A DNA stretch of 64,000 nt from Sulfitobacter faviae (lineage in GTDB: Bacteria; Pseudomonadota; Alphaproteobacteria; Rhodobacterales; Rhodobacteraceae), in the NCBI RefSeq assembly GCF_029870955.1, contig NZ_PGFQ01000003.1, positions 65,678-129,677 of the forward strand, read 5' to 3'. Shown here in pieces: positions 1-64,000 of this stretch. Each line of letters starts with the position of its first letter. The first letter of the stretch is position 1. Made by a program: the position numbers and the translations under genes. The notes beneath the pieces are model-generated. The model saw only the letters and a list, made by a program, of their open reading frames with translations. It made no database searches and was not told the origin of the DNA.

Positions 1-61
1 CCCAAGAACAGGTGCCGGCGCTGACAGTCAACAGCGCGGCGTCGGGCCATAGCAAGAAGGC

Positions 62-655
62 ATGACTCACATGGACACTCCTTTGGAAATCGCTTGGCAC
101 AATGTCGAAAAATCGGAACCGCTTGAAGCGCGCATTCGTGAGCGGGTCCAGAAATTGCATCGCTACTTTGATCGTATCAACAGTTGCCATATCGTCGTGG
201 AACGGCAGCATCGAAGCCAACATCACGACAAAGAATTCCATCTGCGGATCGAAGTCCGCGTGCCTGAACATGAAATTGTCATCAGCAATGATCCCGGTGA
301 CCGGCGGGATCATTTCGACCCCAATATCGTCATCCGCGACGCGTTCGACGCGATGGAGCGAAGGTTGGAAGGGCATTCCCAGAAGATGCGGGGGGATACC
401 AAAACTCTCTCCGGTCCGCCCCAGGGCATCGTCGTGCGGATGTTCGACAACTATGGGTTTGTGCGAATAAGCGATGGTCAGGAAATCTATTTTGCGCCCA
501 ATGCTGTACTGAACTATGGATTTGAGGCTCTCAAGGTCGGATCGGCGGTAGAGTTGAGCGTAGCCGAAGGGGAGGGGGCCATGGGTCCCCAGGCCTCAAT
601 GGTACGGCCCATCAGTGAGGTGAGCCTCGAATCCGAACGGCGCGCAGCGCCCTGA
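62..655 (+). CDS. HPF/RaiA-like ribosome hibernation factor with C-terminal cold-shock-like domain
   Basis: The N-terminal ~110 residues read as a ribosome-associated inhibitor/hibernation promoting factor domain (beta-alpha-beta pattern, basic helix, a 'D..YDAM.RRL' type second helix seen here as DAFDAMERRLEGH). Residues ~118-185 form a small beta-barrel resembling a cold-shock/S1-like domain (GIVVRMFDNYGFVRISDG, then an FAPNAVLNYGFEALKVGSAV stretch). Family role: binds the 30S A/P site region under stress and silences ribosomes; the extra nucleic-acid-binding domain is a known variant architecture. Two in-frame ATGs (62 and 71) follow an AAGAAGG at 54-60; the second has the better spacing. 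It stands alone, ~195 bp before the next gene. Confidence 0.85.
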   Translation: MTHMDTPLEIAWHNVEKSEPLEARIRERVQKLHRYFDRINSCHIVVERQHRSQHHDKEFHLRIEVRVPEHEIVISNDPGDRRDHFDPNIVIRDAFDAMERRLEGHSQKMRGDTKTLSGPPQGIVVRMFDNYGFVRISDGQEIYFAPNAVLNYGFEALKVGSAVELSVAEGEGAMGPQASMVRPISEVSLESERRAAP

Positions 656-849
656 CAGATCCGCAGAACCATGGGTAGACCGTGCCTTGGGTCCGCCTTC
701 GGTTCGCAAAAACTTTTGGGCGGAGCTGGCGTGAGGTTTCAGCCGAGAAAAGCCCCCTTCCTGTGTTGCAGGGATCTTTGAGCGAGGGCCCATGGCCCGC
801 CTAGGCTGCAAAGAGGGAGCAACAGTAAAAAGGAGCAAGTATAAAGCTT

Positions 850-1332
850 ATGAACAACTTCAAGGAAATGTATGTCGCCGAACTGCAGGAGGCCCGGTCG
901 TTGGAGGCCCAACTGGTCAAGGCGTTGCCCGGTATGATCGACGACGTCAATGAAATTGACCTGAAACAGGTTTTGGAAGTCCACCTTACGGAAACGCAAG
1001 GTCATCTCGAGCGGGTAGAGGCTATCCTTCGGCGCCATGAGGCCGCGTCGGAAGAACATAAGGATCACTCCATGCAGCGGCTGGTGTCAGAAGCCGACAA
1101 ATGGGCGGGCATGATCGAAGATCGCGATCAACGGGATGCGGGTATCATCGCCTCAGCGCAGCGGATCGAACACTATGAAATGGCAGTGTACGGCACCTTG
1201 GCCGCTTGGGCGAAGCAACTCGGCCTGGGCGAGGATGAGAAGGATCTGCGGGCGATTCTGAAGGAAGAGCAAGCTGTGGATCACAAGCTTACCGTGCTTG
1301 CTGAAAAGGAAATTAATCCCTTAGCAACATAG
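850..1332 (+). CDS. DUF892 / YciE-YciF-like ferritin-like stress protein
   Basis: This 160-residue, almost wholly alpha-helical protein has the DUF892 opening (FKEMYVAELQEARSLEAQL) and a late helix with EHYEMAVYGTLAAWA, the usual metal-site type Glu/His spacing of ferritin-like four-helix bundles. The family is linked to osmotic and oxidative stress; its chemistry is unsettled. An AAAAGGAG lies at 827-834, somewhat far (15 nt) from the ATG. It is adjacent to the hibernation factor, which suggests a stress-related pair, though the ~195 bp gap argues against a simple operon. Confidence 0.85.
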   Translation: MNNFKEMYVAELQEARSLEAQLVKALPGMIDDVNEIDLKQVLEVHLTETQGHLERVEAILRRHEAASEEHKDHSMQRLVSEADKWAGMIEDRDQRDAGIIASAQRIEHYEMAVYGTLAAWAKQLGLGEDEKDLRAILKEEQAVDHKLTVLAEKEINPLAT

Positions 1333-1601
1333 TCCGGCCAACTTGCCATGAGAGGATGACGTGAGCGTTGGTGCATTTTGCAGCGACTTAGCCCTTCTCG
1401 GTGTTGACCGCGCGAATGTAGGTGGACGCAAGATCTGCCCGGTCGGGGCGATGTACTGTCGGCGTGGCATTGGAACAATGCGTCCCGCCAATGGTTGTCG
1501 TCCTAGGTGACCTGTTCACCAAAGTTCTGGACAGCTTGCCTATGTGCATCGTCAGCAAGGACGCTGGACATAACTAAAATAACGCAAGGAAGGGGCACAT
1601 C

Positions 1602-1814
1602 ATGACTCCGCCAGACGCAAATCTCAAAAAGCAGGAACGTCGCCATATCGGCCCTTTGATTGGAATGGCCGCGGTGGTGATCTTTGGCATTGGTATTATT
1701 GTTTACTGGATGGGCGAGGAAGTCGCCACGGCACCCGAAGAGGCTGATACCGCAATCGAGGCACCCTCGACAGAGGATGGCGTCAGAAATATAGAGCCTG
1801 CCCCAGCTGAATAA
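1602..1814 (+). CDS. small single-pass membrane protein
   Basis: This 70-residue protein has a charged N-terminus (KKQERRH), one transmembrane helix at ~19-36 (GMAAVVIFGIGIIVYWMG) and an acidic, Pro/Glu-rich tail. A purine-rich AAGGAAGGGG (1587-1596) precedes the ATG at a normal distance, which supports expression. I do not recognise a functional family. The 270 bp before it hold no convincing gene. Confidence 0.6.
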   Translation: MTPPDANLKKQERRHIGPLIGMAAVVIFGIGIIVYWMGEEVATAPEEADTAIEAPSTEDGVRNIEPAPAE

Positions 1815-2001
1815 TCGGGAGCACTTTCCATGTGGCCCCTACGGGAGCGACGCCGCGAAATTTTGTTGCCCCAGCGTCGGAGCGACTTTCTCAGGACCGC
1901 TGCTTGCCAAATGCGATGAAGCGTTCGTTGCACATGAGGAATTTAGGAACTGTGCTGTGCGACAGCGCGTTGGCCCAAAAGTATGGAGGTCCATTCTGCA
2001 C

Positions 2002-4248
2002 ATGCCCAAATTCCGTCGGAACTATATCACTCGCCCCATTCACAAGTGGGCACGCAATGTATTACCCCAACTGAGCGCGACTGAAGCCGAAGCCTTGGAA
2101 GCGGGCGAGGTATGGTGGGAAGCGGAGTTGTTTTCCGGTCATCCCGACTGGTCCAAGCTTTTTTCGGTCACGGCACCCGAGCTGACCGAAGAAGAACAGG
2201 CATTCCTTGACGGTCCCTGTCAGGAATTGTGCAGCATGATCGATGACTGGGCGATCAATGAACAGGATGCCGATCTGTCGCCCGATGTCTGGCAATTCAT
2301 GAGGGACAAGAAATTCTTCGGCATGATCATTCCGAAAAAGTATGGCGGACTTGGGTTCTCGGCCTTTGCCCATTCCGAGGTTGTGCGTTTCATTTCTACT
2401 CGTTCTGTTGCCGCGGCCGTCACGGTGATGGTTCCGAATTCGCTTGGACCGGGCGAGCTTTTGCACATGTTCGGGACCGACGCGCAGCAGGAGCACTGGC
2501 TGCCGCGTCTGGCCGACGGACGCGAATTGCCCGCATTCGGCCTGACCAGTGACGAGGCCGGATCGGACGCCAGCGCGATGATCGACAACGGCGTGATCGA
2601 AACGGGCACCTGGAAGGGCGAAGAGGTGCTGGGAATCCGACTGAACTGGGCCAAGCGGTACATCACGTTGGCCCCCGTCTGTACGGTACTGGGCCTCGCA
2701 TTCAAGCTGCGTGACCCCCATGGCCATCTGGGCGGCGAAGAAGACATCGGCATCACCTGTGCGTTGATACCGGCTGATCTGCCCGGAGTCGAAACCGGGC
2801 GGCGGCACATTCCCAGCCAGACCATGTTTATGAACGGGCCGACAACGGGCAAGGATGTCTTCGTGCCGCTCGACAATATCATTGGCGGCAAAGAATACGC
2901 CGGTCGCGGCTGGATGATGCTAATGAGCGCGCTCGCCGCCGGGCGGGGGATTTCGCTGCCGTCGATGGGATGCGCCGCGATTGCGTTGTCGGCGCATACG
3001 ACCGGAGCCTATTCCCGTATCCGCCAGCAATTCGGGCTGCCGATCGGTAAGTTCGGCGGCATTCAAACGCGGCTGGGACGGCTGGCTGCGGACAGCTATT
3101 CGATGGATGCTGCACGGCGGCTGACCTGTGCAGGCTTGGATGAGGGGCGTTCTCTTTCCGTCATATCTGCTATCATGAAGGCACATGCCACATACCGCAT
3201 GCGCGACGCTATCAATGATGCAATGGACGTGCATTCCGGCAAGGCAGTGATCGATGGTCCATCGAATTACCTGCAAGCGCTTTACCGCGCCGTTCCCATC
3301 GGGATAACCGTCGAAGGAGCAAATATCGTCACTCGCTCGCTGATCATCTTCGGTCAGGGCTCAATCCGAGCGCATCCGCACCTGCTGGATGAGATGAAAG
3401 CGCTGAATATCGAGGACCCCGAGGAAAGCCTGACGGCGTTCGACAAACACTTCTGGAGACATGTCGGACATTCGACCAAGACCTTCTTCCGCGCTCTCGG
3501 TCGCGCATGGACCGGCGGGTTTCTGGCCCCTGCGCCCGACGCCGGCGCGGCAAAACGGCACTACCGCCAGATGGCACGCTGGTCCGCGGCCTATGCCTTG
3601 ACCGCCGATATGGCATTTTTGACCATGGGCGGCGATTTGAAGCGCAAGGAGATGATCTCGGGTCGGATGGGCGACATTCTCTCCGAGCTCTATATCCTCA
3701 GCGCTACGTTGAAACGCTGGGACGACGAAGGACGGCAGAGCGGGGATCTGCCGGCTGTGGAGTATGCCGCCGAACGCGGCTTTGCGCGGATACGGCTGGC
3801 GCTGGACGAAGTTTTGATGAACTTTCCGGCCCGCTGGGCTGCATGGCTGCTGCGGACAGTGACCCTGCCGAGGGGCGGCGCGCCGGGTCCGGATGATGCT
3901 CTGACCGAAAAGGCCGCGGATCTGATCTATGAACCCTCCGCCACGCGCAGCCGGATCGTGGGCCGCCTGCACGGTGGCTGCAACCGCGACGGCATCGTGT
4001 TGCTGAACGACTGCTATGATGCCGTGATGGACACCGCCCCCCTGATGAAGCGCCTGCGCGAAGCAGACCAGACCCCGGATGAGGCCCTGGAGCACGGTAC
4101 CATCAGCCAGGAGGATCGCGACCGTATCGCGAAGATGGAAGACCTTGTCCACAAAGTGGTTGCCGTTGACAATTTCACCCACGAAGAGCTGGCCGGGCTT
4201 TATCCCGGATTGGATGCGCAGGTGTCGCAAAAGGAGGCAGCAGAATGA
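2002..4248 (+). CDS. fadE: FadE-type acyl-CoA dehydrogenase
   Basis: Long-form (FadE/DUF1974-type) acyl-CoA dehydrogenase for the first step of fatty-acid beta-oxidation, forming trans-2-enoyl-CoA with FAD. Visible landmarks: FGLTSDEAGSDA in the substrate/flavin region, HVHSGKAVIDGP-like AMDVHSGKAVIDGP, and VEGANIVTRSLIIFGQGSIR at the junction with the C-terminal DUF1974 domain. The ATG at 2002 is preferred because GGAGGT (1985-1990) precedes it; a GTG at 1957 would add 15 residues. Compared with enterobacterial FadE the protein lacks the long N-terminal membrane segment. Its stop overlaps the thiolase start (ATGA), so it is the first gene of a coupled three-gene operon. Confidence 0.9.
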   Translation: MPKFRRNYITRPIHKWARNVLPQLSATEAEALEAGEVWWEAELFSGHPDWSKLFSVTAPELTEEEQAFLDGPCQELCSMIDDWAINEQDADLSPDVWQFMRDKKFFGMIIPKKYGGLGFSAFAHSEVVRFISTRSVAAAVTVMVPNSLGPGELLHMFGTDAQQEHWLPRLADGRELPAFGLTSDEAGSDASAMIDNGVIETGTWKGEEVLGIRLNWAKRYITLAPVCTVLGLAFKLRDPHGHLGGEEDIGITCALIPADLPGVETGRRHIPSQTMFMNGPTTGKDVFVPLDNIIGGKEYAGRGWMMLMSALAAGRGISLPSMGCAAIALSAHTTGAYSRIRQQFGLPIGKFGGIQTRLGRLAADSYSMDAARRLTCAGLDEGRSLSVISAIMKAHATYRMRDAINDAMDVHSGKAVIDGPSNYLQALYRAVPIGITVEGANIVTRSLIIFGQGSIRAHPHLLDEMKALNIEDPEESLTAFDKHFWRHVGHSTKTFFRALGRAWTGGFLAPAPDAGAAKRHYRQMARWSAAYALTADMAFLTMGGDLKRKEMISGRMGDILSELYILSATLKRWDDEGRQSGDLPAVEYAAERGFARIRLALDEVLMNFPARWAAWLLRTVTLPRGGAPGPDDALTEKAADLIYEPSATRSRIVGRLHGGCNRDGIVLLNDCYDAVMDTAPLMKRLREADQTPDEALEHGTISQEDRDRIAKMEDLVHKVVAVDNFTHEELAGLYPGLDAQVSQKEAAE

Positions 4249-5528
4249 ATCGCCGGGTTTACCTTGTTGATGGCGCACGCACGCCATTCCTGAAAGCAAA
4301 AGGAAAGCCGGGCCCCTTCACACCCGTCGATCTGGCGGTGCAGGCGGGACGGCCACTGCTCGCGCGGCAGAGCTTTGACCGAAAGCTTTTGGATTTGGTG
4401 ATCCTGGGCTGCGTCAACGTCGTCCAAGATGAGATGAACCCCGCCCGTGTGGCTGCCCTGCGGTTAGGATTGGGTGAAGAAATGGTCGCCTTCTCGATGC
4501 AGATCAACTGTGGTTCGGGCATGCAGTCGATCGACACGGCCTACCGCTATATCCGCGATGGCTTTCACGACATGATCCTTGCTGGCGGCGCAGAGGCGCT
4601 CAGCCACGCGCCGCTGGTATTGCGGCAATCCGCGGTCGAATGGTTCGCGCAGATGTCCCAGGCCAAGGGGCCCGTCGTCCGGGCTAAGGCGATAATCGGG
4701 CTGCGGCCCGAGTTCTTCAAGCCTGTCGTCGGTCTGGAGCGCGGGCTGACAGATCCAATCACGACGCTGAATATGGGCCAGACGGCGGAAGTGCTGGCGC
4801 ATCGGTTCAATATTTCGCGGCGGAGCGCCGACGAATACGCCAACGACAGCCATCACCGTTTGGCCCTAGCCCAGAAGGAAGGCTGGCTAAAGGATGAAGT
4901 CATGCCTGCCTTTGACCGAAGCGGCAATGCCTACGAACACGACGATGGCGTGCGCCCGGACAGCGATCTGGAGGGGTTGGCAAAACCCAAGCCCGCGTTT
5001 GAAAAACCTTACGGCAAGGTCACGGCCGGCAACTCCAGTCAGATTACGGATGGCGCAAGCTGGGTGATCGTCGCCTCAGAGGAGGCCGTCGAGAAGCACA
5101 AGCTCGAGCCACTCGCGCGGATCGTGGACAGTGAATGGGCCGGTCTGAACCCATCCGTGATGGGCTTGGGGCCGGTACTGGCCTCGACGCCTTTGGCGCA
5201 GCGCAACGATATGGCGCGCGATGATGTGGATTTGTGGGAGCTGAACGAGGCTTTCGCCGCACAGGTGCTGTCCTGTATTGCCGCCTGGGATGATGCGGAT
5301 TTCTGTCGTGAAGTGTTGGGACTAGAGGGGGCCTTTGGGCGTATCGACCGCAACCGGTTGAACATCGACGGAGGGGCGATAAGCCTTGGCCATCCGGTCG
5401 GCACTTCGGGCAATCGGATTGTGCTGCATCTGGTCAACGCTCTGCGCCGCCGGGAATTGAAACGCGGCATCGCAACCGAGTGTATCGGTGGCGGCTTGGG
5501 CGGTGCGATGCTGCTGGAGGTGGCATGA
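4245..5528 (+). CDS. fadA: acetyl-CoA acyltransferase (3-ketoacyl-CoA thiolase)
   Basis: This 427-residue thiolase catalyses the last step of beta-oxidation, releasing acetyl-CoA. The nucleophilic Cys89 sits in MQINCGSGMQ; the C-terminal active-site motifs GGAISLGHPVGTSG (His) and ECIGGGLGGA (second Cys) are present. The length suits the FadI-like long thiolase subgroup, so the symbol could equally be fadI. It overlaps fadE upstream and fadJ downstream by ATGA junctions, which implies translational coupling. Confidence 0.9.
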   Translation: MNRRVYLVDGARTPFLKAKGKPGPFTPVDLAVQAGRPLLARQSFDRKLLDLVILGCVNVVQDEMNPARVAALRLGLGEEMVAFSMQINCGSGMQSIDTAYRYIRDGFHDMILAGGAEALSHAPLVLRQSAVEWFAQMSQAKGPVVRAKAIIGLRPEFFKPVVGLERGLTDPITTLNMGQTAEVLAHRFNISRRSADEYANDSHHRLALAQKEGWLKDEVMPAFDRSGNAYEHDDGVRPDSDLEGLAKPKPAFEKPYGKVTAGNSSQITDGASWVIVASEEAVEKHKLEPLARIVDSEWAGLNPSVMGLGPVLASTPLAQRNDMARDDVDLWELNEAFAAQVLSCIAAWDDADFCREVLGLEGAFGRIDRNRLNIDGGAISLGHPVGTSGNRIVLHLVNALRRRELKRGIATECIGGGLGGAMLLEVA

Positions 5529-7595
5529 TGACGGGACCTGTAATGGAACATCTGGGCGAAACGAAACTTGAGCTGGGCCCTGTGACGCGCGGCGAAGGCC
5601 CTTGGCTGCATGGAGAGGCAGACGGTATCGTCTGGCTGGCACTGGATCGGGGTGAGGGGCCGTGAACACGATCGGGCAGGACGTGATCGAAGGGTTGCAA
5701 AGCCACATCGAAGCGCTGGAACGTGACCAGCCTCGTGCGGTGGTGATCCGCTCGGCCAAGATCGCGGGCTTTGCCGTCGGCGCCGATATCACCGGTTTTG
5801 ATGACATGGCTAATGAGGGGGCGGCCGAGATGCTCACGCATGGGCACGACGTGCTGGACCGATTGGAGGCGCTCGATTGCCCCACGATCTGCATTGTGCA
5901 CGGCGCGGCCTTGGGGGCGGGGTTCGAACTGGCCTTGGCATGTGACTGGCGCATCGCGGTCGAGGGCGCGTCTTTCGGTTTTCCCGAAGTCCAGCTGGGC
6001 CTGCACCCCGGCCTAGGCGGGACGTTCCGCCTGCCGGCGTTGATCGACCCGGTTAAAGCGATGACTCTGATGCTGACGGGCAAGACCGCGCATACCGGCA
6101 AGGCCCGCAAGCTGGGCATCGCCGATGTGGTCACCCAAGAGCGGCATGTGGCGGCGGCGGTCGATGCGATCAAGGCGGGCGAGGTCGAGCGTGATGCCCC
6201 CGGCCTTAAGGCCCGCGCGATGGGATTTGATCAGGCGCGCAGCCTGGCCGCGCGGCAGATGCGCAAGGAGACCGGGCAGAAGGCCCCGGAGCAACACTAC
6301 CCCGCGCCGCATCGTTTGATCGACATGTGGGAAGAGCATGGCGACGACCGGGCCGCCATGCAGCGCGCGGAGAACCAGAGTTTCGCGAAGTTGCTGGACA
6401 GCGACACCTCGAAGAACCTGCGCCGCGTGTTTTTTCTGCGACAGGACATGAAGAATGACAGCCGGGGCGAGGACGGGATCGATCATGTACACGTCATCGG
6501 GGCCGGTGCGATGGGGGCGAGATCGCCGCTTGGGCGGCAATCAAGGGCAAGACCGTGACGCTGGGCGATGTCGCACTGGATCCCTTGGCCGAGGCCGTCA
6601 AACAGGCGCGGGCCGTCTGCAAGAACAAGCATCTCTCCAACATTGAGACACGCGATGCGCTGGATCGCATGATGCCCGACCCGCACGGCTATGGCATCGC
6701 CCGTGCAGATCTGATCATCGAAGCGGTGCCGGAGAAGCCTGATCTGAAAGAGAAGATCTACAACGGATTGAAGGGCCGGATGAAACAGGGGGCGATCCTT
6801 GCCAGCAACACCTCCAGCTTGCGCCTAACCGAGTTGAAGGAGGGCGTAGCCGATCCATCGCGCTTTGCGGGGCTGCATTTCTTCAATCCGGTCAGCAAAA
6901 TGGATCTGGTCGAAGTCGTGCGCCACGCCGATACCGCCGAGGATGTCATCTGCAGACTTGCCGCCTTCTGTGGCGAGATCGGCAAGCTCCCCGTTCAGGT
7001 CACCGACTCTTTCGGTTTTCTGGTCAACCGCGCGCTGATGCCATACCTGATGGAAGCGATGATGTTGATGGACGAAGGGGTGGACAAGGAGGTCATCGAC
7101 ACGGCTGCCATCCGCTTTGGCATGCCGATGGGTCCTGTCGCCCTGGCCGACCAGGTGGGCTTGGATATTTGCCTGCATGTCGCGGAGAGCCTTAAGGACG
7201 GGCTGGACAAACCGATGGCGGACATCAGCAACGGTCTTCGCAAGAAAGTCAAGCGGGGTGATACCGGTAAAAAGGCGGGGCAGGGGTTCTATGATTGGTC
7301 ACAGGGCGCGCCGCACCCAAATGCCGATCTGGACAATGCCCCCGATGATCTGACAGACCGGCTGATACTGCCGATGCTGAACGCCTGTGTGGAATGTCTG
7401 CGGAAGAATGTAGTGAAGGATGCCAATGCCATAGATGGCGCAATGATTTTCGCCACCGGGTTCGCGCCCTTCCGGGGTGGTCCGATGCGTTACGCCCGCG
7501 CGCGCGGTGCCAAAGAAATACGCGAGCGACTAGAGGAACTGGCCGGGAAGCACGGAGAGCGTCTCACCCCTGACGTCGGTTGGCAAGACCTTTGA
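5525..7595 (+). CDS. fadJ: FadJ/FadB-type bifunctional enoyl-CoA hydratase / 3-hydroxyacyl-CoA dehydrogenase, two frameshifts
   Basis: The reconstructed ~690-residue product has an N-terminal crotonase domain (GAALGAGFELALACD) and a C-terminal NAD-dependent dehydrogenase (HVIGAGAMG; GLHFFNPVSKMDLVEVVR). Reading is broken twice. At the GGGG run 5656-5659 one added G restores LDRGEGAVNTI; at the GGGGG run 6513-6517 one added G restores GAMGGEIAAWAAIKGK. Both repaired stretches match family consensus closely, so a consensus error is more likely than a dead gene. Start is ATG 5525 or 5528, overlapping the thiolase stop. No terminator was identified downstream. Confidence 0.85.
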
Positions 7596-8299
7596 GCGCG
7601 CGAGACTACCGGAAGAAGCCGACGAGAACTTTGTTATGTCCGCTGAGATGGGGCTGACGCGCTTTTGTTGAGCGGCACTCAACAAGCCAGCGATGCCGAG
7701 CATCGAATAGACGAAATTTGAACTTGACCTCACCTATGATGCCTACTCGTTTGTAATTGATGTAGCTCCGTTAATGGGTGTGATCCTTTCAATGCCGCCC
7801 GAGATCGTCTCGACCGATCATAGGAATCGCAGGTTCCGGATGGTTTGTTTCGTTTGCGCCGGCGAGTTTTGAAAGCAGCATGCGCCGCAATGCGTGGTAT
7901 CGGTATATTATGCGGCTGCATAAGAGGGGGCATAGAAGAGTTCGGCGCGCGTTTGGACGCAAAGCTCGGTAGGCTTTACCCGACGGTGCTCGTGATCAGA
8001 ACCGTCAGCATAGTCGAAGTTGGCAAACCAAATTAATAAGCTACGTTGCAAGCAAAACTATTGACGTTTATCGAATTGGAAAAGTTTGGGACTATTCGAT
8101 TAAAGTCGTTGCGGTATCCACGTCTGGCTATGACAATAGTAGACCAACAATTAATCTCCAAACTTGGACTAAAGCCGGCAACCCATCAAGTTCAACGAAC
8201 TCCTTCCCTTGCTTGAACATAATTAACCCTATGGGCGTCTTTCGTAGCGAAGGGTGGATTCACAAACGAAGTGCAAATTCTGTACGAATACAGAGAGTT
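7596..8299. other. intergenic region without a recognisable gene
   Basis: About 700 bp between fadJ and the IS30 element. Base composition is visibly more AT-rich than the neighbours and no frame shows a credible protein; the 63-codon frame at 7845-8036 has no family resemblance or ribosome-binding site. I saw no tRNA cloverleaf or strong hairpin. Confidence 0.5.
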
Positions 8300-8384
8300 G
8301 CATGGAGTATGAAGAATGTGAACCCACTACTGTCACCTGAAGCTGGACGAACGTCGCAAGCTTGCAAAGTGGCTTGAAGCCAAA

Positions 8385-9103
8385 ATGTCGATTTCAGAGA
8401 TCGCGGATCGACTGGGTCGCGCCCCCTCCACGATCTACCGAGACATTAAGCGTAATCGGTACACGGACGGCGAACTGCCTGAGCTAAACGGGTATCACGC
8501 GCTCGTCGCTCAGGACAAATATGAGCAGCGCCGCGCGATTCATCGCAAGATGATCATTCACCCTGATTTGAAAGCCGCCATCGAAGACCGCTTGAAGGCT
8601 GGCTGGTCGCCCGAACAGATAGCCGGCAGGATGCGGCTCGAACGGCACCCGATCCGCGTGAGCCACGAGACGATCTATCGCTTTGCCTATTCCAAAGACG
8701 GTCGCGAGGAACAGTTCTACCGCCATCTCCCCGAGCATCGCCGCCGCCGTCGGCCGCGTGGTTACCGCAGGCACAACAGAGCCCACATATTCGACATTCA
8801 AAGCCTGTCACACAGGCCTGAGCGTGTCTCAGAACGCTTAGAATTCGGCCATTGGGAGTGCGACTTGATGATGTTCCGTAAGGAGCAGGGGAAGGTAAAC
8901 GTGACGTCATTGGTGGAGCGCGTCAGCCGCTATGCCGTCGTGATACGCAATGAAGATCGACAATCCAAACCGATCATGGAGTCCCTGATCAACGGGTTGG
9001 TTCCCCTGCCCGCCGACGCGCGCAAGTCAATCACCTTCGACCGCGGCACCGAGTTCTCGGCCTGGAAATATCTCAAGGCTGGGATTGGAGCGGATGCCTG
9101 GTT
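8385..9103 (+). pseudogene. IS30-family transposase, 5' part
   Basis: N-terminal HTH region (SISEIADRLGRAPSTIYRDIKRN), then the DDE core: FGHWECDLM supplies the first Asp and ITFDRGTEFS the second Asp. In this frame the coding potential extends upstream of the ATG to ~8322 (LKLDERRKLAKWLEAK) without a normal start codon, so the true start is altered or frameshifted. Native sequence ends at codon TGG-TT (9103), where the nested IS begins; the frame then runs on to a spurious stop at 9158. Confidence 0.8.
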
Positions 9104-9106
9104 GTC

Positions 9107-9114
9107 TAATCGCC
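9107..9114. repeat. left sub-terminal inverted repeat of the nested IS
   Basis: TAATCGCC, 3 bp inside the left junction. It is an exact inverted match of 10388-10395. Confidence 0.65.
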
Positions 9115-9269
9115 GACCCACAGTCAAGCTTTTGATGCTAGAAAACAGTGGGCGTTGAAACGCCCTACAATGCCTTTCCCATTTCCACTCTTCGTTCAGC
9201 CGTCCACGACAGGGACGCCTCCTCGCATCTACCTATGACGCGCTGAGTTCGGTGTGCGAAGTCCTTTCC

Positions 9270-10281
9270 TTAGGCGACGACTTCGCGAGTCGGGATGAAT
9301 TCTTGGCCGGTTCTAAGCATGGAATGCATGATGACGGCGAGTTTACGGGCAACGGCCACCGCCGCGCGCTTGAACCCAATGCGTTCCCTCAACTGAAGGC
9401 CCCAAGTTTTGAGATCACTAACGGTATCTGCCCGTGTCCTCGTAAGTAGCGAGGTCGCGGCCTCGTAGAGAAGCCCGCGAAGCCGATGATCTCCCCGGCG
9501 CGAAATGTGGCCGTCGAAGTCTACCTCCCCGGATTGGTAGCGGCGTGTGGTAAGGCCGAGCCACGCTCCCACAGACCTTGATCTCGGGAAATTTTTCGGG
9601 TTTTCGATGGCGGCCACATAGGAGATCGCCGTGATCGCCCCGATGCCAGGTATCGTCATCAGCAGACGAGTGCTTGGGCTGTGGCGCGCCGCATGTCGGA
9701 GTTGACGATTGAGTGCGGATACACGTTTGCGTATCGCGCGCCAAGTCTCGAGTAGCGGCAAAATGATCTGTGCCAACTCGACATACCCCTCCAGCAGTCT
9801 CTCTACGTTTGCTTCAAACACGACCAGGCCGAATGTCTTCATCAGGCCACGGATCTGGTTGGTCAACTGTGTTGTCATGGACAGGAGCTGCGTACGAGCT
9901 GCCACCAAAGACCGGATCAGCATCGACTCGAAAGACTTGACCCTGACGGCCTTGTAGAAGCCGGTTTCGGCAAGTCTGGCCAACCCTTCGGCATCGTTTG
10001 CGTCGGTCTTGTTCAACGTCGCGCCCAGGATCTTCTGCGCGTGACGTGCCTCAATGCAGATCGCTGGAAGCCCCTCCCCCTTTCAAGACATGAAAGAACC
10101 AAGTGGCAAGGGGGCCAGTCTCGAACACAACGGACTGGGGTTCCGGAGCATGTTTGCGTACTGTCTGTGCAATAGACGCAGGATCCGAGCGGCATTTTCC
10201 ACGCCATATTCGATGGCCGTCTTCCCGGATGGCAATGGCAGTGTCCTTCAACGAAACGTCGAGCCCAATATGCTGACCCAT
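9270..10281 (-). pseudogene. IS110/IS1111 transposase, one frameshift
   Basis: The N-terminal part (10281-10051) begins MGQHIGLDVSLKDTAIAI and holds the DEDD RuvC-like residues (Asp in GLDVS, Glu in VFETGP). The C-terminal part (from 10016) starts at LNKTDANDAEGLARL and carries the transposase-20 domain (PGIGAITAISYVAAI ... GHISRRGDHRLRGLLYEAA). They are split by one extra base in the C5 run at 10076-10080; removing it gives LKGEGLPAICIEARHAQKILGATLNKTD, a continuous family sequence. The break could be a sequencing indel. Confidence 0.85.
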
Positions 10282-10387
10282 TCTCAGTCTCCATCAGTTG
10301 CTTCAAACAAAACCCCTTTTGGGTCACGCTCTGGATCATACCGAAGGAAAGACATTCCGATGCCATGACGGGCCACGGTCGAAGCAG

Positions 10388-10395
10388 GGCGATTA
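10388..10395. repeat. right sub-terminal inverted repeat of the nested IS
   Basis: GGCGATTA, 7 bp inside the right junction. It is an exact inverted match of 9107-9114. Confidence 0.65.
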
Positions 10396-10402
10396 CCCCA
10401 TG

Positions 10403-10618
10403 TTCTGCGACCCCTCCAGCCCCTGGCAGAAAGGCACAGTCGAGAACACTAACCGACGCCTTCGAAGGTGGCTGCCCCGCAAACGCGACATCCGGCAATG
10501 CACAGATCACGATATGAAGGTGATCTGTGATCGCCTCAACAACACGCCACGAAAGTGCCTTGGATGGAAGACCCCAGCCGAGGTCTTCCGCGAAAAGATA
10601 TTGGAGGAAATGCGATAA
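10403..10618 (+). pseudogene. IS30-family transposase, 3' part
   Basis: It resumes at FCDPSSPWQKGTVENTNRRLRR, the catalytic-Glu block of IS30 transposases, and ends with TPRKCLGWKTPAEVFREKILEE, the family C-terminus. The frame is open upstream into the nested IS, but that part is not native. Together with 8385-9103 it makes one complete transposase. Confidence 0.85.
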
Positions 10619-10810
10619 CATCCCTACCCTGATCCCAACAAGAGTCGCGGTTCACGTATCGCTCACACCCATAGCGCGCACTGCAAAGGTTTAAGCAGAG
10701 GGACGGACGAGCGCTTGTCTCACGGTCTTTAGAACGCACAAATTGCTCTTGCAACCAGCACGGTCCTGTTCTCTAGTATTTTCACATTCATGAACAACGG
10801 TGTTATCCAT

Positions 10811-11017
10811 ATGCAGGTCAGCGTCCGCGATAATAATGTCGATCAGGCTCTTCGGGTTTTAAAGAAAAAGCTTCAACGCGAAGGCGTTTTCCGCGAAATG
10901 AAGCTCAAGCAGCACTTCGAGAAGCCTTCTGAGAAGAAAGTTCGCCAACAGGCCGAAGCGATCCGCCGAGCTCGCAAAGCGGCGCGCAAGCGCTTGGAGC
11001 GTGAAGGCGTGATGTAG
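10811..11017 (+). CDS. rpsU: small ribosomal subunit protein bS21
   Basis: The 68-residue [21 protein letters not shown]... is a textbook alphaproteobacterial bS21, with the basic C-terminal helix ending [10 protein letters not shown]. The ATG at 10811 is chosen because bS21 begins at MQV; an in-frame ATG at 10790 would add seven residues. bS21 sits at the 30S platform and affects initiation. It is flanked by the IS pair on one side and by a terminator on the other, so it is monocistronic. Confidence 0.95.
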
Positions 11018-11064
11018 CTCTACCGAAACACATAACTTAGAAAATTGCCTTTAGGCGTGAGTTC

Positions 11065-11089
11065 CCATTTAAAGCAAATGGCTTTTTTT
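11065..11089 (+). terminator. rho-independent terminator of rpsU
   Basis: CCATTT (11065-11070), loop AAAGC, AAATGG (11076-11081), then C and seven T (11083-11089). It lies ~50 bp after the rpsU stop. Confidence 0.75.
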
Positions 11090-11100
11090 CCCGAGTGGGC

Positions 11101-11853
11101 TCAGTAGTTGACCTGCTCGTAGCCATATCTGCCCTCGTAATCCCGCCACTCGACGAACACCGAACGGTGGCGGACGCTCGGACAATTGTCGCCCCATCTC
11201 TCCAGCCCTACATGATCTTTCGGCAAGGTTCCAATTGATGAACGCTGCCAAGAGAAGTCTCCTTGTACTCCATAAGTTCCAAGTACAACGATCGCGCTCC
11301 GCTCGCAGTCCCCCTCGCTGCCTGCCTCGTATTGTCGAGCGTGACGCACATCAAAGATTCGTATCGAACGCACGAATTTAAACTCCGGACCGCTGATGTC
11401 GATGTCGGCGCGTTCTTGACCAAGCGTAATAGAAAAGTCACTCCTCTTATCAGCCGTTTCAACCCTTTCCGCCGGGAACACGCTCGTCGATGACAGGCCG
11501 ACTTCCTGAGATGGGGCAACGGTAATCGTCTGGAGCAGCGGATGACGCGGTCTATCGAACAGAATGTCGAAGATACGGCCGCCATCTTTACCAGTGCCAT
11601 TGATGTCATGGGATGCTCTCATCGGACAACGCCATATCTGCAACGGAGGCTCTACCGGCCAGGGTGTTATTCTTCGAATGAATTTAGCGCGGGCTCGTGA
11701 GCATGGCGCTGACGCGGGCCAGCCGCCCGAGAGACAAAGCAGGATCGCGCAATCGATCGGATAAGTTTGCGCCCTACTCCGCTCGACCGTTCCGAAAAAA
11801 GATGTGGAGCCAAGAGCGACAAGGACGACGAAACGAGTAAGCGCTTTGGGCAT
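11101..11853 (-). CDS. secreted/periplasmic hypothetical protein of the conjugation region
   Basis: The ATG at 11853 gives MPKALTRFVVLVALG..., a signal-peptide-like N-terminus with probable cleavage after SRAQ; an upstream in-frame ATG (11910) would bury that signal. The mature part has a paired-Cys segment (YPIDCAILLCLSGGWPASAPC) followed by a beta-rich region of about 190 residues. I do not recognise a family with a known role. It is transcribed away from rcgA/virB, and a copy of the AATATACTATTG motif lies upstream (11916-11927), which hints at shared control with virB. Confidence 0.65.
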   Translation of the reverse strand: MPKALTRFVVLVALGSTSFFGTVERSRAQTYPIDCAILLCLSGGWPASAPCSRARAKFIRRITPWPVEPPLQIWRCPMRASHDINGTGKDGGRIFDILFDRPRHPLLQTITVAPSQEVGLSSTSVFPAERVETADKRSDFSITLGQERADIDISGPEFKFVRSIRIFDVRHARQYEAGSEGDCERSAIVVLGTYGVQGDFSWQRSSIGTLPKDHVGLERWGDNCPSVRHRSVFVEWRDYEGRYGYEQVNY

Positions 11854-11915
11854 GAGTACTCTCCTACAGTTTTGGCAGGTTGACGGTCTCTCTGGATATT
11901 TTATATTCATTACAC

Positions 11916-11927
11916 CAATAGTATATT
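11916..11927 (-). promoter_or_regulatory. AT-rich motif shared with the virB promoter region
   Basis: On the minus strand this reads AATATACTATTG, identical to 15503-15514 and one mismatch from 47595-47606. It lies 63 bp upstream of the start at 11853, within an AT-rich stretch unlike the surrounding coding DNA. Probably a promoter or operator element; the binding protein is unknown. Confidence 0.45.
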
Positions 11928-11952
11928 TTTGAAAGACCTGCTCCGATGACTA

Positions 11953-12228
11953 TCAAGGCCTGCTAGTTTGGGTATGCTCGCCGCCACTCGAAAGCGCTTC
12001 GAGGTACTCGATCACTTTCACTGGTGTCGACGATTTTGCCTCTGCCAGCACTTCGGGATGAAGCGGCGGCTCGATAGAACCGGCAGGTACCTGCTCGTCC
12101 AGCCAGAGCACCGACAACTCAGAGGAATTCCACAGGTATACCCATCCAACCGTGCGCTCCCGATCATTTCCAAACAATCGGGCTATGGGCTCTGCTTCTT
12201 CTTTCAACAGTCTCACCACGTTCTTCAT
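11953..12228 (-). CDS. small hypothetical protein
   Basis: The 91-residue soluble protein starts MKNVVRLLKEEAEPIARLF and has a central WVYLWNSSELSVLWLDE block, with an acidic/amphipathic C-terminus. An in-frame TTG at 12240 is an alternative start. No family is recognised. It is divergent from rcgA and upstream of a secreted conjugation-region protein on the same strand, ~100 bp away. Confidence 0.5.
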   Translation of the reverse strand: MKNVVRLLKEEAEPIARLFGNDRERTVGWVYLWNSSELSVLWLDEQVPAGSIEPPLHPEVLAEAKSSTPVKVIEYLEALSSGGEHTQTSRP

Positions 12229-12392
12229 TCCAGTTTGCAACGACCGAGCAGGATTTCGATCACGTCAGCCATTTTCTGGCCCAGTGGATGGCGATCGAAT
12301 CACACTGCCTGTAGTTGCACTGTCGTGAGCCGCGAATTCACGATACGAAGCGAACGCCAGCGAAATAGAACGAAACGAACAACGGTACGCCC

Positions 12393-14008
12393 TTGATAAA
12401 AAATGGAAAATACTTTGTTCCTCCGTTGGATGACGGAAGTGACTTTAAGGAGTTGTTCAGACGGTTGAGCGCGGCCGGAGCGGGTCGGCCTACTGACAAA
12501 GATGGGATACCCTTGGGACCGTGGACACCCGAGCTTCTTGCTACCGCAATCACTCAGATCGAAGCCAACCGGTCCGGGATCGAGCTGCGAACAGTGCAGC
12601 TTTGGTACCAAGACAACGAGAAAGGAATCAGCGCCGAGAACATTCGATGGCTGGCAAGGGTGTTTGGGTGTGATGATCCGAAGGCGACCAGCGAGTGGCA
12701 GACGGAACTTAGTGTGGCCCGGGCCCGATTGGTAGCCAGGAGGCGAGCGCTGCGTGCGGGGTCAGACGGCCACGATGCGCATAGTCCTCCAGATACGGTT
12801 CAGAACGCGGCAATCGATGTTGGTACCGTGGTTCCGTCACCGTTGGCGCACAAAAGTGATGTTATTTCGCCGAGGCCGGGATTTAGCCTGGCGAGGACAT
12901 CGGAGGCCGTGTTCAACCGGGGATCCCCTTTGGATTTGTCGGCATCGGTGTTCGCAGGGGCCGTGGCCCTTGGATTTTCCTCTTATTTTTTGGGCATTCA
13001 CAGCATTGTTTATCCGCAGGCGAATGGTGTGATTAAGCAGGTTGGATACCTATGGGCGCCGAACTGGACACTCCTCTTCATGGTGCTCATGCCGCTATAC
13101 TTCGTATTCGTGCGCGATTTAGTGGTCTTTTGGAGAGGCGCAAGGCGGTCACAGTTAAACCTTGAAGGTGAAGGGATCGCGAATGACGACATGTGGATGC
13201 GAAAAGTCGTGGCCTTTTCGGTGACGTATTGGGCAGCCTTTCTTGTTTGCTTACCTATAGCTACTGTTCTTCAGTGGATCGATAGGTGTTTAACCCCATT
13301 ACTGACTCGCGATGCTGGCAATTACCCGGTGGAATGGGCTCGGTTGGCGATTGAGCGCCCCCACGTCATTTCGATACCGGAGGCGGTTGCGTTCACCGGG
13401 TTCGCCTATCTCTACATGGGTGTGGTATTTTATCTCTTCTTTGCGGGCTCATTTTGCTCTTCACAATTGTATACGATTTTTGGGAACTTGGACGAGATCC
13501 TGAACCTGGGGTAGATGGAGAATATCACTGGCAGTCCAATCAACTCGAACTCAAAATCATGCGCGGGATTTTCCGGTGCTGTATTCTGGGACTCTTGATT
13601 GCCTTATGCATGAAGCTCCAAAGCACTTTTATGCTTTCAAGTGAATCGACCATGGCGGGTTGGTTGACTCGCGATTTCCTGTCAGTCTTGGGAAATCATG
13701 AGAAGGCAAGCGACTGGTTCGAATACAGCATGCCGACGAACTATAGCAGCCTGCTGATCGTATTGGCGACCTGCACTGTGTTTTATATGGGCTTGTTCGA
13801 GTCCACGCCGCGTTGCGTCAGCAAGGAGACATTGGACATGGTCGAAATCAGAGAGAATTGGAATCATGTTGGCGCTCGTCGCCCTGCTGACCATCGTCTA
13901 CGTCCTGATCGGTGCAATCGCTGGTTTCTCGATCTTGCTGTGCATCGGGCTGCTGTCTGCAATCTACGGCCTGATTTATCCAAGCATCGATACATGACGG
14001 GCGACTGA
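12393..14008 (+). CDS. RcgA-like HTH plus multi-pass membrane protein, frameshifted
   Basis: Residues ~1-110 form an Xre-like helix-turn-helix region (RTVQLWYQDNEKGISAENIRWLARVFG). They are followed by a linker and at least five transmembrane helices. The frame stops at 13514, but adding one T to the run at 13452-13455 gives FAGSFLLFTIVYDFWELGRDPEPG and continues the membrane domain. The stop at 14008 is that second frame's; sequence past ~13830 looks like the shadow of the next small gene, so the true end is earlier. The layout resembles RcgA proteins, implicated in conjugation control in rhizobial plasmids; that assignment is from memory. Start codon TTG 12393 is uncertain. Confidence 0.6.
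13866..13997 (+). CDS. very small hydrophobic protein
   Basis: The 43-residue MLALVALLTIVYVLIGAI... is nearly all membrane-spanning and ends YPSIDT. An AAGGAGACA ribosome-binding site at 13826-13834 fits an ATG at 13838 better than this one. If the gene starts there (MVEIRENWNH...), an indel near 13866 must separate start and body. The same AAGGAGACA precedes rcgR at 14011, which supports a coupled rcgA-small gene-rcgR operon. Function unknown. Confidence 0.45.
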   Translation: MLALVALLTIVYVLIGAIAGFSILLCIGLLSAIYGLIYPSIDT

Positions 14009-14025
14009 CCAAGGAGACAAACAAA

Positions 14026-15032
14026 GTGTATCATAGCTGGCTCGATCGTTGGGATGAGCGACGCGCAGAGCGGGGGACGAAGTAAAGAGGCGGACAGATT
14101 TCGCTCTGGACACTGAACTTGCCTTCCCTGGCTCCGGACATCCGGCAGGTATCGAGGCCTTCTGTCAACTTGCAGACCAGGCTGTTGAGGACCCAACCTA
14201 TTTCGATGAACCGGGTAACAACGACTTGGTCGTCGAACGCAAAGGAGATTGGGCCAAATTTCCTTCAGGAATTTCTACTGACGTCGCAGAGAACAATCTC
14301 GTCTGGGCGAAAGTAACAGAAAGCAGATCATTCGATAAAGCTTTGGTTGTGTTTCACCATTGGAATGCAAGCGCGCGGTATCAACAGATGGCGAACTTTT
14401 TCTCCCGGCGTGGGATCACGGTAGTCGAGATGGCACTGCCGTATCACTTCGAACGTAGCCGTCCCGGCGCCGATTATGCCGACTACATGCTAAGCCCGAA
14501 TCTCGGACGGACGACTCAATCCGTGAGACAGGCGGTATGGGATGGTCGAAAGCTTATACGGTGGCTAAAGGAGCAAGGTTATAAAGAGATTTCTGTACTC
14601 GGAATGAGTCTGGGTTCCTGGGTTGCCGGGTTGATTGCCGCCCATGACAAAACTGTTTCAAAAGCTGCGCTATTTCTCACGGCCGGAAGTCTTGCGGACA
14701 TGGTGTGGACCGGGCGCGCAACGCGAACGATTTGCGAGAGCCTTCAACCCGTGATCGAATTGGGCGACCTCAGAAGGGCTTGGGGACCACTAAACTTGGT
14801 AAACCATGCGCATCATCTGGCGCGGGACAATCTCGAACTTCAGGTAGTATTGGCCAAACGAGACAAGGTGGTGCTGCCGGAGCTTTCTGATAGGCTGATT
14901 CAAGGGCTGAAGCACGCCGGGGCCGCGCCCAGCATATTGAAACTGAATTGCGGCCACTATTCACTGTCCATGCCGCCCTACATTGTGTCGGCCGGCCGAA
15001 GCGTGGCTCGCATGTTGAAACCCGGCCCCTAA
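14026..15032 (+). CDS. RcgR-like alpha/beta hydrolase (possible quorum-lactone hydrolase), one frameshift
   Basis: GTG 14026 follows AAGGAGACA (14011-14019) and gives MYHSWLDRWDERRAERG. One G missing from the run 14072-14076 breaks it; adding it continues DEVKRRTDFALDTELAFPG into the long frame. The core is an alpha/beta hydrolase: VFHHWNASARYQ oxyanion region, nucleophile elbow GMSLGSWVAG, and a late NCGHYSLSM with the catalytic His. From memory this matches the RcgR family found beside RcgA on type IVa-like conjugative plasmids, where it affects transfer frequency. Substrate is not proven from sequence. Confidence 0.65.
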
Positions 15033-15135
15033 GCCGCTGACGTCGAGACTGGAACGGGTTCTCGGCTGAATTGAGCCCGTAGCCCAGTTATCGAATTCGG
15101 AACCCGCGACTCGGGCCAAAAGTTTCGCCCCGAAG

Positions 15136-15396
15136 TTATCGGTGAAGCGAGCCCAAGAAGCGCCCATATTCCTCGCTGACTTCGCGCGCTTCCTCGAAGG
15201 CGCGAGCACGCTCCTCGTCGAGGCAGCGAAAATAGTTCTGTATGTCGCGGAAGTAGAGCTCGAAGTCATGACGGAGGATGGTCACAAATTCCGCGACAAC
15301 CTTCTGATCTCTTGGAACAAATGGCCGAGGCGGAGGGATGCATGGTTCGGCGAGCGCCGGACAACCGACAAGCGAAAGCAGACCGAATGTGCGCAT
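15136..15396 (-). CDS. small secreted conjugation-region protein
   Basis: From ATG 15396 the protein starts with a signal peptide (MRTFGLLSLVGCPALA) and matures at EPCIPPPRPFVP; an ATG at 15456 would place 20 charged residues before it. The remaining ~65 residues are helical, with a Cys pair overall (PCIPPP, YFRCLDDER-like YFRCLDEERARAFEEAREVSEEYGRF). Similar small proteins occur beside virB operons of alphaproteobacterial plasmids, but I know no function. It is divergent from the virB operon. Confidence 0.6.
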   Translation of the reverse strand: MRTFGLLSLVGCPALAEPCIPPPRPFVPRDQKVVAEFVTILRHDFELYFRDIQNYFRCLDEERARAFEEAREVSEEYGRFLGSLHR

Positions 15397-15484
15397 CAAA
15401 GGCAGGATGCGCAACCGAAGATAGCCAAAGCCGCTTAAATCCTTGAACGAGCGCATGTTACGTGCCTAAAGGTATCGGATCAAC

Positions 15485-15529
15485 GTATACCGCAAAAATT
15501 GTAATATACTATTGCGGTCATAAGTATAC
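15485..15529. promoter_or_regulatory. AT-rich dyad in the virB / 15.1-kb divergent promoter
   Basis: An inverted repeat ACCGCAA (15489-15495) / TTGCGGT (15512-15518) encloses AATATACTATTG (15503-15514). GTATAC occurs as a direct repeat at 15485-15490 and 15524-15529. The site is ~60-100 bp upstream of both divergent genes. Likely operator/promoter for conjugation genes; the regulator (perhaps RcgA) is inferred only. Confidence 0.5.
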
Positions 15530-15585
15530 TATCGTAACTCTGGGCTTCAAGTAGGAATGCCTAGGGTCGCGCCATTGGAGAAAGC

Positions 15586-16622
15586 GTGAGCCGGGCCATG
15601 AACTGGGACATTGAAGCACCAAATGTGGTTACGGAAGCCAGGTTCCGCGAGCTCGTGGAAAGCGGCTACGGCGCAGAAATCCTGTGCCAAGAATCGGCAC
15701 ACAAGAAAGGCCCCAGCTATTACGGGGTCTGGATCATGCGTGTGGTCTCCAACGAAGGCGTGGAGAAGCTGCTGGTCACGGCCCGTACTCGGACGACCTA
15801 TAACGACATCAAGATCCGCGAGTTCAAGACGATCTCTGGCGTGGTGTCTTTCTTCATTGGCCTTGGTTTTGCGCATGTCGATCTGCCGCTTGAGGCGGGA
15901 CAAGCCGTACGCACAAACTTGCGCCGTCAGACAAAGACCCATCAGACAAGGGCGCTGGCAACTAGTCTCGTCTGTCTCTGGCTGGTCGCAGCACCTGCCT
16001 CAGCGCAAATGGTTCTTATCATGGAAAGCGACGGCTCTCTGACCCCGTCGCGGTCTCAGAGCGGTTTTGCCCGAAACTACAATGACGGCATCGGTCAGGG
16101 TTCGGCCTCCGATGGGATCGCGATCTACGGAGAGGTAGAGGCCGAGCAAGAGGGCGTCCAAGTCGCGGCCCTTGCCCGCCCGACTCCGCTGCCCCGCGCC
16201 GATGTCCTCTCCGGGATTCAGACCACGGCTTTGCGCTATGCCCGCCATCCTGGCCTGCGTCGCGCCGGGCTTTCCGTGACGGATTGGCTGGCTCTCTATC
16301 GAGCCAATATCGAGGTTGAGAGCGCCTATCGGCAGAATGCGATTTCAAGTGCAGGTGCCATTGGCCTTGGCCAATTGATGCCAGCGACGGCGCGCGATCT
16401 GGGCGTTGACCCGCGCGATCCGATGCAGAACCTCGACGGCTCCGCCCGCTATCTTGCGATGATGCTGGAGACGTTCGGCGATCCGCGGCTCGCGCTCGCA
16501 GCCTACAACGCTGGCCCGGATGCGGTCCGCCAGTATGACGGCATTCCCCCTACCGAGAAACCCTGAACCACGTGGCCCGTGTCATGGCCGTCGTGGCCCG
16601 ATTGGAAGGATCAAATTCATGA
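15586..16622 (+). CDS. virB1: VirB1-like lytic transglycosylase fused to an N-terminal plasmid protein, one frameshift
   Basis: The C-terminal ~170 residues are an SLT lytic transglycosylase domain (catalytic Glu in [46 protein letters not shown]) that opens peptidoglycan for the T4SS. A missing C in the run 16546-16550 cuts the frame at 16566; restoring it gives [25 protein letters not shown] and a stop at 16620-16622 overlapping virB2. Odd: a signal peptide (residues ~122-142, [19 protein letters not shown]) is internal, behind ~115 residues of an unrelated soluble domain, so two genes may have been joined. Start GTG 15586 follows GGAGAAAG; ATG 15598 is an alternative. Confidence 0.75.
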
Positions 16623-17012
16623 TGTCCCAACCTTTTTGGAATTCATTCCTCAAAACACTTATCGGCAATGTCACGAGAGCGCGCAGCGCGGCAGTGCATT
16701 GGCGATACCGCTTTTTCCAAACAAGTTGGATTTCAAACCTATTCGTCGCTGCGCTCGCCTCTTCCTGCTCGTTGCGGAACCGCCCTCGCGCAAAGCATCG
16801 ATCTCTCACCGATCCAGAGCCTGTTGCAAGGGATCGTGGATGCGCTGACCGGCCCGCTTGGCGTTGTCATCGCGACGCTCGCTGTGCTCGGCGTCTTCTT
16901 GAGCTGGTTCTTCAACATCATCGATCTGCGTCAGGCGCTCTGGGTGCTTGTCGGCATCGCCGGTGTTGCTGCCGCTCCCACCATCGTTGCCGCGGTCTTT
17001 GCCGGTGGCTGA
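16619..17012 (+). CDS. virB2: VirB2 major pilin, two frameshifts in the signal peptide
   Basis: The mature region, QSIDLSPIQSLLQGIVDAL..., has two hydrophobic helices separated by a short FNIIDLRQ loop, as in TrbC/VirB2 pilins. The start ATG 16619 overlaps the virB1 stop and gives [16 protein letters not shown]. The leader reads correctly only if a C is added near 16758 and a G near 16782, yielding AALALFLLVAEPALAQS. The mature frame alone is intact from 16668. Pilin for the conjugative pilus, processed after ALA. Confidence 0.75.
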
Positions 17013-17283
17013 GCGCTCGCCCCTCTTTCTCGGCCTCGTGCGCCCGCCCAAGCTTCTGGGCCTACCCATCATGTACGCCATGGTCTGGCTCTTCGGCTCG
17101 GTGCTGCTCTTTGTCTGGGTCCAGCACATCGCGGTGCTGGGGGTGGCCGCCCTGCTCTACCCCGTGCTGTGGAAGGCCGCGGACTGGGACCCGCGCTTCA
17201 TCGACGTGATGATGACAGCGCTGCAGGAAACCCCACCGACGCGCAACCGCTCCATTCACGGCGGTGACAGCTATGCGCCCTAA
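17005..17283 (+). CDS. virB3: VirB3 inner-membrane protein
   Basis: The 92-residue protein has the VirB3 pattern: a short polar N-terminus (SPLFLGLVRPPKLLGLP), one long hydrophobic hairpin (two segments ~20-62), then a polar tail. GTG 17005 overlaps virB2 by 8 bp. In this family the protein associates with VirB4 at the inner membrane and is needed for pilus assembly. Confidence 0.85.
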   Translation: MAERSPLFLGLVRPPKLLGLPIMYAMVWLFGSVLLFVWVQHIAVLGVAALLYPVLWKAADWDPRFIDVMMTALQETPPTRNRSIHGGDSYAP

Positions 17284-19648
17284 CAATGCCTTGGATGAAG
17301 CAATCGATCTCCGCACCATGACGCCGGACTGGTATGCGCGCGAAACACGCCTCGCGCATATGCTGCCCTATGTCAGCCTAGTCGATGACCGCACCGTGCG
17401 AACGCGGGTGAATGAGCTTTTTCAGTGCATCCGGCTCGATGGGGTCAATAGCTACACGACGGATGATGCCTATCTCGACAAGGTGACGGCGCTTTTCGCC
17501 CGGATCATCGCGCAGCTGGGGCCGGAGTTCAGCTATTACGTCCACAAGGTCTCCAAGGCGATCACGCCGGAGCTCGAGCCCATACGCGAGGAGAGTTTTG
17601 CAGGAGTCGTTGACCGTCTCTGGCGCACGAAACTCGAAACCAGCGGGTTGCGCGACAAAACCCTGACGCTCACGGTCATCCATCGCCCACCTCCCAAAAG
17701 CGTCCTGCCCTTCCTCAATCGCAGCGCCCCTAATCGCCTCAAGGAAGCAACCGAGAAACGCCTGCGCCGTCTCGGCGAGGCCGTAAGCGTGTTTGTGTCA
17801 GGCCTGACCGAGCTGAACCCGCGCGTGCTGACTTCCGAGAGCGGCGAACTCATCGGCTTTCTGGGCGCGCTGAATACCGGCCAGGAATTGCCGCTCTACC
17901 CCGCAAACACCTACGGTTTTCTGTCCTTCAATGTCGCCAATACCCGCGTGACGTTTCAGGGGGATCACTTCGAGCTCTCGGAAGGGGTCGTCGGACATCG
18001 CTACGGCAAGAGCTTCACCATCGGAGAATACTCGGAAGGCACCTCCTGCACCATGTTCGACATGCTGAACCTGCCGGTCGACATGATCGTCACGCATTCC
18101 TTCACGCCGATCAATTCGAACCTCATGGCGGGCCGCATCAAGCGGCAAAAGCGCCAGATGCAAGCGTCTCAGGACGCGGCGCTCTCGCTGATGGAAGCCC
18201 TCGACATCGCCGCCGATGATCTCGAAGCCAAGCGCCAAAGCTTCGGCGAGCATCACATGGTCGTGACGCTCTTTTGCGACACGTTCGAAGAGCTGCAGAC
18301 CCTCAGCGCGGAGATCGTGAACGCCGCCGCAACCGAAGGCGTGAAGATGATCGGCGAGCGGGTCGCCGCAAAGGCCCATTACCTCAGCCAGCATCCCGGC
18401 AACCAGCCCAAGCGCGTGCGTGCCAGCGCCGTCACCAACCGCAACTTCGCGGATTTTGCGGCCTTCCACCGAACACAACTCGGCAAACCCGCAGCACTTA
18501 CCCCCTGGGGCCGGGTCGTCACATATTTGCCCACGCCCGAGCAAAGCGCCTACCGGTTTTCCTATCACGAGCAGGGCTCGCCCGACAAAGAACCGACCAG
18601 CGGCCATACCCTGATCATGGGACGGCCTGGGTCGGGCAAATCGGTGCTTTCGGCCTTTCTAATGACGCAAGCCCGTCGCGCAGGTGCCCGGATCTTCGTC
18701 TTCGATTACCGTCTTGGTATGGAGATGGCGGTCCGCGCCAATGGCGGGCGCTACGCGTCTCTGAACGCCGGTCAGCCCACGGGCCTCAACCCGCTCTGGA
18801 CAGAGACCGATGCCCGCGGCACCGCCTGGCTCTCGGACTGGCTTGCCACCTTGCTCTACCGCGCTGACAAGCCCCTGACCCCGGCGCAGACCAACCGTAT
18901 CCAGGAGGTCGTGCGCCAGAATGCCCAGGCCACCAATCCGGCCCTGCGGAACTGGCGGGATTTCGCGTCGCTTTTTGTGTCCACCGATGATGGCGGCGAT
19001 CTGCACCAGCGCCTGCTCGAGTGGACCGAAGACGGCCGCTACGGCTGGATCTTCGGGCAGAGCCTCGAGGACACGTTCTCGCTCAAAGGCGATGTGGTGG
19101 GCTTCGATCTGACAGGCATTCTCGACAGCGAAGCCGACAAGGAGCGGATGGCGGTCCTGTCCTATCTCTTCCGCCGGGTCGAACGCGAGATCGAGGACCG
19201 CCGCCCCACCATCATCGTGATCGACGAGGCCTGGAAGGCGCTCGACAACGCATATTTCGCCGAACGGCTGTCGAACTGGCTCGTGACTGCGCGCAAGCAG
19301 AACACCGTAGCGGTGATGATGACGCAATATGCCAGCCAGCTTGAGCGCACCCGGACCGGCAAGACCATCGTCGAAGCCGTTCCGACGCAGATCCTGCTGC
19401 CCAATATCCGCGCCAGTGCCTCGGATTACGCCATGCTGAACCTCACGGAGAAGGAGCTCGACGTCCTTCTCAACACGGGCAGCAACAGCCGCCTCGCACT
19501 GATCCGCGACGATCAGGGCTCAATCGTCGTTGATGCCGATCTGAGCGCCCTTGGGCCCAATCTCACGATCCTTGGCGGCATGGAAAAGGGCGAAGCGCTC
19601 GTCGGCTCCGATTACCGCGACCGCCCAGATTTTTGGAGGCTTTCATGA
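17273..19648 (+). CDS. virB4: VirB4 ATPase of the T4SS
   Basis: The ~791-residue CagE/TrbE/VirB4 ATPase powers pilin extraction and substrate transfer at the inner membrane. Walker A GRPGSGKS is near residue 450 and Walker B TIIVIDEAWKAL near 646; the RQN..MMTQ motif (ARKQNTVAVMMTQYASQ) follows. ATG 17273 overlaps virB3; GTG 17264 would add three residues. The stop overlaps the next lipoprotein ATG (19645). The frame is intact over its whole length. Confidence 0.95.
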   Translation: MRPNNALDEAIDLRTMTPDWYARETRLAHMLPYVSLVDDRTVRTRVNELFQCIRLDGVNSYTTDDAYLDKVTALFARIIAQLGPEFSYYVHKVSKAITPELEPIREESFAGVVDRLWRTKLETSGLRDKTLTLTVIHRPPPKSVLPFLNRSAPNRLKEATEKRLRRLGEAVSVFVSGLTELNPRVLTSESGELIGFLGALNTGQELPLYPANTYGFLSFNVANTRVTFQGDHFELSEGVVGHRYGKSFTIGEYSEGTSCTMFDMLNLPVDMIVTHSFTPINSNLMAGRIKRQKRQMQASQDAALSLMEALDIAADDLEAKRQSFGEHHMVVTLFCDTFEELQTLSAEIVNAAATEGVKMIGERVAAKAHYLSQHPGNQPKRVRASAVTNRNFADFAAFHRTQLGKPAALTPWGRVVTYLPTPEQSAYRFSYHEQGSPDKEPTSGHTLIMGRPGSGKSVLSAFLMTQARRAGARIFVFDYRLGMEMAVRANGGRYASLNAGQPTGLNPLWTETDARGTAWLSDWLATLLYRADKPLTPAQTNRIQEVVRQNAQATNPALRNWRDFASLFVSTDDGGDLHQRLLEWTEDGRYGWIFGQSLEDTFSLKGDVVGFDLTGILDSEADKERMAVLSYLFRRVEREIEDRRPTIIVIDEAWKALDNAYFAERLSNWLVTARKQNTVAVMMTQYASQLERTRTGKTIVEAVPTQILLPNIRASASDYAMLNLTEKELDVLLNTGSNSRLALIRDDQGSIVVDADLSALGPNLTILGGMEKGEALVGSDYRDRPDFWRLS

Positions 19649-19812
19649 TTCGTATTCTTATCGCTTTGGCTGCGCTCGGCGCGCTGGCCTCCTGCACCCA
19701 GTATCGGGAGCCGCAGGCCAATTGCTTTTCCTTTCTCGCCTCGACGGGAGCGACAGCCCAGGATTGCCACTTCGCACCGCTCGGCGCGCCGGAGGGCGAC
19801 GTTGAAGTCTAG
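19645..19812 (+). CDS. small VirB7-like lipoprotein
   Basis: The 55-residue lipoprotein MIRILIALAALGALASCTQ... has a clear lipobox (LASC) after a 16-residue signal. The mature part is ~39 residues with two further Cys (ANCFSF, QDCHF). The ATG overlaps the virB4 stop, and the gene runs 11 bp into the next start. Size, lipobox and location suit the outer-membrane lipoprotein VirB7 or an entry-exclusion lipoprotein; virB7 usually lies near virB8, so the assignment is tentative. Confidence 0.6.
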   Translation: MIRILIALAALGALASCTQYREPQANCFSFLASTGATAQDCHFAPLGAPEGDVEV

Positions 19813-20956
19813 CCTGCCTCATATCCTCGCATTTTGCCTGCTGCCCGGTCTCGCCTTGTCTCAAGGCGTGCCGACCAATGACAGTGGGCTGACCGCGCGT
19901 GACATCGTCGAGACTGGCGATCGCGAGGCTGACTTGGCCGTTCAGGCCGACAAGCTTGCCGTGCGCGAACTCATCGCCGAGATCGAACGGGAGCAACTGG
20001 AAACCCTCCGACGCATCCTCGATGCCCAGACCAGCTTCGGCGGTCAGGGATTGCCGGCTATGGTCTCGGGGCTGGAAAGCGGCAGCGGGGATCCGGACCG
20101 TTCCGTCGAGGCCGTCTATGGCAATGCCGAAATCGATCCCAACCCCGGCGGCGCACAGATGTTCGGGGATGCCGCCGAAAACATTGAGCAACTCATCATC
20201 CGCGTCGCCCAGGAAACCAGCGGTTTCGCGGGCGTGGGCCGCGCGGGCCTCTCCCCCGTTCAATGGCGCGCGTTGTTGCAGGCGCTCATCTGGCAGGAAA
20301 GCCGCTTCACCATCGGTGCGCGCTCGCCTGTCGGGGCCTTTGGCCTCACCCAGATCATGCCCGGCACGGCCAGCGATCTCGGGATCAACCCGGAATATTA
20401 TGACAGCCCCTACCTGCAGGTGCATGGCGGCGCGCGCTATCTCGCAACGCAACTGAACACCTTCGACGGCAACATCATCAACGCGCTCGCGGCCTATAAC
20501 GCCGGACCCGGTCGCGTGTTCGAATATGGTGGGGTGCCGCCCTTTGCCGAGACCCAGCACTACGTCCAAGTCATCCCCGAACGCTACAATCTCTACCTGA
20601 GCCGCATCGGCGGGATCGAAGCGCTTGGCACGATCGACCCCGCGCTTCTGGCCAATGCCAACCTCTCAATCACGGGTCATGGGGCGGCCTTCTATGGCAA
20701 CAACTCGCCCGCCGCGATCCGCCAAGCCGCCCTACGCATTTCCGACATCGTCGAACGGATTTCCGAAACCGAGGACGTGCAGGAGAGCGTCGCGCTCAAC
20801 ACCTATGCCCGCGCCGAACTCGTGCGCCTCGTCGCTGCACGCATCCGGCTTCAGGCGGCACGCACCCGCGTCCTTTCTGCCGAGGAGCTGGCCCAGGCCA
20901 GCGCTCGCATGGCCGAAGGCGCGTTCATGGATTTTACGATCAGGGAGATTGAATGA
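19802..20956 (+). CDS. VirB5-like protein with an embedded lytic transglycosylase domain
   Basis: The 384-residue exported protein (signal MKSSLPHILAFCLLPGLALSQ; TTG start 19802 with GGAGGG at 19791-19796) has three parts. A VirB5-like helical N-terminus runs to ~residue 120. A full SLT domain follows at ~150-260 (Glu in [50 protein letters not shown]). The C-terminus, from VQESVALNTYARAELVRL to GAFMDFTIREIE, closely parallels the end of the next gene (KQSVDLNTRVTAELAIAL ... RFMDFTLPDLRAE). It therefore looks like a VirB5 paralogue that gained a murein-cutting domain. It is coupled to virB5 by ATGA. Confidence 0.8.
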   Translation: MKSSLPHILAFCLLPGLALSQGVPTNDSGLTARDIVETGDREADLAVQADKLAVRELIAEIEREQLETLRRILDAQTSFGGQGLPAMVSGLESGSGDPDRSVEAVYGNAEIDPNPGGAQMFGDAAENIEQLIIRVAQETSGFAGVGRAGLSPVQWRALLQALIWQESRFTIGARSPVGAFGLTQIMPGTASDLGINPEYYDSPYLQVHGGARYLATQLNTFDGNIINALAAYNAGPGRVFEYGGVPPFAETQHYVQVIPERYNLYLSRIGGIEALGTIDPALLANANLSITGHGAAFYGNNSPAAIRQAALRISDIVERISETEDVQESVALNTYARAELVRLVAARIRLQAARTRVLSAEELAQASARMAEGAFMDFTIREIE

Positions 20957-21764
20957 TGGGACATCTGCTCTTGAGGACAGCTTTGGCCACGACATTTGGC
21001 GTTGGCTTGCAGTTCAGCGTCCTACCCCTGCCGCAGCACAAGGTGTACCGGTCGTCGACACCCAGAACATCGCGCAAAACATCCAGCAGCTGCGGCAGAT
21101 GATCGACGACGAGATCCTGCAGAACGAGCAGCTGACGCAGCTCCGTGAACAGCTCGGCCTGCTCACGGACCAACTCGCGGAGCTGCAAAGAACCTACGAG
21201 GCCCTCACCCGCCTCGCCGAGCTTCCAGAAATCATCCGCACCGAGATGGAAGACGAACTCAATGGCCTACTCGACCAGGAGTTCGGGGACATCCTCGCCA
21301 CAATTGAGGCGATCAAGACGGGGGATTTCTCGGGCCTCTCGGGCTCCGGCGCAGGCGAGATCGAAACCCAGATGGACCGGGTGCTGGCCGACCTCGGCTT
21401 TGACGAAGACACCCTCTCGGAAATGGCCGCGAGCGGCAATCCCGGGGCCAACCGCGTGGCGACGCAGGCCACCACCGGCGCGCTCGTATCAGCCGCCGCC
21501 CAGAACAGCTATGAAGATGCGGGCCAATCGCTCGAGCGGGTAGACCGCCTTGTCGGGCTCATCGACGACATGGAAGAGCTCAAGCAAAGCGTCGATCTCA
21601 ACACGCGCGTGACAGCTGAATTGGCCATCGCCCTGGTGGCAATGTGGCAGCTGGAAGCGATTCAAACGGTGGGCGATGGCACGGGCGGCGTGATCGATGC
21701 CGCCACAATCGCCGAGGAGCAGCGCTTCATGGATTTCACCTTGCCGGACCTGCGGGCCGAGTGA
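20953..21764 (+). CDS. virB5: VirB5 minor pilin, frameshift in the signal peptide
   Basis: ATG 20953 (or 20956) overlaps the previous stop and starts a signal peptide, MMGHLLLRTALATTFGVGL. One missing base at ~21000-21030 is needed to enter the mature frame TPAAAQGVPVVDTQNIAQN. The rest is a long helical protein (coiled-coil-like QLREQLGLLTDQLAELQRTYEAL) ending in the same FMDF motif as its neighbour. VirB5 proteins are minor pilus components that help host-cell contact. Confidence 0.8.
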
Positions 21765-21781
21765 TCGCGGAGGCATGACGG

Positions 21782-22435
21782 GTGGCGACTGAACAGGAAA
21801 TCATCGAGGAAGAACTGGTCTACGGTGCCCTGCGCCGTGAACGGCTCTGGCAGCGTCTTGGCCTGATAGGCCTTGTCTTCGGCATCATCGGCTGTCTGAG
21901 CGCGGCAGCTGTCTCGATCCTCGATGTCGATCCGCCCCCCGTCGTTGTCCCCTATGATCCCGCCACCGGCTTTGCACTCCCCGAAGCCTCGGTGGGCGCT
22001 TCCTCGGTGACCGCCAACCAGGCGATCATCGAGGCGGAAGTGTTCCGCTATGTGACCGACCGCGAGGTCTACAACCAGCTCGACAACGACCTGCGCATCC
22101 GCAGCGTCCTGCGCCGCTCTGACGGGGCTGCCGAGAGCGGGCTACGCCAGATCTGGAACAGCGCAAATGAAAACTATCCGCCGACCGTCTATGGCCCCAA
22201 TGCCCGGCTCGACGTGGAGATCCTCAGCATCAACCGGATCGGAACCAACCGCGCGACGGTCCGCCTGCGCAAGCAGCTGACCTCCATCAACGGCACCCAG
22301 ACCGGGCTCTTCACCGCCACGCTTCTCTTCGAGTTCCGCCCCGAAACCCGTCGCTCCATCGATGAGGTCTGGACCAATCCCTTCGGCTTCACCGTCCTCG
22401 AATATTCCATCCGCTCCGACAGATTGGAGAACTGA
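21782..22435 (+). CDS. virB8: VirB8 inner-membrane assembly factor
   Basis: The 217-residue bitopic protein has a cytoplasmic N-tail, one TM (~26-48, LGLIGLVFGIIGCLSAAAVSIL) and a periplasmic NTF2-like domain (VTDREVYNQLDNDLRIRSVL ... PFGFTVLEYSIRSD). Start GTG 21782. VirB8 nucleates the T4SS bridge between inner membrane and core complex. It is directly followed by virB9 with a 2-bp gap. Confidence 0.9.
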   Translation: MATEQEIIEEELVYGALRRERLWQRLGLIGLVFGIIGCLSAAAVSILDVDPPPVVVPYDPATGFALPEASVGASSVTANQAIIEAEVFRYVTDREVYNQLDNDLRIRSVLRRSDGAAESGLRQIWNSANENYPPTVYGPNARLDVEILSINRIGTNRATVRLRKQLTSINGTQTGLFTATLLFEFRPETRRSIDEVWTNPFGFTVLEYSIRSDRLEN

Positions 22436-22437
22436 CG

Positions 22438-23133
22438 TTGTTGTTTATAAGATCGCTTATTTTTGTCATTGCCCTGTTGCCCGGCCTCGCCTCTGCCGAA
22501 GCCATCCCGCGCGGCGGTCCCAACGACAGCCGGGTGCGCTTGGCCACCTACCAGGAGGGTCAGGTCTACCGTCTCAGCGTGTCGCTCACCCATGTGACCA
22601 CCATCGAGTTCGGCGAGGGCGAAAGCATCCGCTCGATCATCGCGGGCGACACCGAGGGCTTCGAGATCGACGGCGTCCCGGGCGGTCAGGCCTTCGCGAT
22701 CAAGCCTGTGGCGCGCGGGGTGCATACCAATGTGACAGTCTATACGAACCGCCGGAGCTACTACTTCAACGTCCAGGAGGTCCGCAGCCCAACCTTCTAC
22801 GTGGTGCAGTTCCGCTATCCGGAGGACGATGCGCGCCCGACCCGGGCCATCGCCGCCCAAGCGCCGAACTACAACTACGGCGCCAGCGCGCGGACCGAGT
22901 TCACGCCAACCCGCATCTGGGATGACGGGACGTTCACGTATTTCGCCTTTCCGAGAAACGCACCTGTGCCAGCGATCTTCCGCTACGCGGGCGACCGTGA
23001 ACGCACGGTCAACACGCAAACCCCTGAGGACGGCGTGATCCGCGTCAGCGGCGTAAACCGCCAATGGGTCCTGCGACTTGGCGAAGAGGTGGTCTGCATC
23101 GAGGCGATCCCGCCCGCGGAGGCCGCCTCATGA
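22438..23133 (+). CDS. virB9: VirB9 outer-membrane core protein
   Basis: The 231-residue exported protein (signal MLFIRSLIFVIALLPGLASA) has an N-terminal VirB9 beta-domain (GQVYRLSVSLTHVTTIEFGEGE) and a C-terminal beta-sandwich (DDGTFTYFAFPRNAPVPAIF ... QWVLRLGEEVVCIE). The start is TTG 22438. It forms the outer-membrane core with VirB7 and VirB10. The stop overlaps virB10. Confidence 0.9.
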   Translation: MLFIRSLIFVIALLPGLASAEAIPRGGPNDSRVRLATYQEGQVYRLSVSLTHVTTIEFGEGESIRSIIAGDTEGFEIDGVPGGQAFAIKPVARGVHTNVTVYTNRRSYYFNVQEVRSPTFYVVQFRYPEDDARPTRAIAAQAPNYNYGASARTEFTPTRIWDDGTFTYFAFPRNAPVPAIFRYAGDRERTVNTQTPEDGVIRVSGVNRQWVLRLGEEVVCIEAIPPAEAAS

Positions 23134-24509
23134 GCGATACCGAGAATACCGAGCTGGAAAAGCGCCTCGCCGCCCTTGAGAAAGGCAGTGCCCGCGCCCC
23201 CACGGCGGCACAGCGCCGGTCGCCCCTTCTCGCGCTGATCGTGGTCCTCGTCATCGGCGCAGGTGGTGCCCTGTTCTATCTCCTCTCACAGCCCGACGAA
23301 GAGGAAGCCTTGCCGACGGCCACTCCGGACGTCTTCCAAAACGAAGGGGACGGCTTTGGCGCTATCGAGACCTTGCCCCCGCCCGAGCCCGAGGTTGTGT
23401 TCGTCGGACCAGACCCCGTCGAGCCCAACGCGGAGCTTCTGGCGCAGATCACCGCCCTGCAGGCTCAGATCGAGGAATTGCGCAACGCCCCTGAACCGGT
23501 CGTCGAGGAAGACACCGCCGCCGCAGAGGCGATCGACGCGCTGACCGCTCAGATCGCTGCGCTACAAGCCGCCTCGGAAGCCGCACAGCAACGGTTCCAG
23601 GACGAACTGACGGCCCGGGATCGCAACCTTGAGCAATTACGCATGGATCTGGAACTGGCCCAACTCGAGGCCAGCAGACCCCAACCCGCCCCAGCGGGTC
23701 CTACGGAGGATGAGCTGCGCGCACGCGAGCAAGAGCGACTGCGCCGTGAGGAAGAAGCCCGGCGCATGGCCGAACTGGAGCGCCGCGCCGCGGAGGAACG
23801 CGCTTTTCAGGAGCGGCGCATCGTCTCGCCCACCATCGCGTTTGGGGGCACGTCCGGAGCGAATGAAACGGCTCTGACCGAACGCACTTTTGGCGAGGTG
23901 ACGGATTTCGTGCTGAACGGGGCGCTGCCCTCGACGGTGACGCAGGCTGAAGTGATCGCCAATCCCTCCAACACCATCATCCAAGGCACCATGATCCAGG
24001 CCGTCATGGAAACCGCCCTCGACAGCTCCCTGCCCGGCCAGACCCGTGCCGTGGTGTCCGAGGATGTCTACAGCGTCGATGGTGCGCGCCTCTTGATCCC
24101 GCGCGGATCCCGTCTCATCGGGCGCTACCGCTCGGGCGTCGATATCGCGCAGCGCCGGGTCACCATCGCTTGGGACCGGATCATCCTGCCCGCGGGCCAG
24201 ACCGTCCAGATCAGCTCTTTCGGGGGCGATGAACTGGGACGTTCCGGTGTCACGGGGCTCATAGACACGCGCTTTGCCGAGCGTTTCGGGTCGGCCGCCC
24301 TGATCTCGCTGATTTCCGCAGCACCTGGTGCCGCCGCCTCCGAGGTCCAGGATGAGACTGCCGCCGACGTTCTTGAGGACGTTGGCGATGATCTGGCAGA
24401 TGCGACGGACAGCGTCATCGGCGATTACCTCTCCATCGGCTCCGTCATCTATGTCGACCAGGGCGCCCGCGTCACGGTCATGGTCGACCGCGATCTGGAG
24501 ATATTCTGA
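23130..24509 (+). CDS. virB10: VirB10 / TrbI energy-transducing core protein
   Basis: The ~459-residue protein has a cytoplasmic N-terminus, a TM (~33-55, LLALIVVLVIGAGGALFYLL), a Pro/Glu-rich and coiled-coil periplasmic region (QEQERLRREEEARRMAELE), then the TrbI beta-barrel domain (LIPRGSRLIGRYRSGVDIAQ ... SVIGDYLSIGSVIYVDQGARVTV). It spans both membranes and senses ATP use by VirB11/VirD4. ATG 23130 overlaps the virB9 stop. Confidence 0.93.
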   Translation: MSDTENTELEKRLAALEKGSARAPTAAQRRSPLLALIVVLVIGAGGALFYLLSQPDEEEALPTATPDVFQNEGDGFGAIETLPPPEPEVVFVGPDPVEPNAELLAQITALQAQIEELRNAPEPVVEEDTAAAEAIDALTAQIAALQAASEAAQQRFQDELTARDRNLEQLRMDLELAQLEASRPQPAPAGPTEDELRAREQERLRREEEARRMAELERRAAEERAFQERRIVSPTIAFGGTSGANETALTERTFGEVTDFVLNGALPSTVTQAEVIANPSNTIIQGTMIQAVMETALDSSLPGQTRAVVSEDVYSVDGARLLIPRGSRLIGRYRSGVDIAQRRVTIAWDRIILPAGQTVQISSFGGDELGRSGVTGLIDTRFAERFGSAALISLISAAPGAAASEVQDETAADVLEDVGDDLADATDSVIGDYLSIGSVIYVDQGARVTVMVDRDLEIF

Positions 24510-24513
24510 GCCC

Positions 24514-25500
24514 ATGTCGCTGAGCTATCTCGAAACCTCGCTTGACGGGATCCACGCCGCCGCTCGCGACGATGTCATCGAGATCTGCATCAACCCTGAT
24601 GGCACCTGCTGGGGAGAATTCCAGGGCGATCACTTCATGCGCGCGCTGGACCAGAGGCTGACCGGCGTTCAGGTCAGGGACCTCGGCAACCAGATCGCCT
24701 CATCAGCCAATACCACGATGAGCAAGGACCGCCCCATCGTCTCGGTTTCGATCACCTACAAGGGGCGCCCGATCCGCGCACAGGTCATCACCCCGCCCGC
24801 CGTGCTCTCGGCCATGTCGATCAGCCTGCGGTTCTTCTCAAGCCTGCCACTCGAGGGCATCGCGCTCGACTTTCTCTACGGAAAAGAGCGCAAGCTCGAA
24901 GACCTGCGCGTGGAAAAGAAGCGCGCCTTGCGCGCAGTGGTGGCCGCGGGTTTGATCGATGATGCGCTCGCCTTCTGCGTCGAGAACAAACTCAACATGA
25001 TCGTCTCGGGCGGCACCTCCACCGGCAAGACCGTGGCCGCGCGCAAGATCCTCTCTCACGTACCGGCCGAGGAACGCATCGTCACCATCGAAGAAGCCGC
25101 CGAGCTTCTGCCGACCCAACCAAATGCCGTGACCCTCATCGCCAATCGCGACGCGGAGTTCCAAACTGCTGACGTGCTTCTGACCGCTACCCTGCGCATG
25201 CGGCCTGACCGGATCATCCTCGGCGAGGTACGTGGCAAGGAAGCCATGACATTCCTAGAAGCAATTAATACCGGCCACGGCGGGTCCATGACCACGTTGC
25301 ATGCAGAGACACCACAGCTTGCGGTTCAGCGCCTCGCGATCGCAGCGCTCAAGACCGAGATCCCGATGACCTATGCCGACATGATCCAGTACATCGAGAA
25401 TTCCATCGACGTGATCATCCAGGCCGGTCGCCATGACGGCAAACGCGGCATCACCGAATTCTACCTCCCCGGCGCAACTGAGATTGGAATTTCCCCATGA
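24514..25500 (+). CDS. virB11: VirB11 traffic ATPase
   Basis: The 328-residue hexameric secretion ATPase has Walker A GGTSTGKT at ~167-174, an Asp/Glu box IVTIEEAAEL, Walker B RPDRIILGEVRGKEA and the His box NTGHGGSMTTLHAETP. ATG 24514 sits 4 bp after virB10. It acts at the cytoplasmic base of the channel. The stop overlaps the next small gene. Confidence 0.95.
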   Translation: MSLSYLETSLDGIHAAARDDVIEICINPDGTCWGEFQGDHFMRALDQRLTGVQVRDLGNQIASSANTTMSKDRPIVSVSITYKGRPIRAQVITPPAVLSAMSISLRFFSSLPLEGIALDFLYGKERKLEDLRVEKKRALRAVVAAGLIDDALAFCVENKLNMIVSGGTSTGKTVAARKILSHVPAEERIVTIEEAAELLPTQPNAVTLIANRDAEFQTADVLLTATLRMRPDRIILGEVRGKEAMTFLEAINTGHGGSMTTLHAETPQLAVQRLAIAALKTEIPMTYADMIQYIENSIDVIIQAGRHDGKRGITEFYLPGATEIGISP

Positions 25501-25691
25501 AGACGTTTGAATACAATATCCTGTCCTTTCCCATGACCCGCAAGACCAGCCTCTCCGACATGCAGGCCAGCCTGAACGAGAAGGGCGCAGACGGGTGGGA
25601 GGTGGTGTCGATCAGCTCCTCGGAATTCGCCAATATCGGGCACACCGTTTTCCTGAAACGCGAAACCACACCCGCTGAAGCCACGGCATGA
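25497..25691 (+). CDS. DUF4177-like small protein
   Basis: The 64-residue protein MKTFEYNILSFPM...LNEKGADGWEVVSISSSEF...HTVFLKRE has the DUF4177 pattern (beta strand, helix with 'LN.LG.dGWElv', beta strand). Role unknown. ATGA overlaps with virB11 upstream and the next gene downstream place it firmly inside the virB operon. Confidence 0.75.
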   Translation: MKTFEYNILSFPMTRKTSLSDMQASLNEKGADGWEVVSISSSEFANIGHTVFLKRETTPAEATA

Positions 25692-26101
25692 GGCAGGCGG
25701 GCTGTACTCTCGTACTGACTGCGCTGGTCTTGGGCCTAACGTCGGCACCCGGCTTCGCTGAGCGCAATCTCGTGCCGACCCTCGAGCGCAACTTCACCGT
25801 CTGTCCAGACCGGCCCGCTGAACCTGTCTGGATGCAGGAGATCCCCTTGCGCCAAGCCTATCAGCGCGTGTTAGTTCAAGACATTTACCGCGCACAGAAC
25901 CTCGAGCGGATTGTTGAGATCGGCAACTGCGACTGCGCGACCCGGTTCCCGTCCTGGGACGCGGCCGAGGCCGTGTTTAGTGAGCGCCACGAGAGCAACG
26001 AACGATGGGAGATGCTGCAAGCCTCGGAGGGCTACAACCGCCGCGCCAACGCCGCCCGCCCTGCAGCGAAGGCAATCTGCGACGCCGCAGGCAATTGGTA
26101 A
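25688..26101 (+). CDS. small periplasmic virB-operon protein
   Basis: The 137-residue protein has a signal peptide (GCTLVLTALVLGLTSAPGFA) and a mature helical domain with a Cys cluster (FTVCPDRP; EIGNCDCATRFPSWDAAEAVF; AICDAAGNW). I do not recognise a family. Its place between virB11 and virB6, with overlapping start, suggests a T4SS accessory or entry-exclusion role; this is inference from context. Confidence 0.65.
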   Translation: MRQAGCTLVLTALVLGLTSAPGFAERNLVPTLERNFTVCPDRPAEPVWMQEIPLRQAYQRVLVQDIYRAQNLERIVEIGNCDCATRFPSWDAAEAVFSERHESNERWEMLQASEGYNRRANAARPAAKAICDAAGNW

Positions 26102-26113
26102 GGCTGATCCCCG

Positions 26114-27190
26114 ATGAGTGTCGTCACCTACTTCGTTGAAACCTCCCAAGCCTATCTCGACACCGCCGCTGAGACCCAGTTTGGCGCGGTTGCGGCAACG
26201 GTCGGCACGCTCCTGGTTTTGGGGACAACGCTGGTGGTGATCCTCGTCGGCACCAACATGATCTATCAATATCGGGCCATGGATGGGCACACAGCCTTCT
26301 GGCTCGCGGTCAAGATCGGGCTCATCGGGATATTCGCGACCAATTGGATGCAGTTCAACGCGTTCTCGTCAGCCATTCTCTATGGGATCGACAGTATCGC
26401 GGGTGCGCTGGTAGCCTCCGTCGGCGGCGGCAGTCCGGGGCCCTCTGGAACTTTCGCCGAAGAATTCGACCGGCTGATCGCGGAACTGGGCAACTATTTG
26501 AACGCTGCCGGGTCCGAACTGAACTGGATGGCCGGCGCCATGCTCGACATCGTCGGTGTTCTTCTGCTCTCAATCCTCGGCGGACTGGCCGCCTTCATCC
26601 TCGTGGCCTCCCGACTGATGATCGCGCTTCTGATCGGGATCGCCCCGGTGATGATTTTCCTGACCCTCTTCGAGGTCACCAAGGATTATTTCGCGCGCTG
26701 GCTGTCCGCGCTGATTTCCTTTGCGCTATACCCCATCGTCGTCGCAGGCGTGTTCGCAACGATCACAGGCGTTTCCTCCGCGCTCATCGGCGAACTAGGC
26801 GATCCCGAAGGGGCCTCAAACATCGGCGCGCTCATCCCCTTCTTCATGATGGTGCTCATGGCCAAGGGCTTCATTATCGCCACGCCCTTCATCGTCCGCG
26901 CGATCTCCGGCAACATCATGATGCCCGCCCTCTCCGGAGGTCTCGACGGCGGCTACAGCTTTGCCCGCGCCGCCATGGGAGGCCAGCAGGCCTACAATCG
27001 CTACCTCATCGGCGGGGCCAGTGGCGCAGAATACGCAGCCCTCAGGGCGCGGCAGTTCTTTGGCGTGCAGCAGATGCCTGCAAGGCAAGGCATGGGGCAG
27101 ACGGGTTCCGGAGGCGGCACAGGATCCACTGACGCAGGGTCCAAAATGCTGGCGCAGCTGGCGAGACTGGGTCGACTTGGACGACGGTGA
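26114..27190 (+). CDS. virB6: VirB6 polytopic channel protein
   Basis: The 358-residue TrbL/VirB6 protein has about six to seven hydrophobic segments, including the family core IGIAPVMIFLTLFEVTKDYFARWLSAL. A long central loop (~95-140) and a Gly-rich C-terminal tail (~320-358) are visible. It forms the inner-membrane channel with VirB8 and VirB10. It is the last gene of the virB operon; 137 bp later the convergent patatin gene ends. Confidence 0.9.
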   Translation: MSVVTYFVETSQAYLDTAAETQFGAVAATVGTLLVLGTTLVVILVGTNMIYQYRAMDGHTAFWLAVKIGLIGIFATNWMQFNAFSSAILYGIDSIAGALVASVGGGSPGPSGTFAEEFDRLIAELGNYLNAAGSELNWMAGAMLDIVGVLLLSILGGLAAFILVASRLMIALLIGIAPVMIFLTLFEVTKDYFARWLSALISFALYPIVVAGVFATITGVSSALIGELGDPEGASNIGALIPFFMMVLMAKGFIIATPFIVRAISGNIMMPALSGGLDGGYSFARAAMGGQQAYNRYLIGGASGAEYAALRARQFFGVQQMPARQGMGQTGSGGGTGSTDAGSKMLAQLARLGRLGRR

Positions 27191-27326
27191 CGGCGCTAGC
27201 TGGACGATAAAGAGTTGATCAGCGCCATGGACCAGTTTTCGCAAGAGCGGTCATTCGCGACACCTCACGAATCAGGATGCCTCAAGCACATGCTTACGTC
27301 GGAAAACTCGCACTTGCTCACACATT

Positions 27327-28502
27327 TCACGACAGTTCTGGCATGTGCTCGGCAATCAACGCGTATGTCAACTGTTCACCACGCTTGCTGAGTTTCTCGA
27401 TCCACTCCTCCGGCATTGTAGAGAAGTCAGTAGGATATCCATGTACGTCTTCTCGTGAAACGAGATCCGATGGCGGAAACGCGAGGCGGGAGTCATCCTG
27501 GCCGAGAAAAGGCATGGCAAACCCCTTAATCTGTCCTGACGACTTCAAATCGAATAGACGCTTCACGGCTGCGTTTTGAGCCCTGTCGAAGATGCTCGTG
27601 AACGTGCTTGTAAGGCGCGCCATGAAGAATTGGCTCGGTGGATCAAACCGAAGACCGTATCCCGCGCGGCAGCAGATGATTGTGTCCACATTAGAGACGT
27701 TTAGACTTATGGAGGAATCTCGATCCGGCCAAAGCGGCGCAAGGCCCAAGTTGTCATATGCCCCGCCGTCAGTCAGGGTAACGTGTTCCTCGCGCCGCGA
27801 TCCGTCAGGCTTGTTGAAGGCGAGACGTTCATCAAGCGCTGGCAGAAACAACGGATATGCCGCAGAGGCCATGACTGCATGTGCAAGAGTCGTCTGTGAA
27901 CCGGCAAGTTCTCCGAGACGCCAAGATCCCGACTTCTCCCGCGAGAAATAGAAAGCCGAACCCGTGCGCAAATCCGCGGCATTGATAATCAGAAGTGGGC
28001 GCGTCAAGGGCAATTGCCGCAACTTCTGACCATGAAAGACATCTTCGTCCAAGACCCTACGCAAGATCGTCGTCCTGCTCGCAAAACGCGGCATGGGTGC
28101 GCGCAACTTTTCTAGGCTCCAGCGCTTTCGCGCTGTCGTTGGCAGTAACAGAGCAAGGAGGCGCGGTCCGGTCGCGATCGCCAAGATGGCGACGTTGATC
28201 ACTCCAAGAAGGGCAGCACAATAGACCGCTCGCAGGCCTTCGGTAGTTGTGAACACTTTACGCAAGGCGGGGCGAACCAAACCGCGGGCAAGTAATGATC
28301 GCACTTTGGTCTCGAAGACCGTGAAAGGTTCGTCATTGGCCGCGTAGAGTGCGCCAATGACGCTTCCCCCGGATACCGTCGAGATAACCCGAACTTCGTC
28401 AAGAATCCCCAAGTCATGCAAGGCGCGCAGACAGCCCAGATGAAACGCAATGGCACGGGATCCACCGCCTGAGAGCGAGAGGCCGATTGCGGGCTTACTC
28501 AT
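27327..28502 (-). CDS. patatin-like phospholipase with membrane segment
   Basis: The 391-residue patatin-fold lipid hydrolase has the oxyanion loop SGGGSRA (~11-17), nucleophile elbow STVSGGS (Ser44) and catalytic Asp in LTDGGAYDN. A hydrophobic stretch (~100-120, LLGVINVAILAIATGPRLLALLLP) suggests membrane contact. The ATG overlaps the stop of the E2-E1-JAB gene (ATGA), so it is the last gene of that operon. Patatins in comparable operons (e.g. CapV of CBASS) attack the cell's own membrane upon infection; the same effector role is inferred here, although no cyclic-nucleotide synthase is next to it. Confidence 0.85.
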   Translation of the reverse strand: MSKPAIGLSLSGGGSRAIAFHLGCLRALHDLGILDEVRVISTVSGGSVIGALYAANDEPFTVFETKVRSLLARGLVRPALRKVFTTTEGLRAVYCAALLGVINVAILAIATGPRLLALLLPTTARKRWSLEKLRAPMPRFASRTTILRRVLDEDVFHGQKLRQLPLTRPLLIINAADLRTGSAFYFSREKSGSWRLGELAGSQTTLAHAVMASAAYPLFLPALDERLAFNKPDGSRREEHVTLTDGGAYDNLGLAPLWPDRDSSISLNVSNVDTIICCRAGYGLRFDPPSQFFMARLTSTFTSIFDRAQNAAVKRLFDLKSSGQIKGFAMPFLGQDDSRLAFPPSDLVSREDVHGYPTDFSTMPEEWIEKLSKRGEQLTYALIAEHMPELS

Positions 28503-30783
28503 TGACCCGATCCGTCAGCCAGCGGAGAAGGTTCTTTATTTCGGCGCATGAACACAACAGCGAGTTCAGCCTGCCCGGCAATCAACATCAGTCCGGGCAA
28601 GGTATCCATGTCAAATATGGTGGCGAGCCAATTGATCTGGGATAGGTCCGTAACACTCGGCATCACCCCCGCCAGTGGCGGGTGTGAATGCCACTCACCG
28701 ACGTAGCGCAGCTGTCCCTGTGTCTCGGCCATAGATCGGTCGATCATCTGTTGGACACCGCCGGTGCCCCGGACGAACCCGGTCGGCGATCCGATGCTGT
28801 CAGCAGGTGCTTTGGCGGCATCGGCAAGGTGTATTTTCCGCGCAGGAATGTCGACGACACCCAGCAGAATACCTCCGGTCTCGTTCGGCAGGCAATCATC
28901 TCGCATCGCGGCGATGCGTGAGCGGAGTCCGCCATCGAGTGCGACCTGCCAGCCATCGACATCGAAGCGACGCACATCCTCCGCAGGATAGGAAACGTGC
29001 CGGACTTCGCCGCCCGCTCCGAGTGACCAGATGCGAATGACCCCATCATCAGAATCGGCGGCCCGTCCCAGACCTTCCGCAACCAAGCCACTTAGGGCCA
29101 TGACGCGCGATTCAGGGATCAGGTTTGTGATGGCACGGCAGGCGCCAGTGTAGGCGAATGTCCGTACCGGGGTTTCCAAATGACCGGCGAGAGCTTCCTC
29201 GCGGACGATGTGCCCCAGATACTGCGCTTCCAGATCGCGCAACGTGACGCTGCGATCTTTCGGTTCGGCCAGTAGAACGGCGGCATCGCCCGCCGGGCTG
29301 AAAAAGATGCTGAACCGCCGAGCCTTGGAGTGATGGTCAGAGAGGAAGCGCTCAGCCAGCAAAGAAGCGGATGCATCCACGATGATATCGGCATCATCGA
29401 GCGCGCGATCAACATCGTCATTCCGCTGCCCTTCGACCCCGATCTGGGCGGTTATCGCCGTGGCCACAGTGTCTTCATCGTCAAGTATGCTCGCCAGCGC
29501 CCCGGCAAGCAATTCAGATTTGCGTCTCGTGACGTCGCCGCCGAAGCCGACATGACGAGCAAGGTTGTGTGGAAGCAGGACGTCATCGTCTATCACCGTC
29601 CAGCAAAAGCGCCCCTCTCGGGCAAGACAAGGAGCGACATGGGCACCGATCGCGCCCCCTCCGACGATCACAGCTTGGCGTTCATCCGGGATGGTGCGGC
29701 CCGCAAGCCGGGTCGCAAGGTCTCGGTCAAAGGTAGCGTGGACTTCGACCGGAAGCACGGCCATCGCGATGAGGGCAGCCTCATCCACAGCTCCCGCAGT
29801 CAATGCCGGAACGAAGCCGGCGGCACCCCCCTGATCCCTGCTTTCAACCTTGTGGGCAATTCCGAGCGCGACCGCGAGGTCACCAACCTTCTCAGCAGTG
29901 ACAAAGGCCCGCATATCGGTGCCCTGTTGTGTTCCGTCTGGTGAGGCAATCGGCATCTCGACGATCACGGCCAGGCAGGAATTGATCCGCGCAGCATTGG
30001 TCTGCGCGTCGTTCAACCAACCAGCGAGGCGCGTGCGCAGGTCGGCGAACAGGTCGATCCCGCGCACCGTAAGCAAGTCGGCAAGGCTGCCAAGATTACC
30101 TGGCGCGAACGAAAGCCGCACCATCTGCGCCGGAAGCACTCGGTATGCTGCCACCGTCAACGGCAAAGCCAGTGTGCGCCCCTCCAGCTGGGAACGCGGG
30201 ACCACGCGCATCAGCGTGCCCGTGTCGTCAGGGACAGCGACGAGATCCTGTGTGTTGGCGTTATCGATCAACGCACGGGACATAATGATGTTGTAGCCGG
30301 TCCCGAACATAAGCGGGTCGACCGGCTGCCGGGCGTCATGCAAAGCGCCCTCGGCAGCTCGCCGAAACCAGGCAAGGATACGGTGGACAAGCTCGGCCGG
30401 TGTCCATGTGAGGCGCGCTTCCGCCCAACTTCGGTTATCGATACAGATCGCGCGGGTGATCCTTCGGCAGTGAGATTTTGGTGGGCAGTGTCGGGAAAAT
30501 CACTCCGCAACACGTAGACGAATGGCATCGTATCGCCGCCAGCGAAGCGAACGCCAATTCGTTCTGTGCGCCGGATTGGCACGACGCTCTGCTGCGGTCT
30601 GCCGGTCCTGAAGGTGAGTTCTACAAGCTCACCGGCCCCTCCCCTGCGTAGTGCTAACACGGCAGCGAGCTCGGCGGCATGCCGGTCGACAAACCGCGCA
30701 AACGTTGACGCTGCCGAAGAGGTGAGGTCATCGACCTCGATCACTTCGTCGAAGGATGCGGTGAGCCAGGCTTCGACGTCCAT
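28499..30783 (-). CDS. E2-E1-JAB triple-domain ubiquitin-like conjugation protein, one frameshift
   Basis: The reconstructed ~760-residue protein has three enzyme modules. The E2-like domain (~1-150) carries a putative catalytic Cys (~114) in CIDNRSWAEARLTWTPAEL. The E1/ThiF domain has GGGAIGAHVA near residue 375, then IDDDVLLPHNLARH and a candidate Cys in YTGACRAITN. The C-terminal JAB/JAMM isopeptidase has Glu in NETGGILLG and HSH-x8-S-x2-D in EWHSHPPLAGVMPSVTD, near residue 699. A single missing base at ~30446-30450 splits the E2 (stop at 30268) from the rest (open from 30343); repair gives SPARS(x)CIDNRSW. Cap2 of CBASS is E2-E1 with a separate JAB (Cap3); a single chain with all three is rarer. 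Overlaps with MBL (TAATG) and patatin (ATGA) mark one operon. Confidence 0.85.
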
Positions 30784-31913
30784 TAACCAGCCCTGGGCGA
30801 CGCCGCCGCGGCGGTTCCAGCAACCATCGGCGCGGCAAGCGCAAGGGCGAAACCAAATGCCGTGATCTTGTATGCGAAGGGCGTAGGGTCACTCTTCGAC
30901 GGGTACTCCATCGTCACGATGAATTCGCCGTCGTGCGCCACAGTGATCCGACGGTGATAGTTTGCAGCCTGCCGGTGCGGGGGCTGGACGTCGTCGTCGG
31001 CCTTCGAACCTTTCACTGGGATCGGCCAGGACGGAGAGATGATGTCGCTGCCGGGTTGGCGCTGATCCTCGAACAGCCACTTGACGTTGGGGTCAGGGAC
31101 AGTCTCGTTCGAGCCACGCTCTGGCCCCAACGACTTATAGGAGCAATGGTGCGGCAGCTTCATCAGATCCCAAGCGAGCCTGTCCTCATTGCCGTGCTTC
31201 CGGCTAACCTGGATGATCGCAGCCAGCGTCTCGTAATTGACGTCTGAGGCGAGAAGCAGCCTCGTCTTCCGGCCGCCCTCGACAAAGGTGGCCTGCATGA
31301 CGATCGAATCTTCGTTGCGGTCGACGACAGTGTTTTCATCTTGTCGCCAGCCAAACGGGCAGTGCACAAAAAACTCTACCTTCTCTGGTCCAGTCAATGT
31401 GTACCCAGGCACGAGTTTGCCAGCATCCACAATCAAGTGCTTGCGGCTTTCAAAGTCGATCCCTTCCGCCTCCATCCAAGCCTTCAGCCGTTCGGGGCGA
31501 GAGAACACTCGAATACCCTTGCCCTGACGCAAACGGTACCGTGCCTCCGCACGGACCAACCGCGCATCATCCTTCAAGTTCTCTTCAAGGATTGCCGCTG
31601 CAGGTACCCAGAGCTCCCTGATCTTTACGCGACCCTTGCCTTGGTAGAGTGCAGCATGATCCAGCCAGAAGAAGTCACCGAACCCCTTACAGTGATCGGC
31701 GTCAGTGTGCGTGATGCAAACCGCATCGAAGTAGTCGCGGCCCGCTTTATCCAAGTCGCGGCGAAGTGTCGTCGGCAAGTCGCAACGCTGGTCATCCTCA
31801 TCGCCGTCGCAACGCATTGCGGCGAAGTCGATCAGGATCTTGCGCCCATCGGCAAGGTCGAGGCGGGCGGTGTCGGCGTTGCCGAGCGGAAAGAAGTTCA
31901 CCAGAGCCTGCAT
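30783..31913 (-). CDS. metallo-beta-lactamase-fold hydrolase with C-terminal hydrophobic tail
   Basis: The 376-residue MBL-fold protein has the metal motif THTDADH (His69, Asp71, Asp73, His74), a later Asp in LLLASDVNYETL and His in KLPHHCSYKSLG. It resembles ComEC/Rec2-type MBL domains more than beta-lactamases. The last ~25 residues are hydrophobic (FGFALALAAPMVAGTAAAA), possibly a membrane anchor. The stop and the E2-E1-JAB start share TAATG. MBL proteins have been reported beside prokaryotic E1/E2/JAB genes; the substrate is unknown. Confidence 0.82.
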   Translation of the reverse strand: MQALVNFFPLGNADTARLDLADGRKILIDFAAMRCDGDEDDQRCDLPTTLRRDLDKAGRDYFDAVCITHTDADHCKGFGDFFWLDHAALYQGKGRVKIRELWVPAAAILEENLKDDARLVRAEARYRLRQGKGIRVFSRPERLKAWMEAEGIDFESRKHLIVDAGKLVPGYTLTGPEKVEFFVHCPFGWRQDENTVVDRNEDSIVMQATFVEGGRKTRLLLASDVNYETLAAIIQVSRKHGNEDRLAWDLMKLPHHCSYKSLGPERGSNETVPDPNVKWLFEDQRQPGSDIISPSWPIPVKGSKADDDVQPPHRQAANYHRRITVAHDGEFIVTMEYPSKSDPTPFAYKITAFGFALALAAPMVAGTAAAASPRAG

Positions 31914-31962
31914 TTCACTGTCCTCATATTTTTGCCCGAGCAGATTGGGCAGTTTTTTTGAC

Positions 31963-31981
31963 CTCCAGCCCCGTGCTGGAG
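31963..31981. other. hairpin between the DUF2188 gene and MBL
   Basis: CTCCAGC (31963-31969) and GCTGGAG (31975-31981) form a perfect 7-bp stem directly after the DUF2188 stop. A second short stem (TGCCC 31933-31937 / GGGCA 31947-31951) is followed by T7 on the plus strand, so that one would terminate plus-strand transcripts. The pair may tune expression between DUF2188 and MBL. Confidence 0.4.
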
Positions 31982-31982
31982 T

Positions 31983-32204
31983 CTAGCCTTTCGGCGGATA
32001 GGGATCGTTCCCATAGGAATTGGCATCGCGGATCTGGCCATTGGGCCGATGGATGACGACCTCGCCTCGCTCTCGGATCGCCGTGGTGCGTGCGGCCGCG
32101 CTCGCCTCTGCCTGAGTCGCATGCGTGGATCCGACCCGGGTAGCGCCCTCACGGCGTGCAGCCCAACCATCCCCGTGGCGGACCACATGAATACGCTTTG
32201 ACAT
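31983..32204 (-). CDS. DUF2188 small protein with C-terminal Gly
   Basis: The 73-residue protein starts MSKRIHVVRHGDGWAARREG and ends NSYGNDPYPPKG, the DUF2188 signature ends. An AAGGAG lies 6-7 nt before the ATG at 32204, which rules out the longer frame from 32267. Predicted order is two strands, a helix (TQAEASAAARTTAIRER), two strands. DUF2188 proteins are widespread and uncharacterised. It is the first gene after the shared operator and ~70 bp before MBL, so probably the first gene of the conjugation-enzyme operon. Confidence 0.8.
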   Translation of the reverse strand: MSKRIHVVRHGDGWAARREGATRVGSTHATQAEASAAARTTAIRERGEVVIHRPNGQIRDANSYGNDPYPPKG

Positions 32205-32273
32205 CGAATTCTCCTTATTTTCCTGACTCGCCTCAATTCGAAACTGTTGACCCCGGCCCTTCGGCATGATTCA

Positions 32274-32354
32274 AGTGTTTCACAGACTGGTATAGGCCAG
32301 AAGCCTCGCCAAGTAAACAGTCGTCGCACCACTAATACCAGTCTACGAAACACT
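32274..32354. promoter_or_regulatory. 20-bp inverted operator pair in the divergent promoter
   Basis: AGTGTTTCACAGACTGGTAT at 32274-32293 and its inverted copy at 32335-32354 agree at 18 of 20 positions, differing only in the central AC/GT. They flank 41 bp that must hold the two divergent promoters. The right copy abuts the AAGGAGG of the Xre gene (32355-32361). The arrangement fits autoregulation by the Xre protein and repression of the DUF2188-MBL-E2E1JAB-patatin operon. Confidence 0.75.
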
Positions 32355-32365
32355 AAGGAGGGCAC

Positions 32366-32682
32366 ATGAATATCAACGAACTCGCCCCACTAGTCTTAAG
32401 GCGACGGGAAACATGGGGGTTAGGGCTGCCGCGAAGGAGATCGGGATCAGTCCGACCACACTCACGAGGATCGAAAAAGGGCATGTGCCAGACGTGGGCA
32501 CGCTCAACAAACTCAGCGAATGGTTGGGGGAGGAGCCTTCGAAGTTCACGGGCGTTGGAGACCTTCAAATCGCATTCAAGAACAGAAAAGCCGTCCCGCA
32601 AGCGACCGCCCTTGCTCTGGCTGAACTAATCACCCAGGCTTCGCGACAATTCGAACAAGACGTCGATGCTCGAGGACACTAA
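32366..32682 (+). CDS. Xre-family regulator, one frameshift
   Basis: From ATG 32366 (AAGGAGG at 32355) the product starts MNINELAPLVLRRRET. One G missing from the run 32415-32419 breaks it; repair gives WGVRAAAKEIGISPTTLTRIEKGHVPDVGTLNKLSEWLG, a classic Xre helix-turn-helix. Length ~105 residues. It is followed without gap (TAA GTG) by an ImmA/IrrE peptidase, a common regulator-protease pair in mobile elements. It is the likely binder of the operator pair. Confidence 0.8.
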
Positions 32683-33252
32683 GTGGCATTCAGACGAGGG
32701 TTCAAATCTCAATGTGAGCGGCGATCGGTCGAGTTTCGAAAACAGTTTGGCCTGTCGGATCACGACGCGCTGTCTGCCGACCGATTGGCAGAAGAGCTTC
32801 GAGTAACTGTTTGGTCCACCGATGAAGTTGATGGGATATCAGAAAGCGCAAGGTCGGTTCTGAGCGACGAGACTGATCAATCGTGGTCCGCCCTCACGAT
32901 GAGATTAGGCGCGGCCCATCTTGTCGTTCACAAACCGGTTTCATCTAAAGGTCGTCGCAACAATGTGGTGATGCACGAGCTGGCGCACATCATCTTGGGC
33001 CACGAACTCGCATCAGCCTGCATCCTAGAGGACGGCTCGCTTGTCCCGGGAAACTTCGATCAAGACCAGGAAGACGAAGCCGACTGGTTGGCCGGCGCCT
33101 TGCTGCTGCCCCGGCCCGCCCTTTTGTCTATTCGTCGCCGTCGGCTCTCAGACCGTGACGCTTGCAAAGAACATCTCGTCAGTCCGGACATGCTGAAGTG
33201 GCGGTTTCGGATGACGGGTGTAGACTACCAGCTTTTGCGCCGCCACACGTAG
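32683..33252 (+). CDS. ImmA/IrrE-family metallopeptidase
   Basis: The 189-residue zincin has HEXXH in VMHELAHIILGHE (His98, Glu99, His102) and the third-ligand region EDEADWLAGALLLPR, as in ImmA/IrrE. The GTG start directly abuts the Xre stop. In ICEBs1 and Deinococcus, such proteases cleave the partner Xre repressor on DNA-damage or other signals; here that would induce the divergent conjugation-enzyme operon. The role is inferred from pairing. Confidence 0.85.
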   Translation: MAFRRGFKSQCERRSVEFRKQFGLSDHDALSADRLAEELRVTVWSTDEVDGISESARSVLSDETDQSWSALTMRLGAAHLVVHKPVSSKGRRNNVVMHELAHIILGHELASACILEDGSLVPGNFDQDQEDEADWLAGALLLPRPALLSIRRRRLSDRDACKEHLVSPDMLKWRFRMTGVDYQLLRRHT

Positions 33253-33370
33253 CATTCTTTGCTCCCACTCCAAACGAAGGTCAGCTTTCGTTCCGGATTG
33301 CCAATTCATTTTCGGTTTCCACGAAAGCCCGATTCCAGTCCTGCCCGACAGACAGACCAAGCTCGCCAAC

Positions 33371-35382
33371 CTATCGAGCAACCAGATTTTCACCACCGTC
33401 CTCTCGCAGCATCGCTTCCATGTCGTCCAAGCCATCGACGGCGGAGCGCATCTGCGCCTCATTTACTACGCTCGCTGCCTCTGCATCGGCGACCTGGCTC
33501 CCAAAATCCATCTCCATCTGACGCTGTTCCTCGGCGATGACGGCTTGAACGACGGGCGAGGTTTTCTTTGGAACGCCGTCAGTTTGTCGTGACAGTTGCC
33601 CCCAGACGCCTGAGCTGAGTTTTCCACGACGGCTTCAGGTCCACTTGGTCCGTTCGCAGGCGGCGTCATCGGCATGGCGCGCACACTCAGCGGCAGCTTA
33701 CCCTGCGACCCACCTCCCCCCGGCTTCGGAAACGGCAACTCTCCCGTCTGTGCCGCATGGATCGCCTTGAACAGCCGATCGTCAAAATATTGGATCCGCT
33801 TCGCGCGGACCGGCATCTGGGCATCGATGACCATGACGATCTCGTCGAGCGGTAGGCGGCGCGCCTCATCCTCGGGCAGGAGAGAGCTTTCTTCGGTCCG
33901 GGTGGACTGGCTGCGTCCTTCAAAGGGGTTCTTGCCGATGGACTGGGAGCGCGTGACGACGGTCTTCGTGGTCTTACCGACCGCCTTGCTCAGCTCTTCG
34001 ACGGTCTTCTCATCCGAGGGCGTGAGATAGAGCTTCACGCCCGCATTGCCCTGCAGCGCGCGACGGGTGTTCTCGCCGTAGATTTCATCGAGGGCGGGGA
34101 TGGTTTGGGTGACCACGGCTAGGTGACCACGATAGGTCCGCAGGGTCTCGATGCTCTCGACCACGATGGGCATCTTGCCCAAGCGATTGAACTCGTCGAG
34201 CATGATCATCACCGGCCAGGGCTCATCCGGCCCGGGATCCTTCTCCTGCATCGCCGACAGCAGATCAGAGAAGAAGAGCCGGATCAGCGGCGCGAGGGGT
34301 TTGACCATCAGAGGCTGGACCACGAGATAGACCGAGAAGGGCTTCTTGCGGATTGTCCGGAAATCAAAGTCCGAGACCGCTGTCGCCTCATCGATCGCCG
34401 GGTTCTGCCATTGATCCAGTCCCGAGGTCATCAGAAGCGAGACATAAGAAGTCAGCGTATCGTTGTTGGTCGAGGCCAACCGGGTGAAGATCAGCTTGGC
34501 GGCCCGGTTGTCCACCTCGTGGCCCCGCGCGAAGTATTCCTTCTGCTTGTTCCCGCCCGAGGCCGCGATGCGATAGATCTCGCCCAAGGTCGGGCGCTTG
34601 CGCTGGAAGGCCAACAGGCCTGCCGCCACGAAGAGATCGATCCCGCCTTTGAGGAGGCCCTGCACCCGGTCGTTGTCGCTTTGCAAAAAGAGCGTCGCCA
34701 AGAGCTGCAATTCCATCTGCTGGCGGGCAGGATCTTTCAGTTGATAGATGCGCAAGAGCGGGTTGTAGCGATGCGTGCGCTTGCCCTCCCAATCGGTGGG
34801 GGCAAAGCGATAGACCTTGTCGCCTTGGGCTGCGCGGTGTCGGGCCGTGGCCTCAAAGCACTCGCCCTTCACATCGAGCGTCACGGCGGAGCCTTGCCAG
34901 GTCAGCAGGTTCGGAATGACAAAGCCCGTGGTCTTGCCACGGCCCGTGGGCGCCACGATCAGCGCATGGGGGAAGACCTTGGAGCAAATGTAATTGGCGC
35001 GGGAGCCGGGCGGCCCAAGTTTGCCGAGGATGAACCCGGTCCCGGGCGCCCCGAAGAACCCGTTGGCCTTCATCTCGCGCGCGGTCTGCCAATGGGTCTG
35101 GCCAAAGCGTGTGAGGGCGGACCCTGAGAGGGCGAGGCTCAGCATCAGGCCGGCGGCGGCGAAGCTGCCGACGATCAGGTGAATAAGTTGCGCGTCCTCC
35201 GGGCGGCGATCGAGGATCGCCAGATAGTTCTGCGCGATATAGGCAAAATCGATCTCGGCCCCGAAGCCGAGATCCTGGTAGGTCAGCACCGCCGAGGCAA
35301 TGGTATAGCCCATGGCCCCTGTCACCAGCGTCACGAGCAGGGCGCCCGTGGCGATCCGCGCTTTTCCCATGGAGGCGCTCAA
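33371..35382 (-). CDS. virD4: VirD4/TraG type IV coupling protein, C-terminal frameshift
   Basis: The ATPase joins the relaxosome to the T4SS. Two N-terminal TM segments (~11-33, ~66-88) are followed by Walker A APTGRGKT near 145 and Walker B VMIMLDEFNRLG near 390. The frame as written ends at 33466. A missing G near 33555 (CGCCCGTCG for CGCCCGGTCG) would restore PRPVVQAVIAEEQRQMEMDFGSQ and a stop at 33371. Start is TTG 35382 or ATG 35370. It overlaps the relaxase stop, so they are co-translated. Confidence 0.92.
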
Positions 35383-37718
35383 TGGACCTGTCCCCGCTCG
35401 GTCTCGCCATCCACGTCTGTCGCGCGGTGTTTTTCATACTCGGCGTCGGCAAGTTCGTCGACCACCTGGCGCAAGGCCTCGGTGTTGGCCGTCGCCGCAT
35501 TGGATTGCAGGTAGACCTTGGCGACATAGAGCCGGTCGAGACGGTCCTCGAGAACCTTGTCCAGCGCATCGGCATCGCCGGATGTGAGCCGGCCCAATTG
35601 GCGGTCATCCAGTACCCGCGCGATCTCGCCGCGGAAGGCGTCCCGCTCCGCCTCGGTCTCGAAGGGCGCGGACAACTCCCCCGCCCGCTCATGGTCCAGG
35701 ACACGCGCAATCTCGTCTGCAAGGCGGTCGGCACGGTCAGACAGCGAAGCAGTTTCATCGCGGGCTGCGAGGGGTGTGTCGCGCGTTCCAGACCCAAGCC
35801 CGTCGCGCAACTCGTTTTCGCGGCGGACCTGATTGATGACCTCCGTGTCACGTATCTCGACGACGGCCGCATAGGTGGCGCCAAGCCCGCGGGCGAGGTG
35901 GGACGGCATGTCCGGATAGCGCGCGCGCAAGTCATCCGTGACAGCATCGGCAACAGGAGTGCGGGCATCGCGACCCTCCATGATCCGGTCGACCTCGCGG
36001 GTGATCTCGCTGGCGCGGGCCGCATCGGTGATGGTCTCCCTGTAGGGCTCAGACCGGTCAATCACATCGCCAGGGCGTGCGAGCAGATCCGGGTGTGCCT
36101 CGAGATACGCGCGCTGCTCCGTCTCGATCCGGCGCTCCGCCCGTGAGACAACCTCCCAGTCCCGGTCCTCGATCTGCTGCGCTGTCAGACCCTCGGCGCG
36201 CATCTCCTGACGGATTGTCCCTTCCATCGCCCGCACCGCGTCCTCGTGATAATGGAACCGCTCGCTGATCGGTTCCGCTTCCACGACGCCGTCCCGGCGC
36301 AGCACGTTTTCCCGTTCCAGAAGCGTGCCAAGCGCGACATGCACGTCATTCAGGATGTCGCGCGCCTGTTCCAGATCAGCGCGGCGTTCGAGGTTCAGAT
36401 CGCGCGCCTCGGCCACCTTGGAGAGGTCATCGGCGATCCATTGATGCTCGAGCGCAGCATTTGAGGCGCCCGTCTCGATCCGGGCCACCACTTCCGATGT
36501 GCTGATCCCGGTGCCCCGCAGGGCCGCGTCGATCCGCGACCGCAGTCGCGGCTCTGCGAGGCGTTCGAGCTGGCTCTCTTGGATGTTTGCCTCTGAGTAG
36601 ACCCCACCCTCCGACGGCACCTCAGACAACGTGCTCGAACGCAATCCGAGCGGCTGCATGTGCTGGACCTGCGTCTGGATCTCGATGAGGCGTTTTTCCA
36701 GCACGGGACGTTCCGAGTCAGACTTCTCGGCGATCATGCCCTGCACCCGCGCGAGCTTTTCCGCATAGAGACTTCTCAGATCCTCGAAACTTTGATCTTC
36801 GGCCATATACACATCTCCTGTTCGGTCCACCTGCCCGCCATGCGCCAGCACCTCGCCCGCGCGGAAGAGTGCCGCGGCAATATCCTCGCGGGCCTCCCGG
36901 GAGGCTTCCGCGGCAAGCGAATGGTAGACGGTTCTGGTGTTAGCGATCTCCGCCAGCGTCCGGATCAGGTCCTGTCCCACGCGTTCGCGCTCGCGGGGCG
37001 CGCGCCCCTCTTCTTTCGCGGCGTAGACCTCGCTGGTCCGGGCTGGGTAATGTACAGCCCCGCGATCCACCCGCCGCGTGGCCTCCAGGCGCACGCCGTA
37101 CTTCTCCGCCTCCTCGACCATGGCGAGGCGGAAGTCGTCATAGTTGAAGCGATGGGTGCGCCCGAGGAAGAAGAACTCGCCTTCTTGCGACCGGCGGTTC
37201 AACACCAGATGCGCATGGGGGTGATCGCGATCCTCATGCACCGCGATGATGTAGTCGAAATGCCCCTCATCGCTCTGGAAGAACCGTTCGGCCACATCCG
37301 TCGCGATGTCGCGCACATCCTCCCCGCGCGTGCCCACGGGAAAGGACATGAGCATATGGGTGGTCTGTCCCAGCTTGGGTTTGAAGCCCGCGTCCCACCG
37401 CTTGGCAAAGCGTTCGGTGAGGTCCTTGATGTCACCCGCCTCGAGCTTCGTCTTGCCATCGAGGAACCCGCTACTGTCCACGATATGGGTGGACTTGGTG
37501 GTGAGGTAATCGAGCTGATTCATCAGCTGCGTTTTGGTGTGCGTGCCCCCGCCCCGGATCGCCTTGAAGACCGCTGGCCGGTGCCCGGCTGCCGCGCGCA
37601 CAAGCTGGCTCTGCTTGGCGACATGCAGCCCCTGCATCGAGCCCCTTATCCGGCTCCAGCCGTCCCGGAAAACCTCCCCGGTGACCGCGTCAACCGCATC
37701 ATTCAGCCGCATGGGCAA
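35379..37718 (-). CDS. VirD2-like relaxase/mobilisation nuclease
   Basis: The 779-residue protein has an N-terminal relaxase domain. The metal-binding triad His161, His167, His169 lies in HEDRDHPHAHLVLN, and LDYLTTKST (~Tyr71) is a candidate nucleophile region. The rest is a long, mostly helical C-terminal extension with many Arg/Glu (MOBP-like architecture). It nicks oriT and pilots the strand through the T4SS. It lies between the MobC-like gene (20-bp overlap) and virD4. Confidence 0.88.
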   Translation of the reverse strand: MPMRLNDAVDAVTGEVFRDGWSRIRGSMQGLHVAKQSQLVRAAAGHRPAVFKAIRGGGTHTKTQLMNQLDYLTTKSTHIVDSSGFLDGKTKLEAGDIKDLTERFAKRWDAGFKPKLGQTTHMLMSFPVGTRGEDVRDIATDVAERFFQSDEGHFDYIIAVHEDRDHPHAHLVLNRRSQEGEFFFLGRTHRFNYDDFRLAMVEEAEKYGVRLEATRRVDRGAVHYPARTSEVYAAKEEGRAPRERERVGQDLIRTLAEIANTRTVYHSLAAEASREAREDIAAALFRAGEVLAHGGQVDRTGDVYMAEDQSFEDLRSLYAEKLARVQGMIAEKSDSERPVLEKRLIEIQTQVQHMQPLGLRSSTLSEVPSEGGVYSEANIQESQLERLAEPRLRSRIDAALRGTGISTSEVVARIETGASNAALEHQWIADDLSKVAEARDLNLERRADLEQARDILNDVHVALGTLLERENVLRRDGVVEAEPISERFHYHEDAVRAMEGTIRQEMRAEGLTAQQIEDRDWEVVSRAERRIETEQRAYLEAHPDLLARPGDVIDRSEPYRETITDAARASEITREVDRIMEGRDARTPVADAVTDDLRARYPDMPSHLARGLGATYAAVVEIRDTEVINQVRRENELRDGLGSGTRDTPLAARDETASLSDRADRLADEIARVLDHERAGELSAPFETEAERDAFRGEIARVLDDRQLGRLTSGDADALDKVLEDRLDRLYVAKVYLQSNAATANTEALRQVVDELADAEYEKHRATDVDGETERGQVH

Positions 37719-38292
37719 ACTCCCTTAGCGCGGCCGTAGCCTCGAGCTGCATCGCGTCGCGACGACGGCGCAGGAGCAGATCGATCTCGTCAGCGGAATC
37801 GAGGATGAACCGCGCCAGCACGCGCATCTGCGCAAGGCGCAGTTCGGTGAACTCGGCACTCATGCCGCCATTCGCCCCCTGCCGCTGCCGGTTGGCCCGC
37901 GTCATCTGCTTGGCGATCTGCGCGACCCCGTTGCCGACCTCGTGCAGCGAGGCGCGGTAGCGCGCCATCTCTGCTGCCATCTGCGCGTCCGGAACGAACA
38001 CCCCACCTGCCGCCTGAATGAGCCGCCGCAGCCCCTCGGCCCTGCTCTCGATCCCCGCCTTCGCCAACACCTCGTCGAGCGCCTCAAGCTCCGCAGCCGT
38101 GACCTTCACACTGACCGCTGAGACCGGAATTGCGGCATCCGTCTGGCGCTCGGCATCGGCTTTGAGCGTGTACTGGATCGCCCGCGGCGACACACCAAAC
38201 CGCTCAGCGAGCACCGAGGTGGAAATGCCTTCCGCAGCCTCGCGAACGATCTCCATGCGCTCCGCATTGATGAGGCGTTTTGAGCGAGACAT
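37699..38292 (-). CDS. MobC-like relaxosome accessory protein
   Basis: The 197-residue protein starts with an HTH (GISTSVLAERFGVSPRAIQYTLKADAE), then a short strand-helix-helix region (VSVKVTAAELEALDEVLAKAGIESRAEGLRRLI) like the ribbon-helix-helix/MobC DNA-binding part, and a basic helical tail. It overlaps the relaxase start. It probably binds the adjacent oriT region upstream and represses its own operon. Confidence 0.75.
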   Translation of the reverse strand: MSRSKRLINAERMEIVREAAEGISTSVLAERFGVSPRAIQYTLKADAERQTDAAIPVSAVSVKVTAAELEALDEVLAKAGIESRAEGLRRLIQAAGGVFVPDAQMAAEMARYRASLHEVGNGVAQIAKQMTRANRQRQGANGGMSAEFTELRLAQMRVLARFILDSADEIDLLLRRRRDAMQLEATAALREFAHAAE

Positions 38293-38326
38293 GCGAAGAA
38301 AGACCCCCTATTTCCTGCCACCTTCC

Positions 38327-38409
38327 ACCAAGGCTGCCCCTACCTTACGATAATATACCAAGCTGTCAATTATATACTTACGTTGCCTTCAGTCTCAGGC
38401 AGCCTTGGT
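38327..38409. other. candidate oriT / relaxosome promoter region
   Basis: A perfect 12-bp inverted repeat, ACCAAGGCTGCC (38327-38338) and GGCAGCCTTGGT (38398-38409), encloses a 59-bp AT-rich spacer with repeated CTTACG and AATATAC/ATATAC motifs. It starts 35 bp upstream of the MobC-like gene, where oriT commonly lies in MOBP systems. The AT-rich spacer also contains plausible promoters. The nic site cannot be named from sequence alone. Confidence 0.5.
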
Positions 38410-38514
38410 GTCCGCTTCCCCCGCGGCCCGCAGGGACGCGGCTCTGCCGCCCTCACCACCGGGCGACCCACCTGTCCAATGGGTCCCCTTCCCCAGCACC
38501 GCCCGAGGGTCTGG

Positions 38515-38659
38515 CCGAACACGCATGTGTTCGGACGGAACCGCGGGCGGGCGCAAACCCCACCGACAGGGCGGACAGGCAGGGTCAAGGAGGGCCAGAT
38601 TTGGCTTGCCAAATCTCTGCCGCAAAAACCGGGAGGCCCTGGCCGATAGGTTTTTGCGG
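38515..38659. repeat. cluster of three perfect stem-loops
   Basis: Three perfect hairpins within 145 bp: CCGAACAC/GTGTTCGG (38515-38534, loop GCAT); AGATTTGGC/GCCAAATCT (38597-38616, loop TT); CCGCAAAAACC/GGTTTTTGCGG (38620-38630 and 38649-38659). The region is non-coding, although open in several frames because of its GC bias. It could belong to oriT, a lagging-strand initiation site, or terminators. Confidence 0.55.
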
Positions 38660-38843
38660 ATGGCCCCCTTGAGGCTGACTGGCCGGTCTGTCGCGGCCTG
38701 ATCATTCCGGGGGGGGTGCGTCCGTTGAACGCGCAGCGACCGGAAGCACGGCGAGGTCGCTGCCGGCGATCACCCGCGCCGGTGACGGCATCCCTGGAAC
38801 AGGGACAGGGCCGCCTGATGGCGGCCCATCCTCGTCAGAGGAT

Positions 38844-39050
38844 TTAGTCCTGGGGATCCTTCGCGCTCGGCGGGAACATCACCAGCTCCGAGACCGCGAC
38901 GGGGAAGTCGAGCTTGAGGCTGAAGAACTCCGAGCCATCCCCGTTACGGGTGTTGCGGAACATCGCACCCACGCGCTGAAAACGGGTGCGCTCCTGGCCA
39001 TCGGTATCGGTGAACTTGACGGGGACGGTGGCGACGTAGTGGTTGGTCAT
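38844..39050 (-). CDS. small conserved-looking plasmid protein
   Basis: The 68-residue MTNHYVATVPVKFTDTDGQERTRFQRVGAMF... is beta-rich, with NGDGSEFFSLKLDFPV and an acidic end. ATG 39050 follows an AAGGAG-like stretch (minus strand, from 39064). Similar small proteins occur in plasmid maintenance regions. Function unknown. A strong hairpin GGGCCGCC-TGAT-GGCGGCCC (38808-38827) lies just downstream. Confidence 0.6.
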   Translation of the reverse strand: MTNHYVATVPVKFTDTDGQERTRFQRVGAMFRNTRNGDGSEFFSLKLDFPVAVSELVMFPPSAKDPQD

Positions 39051-39577
39051 TTGGGTTACTCCTTATTGCGATGAGGATCACCCAGCACGGGGGCAAGAGG
39101 ACCGGTCGCAAGCGCAAATGCGGAGGGTCCGCGGCCCCGCCATGGAAGCCGTATTTGTGCTTGCCGAAGCGTGAGCTGAGGGCACGGACGGGCCGACCCC
39201 GTGCGATCCACATCTATGAGCAAAAAGGAGTGATCCGGATGACCCTTGCCATCACGCCGCAGCCATCCTCCGCCGATTCTGGCCGAGGTGCTGACGGAGC
39301 CCGCCCACGTGGATGCGATGTTCCGAAACACCACCCGAAGGTTGTACAGGTCTTCAGCCTCATGTGCGATGTCTCGACCCCTCGGTTTTGCGCTGCTGAC
39401 GATGTGCGAGGTGCGCACCATCCCCAGCCCATACCGATGCGGATGGGCCGCACTCTGACGGGCTGGGTAGAGGGATGACGGTGCTGGATGCCGTGAGCTG
39501 CCGATCAAGTGTGACCGATCGCACGCGCCATGAGACATGACGAAAGGGCCGCGCCAAGCACGACCCCGTTACGGCCA
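39051..39577. other. intergenic region without a convincing gene
   Basis: About 530 bp. Several frames are open on both strands, but none has a family-like sequence or consistent codon use. A stretch near 39317-39333 (GATGTTCCGAAACACC) resembles the MFRNTRN codons of the 38.9-kb gene, which hints at a decayed copy, but the similarity is too short to be sure. Confidence 0.4.
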
Positions 39578-40624
39578 TCACGCGCCCAAGCTGTCGAGCA
39601 TCCCCCTGGTATCAGGCATTCGCTTCAGCGAGTTGCCGATGTGCTCCCGCCAGCGCGGCCCAACCTCCATTGCGGTGGCATAGGCCCGAGCCAGATCATC
39701 GGGCCGGTCCTCGGCCATCGCTTCGATAAGGAAAGCCGCCTGCTCGCGGTCCTTCGCGGATTTCAGGCTCCCTGCCCCATCGCGGCGCCGGTCGGCAATG
39801 ATCAGTTTGTGGACTGCATAACGCTCCGGGCGGGGCACCTGCACCAGAACGCCGGATCTATAGATAGCCGCCGCGTGGATCGGCTCAGCGATCAGGAAGT
39901 TGAGATAGTTCAATCCTTGGGCGTTCACGCCCAATGCTGGCAGATCACGGATGGTCTCATCTCCGAACGCCGGTGTGAGAAACTCGACCAACTGGCCGCT
40001 GCCACCCTGGGCCCATCGCCATGTCCGACCTTGGTCAAGAGCTGGCAGAGGATCGAATTTGAGCGCCGAGAACGTCTCGGCAAGACCCGGGTCGACCTGA
40101 TCCTGCAACGCAACGCTGAGCTTCTCGAACTGCGCGATGTCGATGTCGCCAGTATTGGCCATACCGCCAATTGGCAGACGGATACCAAGCTCGCCTTCAT
40201 AGAGGCGAAATGCATTGGTTCCGACGATGGTGCCACCCAAACGGAAGGTTCCGGCTGCGGCCATGGCTGACAGGATGGAACCGGTCGCCCGGTCGATGGG
40301 CGTCATGCCTTCCGCACGCAAGAGCCGGACAAGCCGCGACCGTTCCGCCTGCCGATCCTTGGCCGTTGCGCGCAGCTCTTCGATCCGGTCGATGCGCGCG
40401 CGCGTCTCGTCGCTGTCTTCGCCGATATAGATGAACCGCATCTCCGTCCCGACACGGCGAGCGGCATACCAATAAGCCTTATCCCCACGCTCCTTGAGCG
40501 TGGGCTTGCCTTCGACACCGGACAAGGCGTCGTCCTTCAGAAGACGCACCAGGTCGGTATAGGCGCTCATCGCGATGCTGCTGAGTGGGGTCATGCCTAT
40601 CATTTCCAAGTTTTGCTTGGCATT
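39578..40624 (-). CDS. GSU2403-type nucleotidyltransferase-fold protein
   Basis: The ~348-residue protein (start MNAKQNLEMIGM at 40624; longer frame from 40681 disfavoured) has an N-terminal helical part with KAYWYAARRVGTEMRFIYIGEDSDETRARI. A nucleotidyltransferase-like core follows (GGTIVGTNAFRLYEGELGI then TGDIDIAQFEKLSVA, where the Asp pair is the expected metal site), then a C-terminal domain with PRPERYAVHKLIIADRR. This matches the GSU2403 family as I recall it; the substrate is unknown. It stands alone between a terminator and the 39-kb gap, as a cargo or toxin-like gene might. Confidence 0.75.
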   Translation of the reverse strand, partial: NAKQNLEMIGMTPLSSIAMSAYTDLVRLLKDDALSGVEGKPTLKERGDKAYWYAARRVGTEMRFIYIGEDSDETRARIDRIEELRATAKDRQAERSRLVRLLRAEGMTPIDRATGSILSAMAAAGTFRLGGTIVGTNAFRLYEGELGIRLPIGGMANTGDIDIAQFEKLSVALQDQVDPGLAETFSALKFDPLPALDQGRTWRWAQGGSGQLVEFLTPAFGDETIRDLPALGVNAQGLNYLNFLIAEPIHAAAIYRSGVLVQVPRPERYAVHKLIIADRRRDGAGSLKSAKDREQAAFLIEAMAEDRPDDLARAYATAMEVGPRWREHIGNSLKRMPDTRGMLDSLGA

Positions 40625-40684
40625 CATATACCTATCAAAACAGGAAATTGCTAGGCAAAGTGATTTGGAGAACGTCCACACCCA

Positions 40685-40719
40685 TAAAAAACGACGAAAG
40701 GGCCGCCCGAAGGCGACCC
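40685..40719 (-). terminator. rho-independent terminator after the DUF2493 gene
   Basis: On the minus strand GGGTCGCC-TTCG-GGCGGCCC (40719-40700, one wobble pair, UUCG-type loop) is followed by a T-rich run with six T near 40691-40686. It ends transcription of the DUF2493 gene, so the nucleotidyltransferase gene needs its own promoter. Confidence 0.8.
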
Positions 40720-40726
40720 TCTCTCT

Positions 40727-41656
40727 TCAATCCTGCGACGCCTTCTTCGCCGGGTCCGCAACCCGCATGACCGTCAGGCCTTTCGCTTCCGCCTTCTGCC
40801 CGAGGTTCAGCGCGACCCCGTTGCCGCCGAAGAGCACAACCCCCGTCGCCGCGAACTTGTCGTCCAGCATTTCGTCGTTGCACTTGAACGGTGCCGCCCG
40901 CCCATGCGCGGACCAACGCGGATCGAAGCGCGCCTGCGCGACCCCGCGTGCCCGGGCCCATCGTGCCGCGATCATCTCCGCCCCGTGCTTGCCACCTTTG
41001 TGGCAGAGGAAGATCTCCTGGTTGCGGTTCTGCCTGATCCGCTCGCGAACCTTGTCGAGTGTGTTGAAGATCACATCGACATCGGTCCAGTCGGTGGCGC
41101 CTGAGACAATCAGGGGCACCCCCTCGACTTTCGATTTCTCGGCGGTTTCGCGATCATGCTGTTCGAGCAGCTGCCGGGCCTCGAAGACCGCCCCAGTCTC
41201 TTGCGCCCGGACACTCGCCCGCGAGCCTGCCGCCGGGATGAAGGCGTGACCCGTCTCGATCTCGTAGCATTCCGCCGCCGCCTCGCTCATCACCTCGATG
41301 GCGCTGACAATCTCGCGCAGCTGCACAAAGCGCGCCTGCGCCTCTTCGAGTGCGGTCTCGGCGATCTCCGACCCGTCGTGGGACTTTGCCAGCGCGCCGA
41401 TCTTGTCCGCAGTGCGGTCGACCTCCTTGCTGAGCGCCACCTTGCGCCGCTGCAGGATCGTGGCGAGCCCATGGGCGAGCGGTTCGATTTCTGCCTCGAG
41501 CCCAGTCCCGCGCAGCGAGCCAAGCAGAGCCTCGAAGCTCTCGCGGATGATGCGGTCGGTCAGGAAGTGATCCTCCGGGATCGGCAGGTGCGCGTCCTTC
41601 TCGGTCAGTCCGAAAAGTTCGATGGTCTCGTAGGTGTTTGCATTGTCGTAAGCCAT
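40727..41656 (-). CDS. DUF2493 domain protein (SLOG-like)
   Basis: The 309-residue protein starts MAYDNANTYETIELFGL at ATG 41656. Its C-terminal ~110 residues carry the DUF2493 pattern: VPLIVSGATDWTDVDVIF, then FLCHKGGKHGAEMIAARWARARGV and a Rossmann-like end (VVLFGGNGVALNLGQKAEAKGLTVMRV). DUF2493 belongs to the SLOG nucleotide-ligand fold. The N-terminal half is helical (coiled coil ~80-150). It is common on alphaproteobacterial plasmids; role unknown. Confidence 0.78.
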   Translation of the reverse strand: MAYDNANTYETIELFGLTEKDAHLPIPEDHFLTDRIIRESFEALLGSLRGTGLEAEIEPLAHGLATILQRRKVALSKEVDRTADKIGALAKSHDGSEIAETALEEAQARFVQLREIVSAIEVMSEAAAECYEIETGHAFIPAAGSRASVRAQETGAVFEARQLLEQHDRETAEKSKVEGVPLIVSGATDWTDVDVIFNTLDKVRERIRQNRNQEIFLCHKGGKHGAEMIAARWARARGVAQARFDPRWSAHGRAAPFKCNDEMLDDKFAATGVVLFGGNGVALNLGQKAEAKGLTVMRVADPAKKASQD

Positions 41657-42456
41657 GTCTGGTCTCCAGTATTCGGTTGTGGAGCCACCACGTGAGTGTG
41701 GGGCATGGCCGAATGCCTGGTTTCCGAATCTGCCCGGGTCAGGGACGGCGCAGCCGCCGGCTTGCCGGGCGCAAAAGTTTTCTGCGTGCAGCACCCGACA
41801 CATGCGCGCCCTCACACACGGGACCGCCCCCTGCCACGGGCACCGCCCTCGCCGAAAAGTTTTGCGATCCTTGACGCGGGCTGATTTGGGGGCCATCCGG
41901 AGGATATGCTTCCGCACTCATGTGTGTGTGTGTTGACGGTAGGTTTGACCGACCTGAGCAGGCAAACGGCCTGACCGGACGCGGGAGACGGATGGAGCGG
42001 CGGGATCGTTTTGCCGCGCAAAACAGACCAGAGCGCAATCCGGCGGAGCGGCTAGGGAGGGACGTGCTCGCGAGGCGGGCAAACCGGGACGCCAAGCGCA
42101 ACGCCGCGGTGAGGCCGCATGGCCGAATGCGCGACGGACCGAAGGGCCGTTCTCCCCTGCGACTTGGCGTACCGAGCAGGAGAGGCAGCAAGGCTCTGGC
42201 CGAGGTTGATGTGCAGGGGCTACGCTTTAGGCTATACGGATTACTTCTCCAAGCTTGCGACGTGATCGGACAAAAACCGGTCATTCGCTGCAAATGCGAG
42301 GCTCTATTCTCAACGTTGTGATAGCCGGCATTCAATCTGAAAAGCCACAACTGAGACAAACACCTCAAATCGCTCGAATGGACATGTTCATAGCACGCGA
42401 AGTCACATGCCAAGAAAGGGGCGCGCATGGCACCATCGGAGGTATAGGTGAACACC
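41657..42456. other. 800-bp region without a convincing gene
   Basis: GC-rich, with a short TG repeat (TGTGTGTGTG near 41923-41932) and two similar AAAAGTTTT-centred patches at ~41771 and ~41858. The 133-codon frame at 41920-42321 is Arg-rich and looks like random GC-rich sequence. The right part (42250-42456) is less GC-rich, like the YobI cargo gene. It may hold the DUF2493 promoter or an RNA; nothing can be named. Confidence 0.45.
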
Positions 42457-45400
42457 CTATGAGCGCTTCAAATTCACCATGATATCGTTGGACCAGAATG
42501 GTTTTCCCACCGAGGAAATTATGTCGCGGTCATCAAGCCAACCGACAAGTTCGCTGTTTTGATTGGTCCTCTTGAGCGTAGGACGCGCATATCCAGTCTG
42601 GATACTGGAATATGGTTGAGGAAGCTGCGCCAAGACCTCACGAACCTGGGACTTGTCGAGCGTTTCGTGGAGAAGGTTGAGCAACTGGATCTGCGTGCTG
42701 ACTGGCTCAGCGTTCACGATAATTGCTTTGACGATATCAGCAGTAAGTACGGGCAAGGTGGAACTTGTTTCCAAAAGGATCGGCCCGACAATACCGGCTC
42801 GCTCGGGAAGGCTGGGAAGCAAGCTTAGATCCATCAATTCGATAATCGCGCGTTTCTCACCATCAGAAACATCGGCACCAAGCAACCGTTCACGGAAGTC
42901 GTCGTCGATCGAGAAAGCACTGGGGTCCTGAAGATACGAGGCTATGTTCTCAGCGACAAATGCCGTCTGAAGATCGACTTCCCCCTCAAGTGCGGCCAAA
43001 TTCCCAGCATCGAACGTGATACGTTGCTCTTCGATTAGAATTCGGCGCTTTCCGGTACTGACAGCTTCCGGGAATTTTTTGAACTCTTTTGGAAGTGCCC
43101 GAACATATGCCCGGTAAGTCTCATCTTGTAGATTATCTGCTTCGATCAGAAACTGACGAAGAGGATAAGCTTCCTTTGTGTCGGGTAATGGAACTTCCAA
43201 AAGGGCTGAGCGAATTTCATTCTTGCCAAGAAATTCAGTAAGAGCAGCGCTATCAAAAACCTCCGACTGAATGAAACCAAGACAATTCGACCACGAAGGT
43301 GCGATCTGGGCCCCACGAACAACAATACTCTGATATCGCTCAGGTACGACGTCGAGCTCTGGTAACTTTTTCACTTGGCGTAGGACGAAAGTTTCGACGG
43401 CTTCGACATCAAGTGCATCTCGGTCTAACACAGCCAATATCGCTTCGACATCCTCTTCGACGTTATCGTCCATTTCCAACAGCACGTTTGAGAAGTATTC
43501 AGCAAAATCGCTTTCCACCCGATCGAGTAGGGGTTTGGCTCTAGAATTTCGAATCCTGGAGTAATGCCGCTTACGCAGGGCGGGTCCAGTTTCTTCTCCG
43601 AGGATAGAGCCGAAGATGTACTCAAAGTTCGCAGCGCTCAAATGGTAGTGGCCAAGCTCGTACAACGTCTGGACGACCTGTGGATATTCATTGATCGCAG
43701 CAAGATCCTTCGTCTCGATTCGCAGTTCCTCGAGCTTGGCTGGGTCGACTCCTTCTAGAAGGTTGAGGATTTCATGGATATTGTCAGCCACGAACGTGCG
43801 GAGCTCAGCATGCTCTTCCCGCTCTCGAGCTAGAAGGGCAGGCGGAAGGTGTTCGATTATGCCCGCGATGTGTACGACTGCGGATGGATCTTCCATTGCC
43901 GCGGGGACAAAACCCCGCCAAGCCTCGACCAACCGCTTCATGAATTCGCCAACCTGCGATCCTGACGCATAGTAGGCTTGGAAGAACTCTTGCTGGTTCG
44001 GAAACTCATTCGCGAGGTATCCGAATACCTTCCCGAGCCGATCTTTGTTCTCCTCGGTCTCCAGAAGCGCGTCAATGAGTCGGACGTTCAGTGCATAATC
44101 GAGGCCGAAATCGTCCTCCCTCATGCCCGCAATGACTTCACTTGGGTTATCGATCGGAAATCCTGGTTCTGGTGTCTGGAAGGCTCTGATCTGGATCAGG
44201 AACTTGTTGTCGTTTGGTGATAATCGCCCCGAATGGAACAGGGACGTGTATTGGTAGTAGCTGTCGTCGAGATAGCCCTCCAAAAGCAGGAAACGGGCGA
44301 GCTCGCCGCCGTCACCGAGTTCCTGGAAGAGGCCCTCAATCTCTTGACTGCTGGACCGCAGCAAGACGTTGAACTTGCTCGTACGAATAGTCTTGATCTG
44401 TTTTCGCAGATCGGCAATTCGCCTGACCGCAGCCTTTTTCTGTGAGTCCGCCTTGTTCTGTATCGATTGCACTCGATCGGCATAGGTTGCTTCTGGATCG
44501 ATGCTTGCTTGCAAACCAGAAATGTTTTGTTGGCGTCGGCCTTGGTTGAATGTGTTATAGTAAATGCTCTGTGTATTGATGAGCTCATCGAATTCTTCGT
44601 ACTCGGATAGCTTGGCAGGTGCCACAAACTGTTGTCCATTCCTACCGACGCCGGACACATTGGCTGGTAACGACTCTAGGAGCGCCATCGCGTAGATCCG
44701 TCTAAGCTCACGGATGTCCCTCGGGACCTGCTTTTCAGCCGCTTCGATGCCGCGTTCAAGCTGCGCGATCTCAGATCGATGACTTTGTTCGCGAGCGGCG
44801 ATGAGTTCGTCCTTGCGCCCCAAGATTCCGGCAAGATGTCCTTCGCCGCGGTGGAGCCTTTCAAAATCCCTCGGGTAGACGTTCTTATAGATCAGCACGG
44901 CAAGAAGTTTTGTGGCGTCGAGAACGTTTTCGCCATCTGTTTCCAAGTTCGCGACGTAGATCGCGTACTCGTTGAAGATGTTGTGGATGAGGCGAAGGTC
45001 ACTTAGATAGCGCGACACTTCGCGTAGGAATTGCTGATCGAGACTTCCGTCCAACTCCAGCCGACTGCCCTGCGCCAGAACCATATCGATCGAGTTCGAA
45101 CTGTTGATGATTGGAATGACTGGGATGATGAACTCGAAGAACTTGGTCCGGTCTGTATTAACAAACATGTCGTCGCGTAGTGCATAGAGGAATCTAACCT
45201 TACGCTTTACTCCCACATTGCCGTTTACGAGACTGTTGATCTCGCGAAGAGTGACAAAGATGTCGGAATCCTCGAAACGATCTAAATCCTCCACGACGAC
45301 GAGGTCGTATCGAGTCGACTGGAAGAAGTATATAATCTCATCAAGGTGACGATTGAGGATAGAATCCTGATCCTCCGAGGACGGCCTTATTTCAATGTCT

Positions 45401-46062
45401 TTCAGCGAGATGCCTTTTAGCGACAAGCCAAAGCTGGCCACGTAGAAGTGATGGATTGCAGACCAAAGAAATATCAGCGCGAAAGCTGCTATCGAGATGT
45501 CTAGCCAATTCGTGAAATCGAAGGGCTTGAAGTACGATCCGTCAAAAATCCCGTTGCGGTTGTGAAACGCATGCCAGACAGCGAGTATTCCGGAAAGAAT
45601 GTAAAGTGAGCGGAAGATCGACCAGAAACTTGGCGATTGAATGCGTTTGAAGCGCGAGAGCGGCAGTTTGTCTGCATCTGCGCCATAGAGCAATTGCTGG
45701 AGTATGCTCCGCTCAATCTCCTGCCTGGTCACTGTGCGTTGTTCATCGCCTGCTTCGGGCAAAAAGGCGGCAAGCGAGATGTGCAAGGCCTTGCGGGGAT
45801 AGGATTTCAGGAACGAACGGATGATACTGCTTTTGCCAGAACCATAAGGCCCAGTAAGAGCGATGTTTGAAACGTCAGGGCTCTCAGTCGCGAACGCCAA
45901 GGCGGCCGAATACACCCCTCCTTGGTCTGCTTCATCGGTGGGGGCAAGATCGACGAACTTCGCGGGCCCCTTTCCAGATGCAGATATTCGGCGCAACGTC
46001 TCGGCTAATTTGAAGAGCTTATCGGAGATCCAGAGGAAGATTTTGGCGCGACTTATATACAT
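42457..46062 (-). CDS. large YobI-like P-loop NTPase with membrane segments
   Basis: The ~1201-residue protein (ATG 46062, MYISRAKIFLWISDKL) has Walker A GPYGSGKSS at ~71-79, two TM segments (~150-170 and ~195-215) inserted after it, and Walker B DLVVVEDLDRFED. A FLYALRDDMFV sensor motif and a very long helical C-terminus follow. This is the KAP/YobI branch of STAND-like NTPases. Base composition is clearly lower in GC than the backbone, a sign of recent acquisition. Such NTPases are suspected defence or signalling proteins; no partner gene overlaps it. Confidence 0.75.
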   Translation of the reverse strand: MYISRAKIFLWISDKLFKLAETLRRISASGKGPAKFVDLAPTDEADQGGVYSAALAFATESPDVSNIALTGPYGSGKSSIIRSFLKSYPRKALHISLAAFLPEAGDEQRTVTRQEIERSILQQLLYGADADKLPLSRFKRIQSPSFWSIFRSLYILSGILAVWHAFHNRNGIFDGSYFKPFDFTNWLDISIAAFALIFLWSAIHHFYVASFGLSLKGISLKDIEIRPSSEDQDSILNRHLDEIIYFFQSTRYDLVVVEDLDRFEDSDIFVTLREINSLVNGNVGVKRKVRFLYALRDDMFVNTDRTKFFEFIIPVIPIINSSNSIDMVLAQGSRLELDGSLDQQFLREVSRYLSDLRLIHNIFNEYAIYVANLETDGENVLDATKLLAVLIYKNVYPRDFERLHRGEGHLAGILGRKDELIAAREQSHRSEIAQLERGIEAAEKQVPRDIRELRRIYAMALLESLPANVSGVGRNGQQFVAPAKLSEYEEFDELINTQSIYYNTFNQGRRQQNISGLQASIDPEATYADRVQSIQNKADSQKKAAVRRIADLRKQIKTIRTSKFNVLLRSSSQEIEGLFQELGDGGELARFLLLEGYLDDSYYQYTSLFHSGRLSPNDNKFLIQIRAFQTPEPGFPIDNPSEVIAGMREDDFGLDYALNVRLIDALLETEENKDRLGKVFGYLANEFPNQQEFFQAYYASGSQVGEFMKRLVEAWRGFVPAAMEDPSAVVHIAGIIEHLPPALLAREREEHAELRTFVADNIHEILNLLEGVDPAKLEELRIETKDLAAINEYPQVVQTLYELGHYHLSAANFEYIFGSILGEETGPALRKRHYSRIRNSRAKPLLDRVESDFAEYFSNVLLEMDDNVEEDVEAILAVLDRDALDVEAVETFVLRQVKKLPELDVVPERYQSIVVRGAQIAPSWSNCLGFIQSEVFDSAALTEFLGKNEIRSALLEVPLPDTKEAYPLRQFLIEADNLQDETYRAYVRALPKEFKKFPEAVSTGKRRILIEEQRITFDAGNLAALEGEVDLQTAFVAENIASYLQDPSAFSIDDDFRERLLGADVSDGEKRAIIELMDLSLLPSLPERAGIVGPILLETSSTLPVLTADIVKAIIVNAEPVSTQIQLLNLLHETLDKSQVREVLAQLPQPYSSIQTGYARPTLKRTNQNSELVGWLDDRDIISSVGKPFWSNDIMVNLKRS

Positions 46063-46304
46063 GAAAAACAGTCTACCATGTCCACAAAATTTTCCCAGCC
46101 AAGTTATGGACTTAGTCGACAACGCTAGTGAAATTCTGAAGCTTGGCGCGGCCGCAGCGAAATCGCGCTTCGTCCCGAGTCTGTGAGTTCGCTCATCTCC
46201 AGATTTCGCACGCGCGGCAAATGGCCGATAAGCGGGCTGCGGATGCAGCATCTTGACTGGTCGGTGAACGTAGGCATTGGGTCGATCACGTCTGGCGTAC
46301 GGCT

Positions 46305-46904
46305 TCAGTCCAGATCGACGCCGCCGAGGCGCGGCGCATGTACATGCGTTCGGATTAGGAACGCAGCGCCCGCGCCCGCGATGGCGCCGAAGAGATGTGC
46401 CTCCCACGAGACGCCGGGTTGGCCCGGAAGAACGCCCCAGAGAATGGAGCTATAGAGGACACCGACCACCAGTGTAGCGCCCAGCGTGATCAATGAGCGA
46501 TCCACGAAGCCGCGCGCGACGAGGAAGCCAAACCAGCCGAAGACCAACCCTGACGCACCGATATGGATGGCGGAGCTTCCGAACAGCCAGACGAGTCCGC
46601 CGCCGAGGCCGATCACCACTGCGTTCACAGGCAGCAAGGCCCTCTTGGTCGTGGCCACCAGCAGCCCACCCATCACCAGGAGCGGCGGCGTATTGGCCAT
46701 AAGGTGCGCGAAGCTTCCATGCAGGAGGGGCATGGTGATGACACCATCCAATCCGCTGACGTGCCGGGGGATCAGGCCGAAGGCCGGGTTCAAGCCGTAG
46801 CCGGTGATCCAATTGACGACTTGGACCGCCCAGAGCAGTGCGACAAAAGCGGCAAGCGCCGCGGCGCGCTGGAAGAAGGCGCGCATGTGATCCCGGTTCA
46901 TCAT
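46305..46904 (-). CDS. rhomboid-family intramembrane serine protease
   Basis: The ~200-residue protein has six hydrophobic helices. The catalytic Ser lies in [13 protein letters not shown], the catalytic His in [15 protein letters not shown], and the [11 protein letters not shown] segment supplies the family N-terminal His/Asn. Start ATG 46904 ([11 protein letters not shown]). Cleaves membrane-protein substrates. It lies upstream of the YobI-like gene on the same strand with a 240-bp gap, so co-transcription is possible but not shown. Confidence 0.88.
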
Positions 46905-47034
46905 GTTGGCGACAGTAGACGTCACCACAGCACCTTCAACGGCTTTCGCGCGCTGCACAGGATGCCCCTTCCAGGAAAGGGGGTTTGAGGCGGCCAACCT
47001 CGGTAGGGCTCAAGCCAAGAGAATGGCTCCGATC

Positions 47035-47571
47035 TTAAACGGTGTTCCCAGGCCGCCGCGGCATGATTTCACGCTCGGGGCGCTTCAGGGCTTCGGCGTA
47101 TTTACGGGCATTGTCGTCAATCGTGCTGTGCCAGAGCTTTGAGACAAAGGCCTGGGCGTCTTGAACGGTCATGTCTTTCAGCGAAGAAGACAGCACCATG
47201 AAGAGCTCATCCTCACTGATCACAGCGGCACGGTGCATGGCTTCCGCGTAGAATTCGGGGGCGTTCAGAACCTGCTCGCTTAGCGGCATCCGCGCGAGGT
47301 TCTCTTCCGGGATCGCCATGAAGATCGTGTCCTGCAGGTCGGTCAGATACGCACGCCGCGAGGTGGACACCGGCTTTCCTGCTGCCCTGGCCTCCAAATA
47401 TCCCTGCCTGGTCTTGTCGAACTTCGACTTGGCAAATGACATGATGACATCGCGCTTTCGAGCGGGTAGCGCGAATCCGGTGCAGCGCTCGATATGGGCG
47501 AGAAGATCTTCAACCTCTGCCTCAAAATCAAAGCTCTCGAACCATGGAACCGTTACTGCTTTAGCCGCCAC
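47035..47571 (-). CDS. hypothetical plasmid protein
   Basis: The 178-residue mainly helical soluble protein starts MAAKAVTVPWFESFDFEAEVEDLLAHIERCTGF and ends PRRPGNTV. Contains a basic patch (RKRDVIMSFAKSKFDKTRQGYLEARAAGK). No family recognised. An AATATATTATTG box lies 24-35 bp upstream (47595-47606), suggesting regulation shared with the conjugation genes. Confidence 0.55.
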   Translation of the reverse strand: MAAKAVTVPWFESFDFEAEVEDLLAHIERCTGFALPARKRDVIMSFAKSKFDKTRQGYLEARAAGKPVSTSRRAYLTDLQDTIFMAIPEENLARMPLSEQVLNAPEFYAEAMHRAAVISEDELFMVLSSSLKDMTVQDAQAFVSKLWHSTIDDNARKYAEALKRPEREIMPRRPGNTV

Positions 47572-47594
47572 GCGCCCGCCCTCGATATTACGTT

Positions 47595-47606
47595 AATATA
47601 TTATTG
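47595..47606 (+). promoter_or_regulatory. AT-rich motif similar to the virB-region box
   Basis: AATATATTATTG, one mismatch from AATATACTATTG at 15503-15514. It sits just upstream of the start at 47571 in an AT-rich island. Chance similarity is possible in AT-rich DNA. Confidence 0.35.
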
Positions 47607-47665
47607 TATCGCATTTGCACCTGATCGCAAGCGAGTGGCGTCCTTCACGCAAACGGACACAGAAG

Positions 47666-47695
47666 AAGGGGAGCCGTGTTCCCACGGCTCCCCTT
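47666..47695 (-). terminator. strong hairpin downstream of the DUF736 gene
   Basis: Perfect 13-bp stem AAGGGGAGCCGTG (47666-47678) / CACGGCTCCCCTT (47683-47695), loop TTCC. It lies ~30 bp after the DUF736 stop. The following minus-strand sequence is only moderately T-rich (CTTCTTCTG), so it may act as a terminator or as a 3'-end stabiliser. Confidence 0.65.
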
Positions 47696-47726
47696 TCGGT
47701 TCAGATTGCCTAATCTCGCGCGCCGA

Positions 47727-48455
47727 TCACGCGACCAGCGACAGCCCCGCGCCTGCGTCCTGCGGCTGCTCACCGCTGTCGATGAACGGGATGATCGAGA
47801 AGGTCTGGCCGCCGCGCTGTTCTTCGTTCTGCACGGCGTTGACGCGCAGGTCGCCATCTGGCGTGTTGATCAGCAGCGACAGGTAGTCATTGCCCGTGCG
47901 GCTGCTTTTCGCCATCCACGCCGAGCCGACGCGGATCGGTGTGCCCCGAGGCGAGCTGACCTCGATCCGGTAGTCGGGGTGGGTCTCCTCGGATTTGTAG
48001 CTGTTCTCGATCAGCATGAACTCCAGATCGAACATCATGTTGGCGATGTAGCCGGTGAAGGCGTTGTCGGCGTCCATGGCGGTGAGCTCGCCCGAGATCG
48101 AGCCGGATTTCATCAGGCCGTTCGAGACCAGCGGGATGATCTCAAATTCGCCGCTTTGGGCCGCACGCGCCTCTTTCGTCTGCACTGCGTTGACCCGGAA
48201 CGGGCCGAGGCCGACATCGATCTGCATCGAGATGTAGGGGTTGCCGCTGGTATTGCCGGTCTCGTTCCAGGCCGTGCCGATACGCACCTTGCGGCCTGAT
48301 TTGTTGACTGCCGTCACGTCAAAATCCGGGCTGCGTTCGGACATCTTGGCCCGCGCCTCCAACTGGATGGCGATATCGAAACGTGTCGAATGGATCATGC
48401 CGTTGTACTGAGCGGCTGCGGTCTCGACGTTGCGGGTGAGGGTTCCTGCGAACAT
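47727..48455 (-). CDS. tandem DUF736 protein
   Basis: The 242-residue protein (ATG 48455, MFAGTLTRNVETAAAQYNG) contains two DUF736-like units: residues ~40-115 (SPDFDVTAV...KVRIGTAWNETGNTSGNPYISMQID...RVNAVQ) and ~155-225 (HPDYRIEVS...PIRVGSAWMAKSSRTGNDYLSLLIN...RVNAVQ). DUF736 is a small beta-rich family common on alphaproteobacterial plasmids, function unknown; the usual form is one domain of ~100 residues. A repeated AAAGCAGGCTTT element lies at 48545-48566, upstream of the start. Confidence 0.8.
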   Translation of the reverse strand: MFAGTLTRNVETAAAQYNGMIHSTRFDIAIQLEARAKMSERSPDFDVTAVNKSGRKVRIGTAWNETGNTSGNPYISMQIDVGLGPFRVNAVQTKEARAAQSGEFEIIPLVSNGLMKSGSISGELTAMDADNAFTGYIANMMFDLEFMLIENSYKSEETHPDYRIEVSSPRGTPIRVGSAWMAKSSRTGNDYLSLLINTPDGDLRVNAVQNEEQRGGQTFSIIPFIDSGEQPQDAGAGLSLVA

Positions 48456-48544
48456 GGGATAGTTCCTTTTGGATTGGCCGGTGCCTGACGTTCTTGCCAG
48501 CGCATCCGGGATTGCTTTCTCGACCCCTTGAGGGATCACAAACC

Positions 48545-48566
48545 AGAAAGCCTGCTTTCCTTTCAG
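48545..48566 (-). repeat. intergenic AAAGCnGGCTTT element, copy 1
   Basis: Minus strand CTGAAAGGAAAGCAGGCTTT (48566-48547). It lies between the 48.6-kb gene and the DUF736 start, 90 bp upstream of the latter. Confidence 0.6.
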
Positions 48567-48579
48567 CCCCGCCCACGGG

Positions 48580-48882
48580 TCAGAGCTGCCGTCCGAGCGG
48601 GAATGCCCCCGCCCCTCCGGGTGCTACGCCCCTCCCCTGCCCGTCTGGTCTTGATTGGCGGCCCGAATTTTCCGAGCCGCCCTCCGGTCGCGCGATGAAG
48701 AACTCTGCCTCTTTTCCGTTCAACCCGTGCCCGCCCCGGTCGGTCAGACCGATGCAGCTACCATTCGGCACATAGGTGATGAGGTATTGACCGAGCCGGT
48801 CCTTGTGGACAACGTAGCCGGCATTGGCCCAATGCACGGTCTGGCAGGCATCGACGGCGGCCTTGATTTCATCGAGTGTCAT
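48580..48882 (-). CDS. small hypothetical plasmid protein
   Basis: From ATG 48882 the 100-residue product starts MTLDEIKAAVDACQTVHWANAGYVVHKDRLGQYLI, followed by CIGLTDRGGHGLNGKEAEFF. The last ~30 residues (Gly/Arg/Pro-rich) look less native. AAGGAGGTTCGC precedes the start on the minus strand. I associate the family with Rhodobacterales plasmids but know no function. Confidence 0.6.
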   Translation of the reverse strand: MTLDEIKAAVDACQTVHWANAGYVVHKDRLGQYLITYVPNGSCIGLTDRGGHGLNGKEAEFFIARPEGGSENSGRQSRPDGQGRGVAPGGAGAFPLGRQL

Positions 48883-48982
48883 GCGAACCTCCTTACGAAG
48901 AATGGTGGGTAAACGCCGGAAGAAGCCCGATCTTCCAACCGGGCTTCTGTGCGGCATTCATTTGGCGAAGAGCCGGGACCTA

Positions 48983-49444
48983 TCAGGCGCTTTGCGTGGT
49001 TGGCGTTGCGCGCGCCGCCATCCAATCCTTCAGGCCAAGAACCGTTCTGCCGTCGGCGACCTCGGTGGCCCAGGCAACCCTTGGGTCGCCGCAGGGCTCA
49101 TTGCCGACATGCCGGTCGATATGACCATTGGCCATCCATGGCTCGGGCTGGATCCGGCGCAGCCAGTCCGCCATACTCGGGATACGGCCCTGACAGTCTT
49201 CTCGAACATGCTGCTCGCCGATCCAACGCACGGGGATCTCTCGACCCGCGCTATTGGTCAGGGTCAGACCGAAGACACGTTCAGCCTCGAACAGGCCTTG
49301 GGCATGGTGGCGCAAGGCTCTGTGCGTGAAGAGCGCAAGGTGCTCTTTCGAGGCATCGAACCAGTCGTGCACAGCCTGATAGTCAGACGGCACCCCGCCG
49401 AATTTTCGGGCCGAGCTTTCGGCATGATGAAGCGGATGCGCCAT
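48983..49444 (-). CDS. DUF6915-like plasmid protein
   Basis: The 153-residue MAHPLHHAESSARKFGGVPSDYQAVHDWFD... is rich in His and Trp and has HLALFTHRALRHHAQGLFEAERVFG and RWIGEQHVREDCQGRIPS. This matches DUF6915 as I recall it. The His-rich helices suggest metal binding, but no role is known. It overlaps or abuts the DUF6878-like gene upstream, so they are co-transcribed. Confidence 0.7.
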   Translation of the reverse strand: MAHPLHHAESSARKFGGVPSDYQAVHDWFDASKEHLALFTHRALRHHAQGLFEAERVFGLTLTNSAGREIPVRWIGEQHVREDCQGRIPSMADWLRRIQPEPWMANGHIDRHVGNEPCGDPRVAWATEVADGRTVLGLKDWMAARATPTTQSA

Positions 49445-49445
49445 C

Positions 49446-49832
49446 TCAAAGCCCCTCGTCATAGCTGTGAGAACATTCGACATAGCGATCCGCATGATCG
49501 AGCGTGATGCTGTCGGCGGTGATGTCCCAGGTCAGCGTGCCGTAGCCGCCCTCGTTGTTCTCAAACCCCGGGTGATGGTGATAGGCGAGCGACCAGGCGA
49601 AATCGCCCACGGCGGTGACAAGCGCTTCCGGCAGTTTGACCTCCGCAGGCTGCACATTCACGTCCTCGACATTGCCAGAGTCGCCATAGCCTTCGTATTC
49701 GGCGGTGACCTCGCTGATGCCAAGCGCACGTAGTTGTGCGATCAGCTCCGCTCGGGATGCCTTCAGGGTGGTTTCGCGCTCGGCGCGCCACTGAGCCGCC
49801 ATTGCGGCATAGTCGATCTGGGGATTGGTCAT
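49446..49832 (-). CDS. DUF6878-like plasmid protein
   Basis: The 128-residue MTNPQIDYAAMAAQWRAERETTLKASRAELIAQLRALG... continues ISEVTAEYEGYGDSGNVEDV and ends with YAEC-type HADRYVECSHSYDEGL. The pattern fits DUF6878. ATG 49832 follows AGAGGACAG. A large GC hairpin (GGGCGCGCGCAGGC ... GCCTGCCCGCGCGCCC, ~49858-49899) lies just upstream. Confidence 0.68.
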   Translation of the reverse strand: MTNPQIDYAAMAAQWRAERETTLKASRAELIAQLRALGISEVTAEYEGYGDSGNVEDVNVQPAEVKLPEALVTAVGDFAWSLAYHHHPGFENNEGGYGTLTWDITADSITLDHADRYVECSHSYDEGL

Positions 49833-49937
49833 GGGTCTGTCCTCTTGTCTGAATTTGGGGCGCGCGCAGGCGTGCCATTGGCCTGCCCGCGCGCCCGGAA
49901 CGCGCAGACCGGTCAAATCCCGATCCGCGACGCCCCA

Positions 49938-49961
49938 CCCAAAGCCTGCTTTGGCTTTTCA
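49938..49961 (-). repeat. intergenic AAAGCnGGCTTT element, copy 2
   Basis: Minus strand TGAAAAGCCAAAGCAGGCTT (49961-49942). It overlaps the stop codon of the strawberry-notch gene and precedes the DUF6878-like gene by ~107 bp. Confidence 0.6.
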
Positions 49962-52900
49962 GGCGGCTTGGTCTGCCGCCTTGCTGGTTCCCTGCCCCAC
50001 GATCCGTGCCAGAATGCCCAATGTATCGACCCCTTCCTCATGCGGCAGGAACACCCGCAGCTGGAAGGCGATGATCTCGGTGAAGCAGCCGAGGGCTTTG
50101 AGGCCATCAATCATGCCCCGATCCGCACCACCAAGCTCGAGGCGCATCTCGCCAGCGACCCGGCGGCGGGTCAGGGTCAGGCCGCGGCCCAGATCGACAG
50201 GCGCGGTGGTTCCGAGGGCTGCGGTCAGCATCTCCTGCGGCGTTTGCGGGTCGGAGACGAGGAAGCGGGCGCGCAGCGCGGCCGCCCCGTCCTCGCTCAG
50301 CGTCCGCCCGATCATGGCCGTCGCCCCGTCGGGCGTGACCCGGTAGATGCGCTCATTGGTGGTCGGAATGTCCTTCCAGATCGGCAGCAGGAGACCGGTC
50401 AGCAGATAGAGCTTGGTTGTGGTGGTCTTCGGCAGGGCAGCCGCCTCTTCATCCCAGAGCCGAATGAACTCAGACTTGCCGATCTCTTCCCAGGCCGAGG
50501 ACTCGAAGCGCATCTCCTCAAGGTAGCTCGACCCGTTGGGCCGTACCGCCTTGCGCATCAGCGTCACGATATCCTCGTCATACATCTGCATGGGGCGGGC
50601 CGAAATGAGCGCGGCGCGGCCGGAGGCGCGATTCACCATCGTGGTCTTGTCCAGATTGCGCGATATGGCCTCTTCGGCCCCAAGAACGTGGACCGGGTCG
50701 GTGACTTCCAGTCCGATGATCCGCGTCACGGCGCCGGATTTCGGGCAGGTCCAGAGATCCTCTGTGGAGACCTGTTCGATCTTTTCGCCGCGCAGGGTTT
50801 CCACGCCGAGATCGAGCATGCCTGCCGCGCGCGCCCGTTCCGTCTGATCAGCGATCCGGCGCATGAATTCGGCAAAGAGCGCGTTCTGCATGTGGATGGG
50901 AAGGGCAAGCACCCGATTGAGAAACCGCTGGATCGGGGGAAGCTCTTCGAGCAGCACACCGTCCTTGTCGATCAGCCGCAGGGCCGTCCAGTCGGTGAAG
51001 CTCTCGTAGCTCATCGCCTCGGCGCGCCCAGCGGCAAGATCGGCGAAATACCCACGCAGCGCCGCCCGCGCGATCGGGCTTTCGAGATTGTCCTCCTCCC
51101 GGAACATGCCCTGCGAGCCGGTCTCGCGCTGGCCTTTGGTGAGGGCCCCAAGCTGATTGAGGCGTTTCGCGATCGTCGAGGTGAAGCGCTTCTCGCCATG
51201 CACATCTGAGGTGCAGACCCGGAAGAACGGCGCGCTGACCTGAGCCGAGCGATGCGTGCGACCAAGCCCCTGGATGGCCGCATCGGCGCGCCAGCCGGGC
51301 TCCAGCAGGTAGTGCCGCCGCCGTTTCTGGTTCTTCGCCGTTTGGGCCGCGTGATAGGACCGGCCCGTCCCGCCCGCATCGGAGAAGATCAGGATATCCT
51401 TTTCGCCGTCCATGAAGGCTTGGGTTTCGGAGGAATTGCTGCTGGCGGCGCGCTTCTCGATGAAGAGATGGCCGTCCTCGGCCTTGAGGGGCCGGATAGA
51501 TCGGCCTGTGACTTCTGCCACGGCCTCGTCGCCAAAGGCCCAGAGGATCTGGTCGAGCGCCGAGGGGATCGGGGCCAGCGTCATCAAATCCATCATGGCC
51601 GCGTCACGAAGGGCAAGCGCCTCGCGCGAGACGACCAGCGCGCCGGTCTCGTCCCTGAGCGGCTCGGCCACCATAGTGCCGTCGATCTCGACCAGCTTTT
51701 GCGCGTGGATCGGGAAAGCCTGTTCGAGGTAGCCCAGAACATAATCGCGCTGCGTCAAGGCACCCTCGACCAGCTCGTCTTCCGGGTCCGTCGTTTCAAG
51801 CCGGCGTTTCAGCAGGCTCTCGCCTGTCGAGACGACCTGGATGACGCAAGCCTTGCCTGCGGCCAGATCTTCCTCGATGGCGCGGATGATGGTCGGGGCC
51901 TTCATGCCCATCAGGAGATGGTTGAAGAAGCGCTGCTTCGTGCTTTCAAAGCGGGACTTGGCCGAAGCGCGTGCGGCAGAGGCATTGGTCTCCCCCGAGG
52001 CATCGTTGACACCGGTCGCCGTCAGCGCCGCCTCGAGATTGTGGTGGATCGTCCGAAACGCGCCCGCATAGGCGTCGTAGACCTCGATCTGGGCCGGGGT
52101 GAGCGCGTGTTCGAGAACGTCATATTCCACGCCATCGAAGCTTAGGGCACGGGCCGTATAGAGGCCGAGCGTCTTGAGATCGCGCGCGACCACCTCCATG
52201 GCGGCAACGCCGCCGGCTTCCATTGCCGAGACGAAGCTCTCGCGGCTCGGGAAGGGGTATTCCGGCCCCTGCCCCCAAAGCCCAAGCCGCGCGGCATAGG
52301 CCAGGTTATGCACGCTCGTGGCACCCGTAGCCGAGATGTAGAAGACGCGGGCGCGCGGGGCGGCCAGTTGCAGACGAAGGCCTGCGAGGCCCTGCTGCGA
52401 GGGTTTGACCCCCCTGCCCTGCTCTGACCCGGCCGCGTTCTGCATGGCGTGAGCCTCGTCGAAGGCCAGCACGCCGTCGAAGTCGTCGCCCATCCAGTCG
52501 AGGATCTGGCTCAGCCGCGTGGTGCCGCATTTGCCCGCGGACCGCAGCGTGGCGTAGGTGACGAAGAGGATCCCGTCACCCATCGGGACGGGCTGGTCCG
52601 GTTTCCATTTGGAAAGCGGCTGGATGTCGGCTGGCGAGCCGCCAAGATCGGTCCAGTCGCGGATCGCGTCCTCGATAAGCGTGGCGGATTTGGAGACCCA
52701 GATCGCTTTCCTGCGTCCGGCCAGCCAGTTCACGAGAATGAGCCCCGCGCATTCGCGCCCCTTGCCGCAACCGGTGCCATCTCCGAGGAAATACCCGAGG
52801 CGATAGTGACACGCATACGGGTCATCATCGGCACGCGTCAGCTTTGTCTGGTCGTCATCGATCGTGAACCGGCCTGGCAAATCACGCCCATGGGCATCAT

Positions 52901-54221
52901 GCGCCATGATGATGGTTTCCAGCTGTGCCTCTGAGAGATGTCCCTCCTCGATCAGCCTGGCGGGCAGACGCAAGTCATCACTGCCCGTGTTTGAGGGCAT
53001 GGGCGGGGCAACCGAGGCCATGGCGATGCTTTCGACGAGCGGCGTGGGATGTTCTTGCGCACCCGCGATCTCGATCCGCTGCGGACGGTAGCGCGCATAG
53101 ATGTCCGAGACGGGCGTGTTGTCGCGCGGGGCCTCAAGGCTTGTGAAAGTGAGCGGTATGGCGGCGTTGGTCTGAGCGTTGGACGCCGCAACTTTGGCAA
53201 CTGGGCGCTTGCGCGTGACAAGTAGTGGACCGACCGATCGCGCATGAGGGTTTGTCGCCGCCCGTTGGACGGGGCGCGTCTCAGGCCGGTTTGCGGCCAC
53301 GGTGTCAACAAAAGGAAGGGCTTCCTCCAGATCCTGAACCGCGGCGCGGATCATCTCGCCGTCCTCCTGCACCTTGTCGAAGACCATCAGCTGGGTTTCC
53401 ACAGTTGTGCCGAGCTTGCGGTAGACCTGCCCCGGTATTGTGAGTGCCAAGCGCGGCGTAAGGAGGCCGCAGGCGCGTGCCCAATGCGCGGCATCGCGTT
53501 CGGGAGTGAATCCCGGCAGCATGATCGCCACCAGCCGCCCGCCGGGTGCCAGGCGCTTGGCAGCCCCGATGAGATGTTTGGCGGCGATGTGTTTGTCCCG
53601 GGCGCGATCGACCGAGGAGGCGAAGGGCGGGTTCATCACCACGATGTCGGGCAGAACCGGCGTCTGCAGCAGATCGTCGATATGCTCGCCGTCATGGCCC
53701 GTCACCTCGCCGCCGAAGAGGGCCCGCAGGAGGCGCTGGCGAAAGGGGTCGATCTCGTTGAGCAAAAGCGTGGCACCGGCCCGGGCGGCGAAAGCAGCAA
53801 GGGCACTTGTGCCAGCCGACGGCTCCAGAACGGTCTCGCCTTTGCGGATCGCTGCGGCCCGCACGACAAGGGCTGCGTATGGCAGCGGCGTGGAAAACTG
53901 CTGCAGCCGGATCTGCTGCTCCGAGCGGCGCGTTTCCGTCAGGAGCCGTGAGGCAAGCAGCTTTGCCGCGGCGATGTCACCTGCCGCGCCGTCCCCACGC
54001 AGCAGCATTTGGACGGCAGCGGCCTGCATCAGGTCATAGGCCATGCGCCAGTCCCAGGCACCGCCGGCATCGCTGCCATGAAACGTCTCGCGCATGATGC
54101 GCGCCAGCGCTGAGCTACGCAGGGGTTGGTGGTCGATCTGCGCGCCGATCTGCGCGAGGGCAGAGACGAGATCAGCGCCGGAATCGACGGGAGCGTGATG
54201 CGTTGAGCAAGGCTTGGCCAT
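49959..54221 (-). CDS. strawberry-notch-like helicase fused to an N6-methyltransferase
   Basis: The 1420-residue protein (ATG 54221, MAKPCSTHHAPVDSG). The N-terminal ~350 residues are an adenine methyltransferase (VLEPSAGTSALAAFA SAM site; catalytic VVMNPPF near 196). The rest is an SF2 helicase-like engine: GDGTGCGKGRECAG Walker A, DEAHAMQN near 580, then the strawberry-notch C-terminal domain with SDAGGTGRSYHAA and GLGRTHRS. Such proteins are typical of large alphaproteobacterial plasmids and may guard the entering DNA or remodel it. An AAAGCnGGCTTT element lies ~40 bp upstream and another overlaps the stop. Confidence 0.88.
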   Translation of the reverse strand: MAKPCSTHHAPVDSGADLVSALAQIGAQIDHQPLRSSALARIMRETFHGSDAGGAWDWRMAYDLMQAAAVQMLLRGDGAAGDIAAAKLLASRLLTETRRSEQQIRLQQFSTPLPYAALVVRAAAIRKGETVLEPSAGTSALAAFAARAGATLLLNEIDPFRQRLLRALFGGEVTGHDGEHIDDLLQTPVLPDIVVMNPPFASSVDRARDKHIAAKHLIGAAKRLAPGGRLVAIMLPGFTPERDAAHWARACGLLTPRLALTIPGQVYRKLGTTVETQLMVFDKVQEDGEMIRAAVQDLEEALPFVDTVAANRPETRPVQRAATNPHARSVGPLLVTRKRPVAKVAASNAQTNAAIPLTFTSLEAPRDNTPVSDIYARYRPQRIEIAGAQEHPTPLVESIAMASVAPPMPSNTGSDDLRLPARLIEEGHLSEAQLETIIMAHDAHGRDLPGRFTIDDDQTKLTRADDDPYACHYRLGYFLGDGTGCGKGRECAGLILVNWLAGRRKAIWVSKSATLIEDAIRDWTDLGGSPADIQPLSKWKPDQPVPMGDGILFVTYATLRSAGKCGTTRLSQILDWMGDDFDGVLAFDEAHAMQNAAGSEQGRGVKPSQQGLAGLRLQLAAPRARVFYISATGATSVHNLAYAARLGLWGQGPEYPFPSRESFVSAMEAGGVAAMEVVARDLKTLGLYTARALSFDGVEYDVLEHALTPAQIEVYDAYAGAFRTIHHNLEAALTATGVNDASGETNASAARASAKSRFESTKQRFFNHLLMGMKAPTIIRAIEEDLAAGKACVIQVVSTGESLLKRRLETTDPEDELVEGALTQRDYVLGYLEQAFPIHAQKLVEIDGTMVAEPLRDETGALVVSREALALRDAAMMDLMTLAPIPSALDQILWAFGDEAVAEVTGRSIRPLKAEDGHLFIEKRAASSNSSETQAFMDGEKDILIFSDAGGTGRSYHAAQTAKNQKRRRHYLLEPGWRADAAIQGLGRTHRSAQVSAPFFRVCTSDVHGEKRFTSTIAKRLNQLGALTKGQRETGSQGMFREEDNLESPIARAALRGYFADLAAGRAEAMSYESFTDWTALRLIDKDGVLLEELPPIQRFLNRVLALPIHMQNALFAEFMRRIADQTERARAAGMLDLGVETLRGEKIEQVSTEDLWTCPKSGAVTRIIGLEVTDPVHVLGAEEAISRNLDKTTMVNRASGRAALISARPMQMYDEDIVTLMRKAVRPNGSSYLEEMRFESSAWEEIGKSEFIRLWDEEAAALPKTTTTKLYLLTGLLLPIWKDIPTTNERIYRVTPDGATAMIGRTLSEDGAAALRARFLVSDPQTPQEMLTAALGTTAPVDLGRGLTLTRRRVAGEMRLELGGADRGMIDGLKALGCFTEIIAFQLRVFLPHEEGVDTLGILARIVGQGTSKAADQAA

Positions 54222-54261
54222 GGGATTTTTCCTTTGGATGAGGGTCTGAATTCCAAAGGAC

Positions 54262-54283
54262 AAAAAGCCAGCTTTCCCCTTTT
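54262..54283 (-). repeat. intergenic AAAGCnGGCTTT element, copy 3
   Basis: Minus strand AAAAGGGGAAAGCTGGCTTT (54283-54264), ~40-60 bp upstream of the strawberry-notch start. Confidence 0.6.
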
Positions 54284-54336
54284 GGGGTTAAGGATCTGAA
54301 ATCAAGAACCGGAGCGGGGCAGGACTGCCAATGCGA

Positions 54337-54732
54337 TCAGACGTCATCGGTCTTTGCGGCAAGGTCACGGAGCCAAGCAGAAAACGCGGCTTCACTCACC
54401 TGATCGGCGGCAAGGTCCTCCATCATCCGGACACCCTTCCCGGGATCGGGCCGCAGATTTACGCCATTGAGCCGCAAGAACGCAAAAGCGGCCACGAATG
54501 CTGTTCGCTTGTTGCCATCGACAAAGGCATGCGCTTTGGCAAGACCATAGGCATAAGCTGCCGCAATCGCGAACACATCCACGTCCTCATAGGACGCGCG
54601 GTTCATTGCCCGTGTGCATCCCATTTCCAAAAGGGCCGGATCGCGGGTGCCTGGCGCACCGCCGTGGCGCGCGATCTGGCGATCATGGACGACGTACGAA
54701 GCGGCCAGCGGAATCCAGACCCAATCGCTCAT
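54337..54732 (-). CDS. doc: Doc-like Fic-fold toxin
   Basis: The 131-residue death-on-curing toxin has the motif HAFVDGNKRTAF (His68), the Doc version of the Fic active site that phosphorylates EF-Tu. The N-terminal LAASYVVHDRQIARHGG is also typical. It overlaps the antitoxin stop by 4 bp. Confidence 0.9.
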   Translation of the reverse strand: MSDWVWIPLAASYVVHDRQIARHGGAPGTRDPALLEMGCTRAMNRASYEDVDVFAIAAAYAYGLAKAHAFVDGNKRTAFVAAFAFLRLNGVNLRPDPGKGVRMMEDLAADQVSEAAFSAWLRDLAAKTDDV

Positions 54733-54953
54733 GCAAGTGCTTGGAGCAGATCGCGGTTCTCATCCATGACGATCTCGGCGGCGGCAAGCGCGGCCTGAAG
54801 TTCCGGGTTTTCCGTCATCAGCTTCAGCCCGCCATCATCCGTGCGCACGGCATAGAGGGTATCCCCCTCCTTGGCATCCAGGAGCGCGAGCATCTCTGTG
54901 CTGAGTGTCATGACGGCGGAATTGCCGACCTTGCGGATTTTGGCTTCGATCAT
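54729..54953 (-). CDS. AbrB/MazE-type antitoxin of Doc
   Basis: The 74-residue MIEAKIRKVGNSAVMTLSTEMLALLDAKEGDTLYAV is a swapped-hairpin AbrB DNA-binding domain. The acidic C-terminal tail (QAALAAAEIVMDENRDLLQALA) would inhibit Doc. It is first in the operon, with a dyad operator immediately upstream (54971-54988). Confidence 0.88.
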   Translation of the reverse strand: MIEAKIRKVGNSAVMTLSTEMLALLDAKEGDTLYAVRTDDGGLKLMTENPELQAALAAAEIVMDENRDLLQALA

Positions 54954-54970
54954 GGCAGGGCCCGTATGGT

Positions 54971-54988
54971 TATACGTATGTATATACG
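54971..54988. promoter_or_regulatory. TA-operon operator
   Basis: TATACGTATGTATATACG: an inverted repeat CGTAT (54975-54979) / ATACG (54984-54988) plus a TATACG direct repeat, 18-35 bp upstream of the AbrB-type antitoxin. Expected binding site for autoregulation by the antitoxin-toxin complex. Confidence 0.6.
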
Positions 54989-55004
54989 AGACCTCTGCGC
55001 TAGG

Positions 55005-55202
55005 TCAAGTTTGCTCCTGGCGCTTTTCGTCAATCAACGTCTGCAACTGATGCAACGCGTGGGCGTGCGATATCGGCGGGCGCGGATCTTTGAGCGCTTC
55101 CTGCACCCTGGATCGAAACCAGGCATCGTGGGATTTCGTTTCAGCGGTCACGGAAATGGTCGTCGAGCCCCTATCCAGAAGCTCGCCTAGGTAACTCGGC
55201 AT
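55005..55202 (-). CDS. lone RelB/StbD-like antitoxin
   Basis: The 65-residue MPSYLGELLDRGSTTISVTAETKSHDAWFRSRVQEAL matches the stability-determinant type of antitoxin (ribbon-helix-helix N-terminus). No ParE/RelE toxin follows: the next gene, 50 bp away, is the AbrB antitoxin. It may be a remnant, or may protect against a toxin elsewhere. Confidence 0.65.
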   Translation of the reverse strand: MPSYLGELLDRGSTTISVTAETKSHDAWFRSRVQEALKDPRPPISHAHALHQLQTLIDEKRQEQT

Positions 55203-55513
55203 ATCGGCAACGCTCAGAGCGACCTGAGACCGGCGGTCGGGGATTGGACCCTGGACCCGTCGACTTTGTCGCAGGCCTGTTTGCGATCTGAAGGCTGTTT
55301 CAACTCGGGTCCCCTATTGACGCGATGATCGAACGTTACAGCAAAGTTTCCCGAACGATAAGAGCCTTGAAATCTCTATCTCTTTCATCGCCTCAAGCCA
55401 CCCCTCGACATAGGCGGCGCTCTGGTCGAATTCAGGTTCCACCCCGATTTGCGCGCAAAGCATGCAGTTTCCGATTTCCGCGACTTATCCTGACAGTCAA
55501 TCCAAGAAAGCTA
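55203..55513. other. intergenic region, nothing recognised
   Basis: About 310 bp between the RelB-like gene and the UPF0149 gene. No credible frame or hairpin. It may be a recombination scar between the toxin-antitoxin block and the next cargo gene. Confidence 0.4.
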
Positions 55514-57621
55514 TCATTTCTGCTTGTCACATTGCTTGATCAGCCATTTGTGCAAGGCGGGGGCTTGGTCGGGTTTGGTTCTGAAATCCGCCGCCTGTTC
55601 GAGGAGCGCGCGCATGGCTTTGCCGTCTTTGCCGAGGGATTTGTTAGGCCAGTGGGGTTTGTGCGCTTCCCATGCTGTCAGATAGCCGTCAGCCCAGATG
55701 GAAAACAGGACCGGGTCCGCCGGGAACAGCACCTCTGCCGGAGCACCGTCTCGCAGCAAGGACAGACGGTGATTGTAGGCTATTACGATCAGGTCGAGGA
55801 GTTTTTGCAAGTCCGCATCGGAGGCGAGATCGTCTGCCACTACATTGAAAATCGTGACGATCCACTCGGAGGGTTTGATGAACTTGGGCGCGGTGCAAAG
55901 ACCTGTCAAAAAGCCTTCCATCCAGGGGGTGTGATCTTGGCTGGACGCAGAAGTTTATCCAGCGCCTTTTGTTCCTTTGTGCCGAACGGTGCGACCTCGG
56001 CGTAGGTTCCCGGGGCCGCGCGTTCTTCGGTGACCTCAAGACCGCCGAACGGCATCGGCGGCGCGTCCTGATGGACCCACGCCTCAAAGCTCATGGCGTG
56101 CACGAAATGCATGATCGGGGCCTTCTTCAGGTCGCGGCCCTCGGACATGGCCTGGGCCACGGCGACAAGCTCAGGCGTTATGGGGTTCTTTGCAGCCGCC
56201 AGCAAGGCGGCATTGCGGGCAAAGATCATGGCCCAAAAGTTGCGGCGGGTCTCCAGATGCTGCCAAAGCTTGCGGGTCATGGCATTTTGAGTCGTTGCAC
56301 TTTCAATGGCATCTGACGATGCGTCGCTGTCCTCGAACCAGCTGTCCGAGATCGGGAAGTGATCAGGCCAATGCTCACTCGCCATGATCAGGCTGCCCCG
56401 TGCGCGGACGGAGAGAGTGGAGACGGCGCCTTCGGGGTCAGCAATGGCCGCGATGTCTGCAATATCTGCCGATCGCGGGCGCAGATCGGCAAAACCTGCG
56501 GTCTCGACGACATCGAGCAGACCCGCCGCGGGCATTGTCCCATTTGCTTGCCCGTCCGCAAGCGCCCAAGACAGAGCGGTGAACGCATAATCTGCTGTTG
56601 CCTCCAAGGCGCCGGACTCATTTGCAATCTGCGCGATCATCTGTTTTTGCTCGGTGGCGCTGGTGCACGGAAGCACAAAAGCGTCTTTCACGCCAAACCC
56701 CTGTTTGAGCAGCACCACCGCCAAAGCACGTCGGCCACCCGATTGAATGGCCATGGAGAGGCTCTGCGCACCGCTGCCATCGACCATCGAGGATACAACG
56801 CGGTGGATCTTGGGTTTTGAGCGCGTGTCAATTGCCTGCGTCCCGGTTTTGAGGGCGGATCGGATGATCTCATCCATACCGCGCAAGGTGTCAGGGTCTT
56901 GTAGCCAGCTTCGGATCAAGGTGATGCGCGATAACAAGGTCTGAGACAGATCACCCGCCTGCTGGCGCAGAGCGAGACCGGTTAGCGCGCCGGAGCTCAC
57001 CGAGGCGTCTGTCGCAAGTAGCAGCGCTGCGGCGGCATCTCCACATAGGGACTCTGGTCGGGTAGCGAGTTTGCGAATGAAAGCAAAGCGTGCTTCTGGC
57101 GGCAAGGTTGGCAGCATCTCATCCAGCATCGCCAGCATGGCCGAAACCGAGTCTTCGCCGATGCCATTTAAGCCTTTGAAGATACCGTCGAACATCTCAT
57201 CGGGGATGTCGGGAATGCCGTTGATGTCGGCAAAGGCATCCGGGTCTTCGGGGATGACCGCATGGGCCAGCGATGGTGGCGGGGTCAGGCCCGCACGCGT
57301 CCAGGCGCTGGAGAGAGACAAGGCCGTTTGGGATGTCAGGTCGGCGTCGAGCAAGGCCACCACATCGCGCATGTCATCCAGTAAGGTGCGCCCTTTGCGC
57401 TGCCCGCTCTCATCGGCCATGCGGGCCTCATCCAGTGCGGCGACCAGCATCGCCATCTGGCCGTCCGACAATGGGCCACTCGCGGCCTCTTGGATCAGCG
57501 CAGCGCAAAGGTCCGGGCGCGCCAGAAGATCCTTGCCAAACTGCCGTAAAAGCTCTGACTGCTGCAACGGCAACTTTGGCGCTTCCACGGCCCGAACCAT
57601 CTTTGAAAGAAACGCGTCCAC
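55514..57621 (-). CDS. large protein with C-terminal UPF0149 (YecA-like) domain, probable frameshift
   Basis: The first frame (57621-55906, 571 residues) is a helical, repeat-like protein without known family. It runs out at KITPPGWKAF. The second frame (55921-55514) starts MEGFLTGLCTAPKFIKPSEWI, the UPF0149 signature, and would begin mid-domain if it were a separate gene. One base added to the run 55925-55929 (C5 on the coding strand) joins them as KITPPWMEGFLTGL. I therefore call a single ~700-residue gene. Function unknown; small UPF0149 proteins are linked to metal handling or secretion. Confidence 0.6.
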
Positions 57622-57919
57622 CCTGATCCCCCTCGGTTGACATCATTGCATTGCAGAAAGTTTGGTTCTGTCCAAGGCAAAACCATATCTTGGCTGATCA
57701 CTCGCCCGAAATCTGCCCTATCACGTTGCGAATTCGCGCGCGTTCCGCCTTGAGAGAGGCCCGCTAGGGAGCTGGCAATCGCTTCTCTTTGAGCAATGAT
57801 TTGACGTCTTCCTGTGCCTTTTGCCAGGCTGGCAGGTGACGCGCGCGGATACAGGCGTTCGGGCATTTGGTTGACAGCCATAGCGCTGCCTGTGCGTCGC
57901 GGGCGTTACCAAAGCCATC

Positions 57920-58438
57920 TCAACGGCCAGGCGCCACCTTAACGGACTTCTCGAACCGCTTGTCCGCCGCCGCCGCTTCTTTCAAGAGCGCGTCGAAATT
58001 GTCAGGTGGGTTGCCATCTTCCAGCATTCCTTTGAACGTCGCATAGGCATCCGTCTTGCTGCCATAGGCGCGCAGGGTCTTGTCGTCGTTCACCCAGGCC
58101 ACCACGATGACCTTTGCATCGCTGTTGAACCGATAGAACAGCCGATACTGCTGGAAGAATTTCGCCCGGAACCAGTGTTTGCGGTGATCGCCGAGTGTGC
58201 CGCCTTGGCGGAAGGCGGCGGCACCCGGATCTGCCGGTATGGCCTCGGTGACCAGCTTGAAGATGGCGGCCAGCCGTTTCGTGGAATTTTTCTTGCGCCA
58301 GGTCTTGGGATCGCGAGCCTTACGCGCCTCGACCTCCAGGGTCAGCCCTTCGAGCTGGTCCAGAAAGAGCGGATGCGCATAAATCGACCATCCGTTTACG
58401 ACAAGTGGCGCTTGGGCGGGCATGCTATCGCCGCTCAT
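57920..58438 (-). CDS. yhaV: YhaV-type ribonuclease toxin
   Basis: The 172-residue protein has the YhaV landmarks WSIYAHPLFLDQL, TKRLAAIFKLVTEAIPADP and HWFRAKFFQQYRLFYRFNSDAKVIVVAWVNDDKTLRAYGS. A RelE-superfamily ribosome-dependent mRNase. The start overlaps the PrlF stop (ATGA). The 298 bp downstream, to the next gene, hold nothing recognisable. Confidence 0.9.
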   Translation of the reverse strand: MSGDSMPAQAPLVVNGWSIYAHPLFLDQLEGLTLEVEARKARDPKTWRKKNSTKRLAAIFKLVTEAIPADPGAAAFRQGGTLGDHRKHWFRAKFFQQYRLFYRFNSDAKVIVVAWVNDDKTLRAYGSKTDAYATFKGMLEDGNPPDNFDALLKEAAAADKRFEKSVKVAPGR

Positions 58439-58761
58439 TCATCCTCGAGCGATAGCGGCGCATCGAGATCGACGTCAACGTCTCCGACCAGTGCTGCAAG
58501 ACGGTCATGCAAAGCCCCATCGAACGCCCGAATGCGGTCCGGATGCGCCTTGATATCGGCCTCGACAAAATCGAGAAAGGCTCCGAGCACGGGATCTTCC
58601 TCGTCGCTGCGCACGGGCTCGATATAGACCCTGCCACTCGGCTCGGTGCAGTAACGAATCTGGTCGCCCTTGCCCAGCTTGAGCTGTTTGCGCACACCCG
58701 CCGGCACGGTCGTCTGATACCGATCCGTGAGTTTCGAGACATCTTGTGCGAGGGCTGTCAT
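58435..58761 (-). CDS. prlF: PrlF (SohA) antitoxin
   Basis: The 108-residue protein has an AbrB-like N-terminus (KLTDRYQTTVPAGVRKQLKLGKGDQIRY) and an acidic C-terminal part ending LSLEDE. Forms a complex with YhaV and represses the operon. A 15-bp perfect tandem repeat lies just upstream (58774-58803). Confidence 0.9.
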   Translation of the reverse strand: MTALAQDVSKLTDRYQTTVPAGVRKQLKLGKGDQIRYCTEPSGRVYIEPVRSDEEDPVLGAFLDFVEADIKAHPDRIRAFDGALHDRLAALVGDVDVDLDAPLSLEDE

Positions 58762-58773
58762 GGCAGTCTCCTG

Positions 58774-58803
58774 AAGAAAAGGTTCTTTAAGAAAAGGTTC
58801 TTT
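58774..58803. repeat. 15-bp perfect tandem repeat, prlF operator candidate
   Basis: AAGAAAAGGTTCTTT at 58774-58788 is repeated at once at 58789-58803. Each unit is itself partly palindromic (AAGAA/TTCTT). It starts 13 bp upstream of the prlF start, so it is a likely autoregulatory operator. Confidence 0.7.
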
Positions 58804-58900
58804 GCTGCCCGCGATAGGTAATGCATTTGCATTGCCTTGTCAAGACAAGCCGCAGCATCTGCTGTCGCCGGGCAGGTCGATGAACCGTCCGGCGCAGGAC

Positions 58901-59553
58901 CTAATCTCGCCTCGCCAGGAACTCCGCCAGCACTGGACTGGCAGCACCTTTCGCGGAGCTGAGCAGCTCCGAACCCGCAAGCGTGGCCTTCGAGAGGCGT
59001 ACGAGCCCGCCGGTTTCCTCGATGCGGTAGCAGCGGCGTTTTTGCCGCCCGCGTCTGTAGTGCGTCGCGGTGACGATCTGGCAGGTGCTGCCATCGGCGA
59101 GCGTCACAGGTGCTGCAAGCTTGATCTTGTCGCCTTCGGCATAGTCCGGGATCGACGCCCAGTCCCGGCAACGCTGACGCCAGTCCTGGGCGTAGCTGGC
59201 CGGGTCTTTCAGGTCGGAGAGGAGCTCGATCAGCCCAAGAGGAGCGCGAGACTCGTTCGGGCCAGCGCTTTCCTCCATATCCTTGTAGCCCAGCAGCCAT
59301 CGTCGTAGGCGGTGAGGAAGACGGCGGCGAAGGTGATCGAGCCGTCAGGATCGGTGATATAGGTCGCGTCCTCGACAGCGGTGCCGTCGAGATTGGTAAC
59401 CCTAGCCGCTGCATACCAGGTGGAGGCGACCTTGCAGGCTTTGACCAGTTCCGTCTTGCGGCTGTCGCCCTCGAAGGTGCACAGCCGAGCAATCTCCGCT
59501 TTCTCATCCGCGTAGGTCTGGACGCGGCCGTCGGTGTAGAAGAGCCATCCCAT
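58901..59553 (-). CDS. DUF6927-like plasmid protein, one frameshift
   Basis: ATG 59553 after AAAGGAC gives MGWLFYTDGRVQTYADEKAEIARLCTF. The frame leaves sense at ~59290: adding one C to the run 59289-59291 (plus strand) gives DDGCWGYKDMEESAGPNESRAP and continues to RRD at 58901. The full product is ~217 residues and matches DUF6927 as I recall it. Function unknown; typical of Rhodobacterales plasmids. Confidence 0.72.
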
Positions 59554-60248
59554 CTCAGAGTCCTTTCTCTCATTGGGGAAACTGTTGTTGCCAATGTCCC
59601 GAGCGGGCCGCAGGCCCGGCAGGGTATTGGCGATGCTTGTTTGAGAAAGGGCGCATTGCGCCACCCTCCGGTCATCGAGTTCCATCAGCGCATCGAGCGG
59701 CACGCGGTAGGGCTGCATGGCGTCGAAATCCTCGCAATTGCCGCAGTTCTGTACGATTGCGAAGGTGTCGCAGGCATCCTTGAGAATGACCCGGAAGGTG
59801 CCGCCAAGGCCCGAGGGCACTTCGTAGGTCCGCCGATGAGATAGTCCGAGGCCCGGCGCACGAAGACGCGGATGCTGTGGCCATCGGTGGCGAGCCGGAT
59901 CGCACCCCGCCCCCGGTCGATGAGCACCTGCACGTCATCCAGGATATCGGTGTAGAACTGGCCGGTCAAATCGCGAAACGCCATGCGGCGCTGCGCCATC
60001 CAGTCGGTGTCGCGAAACGGGTTCATGCCGTCGGCGAAGGCGAAGGAGGGATCGGCCTGCGCGGTGGTAACGATACGGGTGGTCGTGCCATCGATGCCGT
60101 TCGAGCGCAGATGCACACCATTGCCGACGATGAGGATCAGGGCGGGCCTGTCCACGGGCCCGTTCCAGTTGGGCAGGAAGGTCTTGCAGGCGCGCGCATG
60201 GGCGATCTGCGCCGCAACAGCGGAGGCAGAGAACTTGAGAATAGCCAT
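59554..60248 (-). CDS. hypothetical plasmid protein, one frameshift
   Basis: From ATG 60248 the product starts MAILKFSASAVAAQIAHARACKTFLPNWNGPVD. A missing G near 59822-59825 splits it; repair gives GGPTEVPSGLGGTFRVILKDACDTFAIVQNCGNCEDFDAM. No stop separates it from the DUF6927-like gene in this reading, so its true end, near 59560, is uncertain. Function unknown. Confidence 0.5.
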
Positions 60249-60320
60249 GGGATGTCTTTCCGTTGGGTGTGGGAGGGGTCGACCCGCGCGGGGAATGCCT
60301 CGCGCGGGTCGCGTGAGGAC

Positions 60321-62258
60321 TCAGGCCGCTTGCGCGACCTCGCTGTCAGGCTCCGGAGATTCCTCGATGGGCTCCGCCTCATCACAGGCGACACCGGCGG
60401 TCTGCATCATCGGCGGGCACCAGGCGGCCACGGCAGCGAGCTGTGCGTCGGTGAGCGTGGCGAATGGCTCGGCGAAGAGCTTGTCGCAGAAGGCGACGAT
60501 CTCCTTCTTGCTCGAAGAGGCCAGTGTCACCGCCTCCTGGGCGAGACCCAGATCCTCGCCGAGGATCTTCAGGAGCCAAGCCTTCTTGAAGCGGTTGAAG
60601 AGCGCCGCATTCGGCGTCCAGTGGGCGCGGATGTCGGGCATGATCTCGATCTCGAACGCATGCATCAGGCTGTCGCGCTGGCGGTCCCGCGCGAAGCAGG
60701 ACTGCGTGGTGCTGGCCGTGGCATAGGCCACGAGCTTGGCCTTCTCGCCGGCCTCCAGCGCGCGAAACGCCGCGAACTGATCGGCGGCGCGCGGGCGTCA
60801 TCGAGCCAGGAGAGATCAAGTGCATCATGCGCCGCCGCCACCTGCTCGAGCGAGGTCTCGTCGATCTCGTCCATCTTGGCATGGCTGCGGTATTCCTTGC
60901 GGGCATCGATCTTGATCGCCTGCGTGACACTCATGCCGCTGGCCAGAACGTCACTGACCAGCTTGAAGAGCGTCAGATCCAGCGTGGCCTCCGGATTAGC
61001 GCCATCGCGGCCCCAAGCGCCATGGCTCGCTCGGTCTTGAGGTCCTCAGCCAGCGAGGCCGGTAGCTGATCTCGCCCGGGTCAGGGCCTCTTCCCCGTCT
61101 GACTACTCGAGGCGCCGCGCGTGCCCTCCGCTTTGACGGTGTCCTCCGGGCGTACGAGGCCGATATGGAGCGTCACCTGACCATTCGACCACGAGGCGAT
61201 TACCCGGACCGCGCCAGGTCCTCGGCGCTGTAGGCCTCCTGCAGATCGCGGGCTTCCTCTTCCAAGGGTCCACGCGCTCGTAAGCGCGTTGTAGGCACTG
61301 TCCTCGAGCCCTCATCTCATCTGTAGCTGCAGTTGCTCGAGCTCGGCGGTGATCTCATCGATGCGCTTCTGGGCGGTCTCATCAGGCTCGATCGGGCCGG
61401 GATAGACCCGGCCGTAGTCGGCCATGGTCGCGTAATCATACCGGACCATCGCATCGGCCCAGGCAAAGCCAGTTTTATGCGGGCCTCTTCGGCGGCACCG
61501 AGCTTTTCGAGCAGGATGGTCTCGACCAGCGCGCATCTCGAGCACGGAATGCTCTTCCAGAGGTCAGCCGCGACTGCGCCGCACGCGCCTCGTAGTCCGC
61601 GCGCACGAAAGCCCGATATATCGCTGACCTGCACCCCGCGGGATTTGAGCGCCTGTCGAACGGTATAGGCCTGCAGATAGCCGCGTCCTTCGTGAGCGCC
61701 TCGAAGCCTCGCGCTGCGCCTCTTGGCTCGGATGCTCGCGAAGGCCTTCATCGTGTGAGCGTGATCACCTTGCCCGGGCCGCGCGCGGATGTCGGGGTGG
61801 ATCAGGCCATAGCGCAACCGGCCTTTCACGGCGGCCACCGTGGTGCGAAGGTCTTGGCGATCGTCTCGGCGTCTGGCGTCGACTCCATCATCCGAGCGAA
61901 GGCCTCGAACTCGTCGATCGCGTTCATCGGCGCTTGCGTGATATTCTCGGCGAGCGACAGAGCCGTGGTGACGTCGCAATCCTCCGGCACGAGGGCGGAG
62001 TCGACCTTGGTTTTCGCGGTGAACCCCTTCTCGCTTTTGTCGGACCAGTTCCTTCAGGGCGGCATGGCGACCACCGGTGCACGGCGAACTTGCCGTCGAG
62101 CTTCTGGACCAGGAGCGGCTGCAGAGGCCAGCACCGGATGCTGGCTTTCAGATGCGCGATGTTCTCGGGGTCATAGTTTCCGGAGTTGCTGCGCACATTG
62201 GCGGGATGCGGGACCAGATCGCGATGGCGACGGAGACGGGTTTGAAGCTTGCGGTCAT
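60321..62258 (-). CDS. large ParB/RepB/Spo0J-type partition protein, multiply frameshifted
   Basis: ATG 62258 starts MTASFKPVSVAIA. The ParB core is visible across frames: RSNSGNYDPENIAHLKASI, then PLLVQKLDGKFAVHR followed by a broken GGRRHAAL. The C-terminus (60731-60321) reads cleanly (RQRDSLMHAFEIEIMPDIRAHWTP ... EVAQAA). Between ~60.75 and 62.25 kb the reading frame changes many times, nearly always where a base is missing. Length of ~645 residues fits the large plasmid ParB-like proteins. It binds parS-like sites for partition or regulates plasmid genes. Confidence 0.7.
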
Positions 62259-62335
62259 GGGATATCCTTCCAGGTGGATGAGATGCGGCCCGCGCGCTTG
62301 CGCGTGACCAATCCCGGCTTCAGGGATCACTACGA

Positions 62336-62357
62336 CAAAGGCCCACTTTCCCTTTGA
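62336..62357 (-). repeat. intergenic AAAGCnGGCTTT element, copy 4 (variant)
   Basis: Minus strand TCAAAGGGAAAGTGGGCCTT (62357-62338), ~80 bp upstream of the ParB start and just after the DUF3768 stop. Confidence 0.5.
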
Positions 62358-62386
62358 GGGTCAGCGGGCCATCATCGTCTCAGATG

Positions 62387-62790
62387 TCAGGGGGAGGAGT
62401 CCCTGCCTACCAGTCGCGCGGCCAGCATGATGGTCAGCACGCGCATGTGGTGCGGGATTGTCCGGGGTCTCAGCCCCGTACGGAAATCCGAATCTGCCTC
62501 ATAGAGATCGATTTTCCAGAACACGGTCTCGCCCCGGATCTCGAGAGCGCCGAAATCGTGCATCCTCGGGATCATTCTCAGGCTCGAATGTATCGAACGC
62601 ACTGTGGACTTCACCCGCCTCGGCCATGAAGCCGTCACCGGCCTCCATAAGCGCGCGGGTGACATGCATCCGGCCTGGATGGGCTGCGCGGGCGCAGCCC
62701 AAGGCATGTGAGCTTGCGAAACGCGTCGTTTTGCGCCGCGATCACGGTCGGATCCGGACGGTCTGGCTGGGATTGAACATTCATGGACAT
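62387..62790 (-). CDS. DUF3768 domain protein, frameshifted
   Basis: ATG 62790 starts MSMNVQSQPDRPDPTVIAAQ, then NDAFRKLTCLGL. The central MHVTRALMEAGDGFMAEAGE and the end DFGALEIRGETVFWKIDLYEADSDFRTG ... HMRVLTIMLAARLV lie in different frames, so at least two or three indels are present. The pieces together match DUF3768 (~130 residues), a plasmid-associated family of unknown function. Confidence 0.68.
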
Positions 62791-62822
62791 GGGGATCTCC
62801 TTCGAGAAGTTGAAACACCCTT

Positions 62823-62845
62823 CCCAAAGCCCGCTTTTTCTTTCT
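62823..62845 (-). repeat. intergenic AAAGCnGGCTTT element, copy 5
   Basis: Minus strand AGAAAGAAAAAGCGGGCTTT (62845-62826), ~33 bp upstream of the DUF3768 start. Confidence 0.55.
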
Positions 62846-62874
62846 GCTTGTCGGAAAGACCGAAGCAGAAGGAC

Positions 62875-63083
62875 CTACCCGAACAGCCCCTTGGGTCTGT
62901 AATTCGGGTTGGGGATGGTTTCGATCCAGCCGCCCTGTTCAATGATGCTCTCAAGTGCTGCCAAGAACGGATAAGCGCCCTCGGCAGCGCTCCACCAATA
63001 GGCACCGCGCTTGAAGGTGATGATCTTGCGGCGGCCGTCTTCGAAGCAGGCCACCGCAGCGTCTTGGGTTCCTTACGTGACAT
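62875..63083 (-). CDS. small hypothetical plasmid protein, one frameshift
   Basis: ATG 63083 gives MSRKEPK. After one frame change the rest reads VACFEDGRRKIITFKRGAYW and ends NPNYRPKGLFG at 62875, ~69 residues. It overlaps nothing and follows the ArdC-like gene by 24 bp. No known family. Confidence 0.5.
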
Positions 63084-63106
63084 GGGTGTCTCCGTTCTCC
63101 GTGCGG

Positions 63107-64000
63107 TCAGGCGGCCTCGGCACTGCGACTGCCCTGCCTCCGATCTGGCGATCAGATAATCACAGGCGCGCTGCGCGTCCGCGGCGTGCCGGAAGATCGC
63201 GCCTTGTCCGACCGAAGGACCGCAACCAGTTGTGCAGGTAGGCGGCATTCATCTCGAGCGTGTGCGCCGTGAAGCCGAGCGTCTGACCCAGGAACACCGA
63301 GGTCAATTCCGCGACGATCTCCTCGCGCGCATAGGACGTGTTGCCAAACTTCGAGAACCCGAAATCACGGTTCAGTCGATGCGGGGCTTTCGTGGCATGG
63401 GCCAGCTCATGCGCCCAGACCCCGTAGAAATTGCGCGGGTCATGGAACCGCGTGATAGACGGCATGTAGACCTTGTCCACGGGCGGCAGATAATAGGCTT
63501 CAGTTCCGTGAAGACGGTCGTGATGTCAATGGCATCGAAAAACGCCTGCATGTGCGGGATGGGCTCGGACGGAGGATGCTCGGGTGCGGGCTCCGGGTCG
63601 GGGAAGAAACTGTCGGGCAGGCCATCGATCTGGCAGGCATTGAACACGCGGTAGGCTTTCTGGAAGCGGAAGATGCGGGCTTCCTCGGAGCGATCATCGC
63701 CATCGCTGCGGTCGTCTCGCGCCGCGTCTTTCCGGCTTTGGCCGTAATAGACGACGACAGAGGATTTCTCGCCTTGCGGACCTTTGCGTCCAACGCATTA
63801 GCCTGCGGCAACGTCATCCAGAAGGGAGCTGTGGCCGCATCACCGTTCGCATGGTGAGCAGGAAGTTGTTCACACCTGGTAGGGTTCTCCGCCCACGCGC
63901 AGGGGACGAGAGCTGCCGCCAATGGTCCAGGGCTTGCGCCAGGGCAGGACGCCGCGCTCGATGATGCGGATGATTTCGTTCGTGATGACCTCGGAGGCAT
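63107..64000 (-). CDS. ArdC-like antirestriction/zincin protein, partial and frameshifted
   Basis: The C-terminal peptidase part is clear: ITRFHDPRNFYGVWAHELAHAT (HEXXH), then EEIVAELTSVFLGQTLGF and HTLEMNAAYLHNWL. The N-terminal ssDNA-binding ArdC part is present in pieces (TLPQANALDAKVRKG; FRFQKAYRVFNACQIDGLPD). Several indels break it, and the start lies beyond the window edge. ArdC proteins bind single-stranded DNA and protect entering plasmids from restriction. Confidence 0.72.

Follow-up and report, generated by a model that had tools for sequence, protein, structure and literature searches.

A stretch of 64,000 nucleotides of Sulfitobacter faviae DNA (the window) contains an operon that encodes an MBL-fold metallo-hydrolase and an E2-E1-JAB protein, and the C-terminus of this MBL is an unstructured tail with the last residues ...SPRAG. 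The last conserved residue of the tail is a glycine in nearly all of the related MBLs examined, which differ by E1-E2 subtype in the tail types RAG, HG, and YG, and this glycine is frequently followed by a short hypervariable extension. Based on the conserved glycine tail and on the precedent of the CD-NTase in type II CBASS, we propose from sequences, a structure model and analogy that the MBL is quite probably both a metal-dependent enzyme and the missing "ubiquitin" of the locus. The pair of MBL and E2-E1-JAB itself is known; the new point is that the tail glycine would answer the question of the missing Ubl.

The genes of the locus are real. On the minus strand they follow the order DUF2188, MBL, E2-E1-JAB, and patatin with overlapping junctions (TAATG at 30781-30785, and ATGA at 28499-28502 between E2-E1-JAB and patatin), and the Xre and ImmA genes are divergent from this operon (Table 1), so that the arrangement described in a previous sequence-only reading of the window is borne out by the ORFs and by Pfam. 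The MBL has a ComEC-like fold with the motif HxDxDH at residues 69-74 and is weak in Pfam (0.099), the E2 region matches Prok-E2_A with 3.6e-5 and 23.7 bits, slightly below the cut-off of 25, and the downstream part of the same gene matches ThiF (2.4e-11) and Prok-JAB (5.3e-9). PADLOC models for E1-E2 (4.2e-24) and JAB (2.8e-21) also match the locus. Neither a nucleotidyltransferase (CD-NTase) family nor a Ubl family was found by Pfam in the seven locus ORFs of at least 60 aa, as the same reading had claimed; the fold of DUF2188 is modeled at low confidence. Its assignment as a ubiquitin-like conjugation defense operon with MBL, patatin, and an Xre/ImmA regulator (PADLOC capP 1.3e-9) likewise agrees with the predicted families.

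Table 1. Features of the locus and their positions in the window.
Feature	Position	Strand	Assignment and remarks
Patatin-like phospholipase, 391 aa	27327..28502	-	Pfam Patatin 2.1e-21; presumed effector
E2-E1-JAB gene, remainder (E1 adenylation and Cys, C-terminal JAB/JAMM); 614-aa open frame	28499..30343	-	
E2-E1-JAB gene, first part (E2 N-terminal region)	30268..30783	-	Prok-E2_A; NF058523 positions 1-51; compared with intact L045
6A-MBL metallo-hydrolase, 376 aa	30783..31913	-	NCBIfam NF058524; proposed conjugated modifier
DUF2188 small protein, 73 aa, C-terminus ...DPYPPKG	31983..32204	-	PF09954 1.4e-20; PADLOC PDC-S16 8.8e-31; start taken from annotated homologs, ORF reaches 32267
Xre/CapH-like repressor, C-terminal part	32413..32682	+	HTH_3 6e-8; 105-aa homologs
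ImmA/IrrE (CapP-like) metallopeptidase, 189 aa	32683..33252	+	Peptidase_M78 2.9e-11; PADLOC capP 1.3e-9

The triple fusion of E2, E1, and JAB, which had also been claimed, exists as an unbroken protein of 761 aa in Sulfitobacter delicatus (L001/L045), but in the reading frames of the window it is not a single chain. A one-base frameshift near 30.46 kb, directly before the E2 cysteine, divides it into two ORFs, and a further one-base frameshift near 32.41 kb splits the Xre gene, the N-terminus of which lies in another frame from 32366 (the repressor has 105 aa in relatives). The S. delicatus copy is intact and 99.97% identical to the copy in the window; between 27000 and 33600 the two show a single-base difference in length at two places and are otherwise free of substitutions. 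Since both breaks lie in homopolymer runs and the near-identical copy is intact, the frameshifts are likely an assembly error. A natural pseudogene or programmed frameshifting is rather unlikely, even though the given sequence does show a broken frame and four more one-base gaps relative to S. delicatus (one near 21.0 kb, three at 38.3-38.5 kb) lie in diverged stretches and in runs no longer than 2, so that not every gap is homopolymeric. Against it, the three gaps closest to the operon are all shorter in the window and fall in runs of 4, 4, and 6, S. delicatus is free of substitutions across the whole operon region, and E2-E1-JAB is one open frame in 36 of the 37 other loci, with L095 alone being broken. 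The window locus is either a broken copy of a 6A-MBL member or a misread member. In the unbroken S. delicatus chain the E2 Cys, E1 Cys, and JAMM residues are present, and C114, C549, H699, H701, S710, and D713 are invariant in an alignment of six E2-E1-JAB sequences (A1).

With 424.6 bits for the MBL against NF058524 (cut-off 220) and 531 bits for the 28499-30343 part alone against NF058523 (E2-E1-JAB, cap2_3; cut-off 320), both core proteins lie above the curated cut-offs, and the core pair is the already known "anti-phage 6A-MBL system" of NCBIfam. As there, the MBL immediately precedes E2-E1-JAB, and mobile elements carry the genes. The pair had been published in 2006 as operon type 6a (Iyer et al.; PMC1779556). 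The claim of an unusual new defense type was therefore too strong and is rejected. Different from the named system are the additional patatin and the DUF2188/Xre/ImmA cassette in the branch of the window; moreover, the NF058524 profile ends at residue 354 of 376, so that the MBL tail lies outside the NCBIfam model. This tail goes unmentioned in section 14 of the 2006 publication, and the words "lactamase" and "MBL" are absent from the main texts of PMC10097602, PMC11153139, PMC10449767, PMC11354881, and PMC12355090. A literature search yielded no paper on "6A-MBL" and, among the titles and abstracts listed, none on the tail, an earlier report of which may exist in subscription papers or in bioRxiv.

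The neighbors were tabulated in 38 loci. Patatin is encoded downstream of E2-E1-JAB in 21 of them and is the common third gene of 6A-MBL loci, which at the same time rules it out as the novel element it had been taken for. The third genes of L085, L086, L084, and L037 (five ORFs) gave no Pfam family above cut-off, and in patatin-less loci the role of effector would fall to the MBL or to a different gene. DUF2188 is present in only eight loci and forms, together with Xre/ImmA, a regulatory cassette that also precedes a multiubiquitin-E1 operon and a CBASS-type operon. The cassette moves between systems and is an example of one regulator common to different immune operons. As a small protein with a PPKG end that is encoded first past the regulator, and with a predicted strand-strand-helix-strand-strand order and a low-confidence tail with terminal glycine, DUF2188 was itself considered as the modifier. 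However, it is missing from most of the loci, it precedes operons that encode their own multiubiquitin, and similar C-termini are found on DUF2188 proteins whose gene neighbors are a TIR gene, a patatin, or genes without assignment (10 of the 29 ORFs downstream of DUF2188 were scanned). With such glycine-ending tails near unrelated genes this candidate was rejected, and a modifier role of DUF2188 is hardly conceivable. The low-confidence model predicted from its sequence as single input (pLDDT 67.8) matched nothing in the PDB at E <= 0.001, and the similarity of DUF2188 to Pfam IPI_T4 (E 0.022, 15.2 bits) stays below the cut-off of 25.

The evidence for the MBL as modifier comes from its C-terminus, which is disordered at residues 361-376 in the structure model. 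Three protein searches matched 3235, 2888, and 2225 proteins, and among the best 120 of each the glycine tail is present in 357 of 360 MBL homologs, the exceptions being short proteins; these counts are not independent, because the sequences are related. In the search with the window MBL (set 1) all 120 proteins contain [RK][ASV]G, which is exactly terminal in 119, although with at least 68% identity much of the tail, and not just the glycine, is conserved in this set. With the Enterobacter MBL as query (set 2) the motif was found in 119 of 120 proteins and is terminal in 22, followed by 1-7 residues in 96, and by 32 residues in one. The diverged subtype (set 3) has [VI][GS][YF]G in 118 of 120 proteins, terminal in 21 and followed by 1-6 residues in 97, and here several positions upstream of the glycine are equally invariant. 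At the glycine all three sets have an entropy of 0 bits; at the first residue of the extension it amounts to 3.15 bits in set 2 (n=96) and 3.70 bits in set 3 (n=97). The terminal glycine is invariant, as are the metal-site residues of the MBL.

All 37 MBLs that adjoin E2-E1-JAB in the 38 loci have the tail (RAG 29, HG 5, YG 3; sorted by eye, with near-copies counted, and with a short HG motif that was defined once tails had been seen). These include MBLs of Nostoc, Deinococcus, Abditibacteriota, and Hymenobacter, and the tails occur in five phyla. L102 was excluded from the 6A counts, as it is of the Cap2/Cap3 type with a nucleotidyltransferase-like neighbor ending in A (by eye). In contrast, none of the 22 complete weaker MBL-fold matches, from 23 control loci, ends in G or bears the motif, and E2-E1-JAB is absent from the available flanks of all 23; among these are a truncated 6A-like MBL of 153 aa (L061) and one locus with masked residues (L080). 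When an HG-type MBL was used as query against 289 genomes, three matches outside the counts of 38 were obtained, of which L103 (HG tail) and L105 (YG tail) both have E2-E1-JAB and agree with the pattern. The third, L104, a 6A-like MBL of 452 aa as read, shows no tail motif and no E2-E1-JAB in the available flank, and it may be broken, since the match is limited to query residues 64-270. In the E2-E1-JAB tree the three tail types need two changes, which is the minimum, compared with a mean of 6.6 after shuffling. Linked genes share a tree under any mechanism, and the YG type is represented here by two identical copies that sit on a long branch. The tree contains 29 of the 38 loci, 28 of them tail-labeled (L053 has no label); left out were the near-copies L032, L046-L050, and L052, as well as the broken L095 and the window.

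C-terminal tails can serve as degradation or localisation signals, and the tails of set 1 are alanine-rich. Nevertheless, such a role independent of E1 is very improbable for the MBL tail, as the motif tracks an adjacent E2-E1-JAB (37/37 against 0/22), varies by E1 subtype, and in set 2 mostly lies some residues before the C-terminus. Somewhat less remote, but still improbable, is that the MBL acts simply as effector or sensor enzyme with the tail as docking peptide for E1 or a partner, while E2-E1-JAB conjugates something else, be it a protein of the host or of a phage or a small Ubl that has escaped recognition. Patatin-less operons exist (L037, L039, L040, L087, L090, and others), the active-site residues of the MBL are conserved, and the tail could bind E1 without conjugation. 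However, a docking peptide has no need to finish at glycine, a final conserved glycine with a hypervariable extension is the mark of a processed modifier, and of the patatin, DUF2188, ImmA, Xre, and WYL genes that were searched in the 38 loci none is near universal.

The locus is best explained as a 6A-MBL operon for phage defense that is carried by a conjugative element, controlled by a CapH/CapP-like Xre/ImmA switch and with patatin as third gene. With the MBL as modifier, the fused E1 would adenylate the conserved glycine at the end of the flexible MBL tail, and the E2 would transfer it to a target amine, much as Cap2 of type II CBASS acts on the tail of the CD-NTase. The fused JAB may trim the short extension where present and cleave conjugates; such processing would not be universal, since set 1 is nearly always without extension. 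Conjugation could then prime the MBL, which is probably a nuclease or phosphodiesterase, and the patatin is predicted to damage the membrane. It is rather likely that 6A-MBL is, after Cap2/CD-NTase, the second natural E1-E2 system in which a folded enzyme that lacks a beta-grasp domain is conjugated, with three or more tail codes matched to the E1 (RAG, HG, YG) and with precursors that are JAB-trimmed like those of ubiquitin and SUMO. The tails nominate a second such conjugated enzyme, often with a precursor-like extension, and the tail codes predict the pairing of MBL and E1. The question which protein is conjugated by the triple-module enzyme of 2006 would thereby be reduced to one MBL C-terminal glycine mutant.

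Among the known systems, type II CBASS is similar in having a Cap2-type E1-E2 and a Cap3-type JAB, by homology, although the Cap3 profile NF050170 gives 29.1 bits, below the cut-off of 200. The intact E2-E1-JAB resembles Cap2 (7tsq, E 0.0044) and also the solved peptidase 9ild (E 1.1e-4). Phospholipase effectors occur in type II CBASS as well, and the C-terminal Gly/Ala of the CD-NTase is conserved only together with Cap2/Cap3 and required for conjugation (PMC10097602). In both operons a non-beta-grasp enzyme has a conserved C-terminal small residue, but in the 6A-MBL locus the MBL takes the place of the CD-NTase, the JAB is fused, and the MBL tail shows motifs that differ by subtype, frequently with an extension. 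Bil and Bub systems share E1, E2, and JAB type enzymes with the locus, which differs by having no beta-grasp Ubl gene recognised by Pfam. For Bub operons either CapW or CapH and CapP are reported as regulators (PMC13373217). Similar to CapH and CapP, the locus has genes for a predicted HTH repressor, with an interrupted reading frame in the window, and for an ImmA-like M78 peptidase, both divergent from an immune operon.

The four minus-strand genes of the window (DUF2188, MBL, E2-E1-JAB and patatin) and their overlaps are seen as the sequence-only reading described them, and so is the Xre/ImmA pair divergent from them. The operon is flanked on one side by TrbI/VirB10, VirB11-type ATPase and TrbL/VirB6 genes and on the other by coupling protein and relaxase genes, and because its surroundings are conjugation genes, it is cargo of a conjugative element. 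The same region is present in S. delicatus with 99.97% identity over 6.6 kb. The proposal of an unusual new defence type has to be given up: NCBIfam already lists both the MBL and the E2-E1-JAB protein under the name anti-phage 6A-MBL system, and this core was described in 2006 as operon type 6a, usually consisting of two genes for a triple-module protein and a specialised MBL, for which the relevant passages and section 14 of that paper name no Ubl (Iyer et al., 2006; PMC1779556).

The triple fusion in one chain exists in intact copies, but in the window the E2-E1-JAB gene lies in two frames, with the break immediately before the E2 cysteine, and the frame of Xre is likewise interrupted close to its start. 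Compared with S. delicatus, window positions 27000-33600 show no substitutions and two one-base shortfalls, and a third is found at 33604, in the C-terminal part of the neighbouring type IV coupling protein gene. All three are located inside homopolymer runs of 4 to 6, and four more one-base gaps elsewhere in the 18-kb comparison lie in diverged stretches outside such runs. We infer that the two breaks in the operon are sequencing or assembly errors. The length difference at 33604 is itself a hint of a homopolymer error in the assembly. The mechanism proposed below is based on relatives and not on the window copy.

We compared 38 loci with E2-E1-JAB, several of them near-identical: 16 plasmid loci, nine loci on genome contigs, 12 further genome loci and the window. 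The expected MBL neighbour is nearly constant, being encoded on the same strand in 37 of 38 loci, and the sole locus lacking it (L053) begins at a contig end. The other neighbours are conserved only in part. Profile searches found patatin downstream in 21 of 38 loci, a strict count excluding L089 (opposite strand), L085 (further on) and L095 (behind a broken gene), DUF2188 in eight, an ImmA gene in 14 (about 4.5 kb downstream in L098) and, in seven that lack ImmA, a WYL gene. The Xanthomonas, Enterobacter, Hymenobacter and E. coli plasmid loci inspected have a WYL regulator in the operon and no adjacent patatin. The E. coli plasmid locus (L136:1623-6019) is a two-gene 6A operon plus WYL regulator, whose MBL ends in PRAG and four residues. 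In four loci where patatin is absent (table), the genes 3' of E2-E1-JAB (five ORFs, 225-269 aa) match no Pfam family over cut-off; they are possible alternative effectors. In Phaeobacter and Ruegeria plasmids (L031:2820-5834, L032:2818-5832) AbiEi/AbiEii and nucleotide-binding protein genes adjoin the 6A operon, forming a small defence island. A tblastn search with the E2-E1-JAB protein matched 312 of 72,556 plasmid records, mostly of Klebsiella and other enterobacteria, with 199 at at least 80% coverage and with other E1 or JAB proteins among the partial matches.

Coordinates of genes 3' of E2-E1-JAB and of related DUF2188 loci
Locus	Coordinates	Source	Content
L085	6039-6716		gene 3' of E2-E1-JAB, patatin absent
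L086	6055-6738		gene 3' of E2-E1-JAB, patatin absent
L084	6268-7056		gene 3' of E2-E1-JAB, patatin absent
L037	7183-8690		gene 3' of E2-E1-JAB, patatin absent
L041	8991-12093	S. pontiacus plasmid	DUF2188, then multiubiquitin-ThiF-DUF6527; regulator ImmA/Xre
L042	6015-8068	Sagittula	DUF2188, then multiubiquitin-ThiF-DUF6527; beside HigA-family (annotated) and hypothetical genes
L043	6001-9062	Synechocystis	DUF2188, then multiubiquitin-ThiF-DUF6527; beside WYL
L044	4522-8294	Mesorhizobium	ImmA/Xre/DUF2188, then CapV-type phospholipase and nucleotidyltransferase

A C-terminus that keeps one glycine unchanged and then runs on into a short hypervariable stretch bears the signature of ubiquitin-like processing, as in ubiquitin and SUMO precursors. 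In the first 11 loci the MBL ends exactly in RAG in nine and in RAG plus three residues in two. Three protein searches listed 360 related homologues, the best 120 of each longer match list. Among the 120 listed nearest the window (set 1), [RK][ASV]G is present in all, at the very end in 119, but these sequences are too closely related for the tail to carry much weight. Among the 120 listed nearest the Enterobacter MBL (set 2), the motif is present in 119, at the end in 22, followed by 1-7 residues in 96 and by 32 residues in one. Among the 120 listed nearest a diverged subtype (set 3), [VI][GS][YF]G is present in 118, at the end in 21 and followed by 1-6 residues in 97. The three exceptions among the 360 are P0219, P0268 and P0304 (309-335 aa). 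If at most 8 residues are allowed after the motif, it is present in 120, 118 and 118 of the 120 listed in sets 1, 2 and 3. The entropy at the glycine is 0 bits in every set of best 120, although set 3 has further invariant tail positions. In set 2 the PRAG columns have 0-0.07 bits versus 0.84-2.65 bits over the sixteen preceding positions, and the first extension residue has 3.15 bits in set 2 and 3.70 bits in set 3. The tail may already have been published elsewhere.

Such a tail is found on all 37 MBLs, sorted by eye into RAG (29, including the variants HRVG and VRSG), HG (five) and YG (three). The RAG type also occurs in Cyanobacteriota, Deinococcota, Abditibacteriota and Bacteroidota plasmids, and the HG and YG proteins scanned lie above the 6A-MBL cut-offs. 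Two further loci, L103 (HG) and L105 (YG), agree with this pattern. In the E2-E1-JAB tree each tail type forms one side of a branch, which is expected from co-evolution of tail and E1, but also from common descent. None of 22 control MBLs has the tail motif, and none has an E2-E1-JAB gene within the flanks examined. The 6A-like MBL of L104 (G181) lacks the motif and has no E2-E1-JAB within the flank examined; together with a 153-aa truncated 6A-like MBL (L061, G388) and another, weak MBL match some 3 kb beyond the 6A MBL of G412 (G412:C20:239213-239401), it is possibly a decayed or accessory MBL. At L062:1357-3234 a patatin-like gene comes after the gene for a more distantly related, 468-aa MBL-fold protein, with no E2-E1-JAB within the stretch examined, so that MBL and patatin may also be paired outside 6A.

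A Sulfitobacter pontiacus plasmid carries an 88% match to the window's ImmA-Xre-DUF2188 stretch. DUF2188 is a small protein common to different immune operons (see table), present in 29 of 198 genomes of one bacterial family. Its upstream neighbour is an ImmA-family gene in 12 of 30 loci examined, and ten downstream ORFs scanned gave patatin, ThiF, TIR and HAD once each and no family in six. DUF2188 appears to be a companion of the regulator. The genome of the window has a second DUF2188 (L109; G000:C5:123776-123958). An ImmA-family gene is divergent from it and a DUF6791-ThiF protein is encoded downstream; this is probably another immune operon of the ubiquitin-like kind.

CapH+CapP and CapW are described as regulators that control immune operons in response to DNA damage (PMC13373217). 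In a scheme modelled on type II CBASS, infection or DNA damage would lead to CapP-like cleavage of the repressor and to derepression. The MBL, as the putative conjugated modifier, would be adenylated at its glycine by the E1 and passed to targets by the E2, with trimming and recycling by the JAB. It might then work as a primed enzyme or effector, and patatin, where present, would attack membranes; any coupling of MBL activity to patatin is speculative. What the sequences establish is the anatomy on which this scheme is built. The single Cap2/Cap3-type operon that we met (L102) has a nucleotidyltransferase-like neighbour ending, as judged by eye, in alanine, like type II CBASS, where the C-terminal alanine of the CD-NTase is known (PMC10097602).
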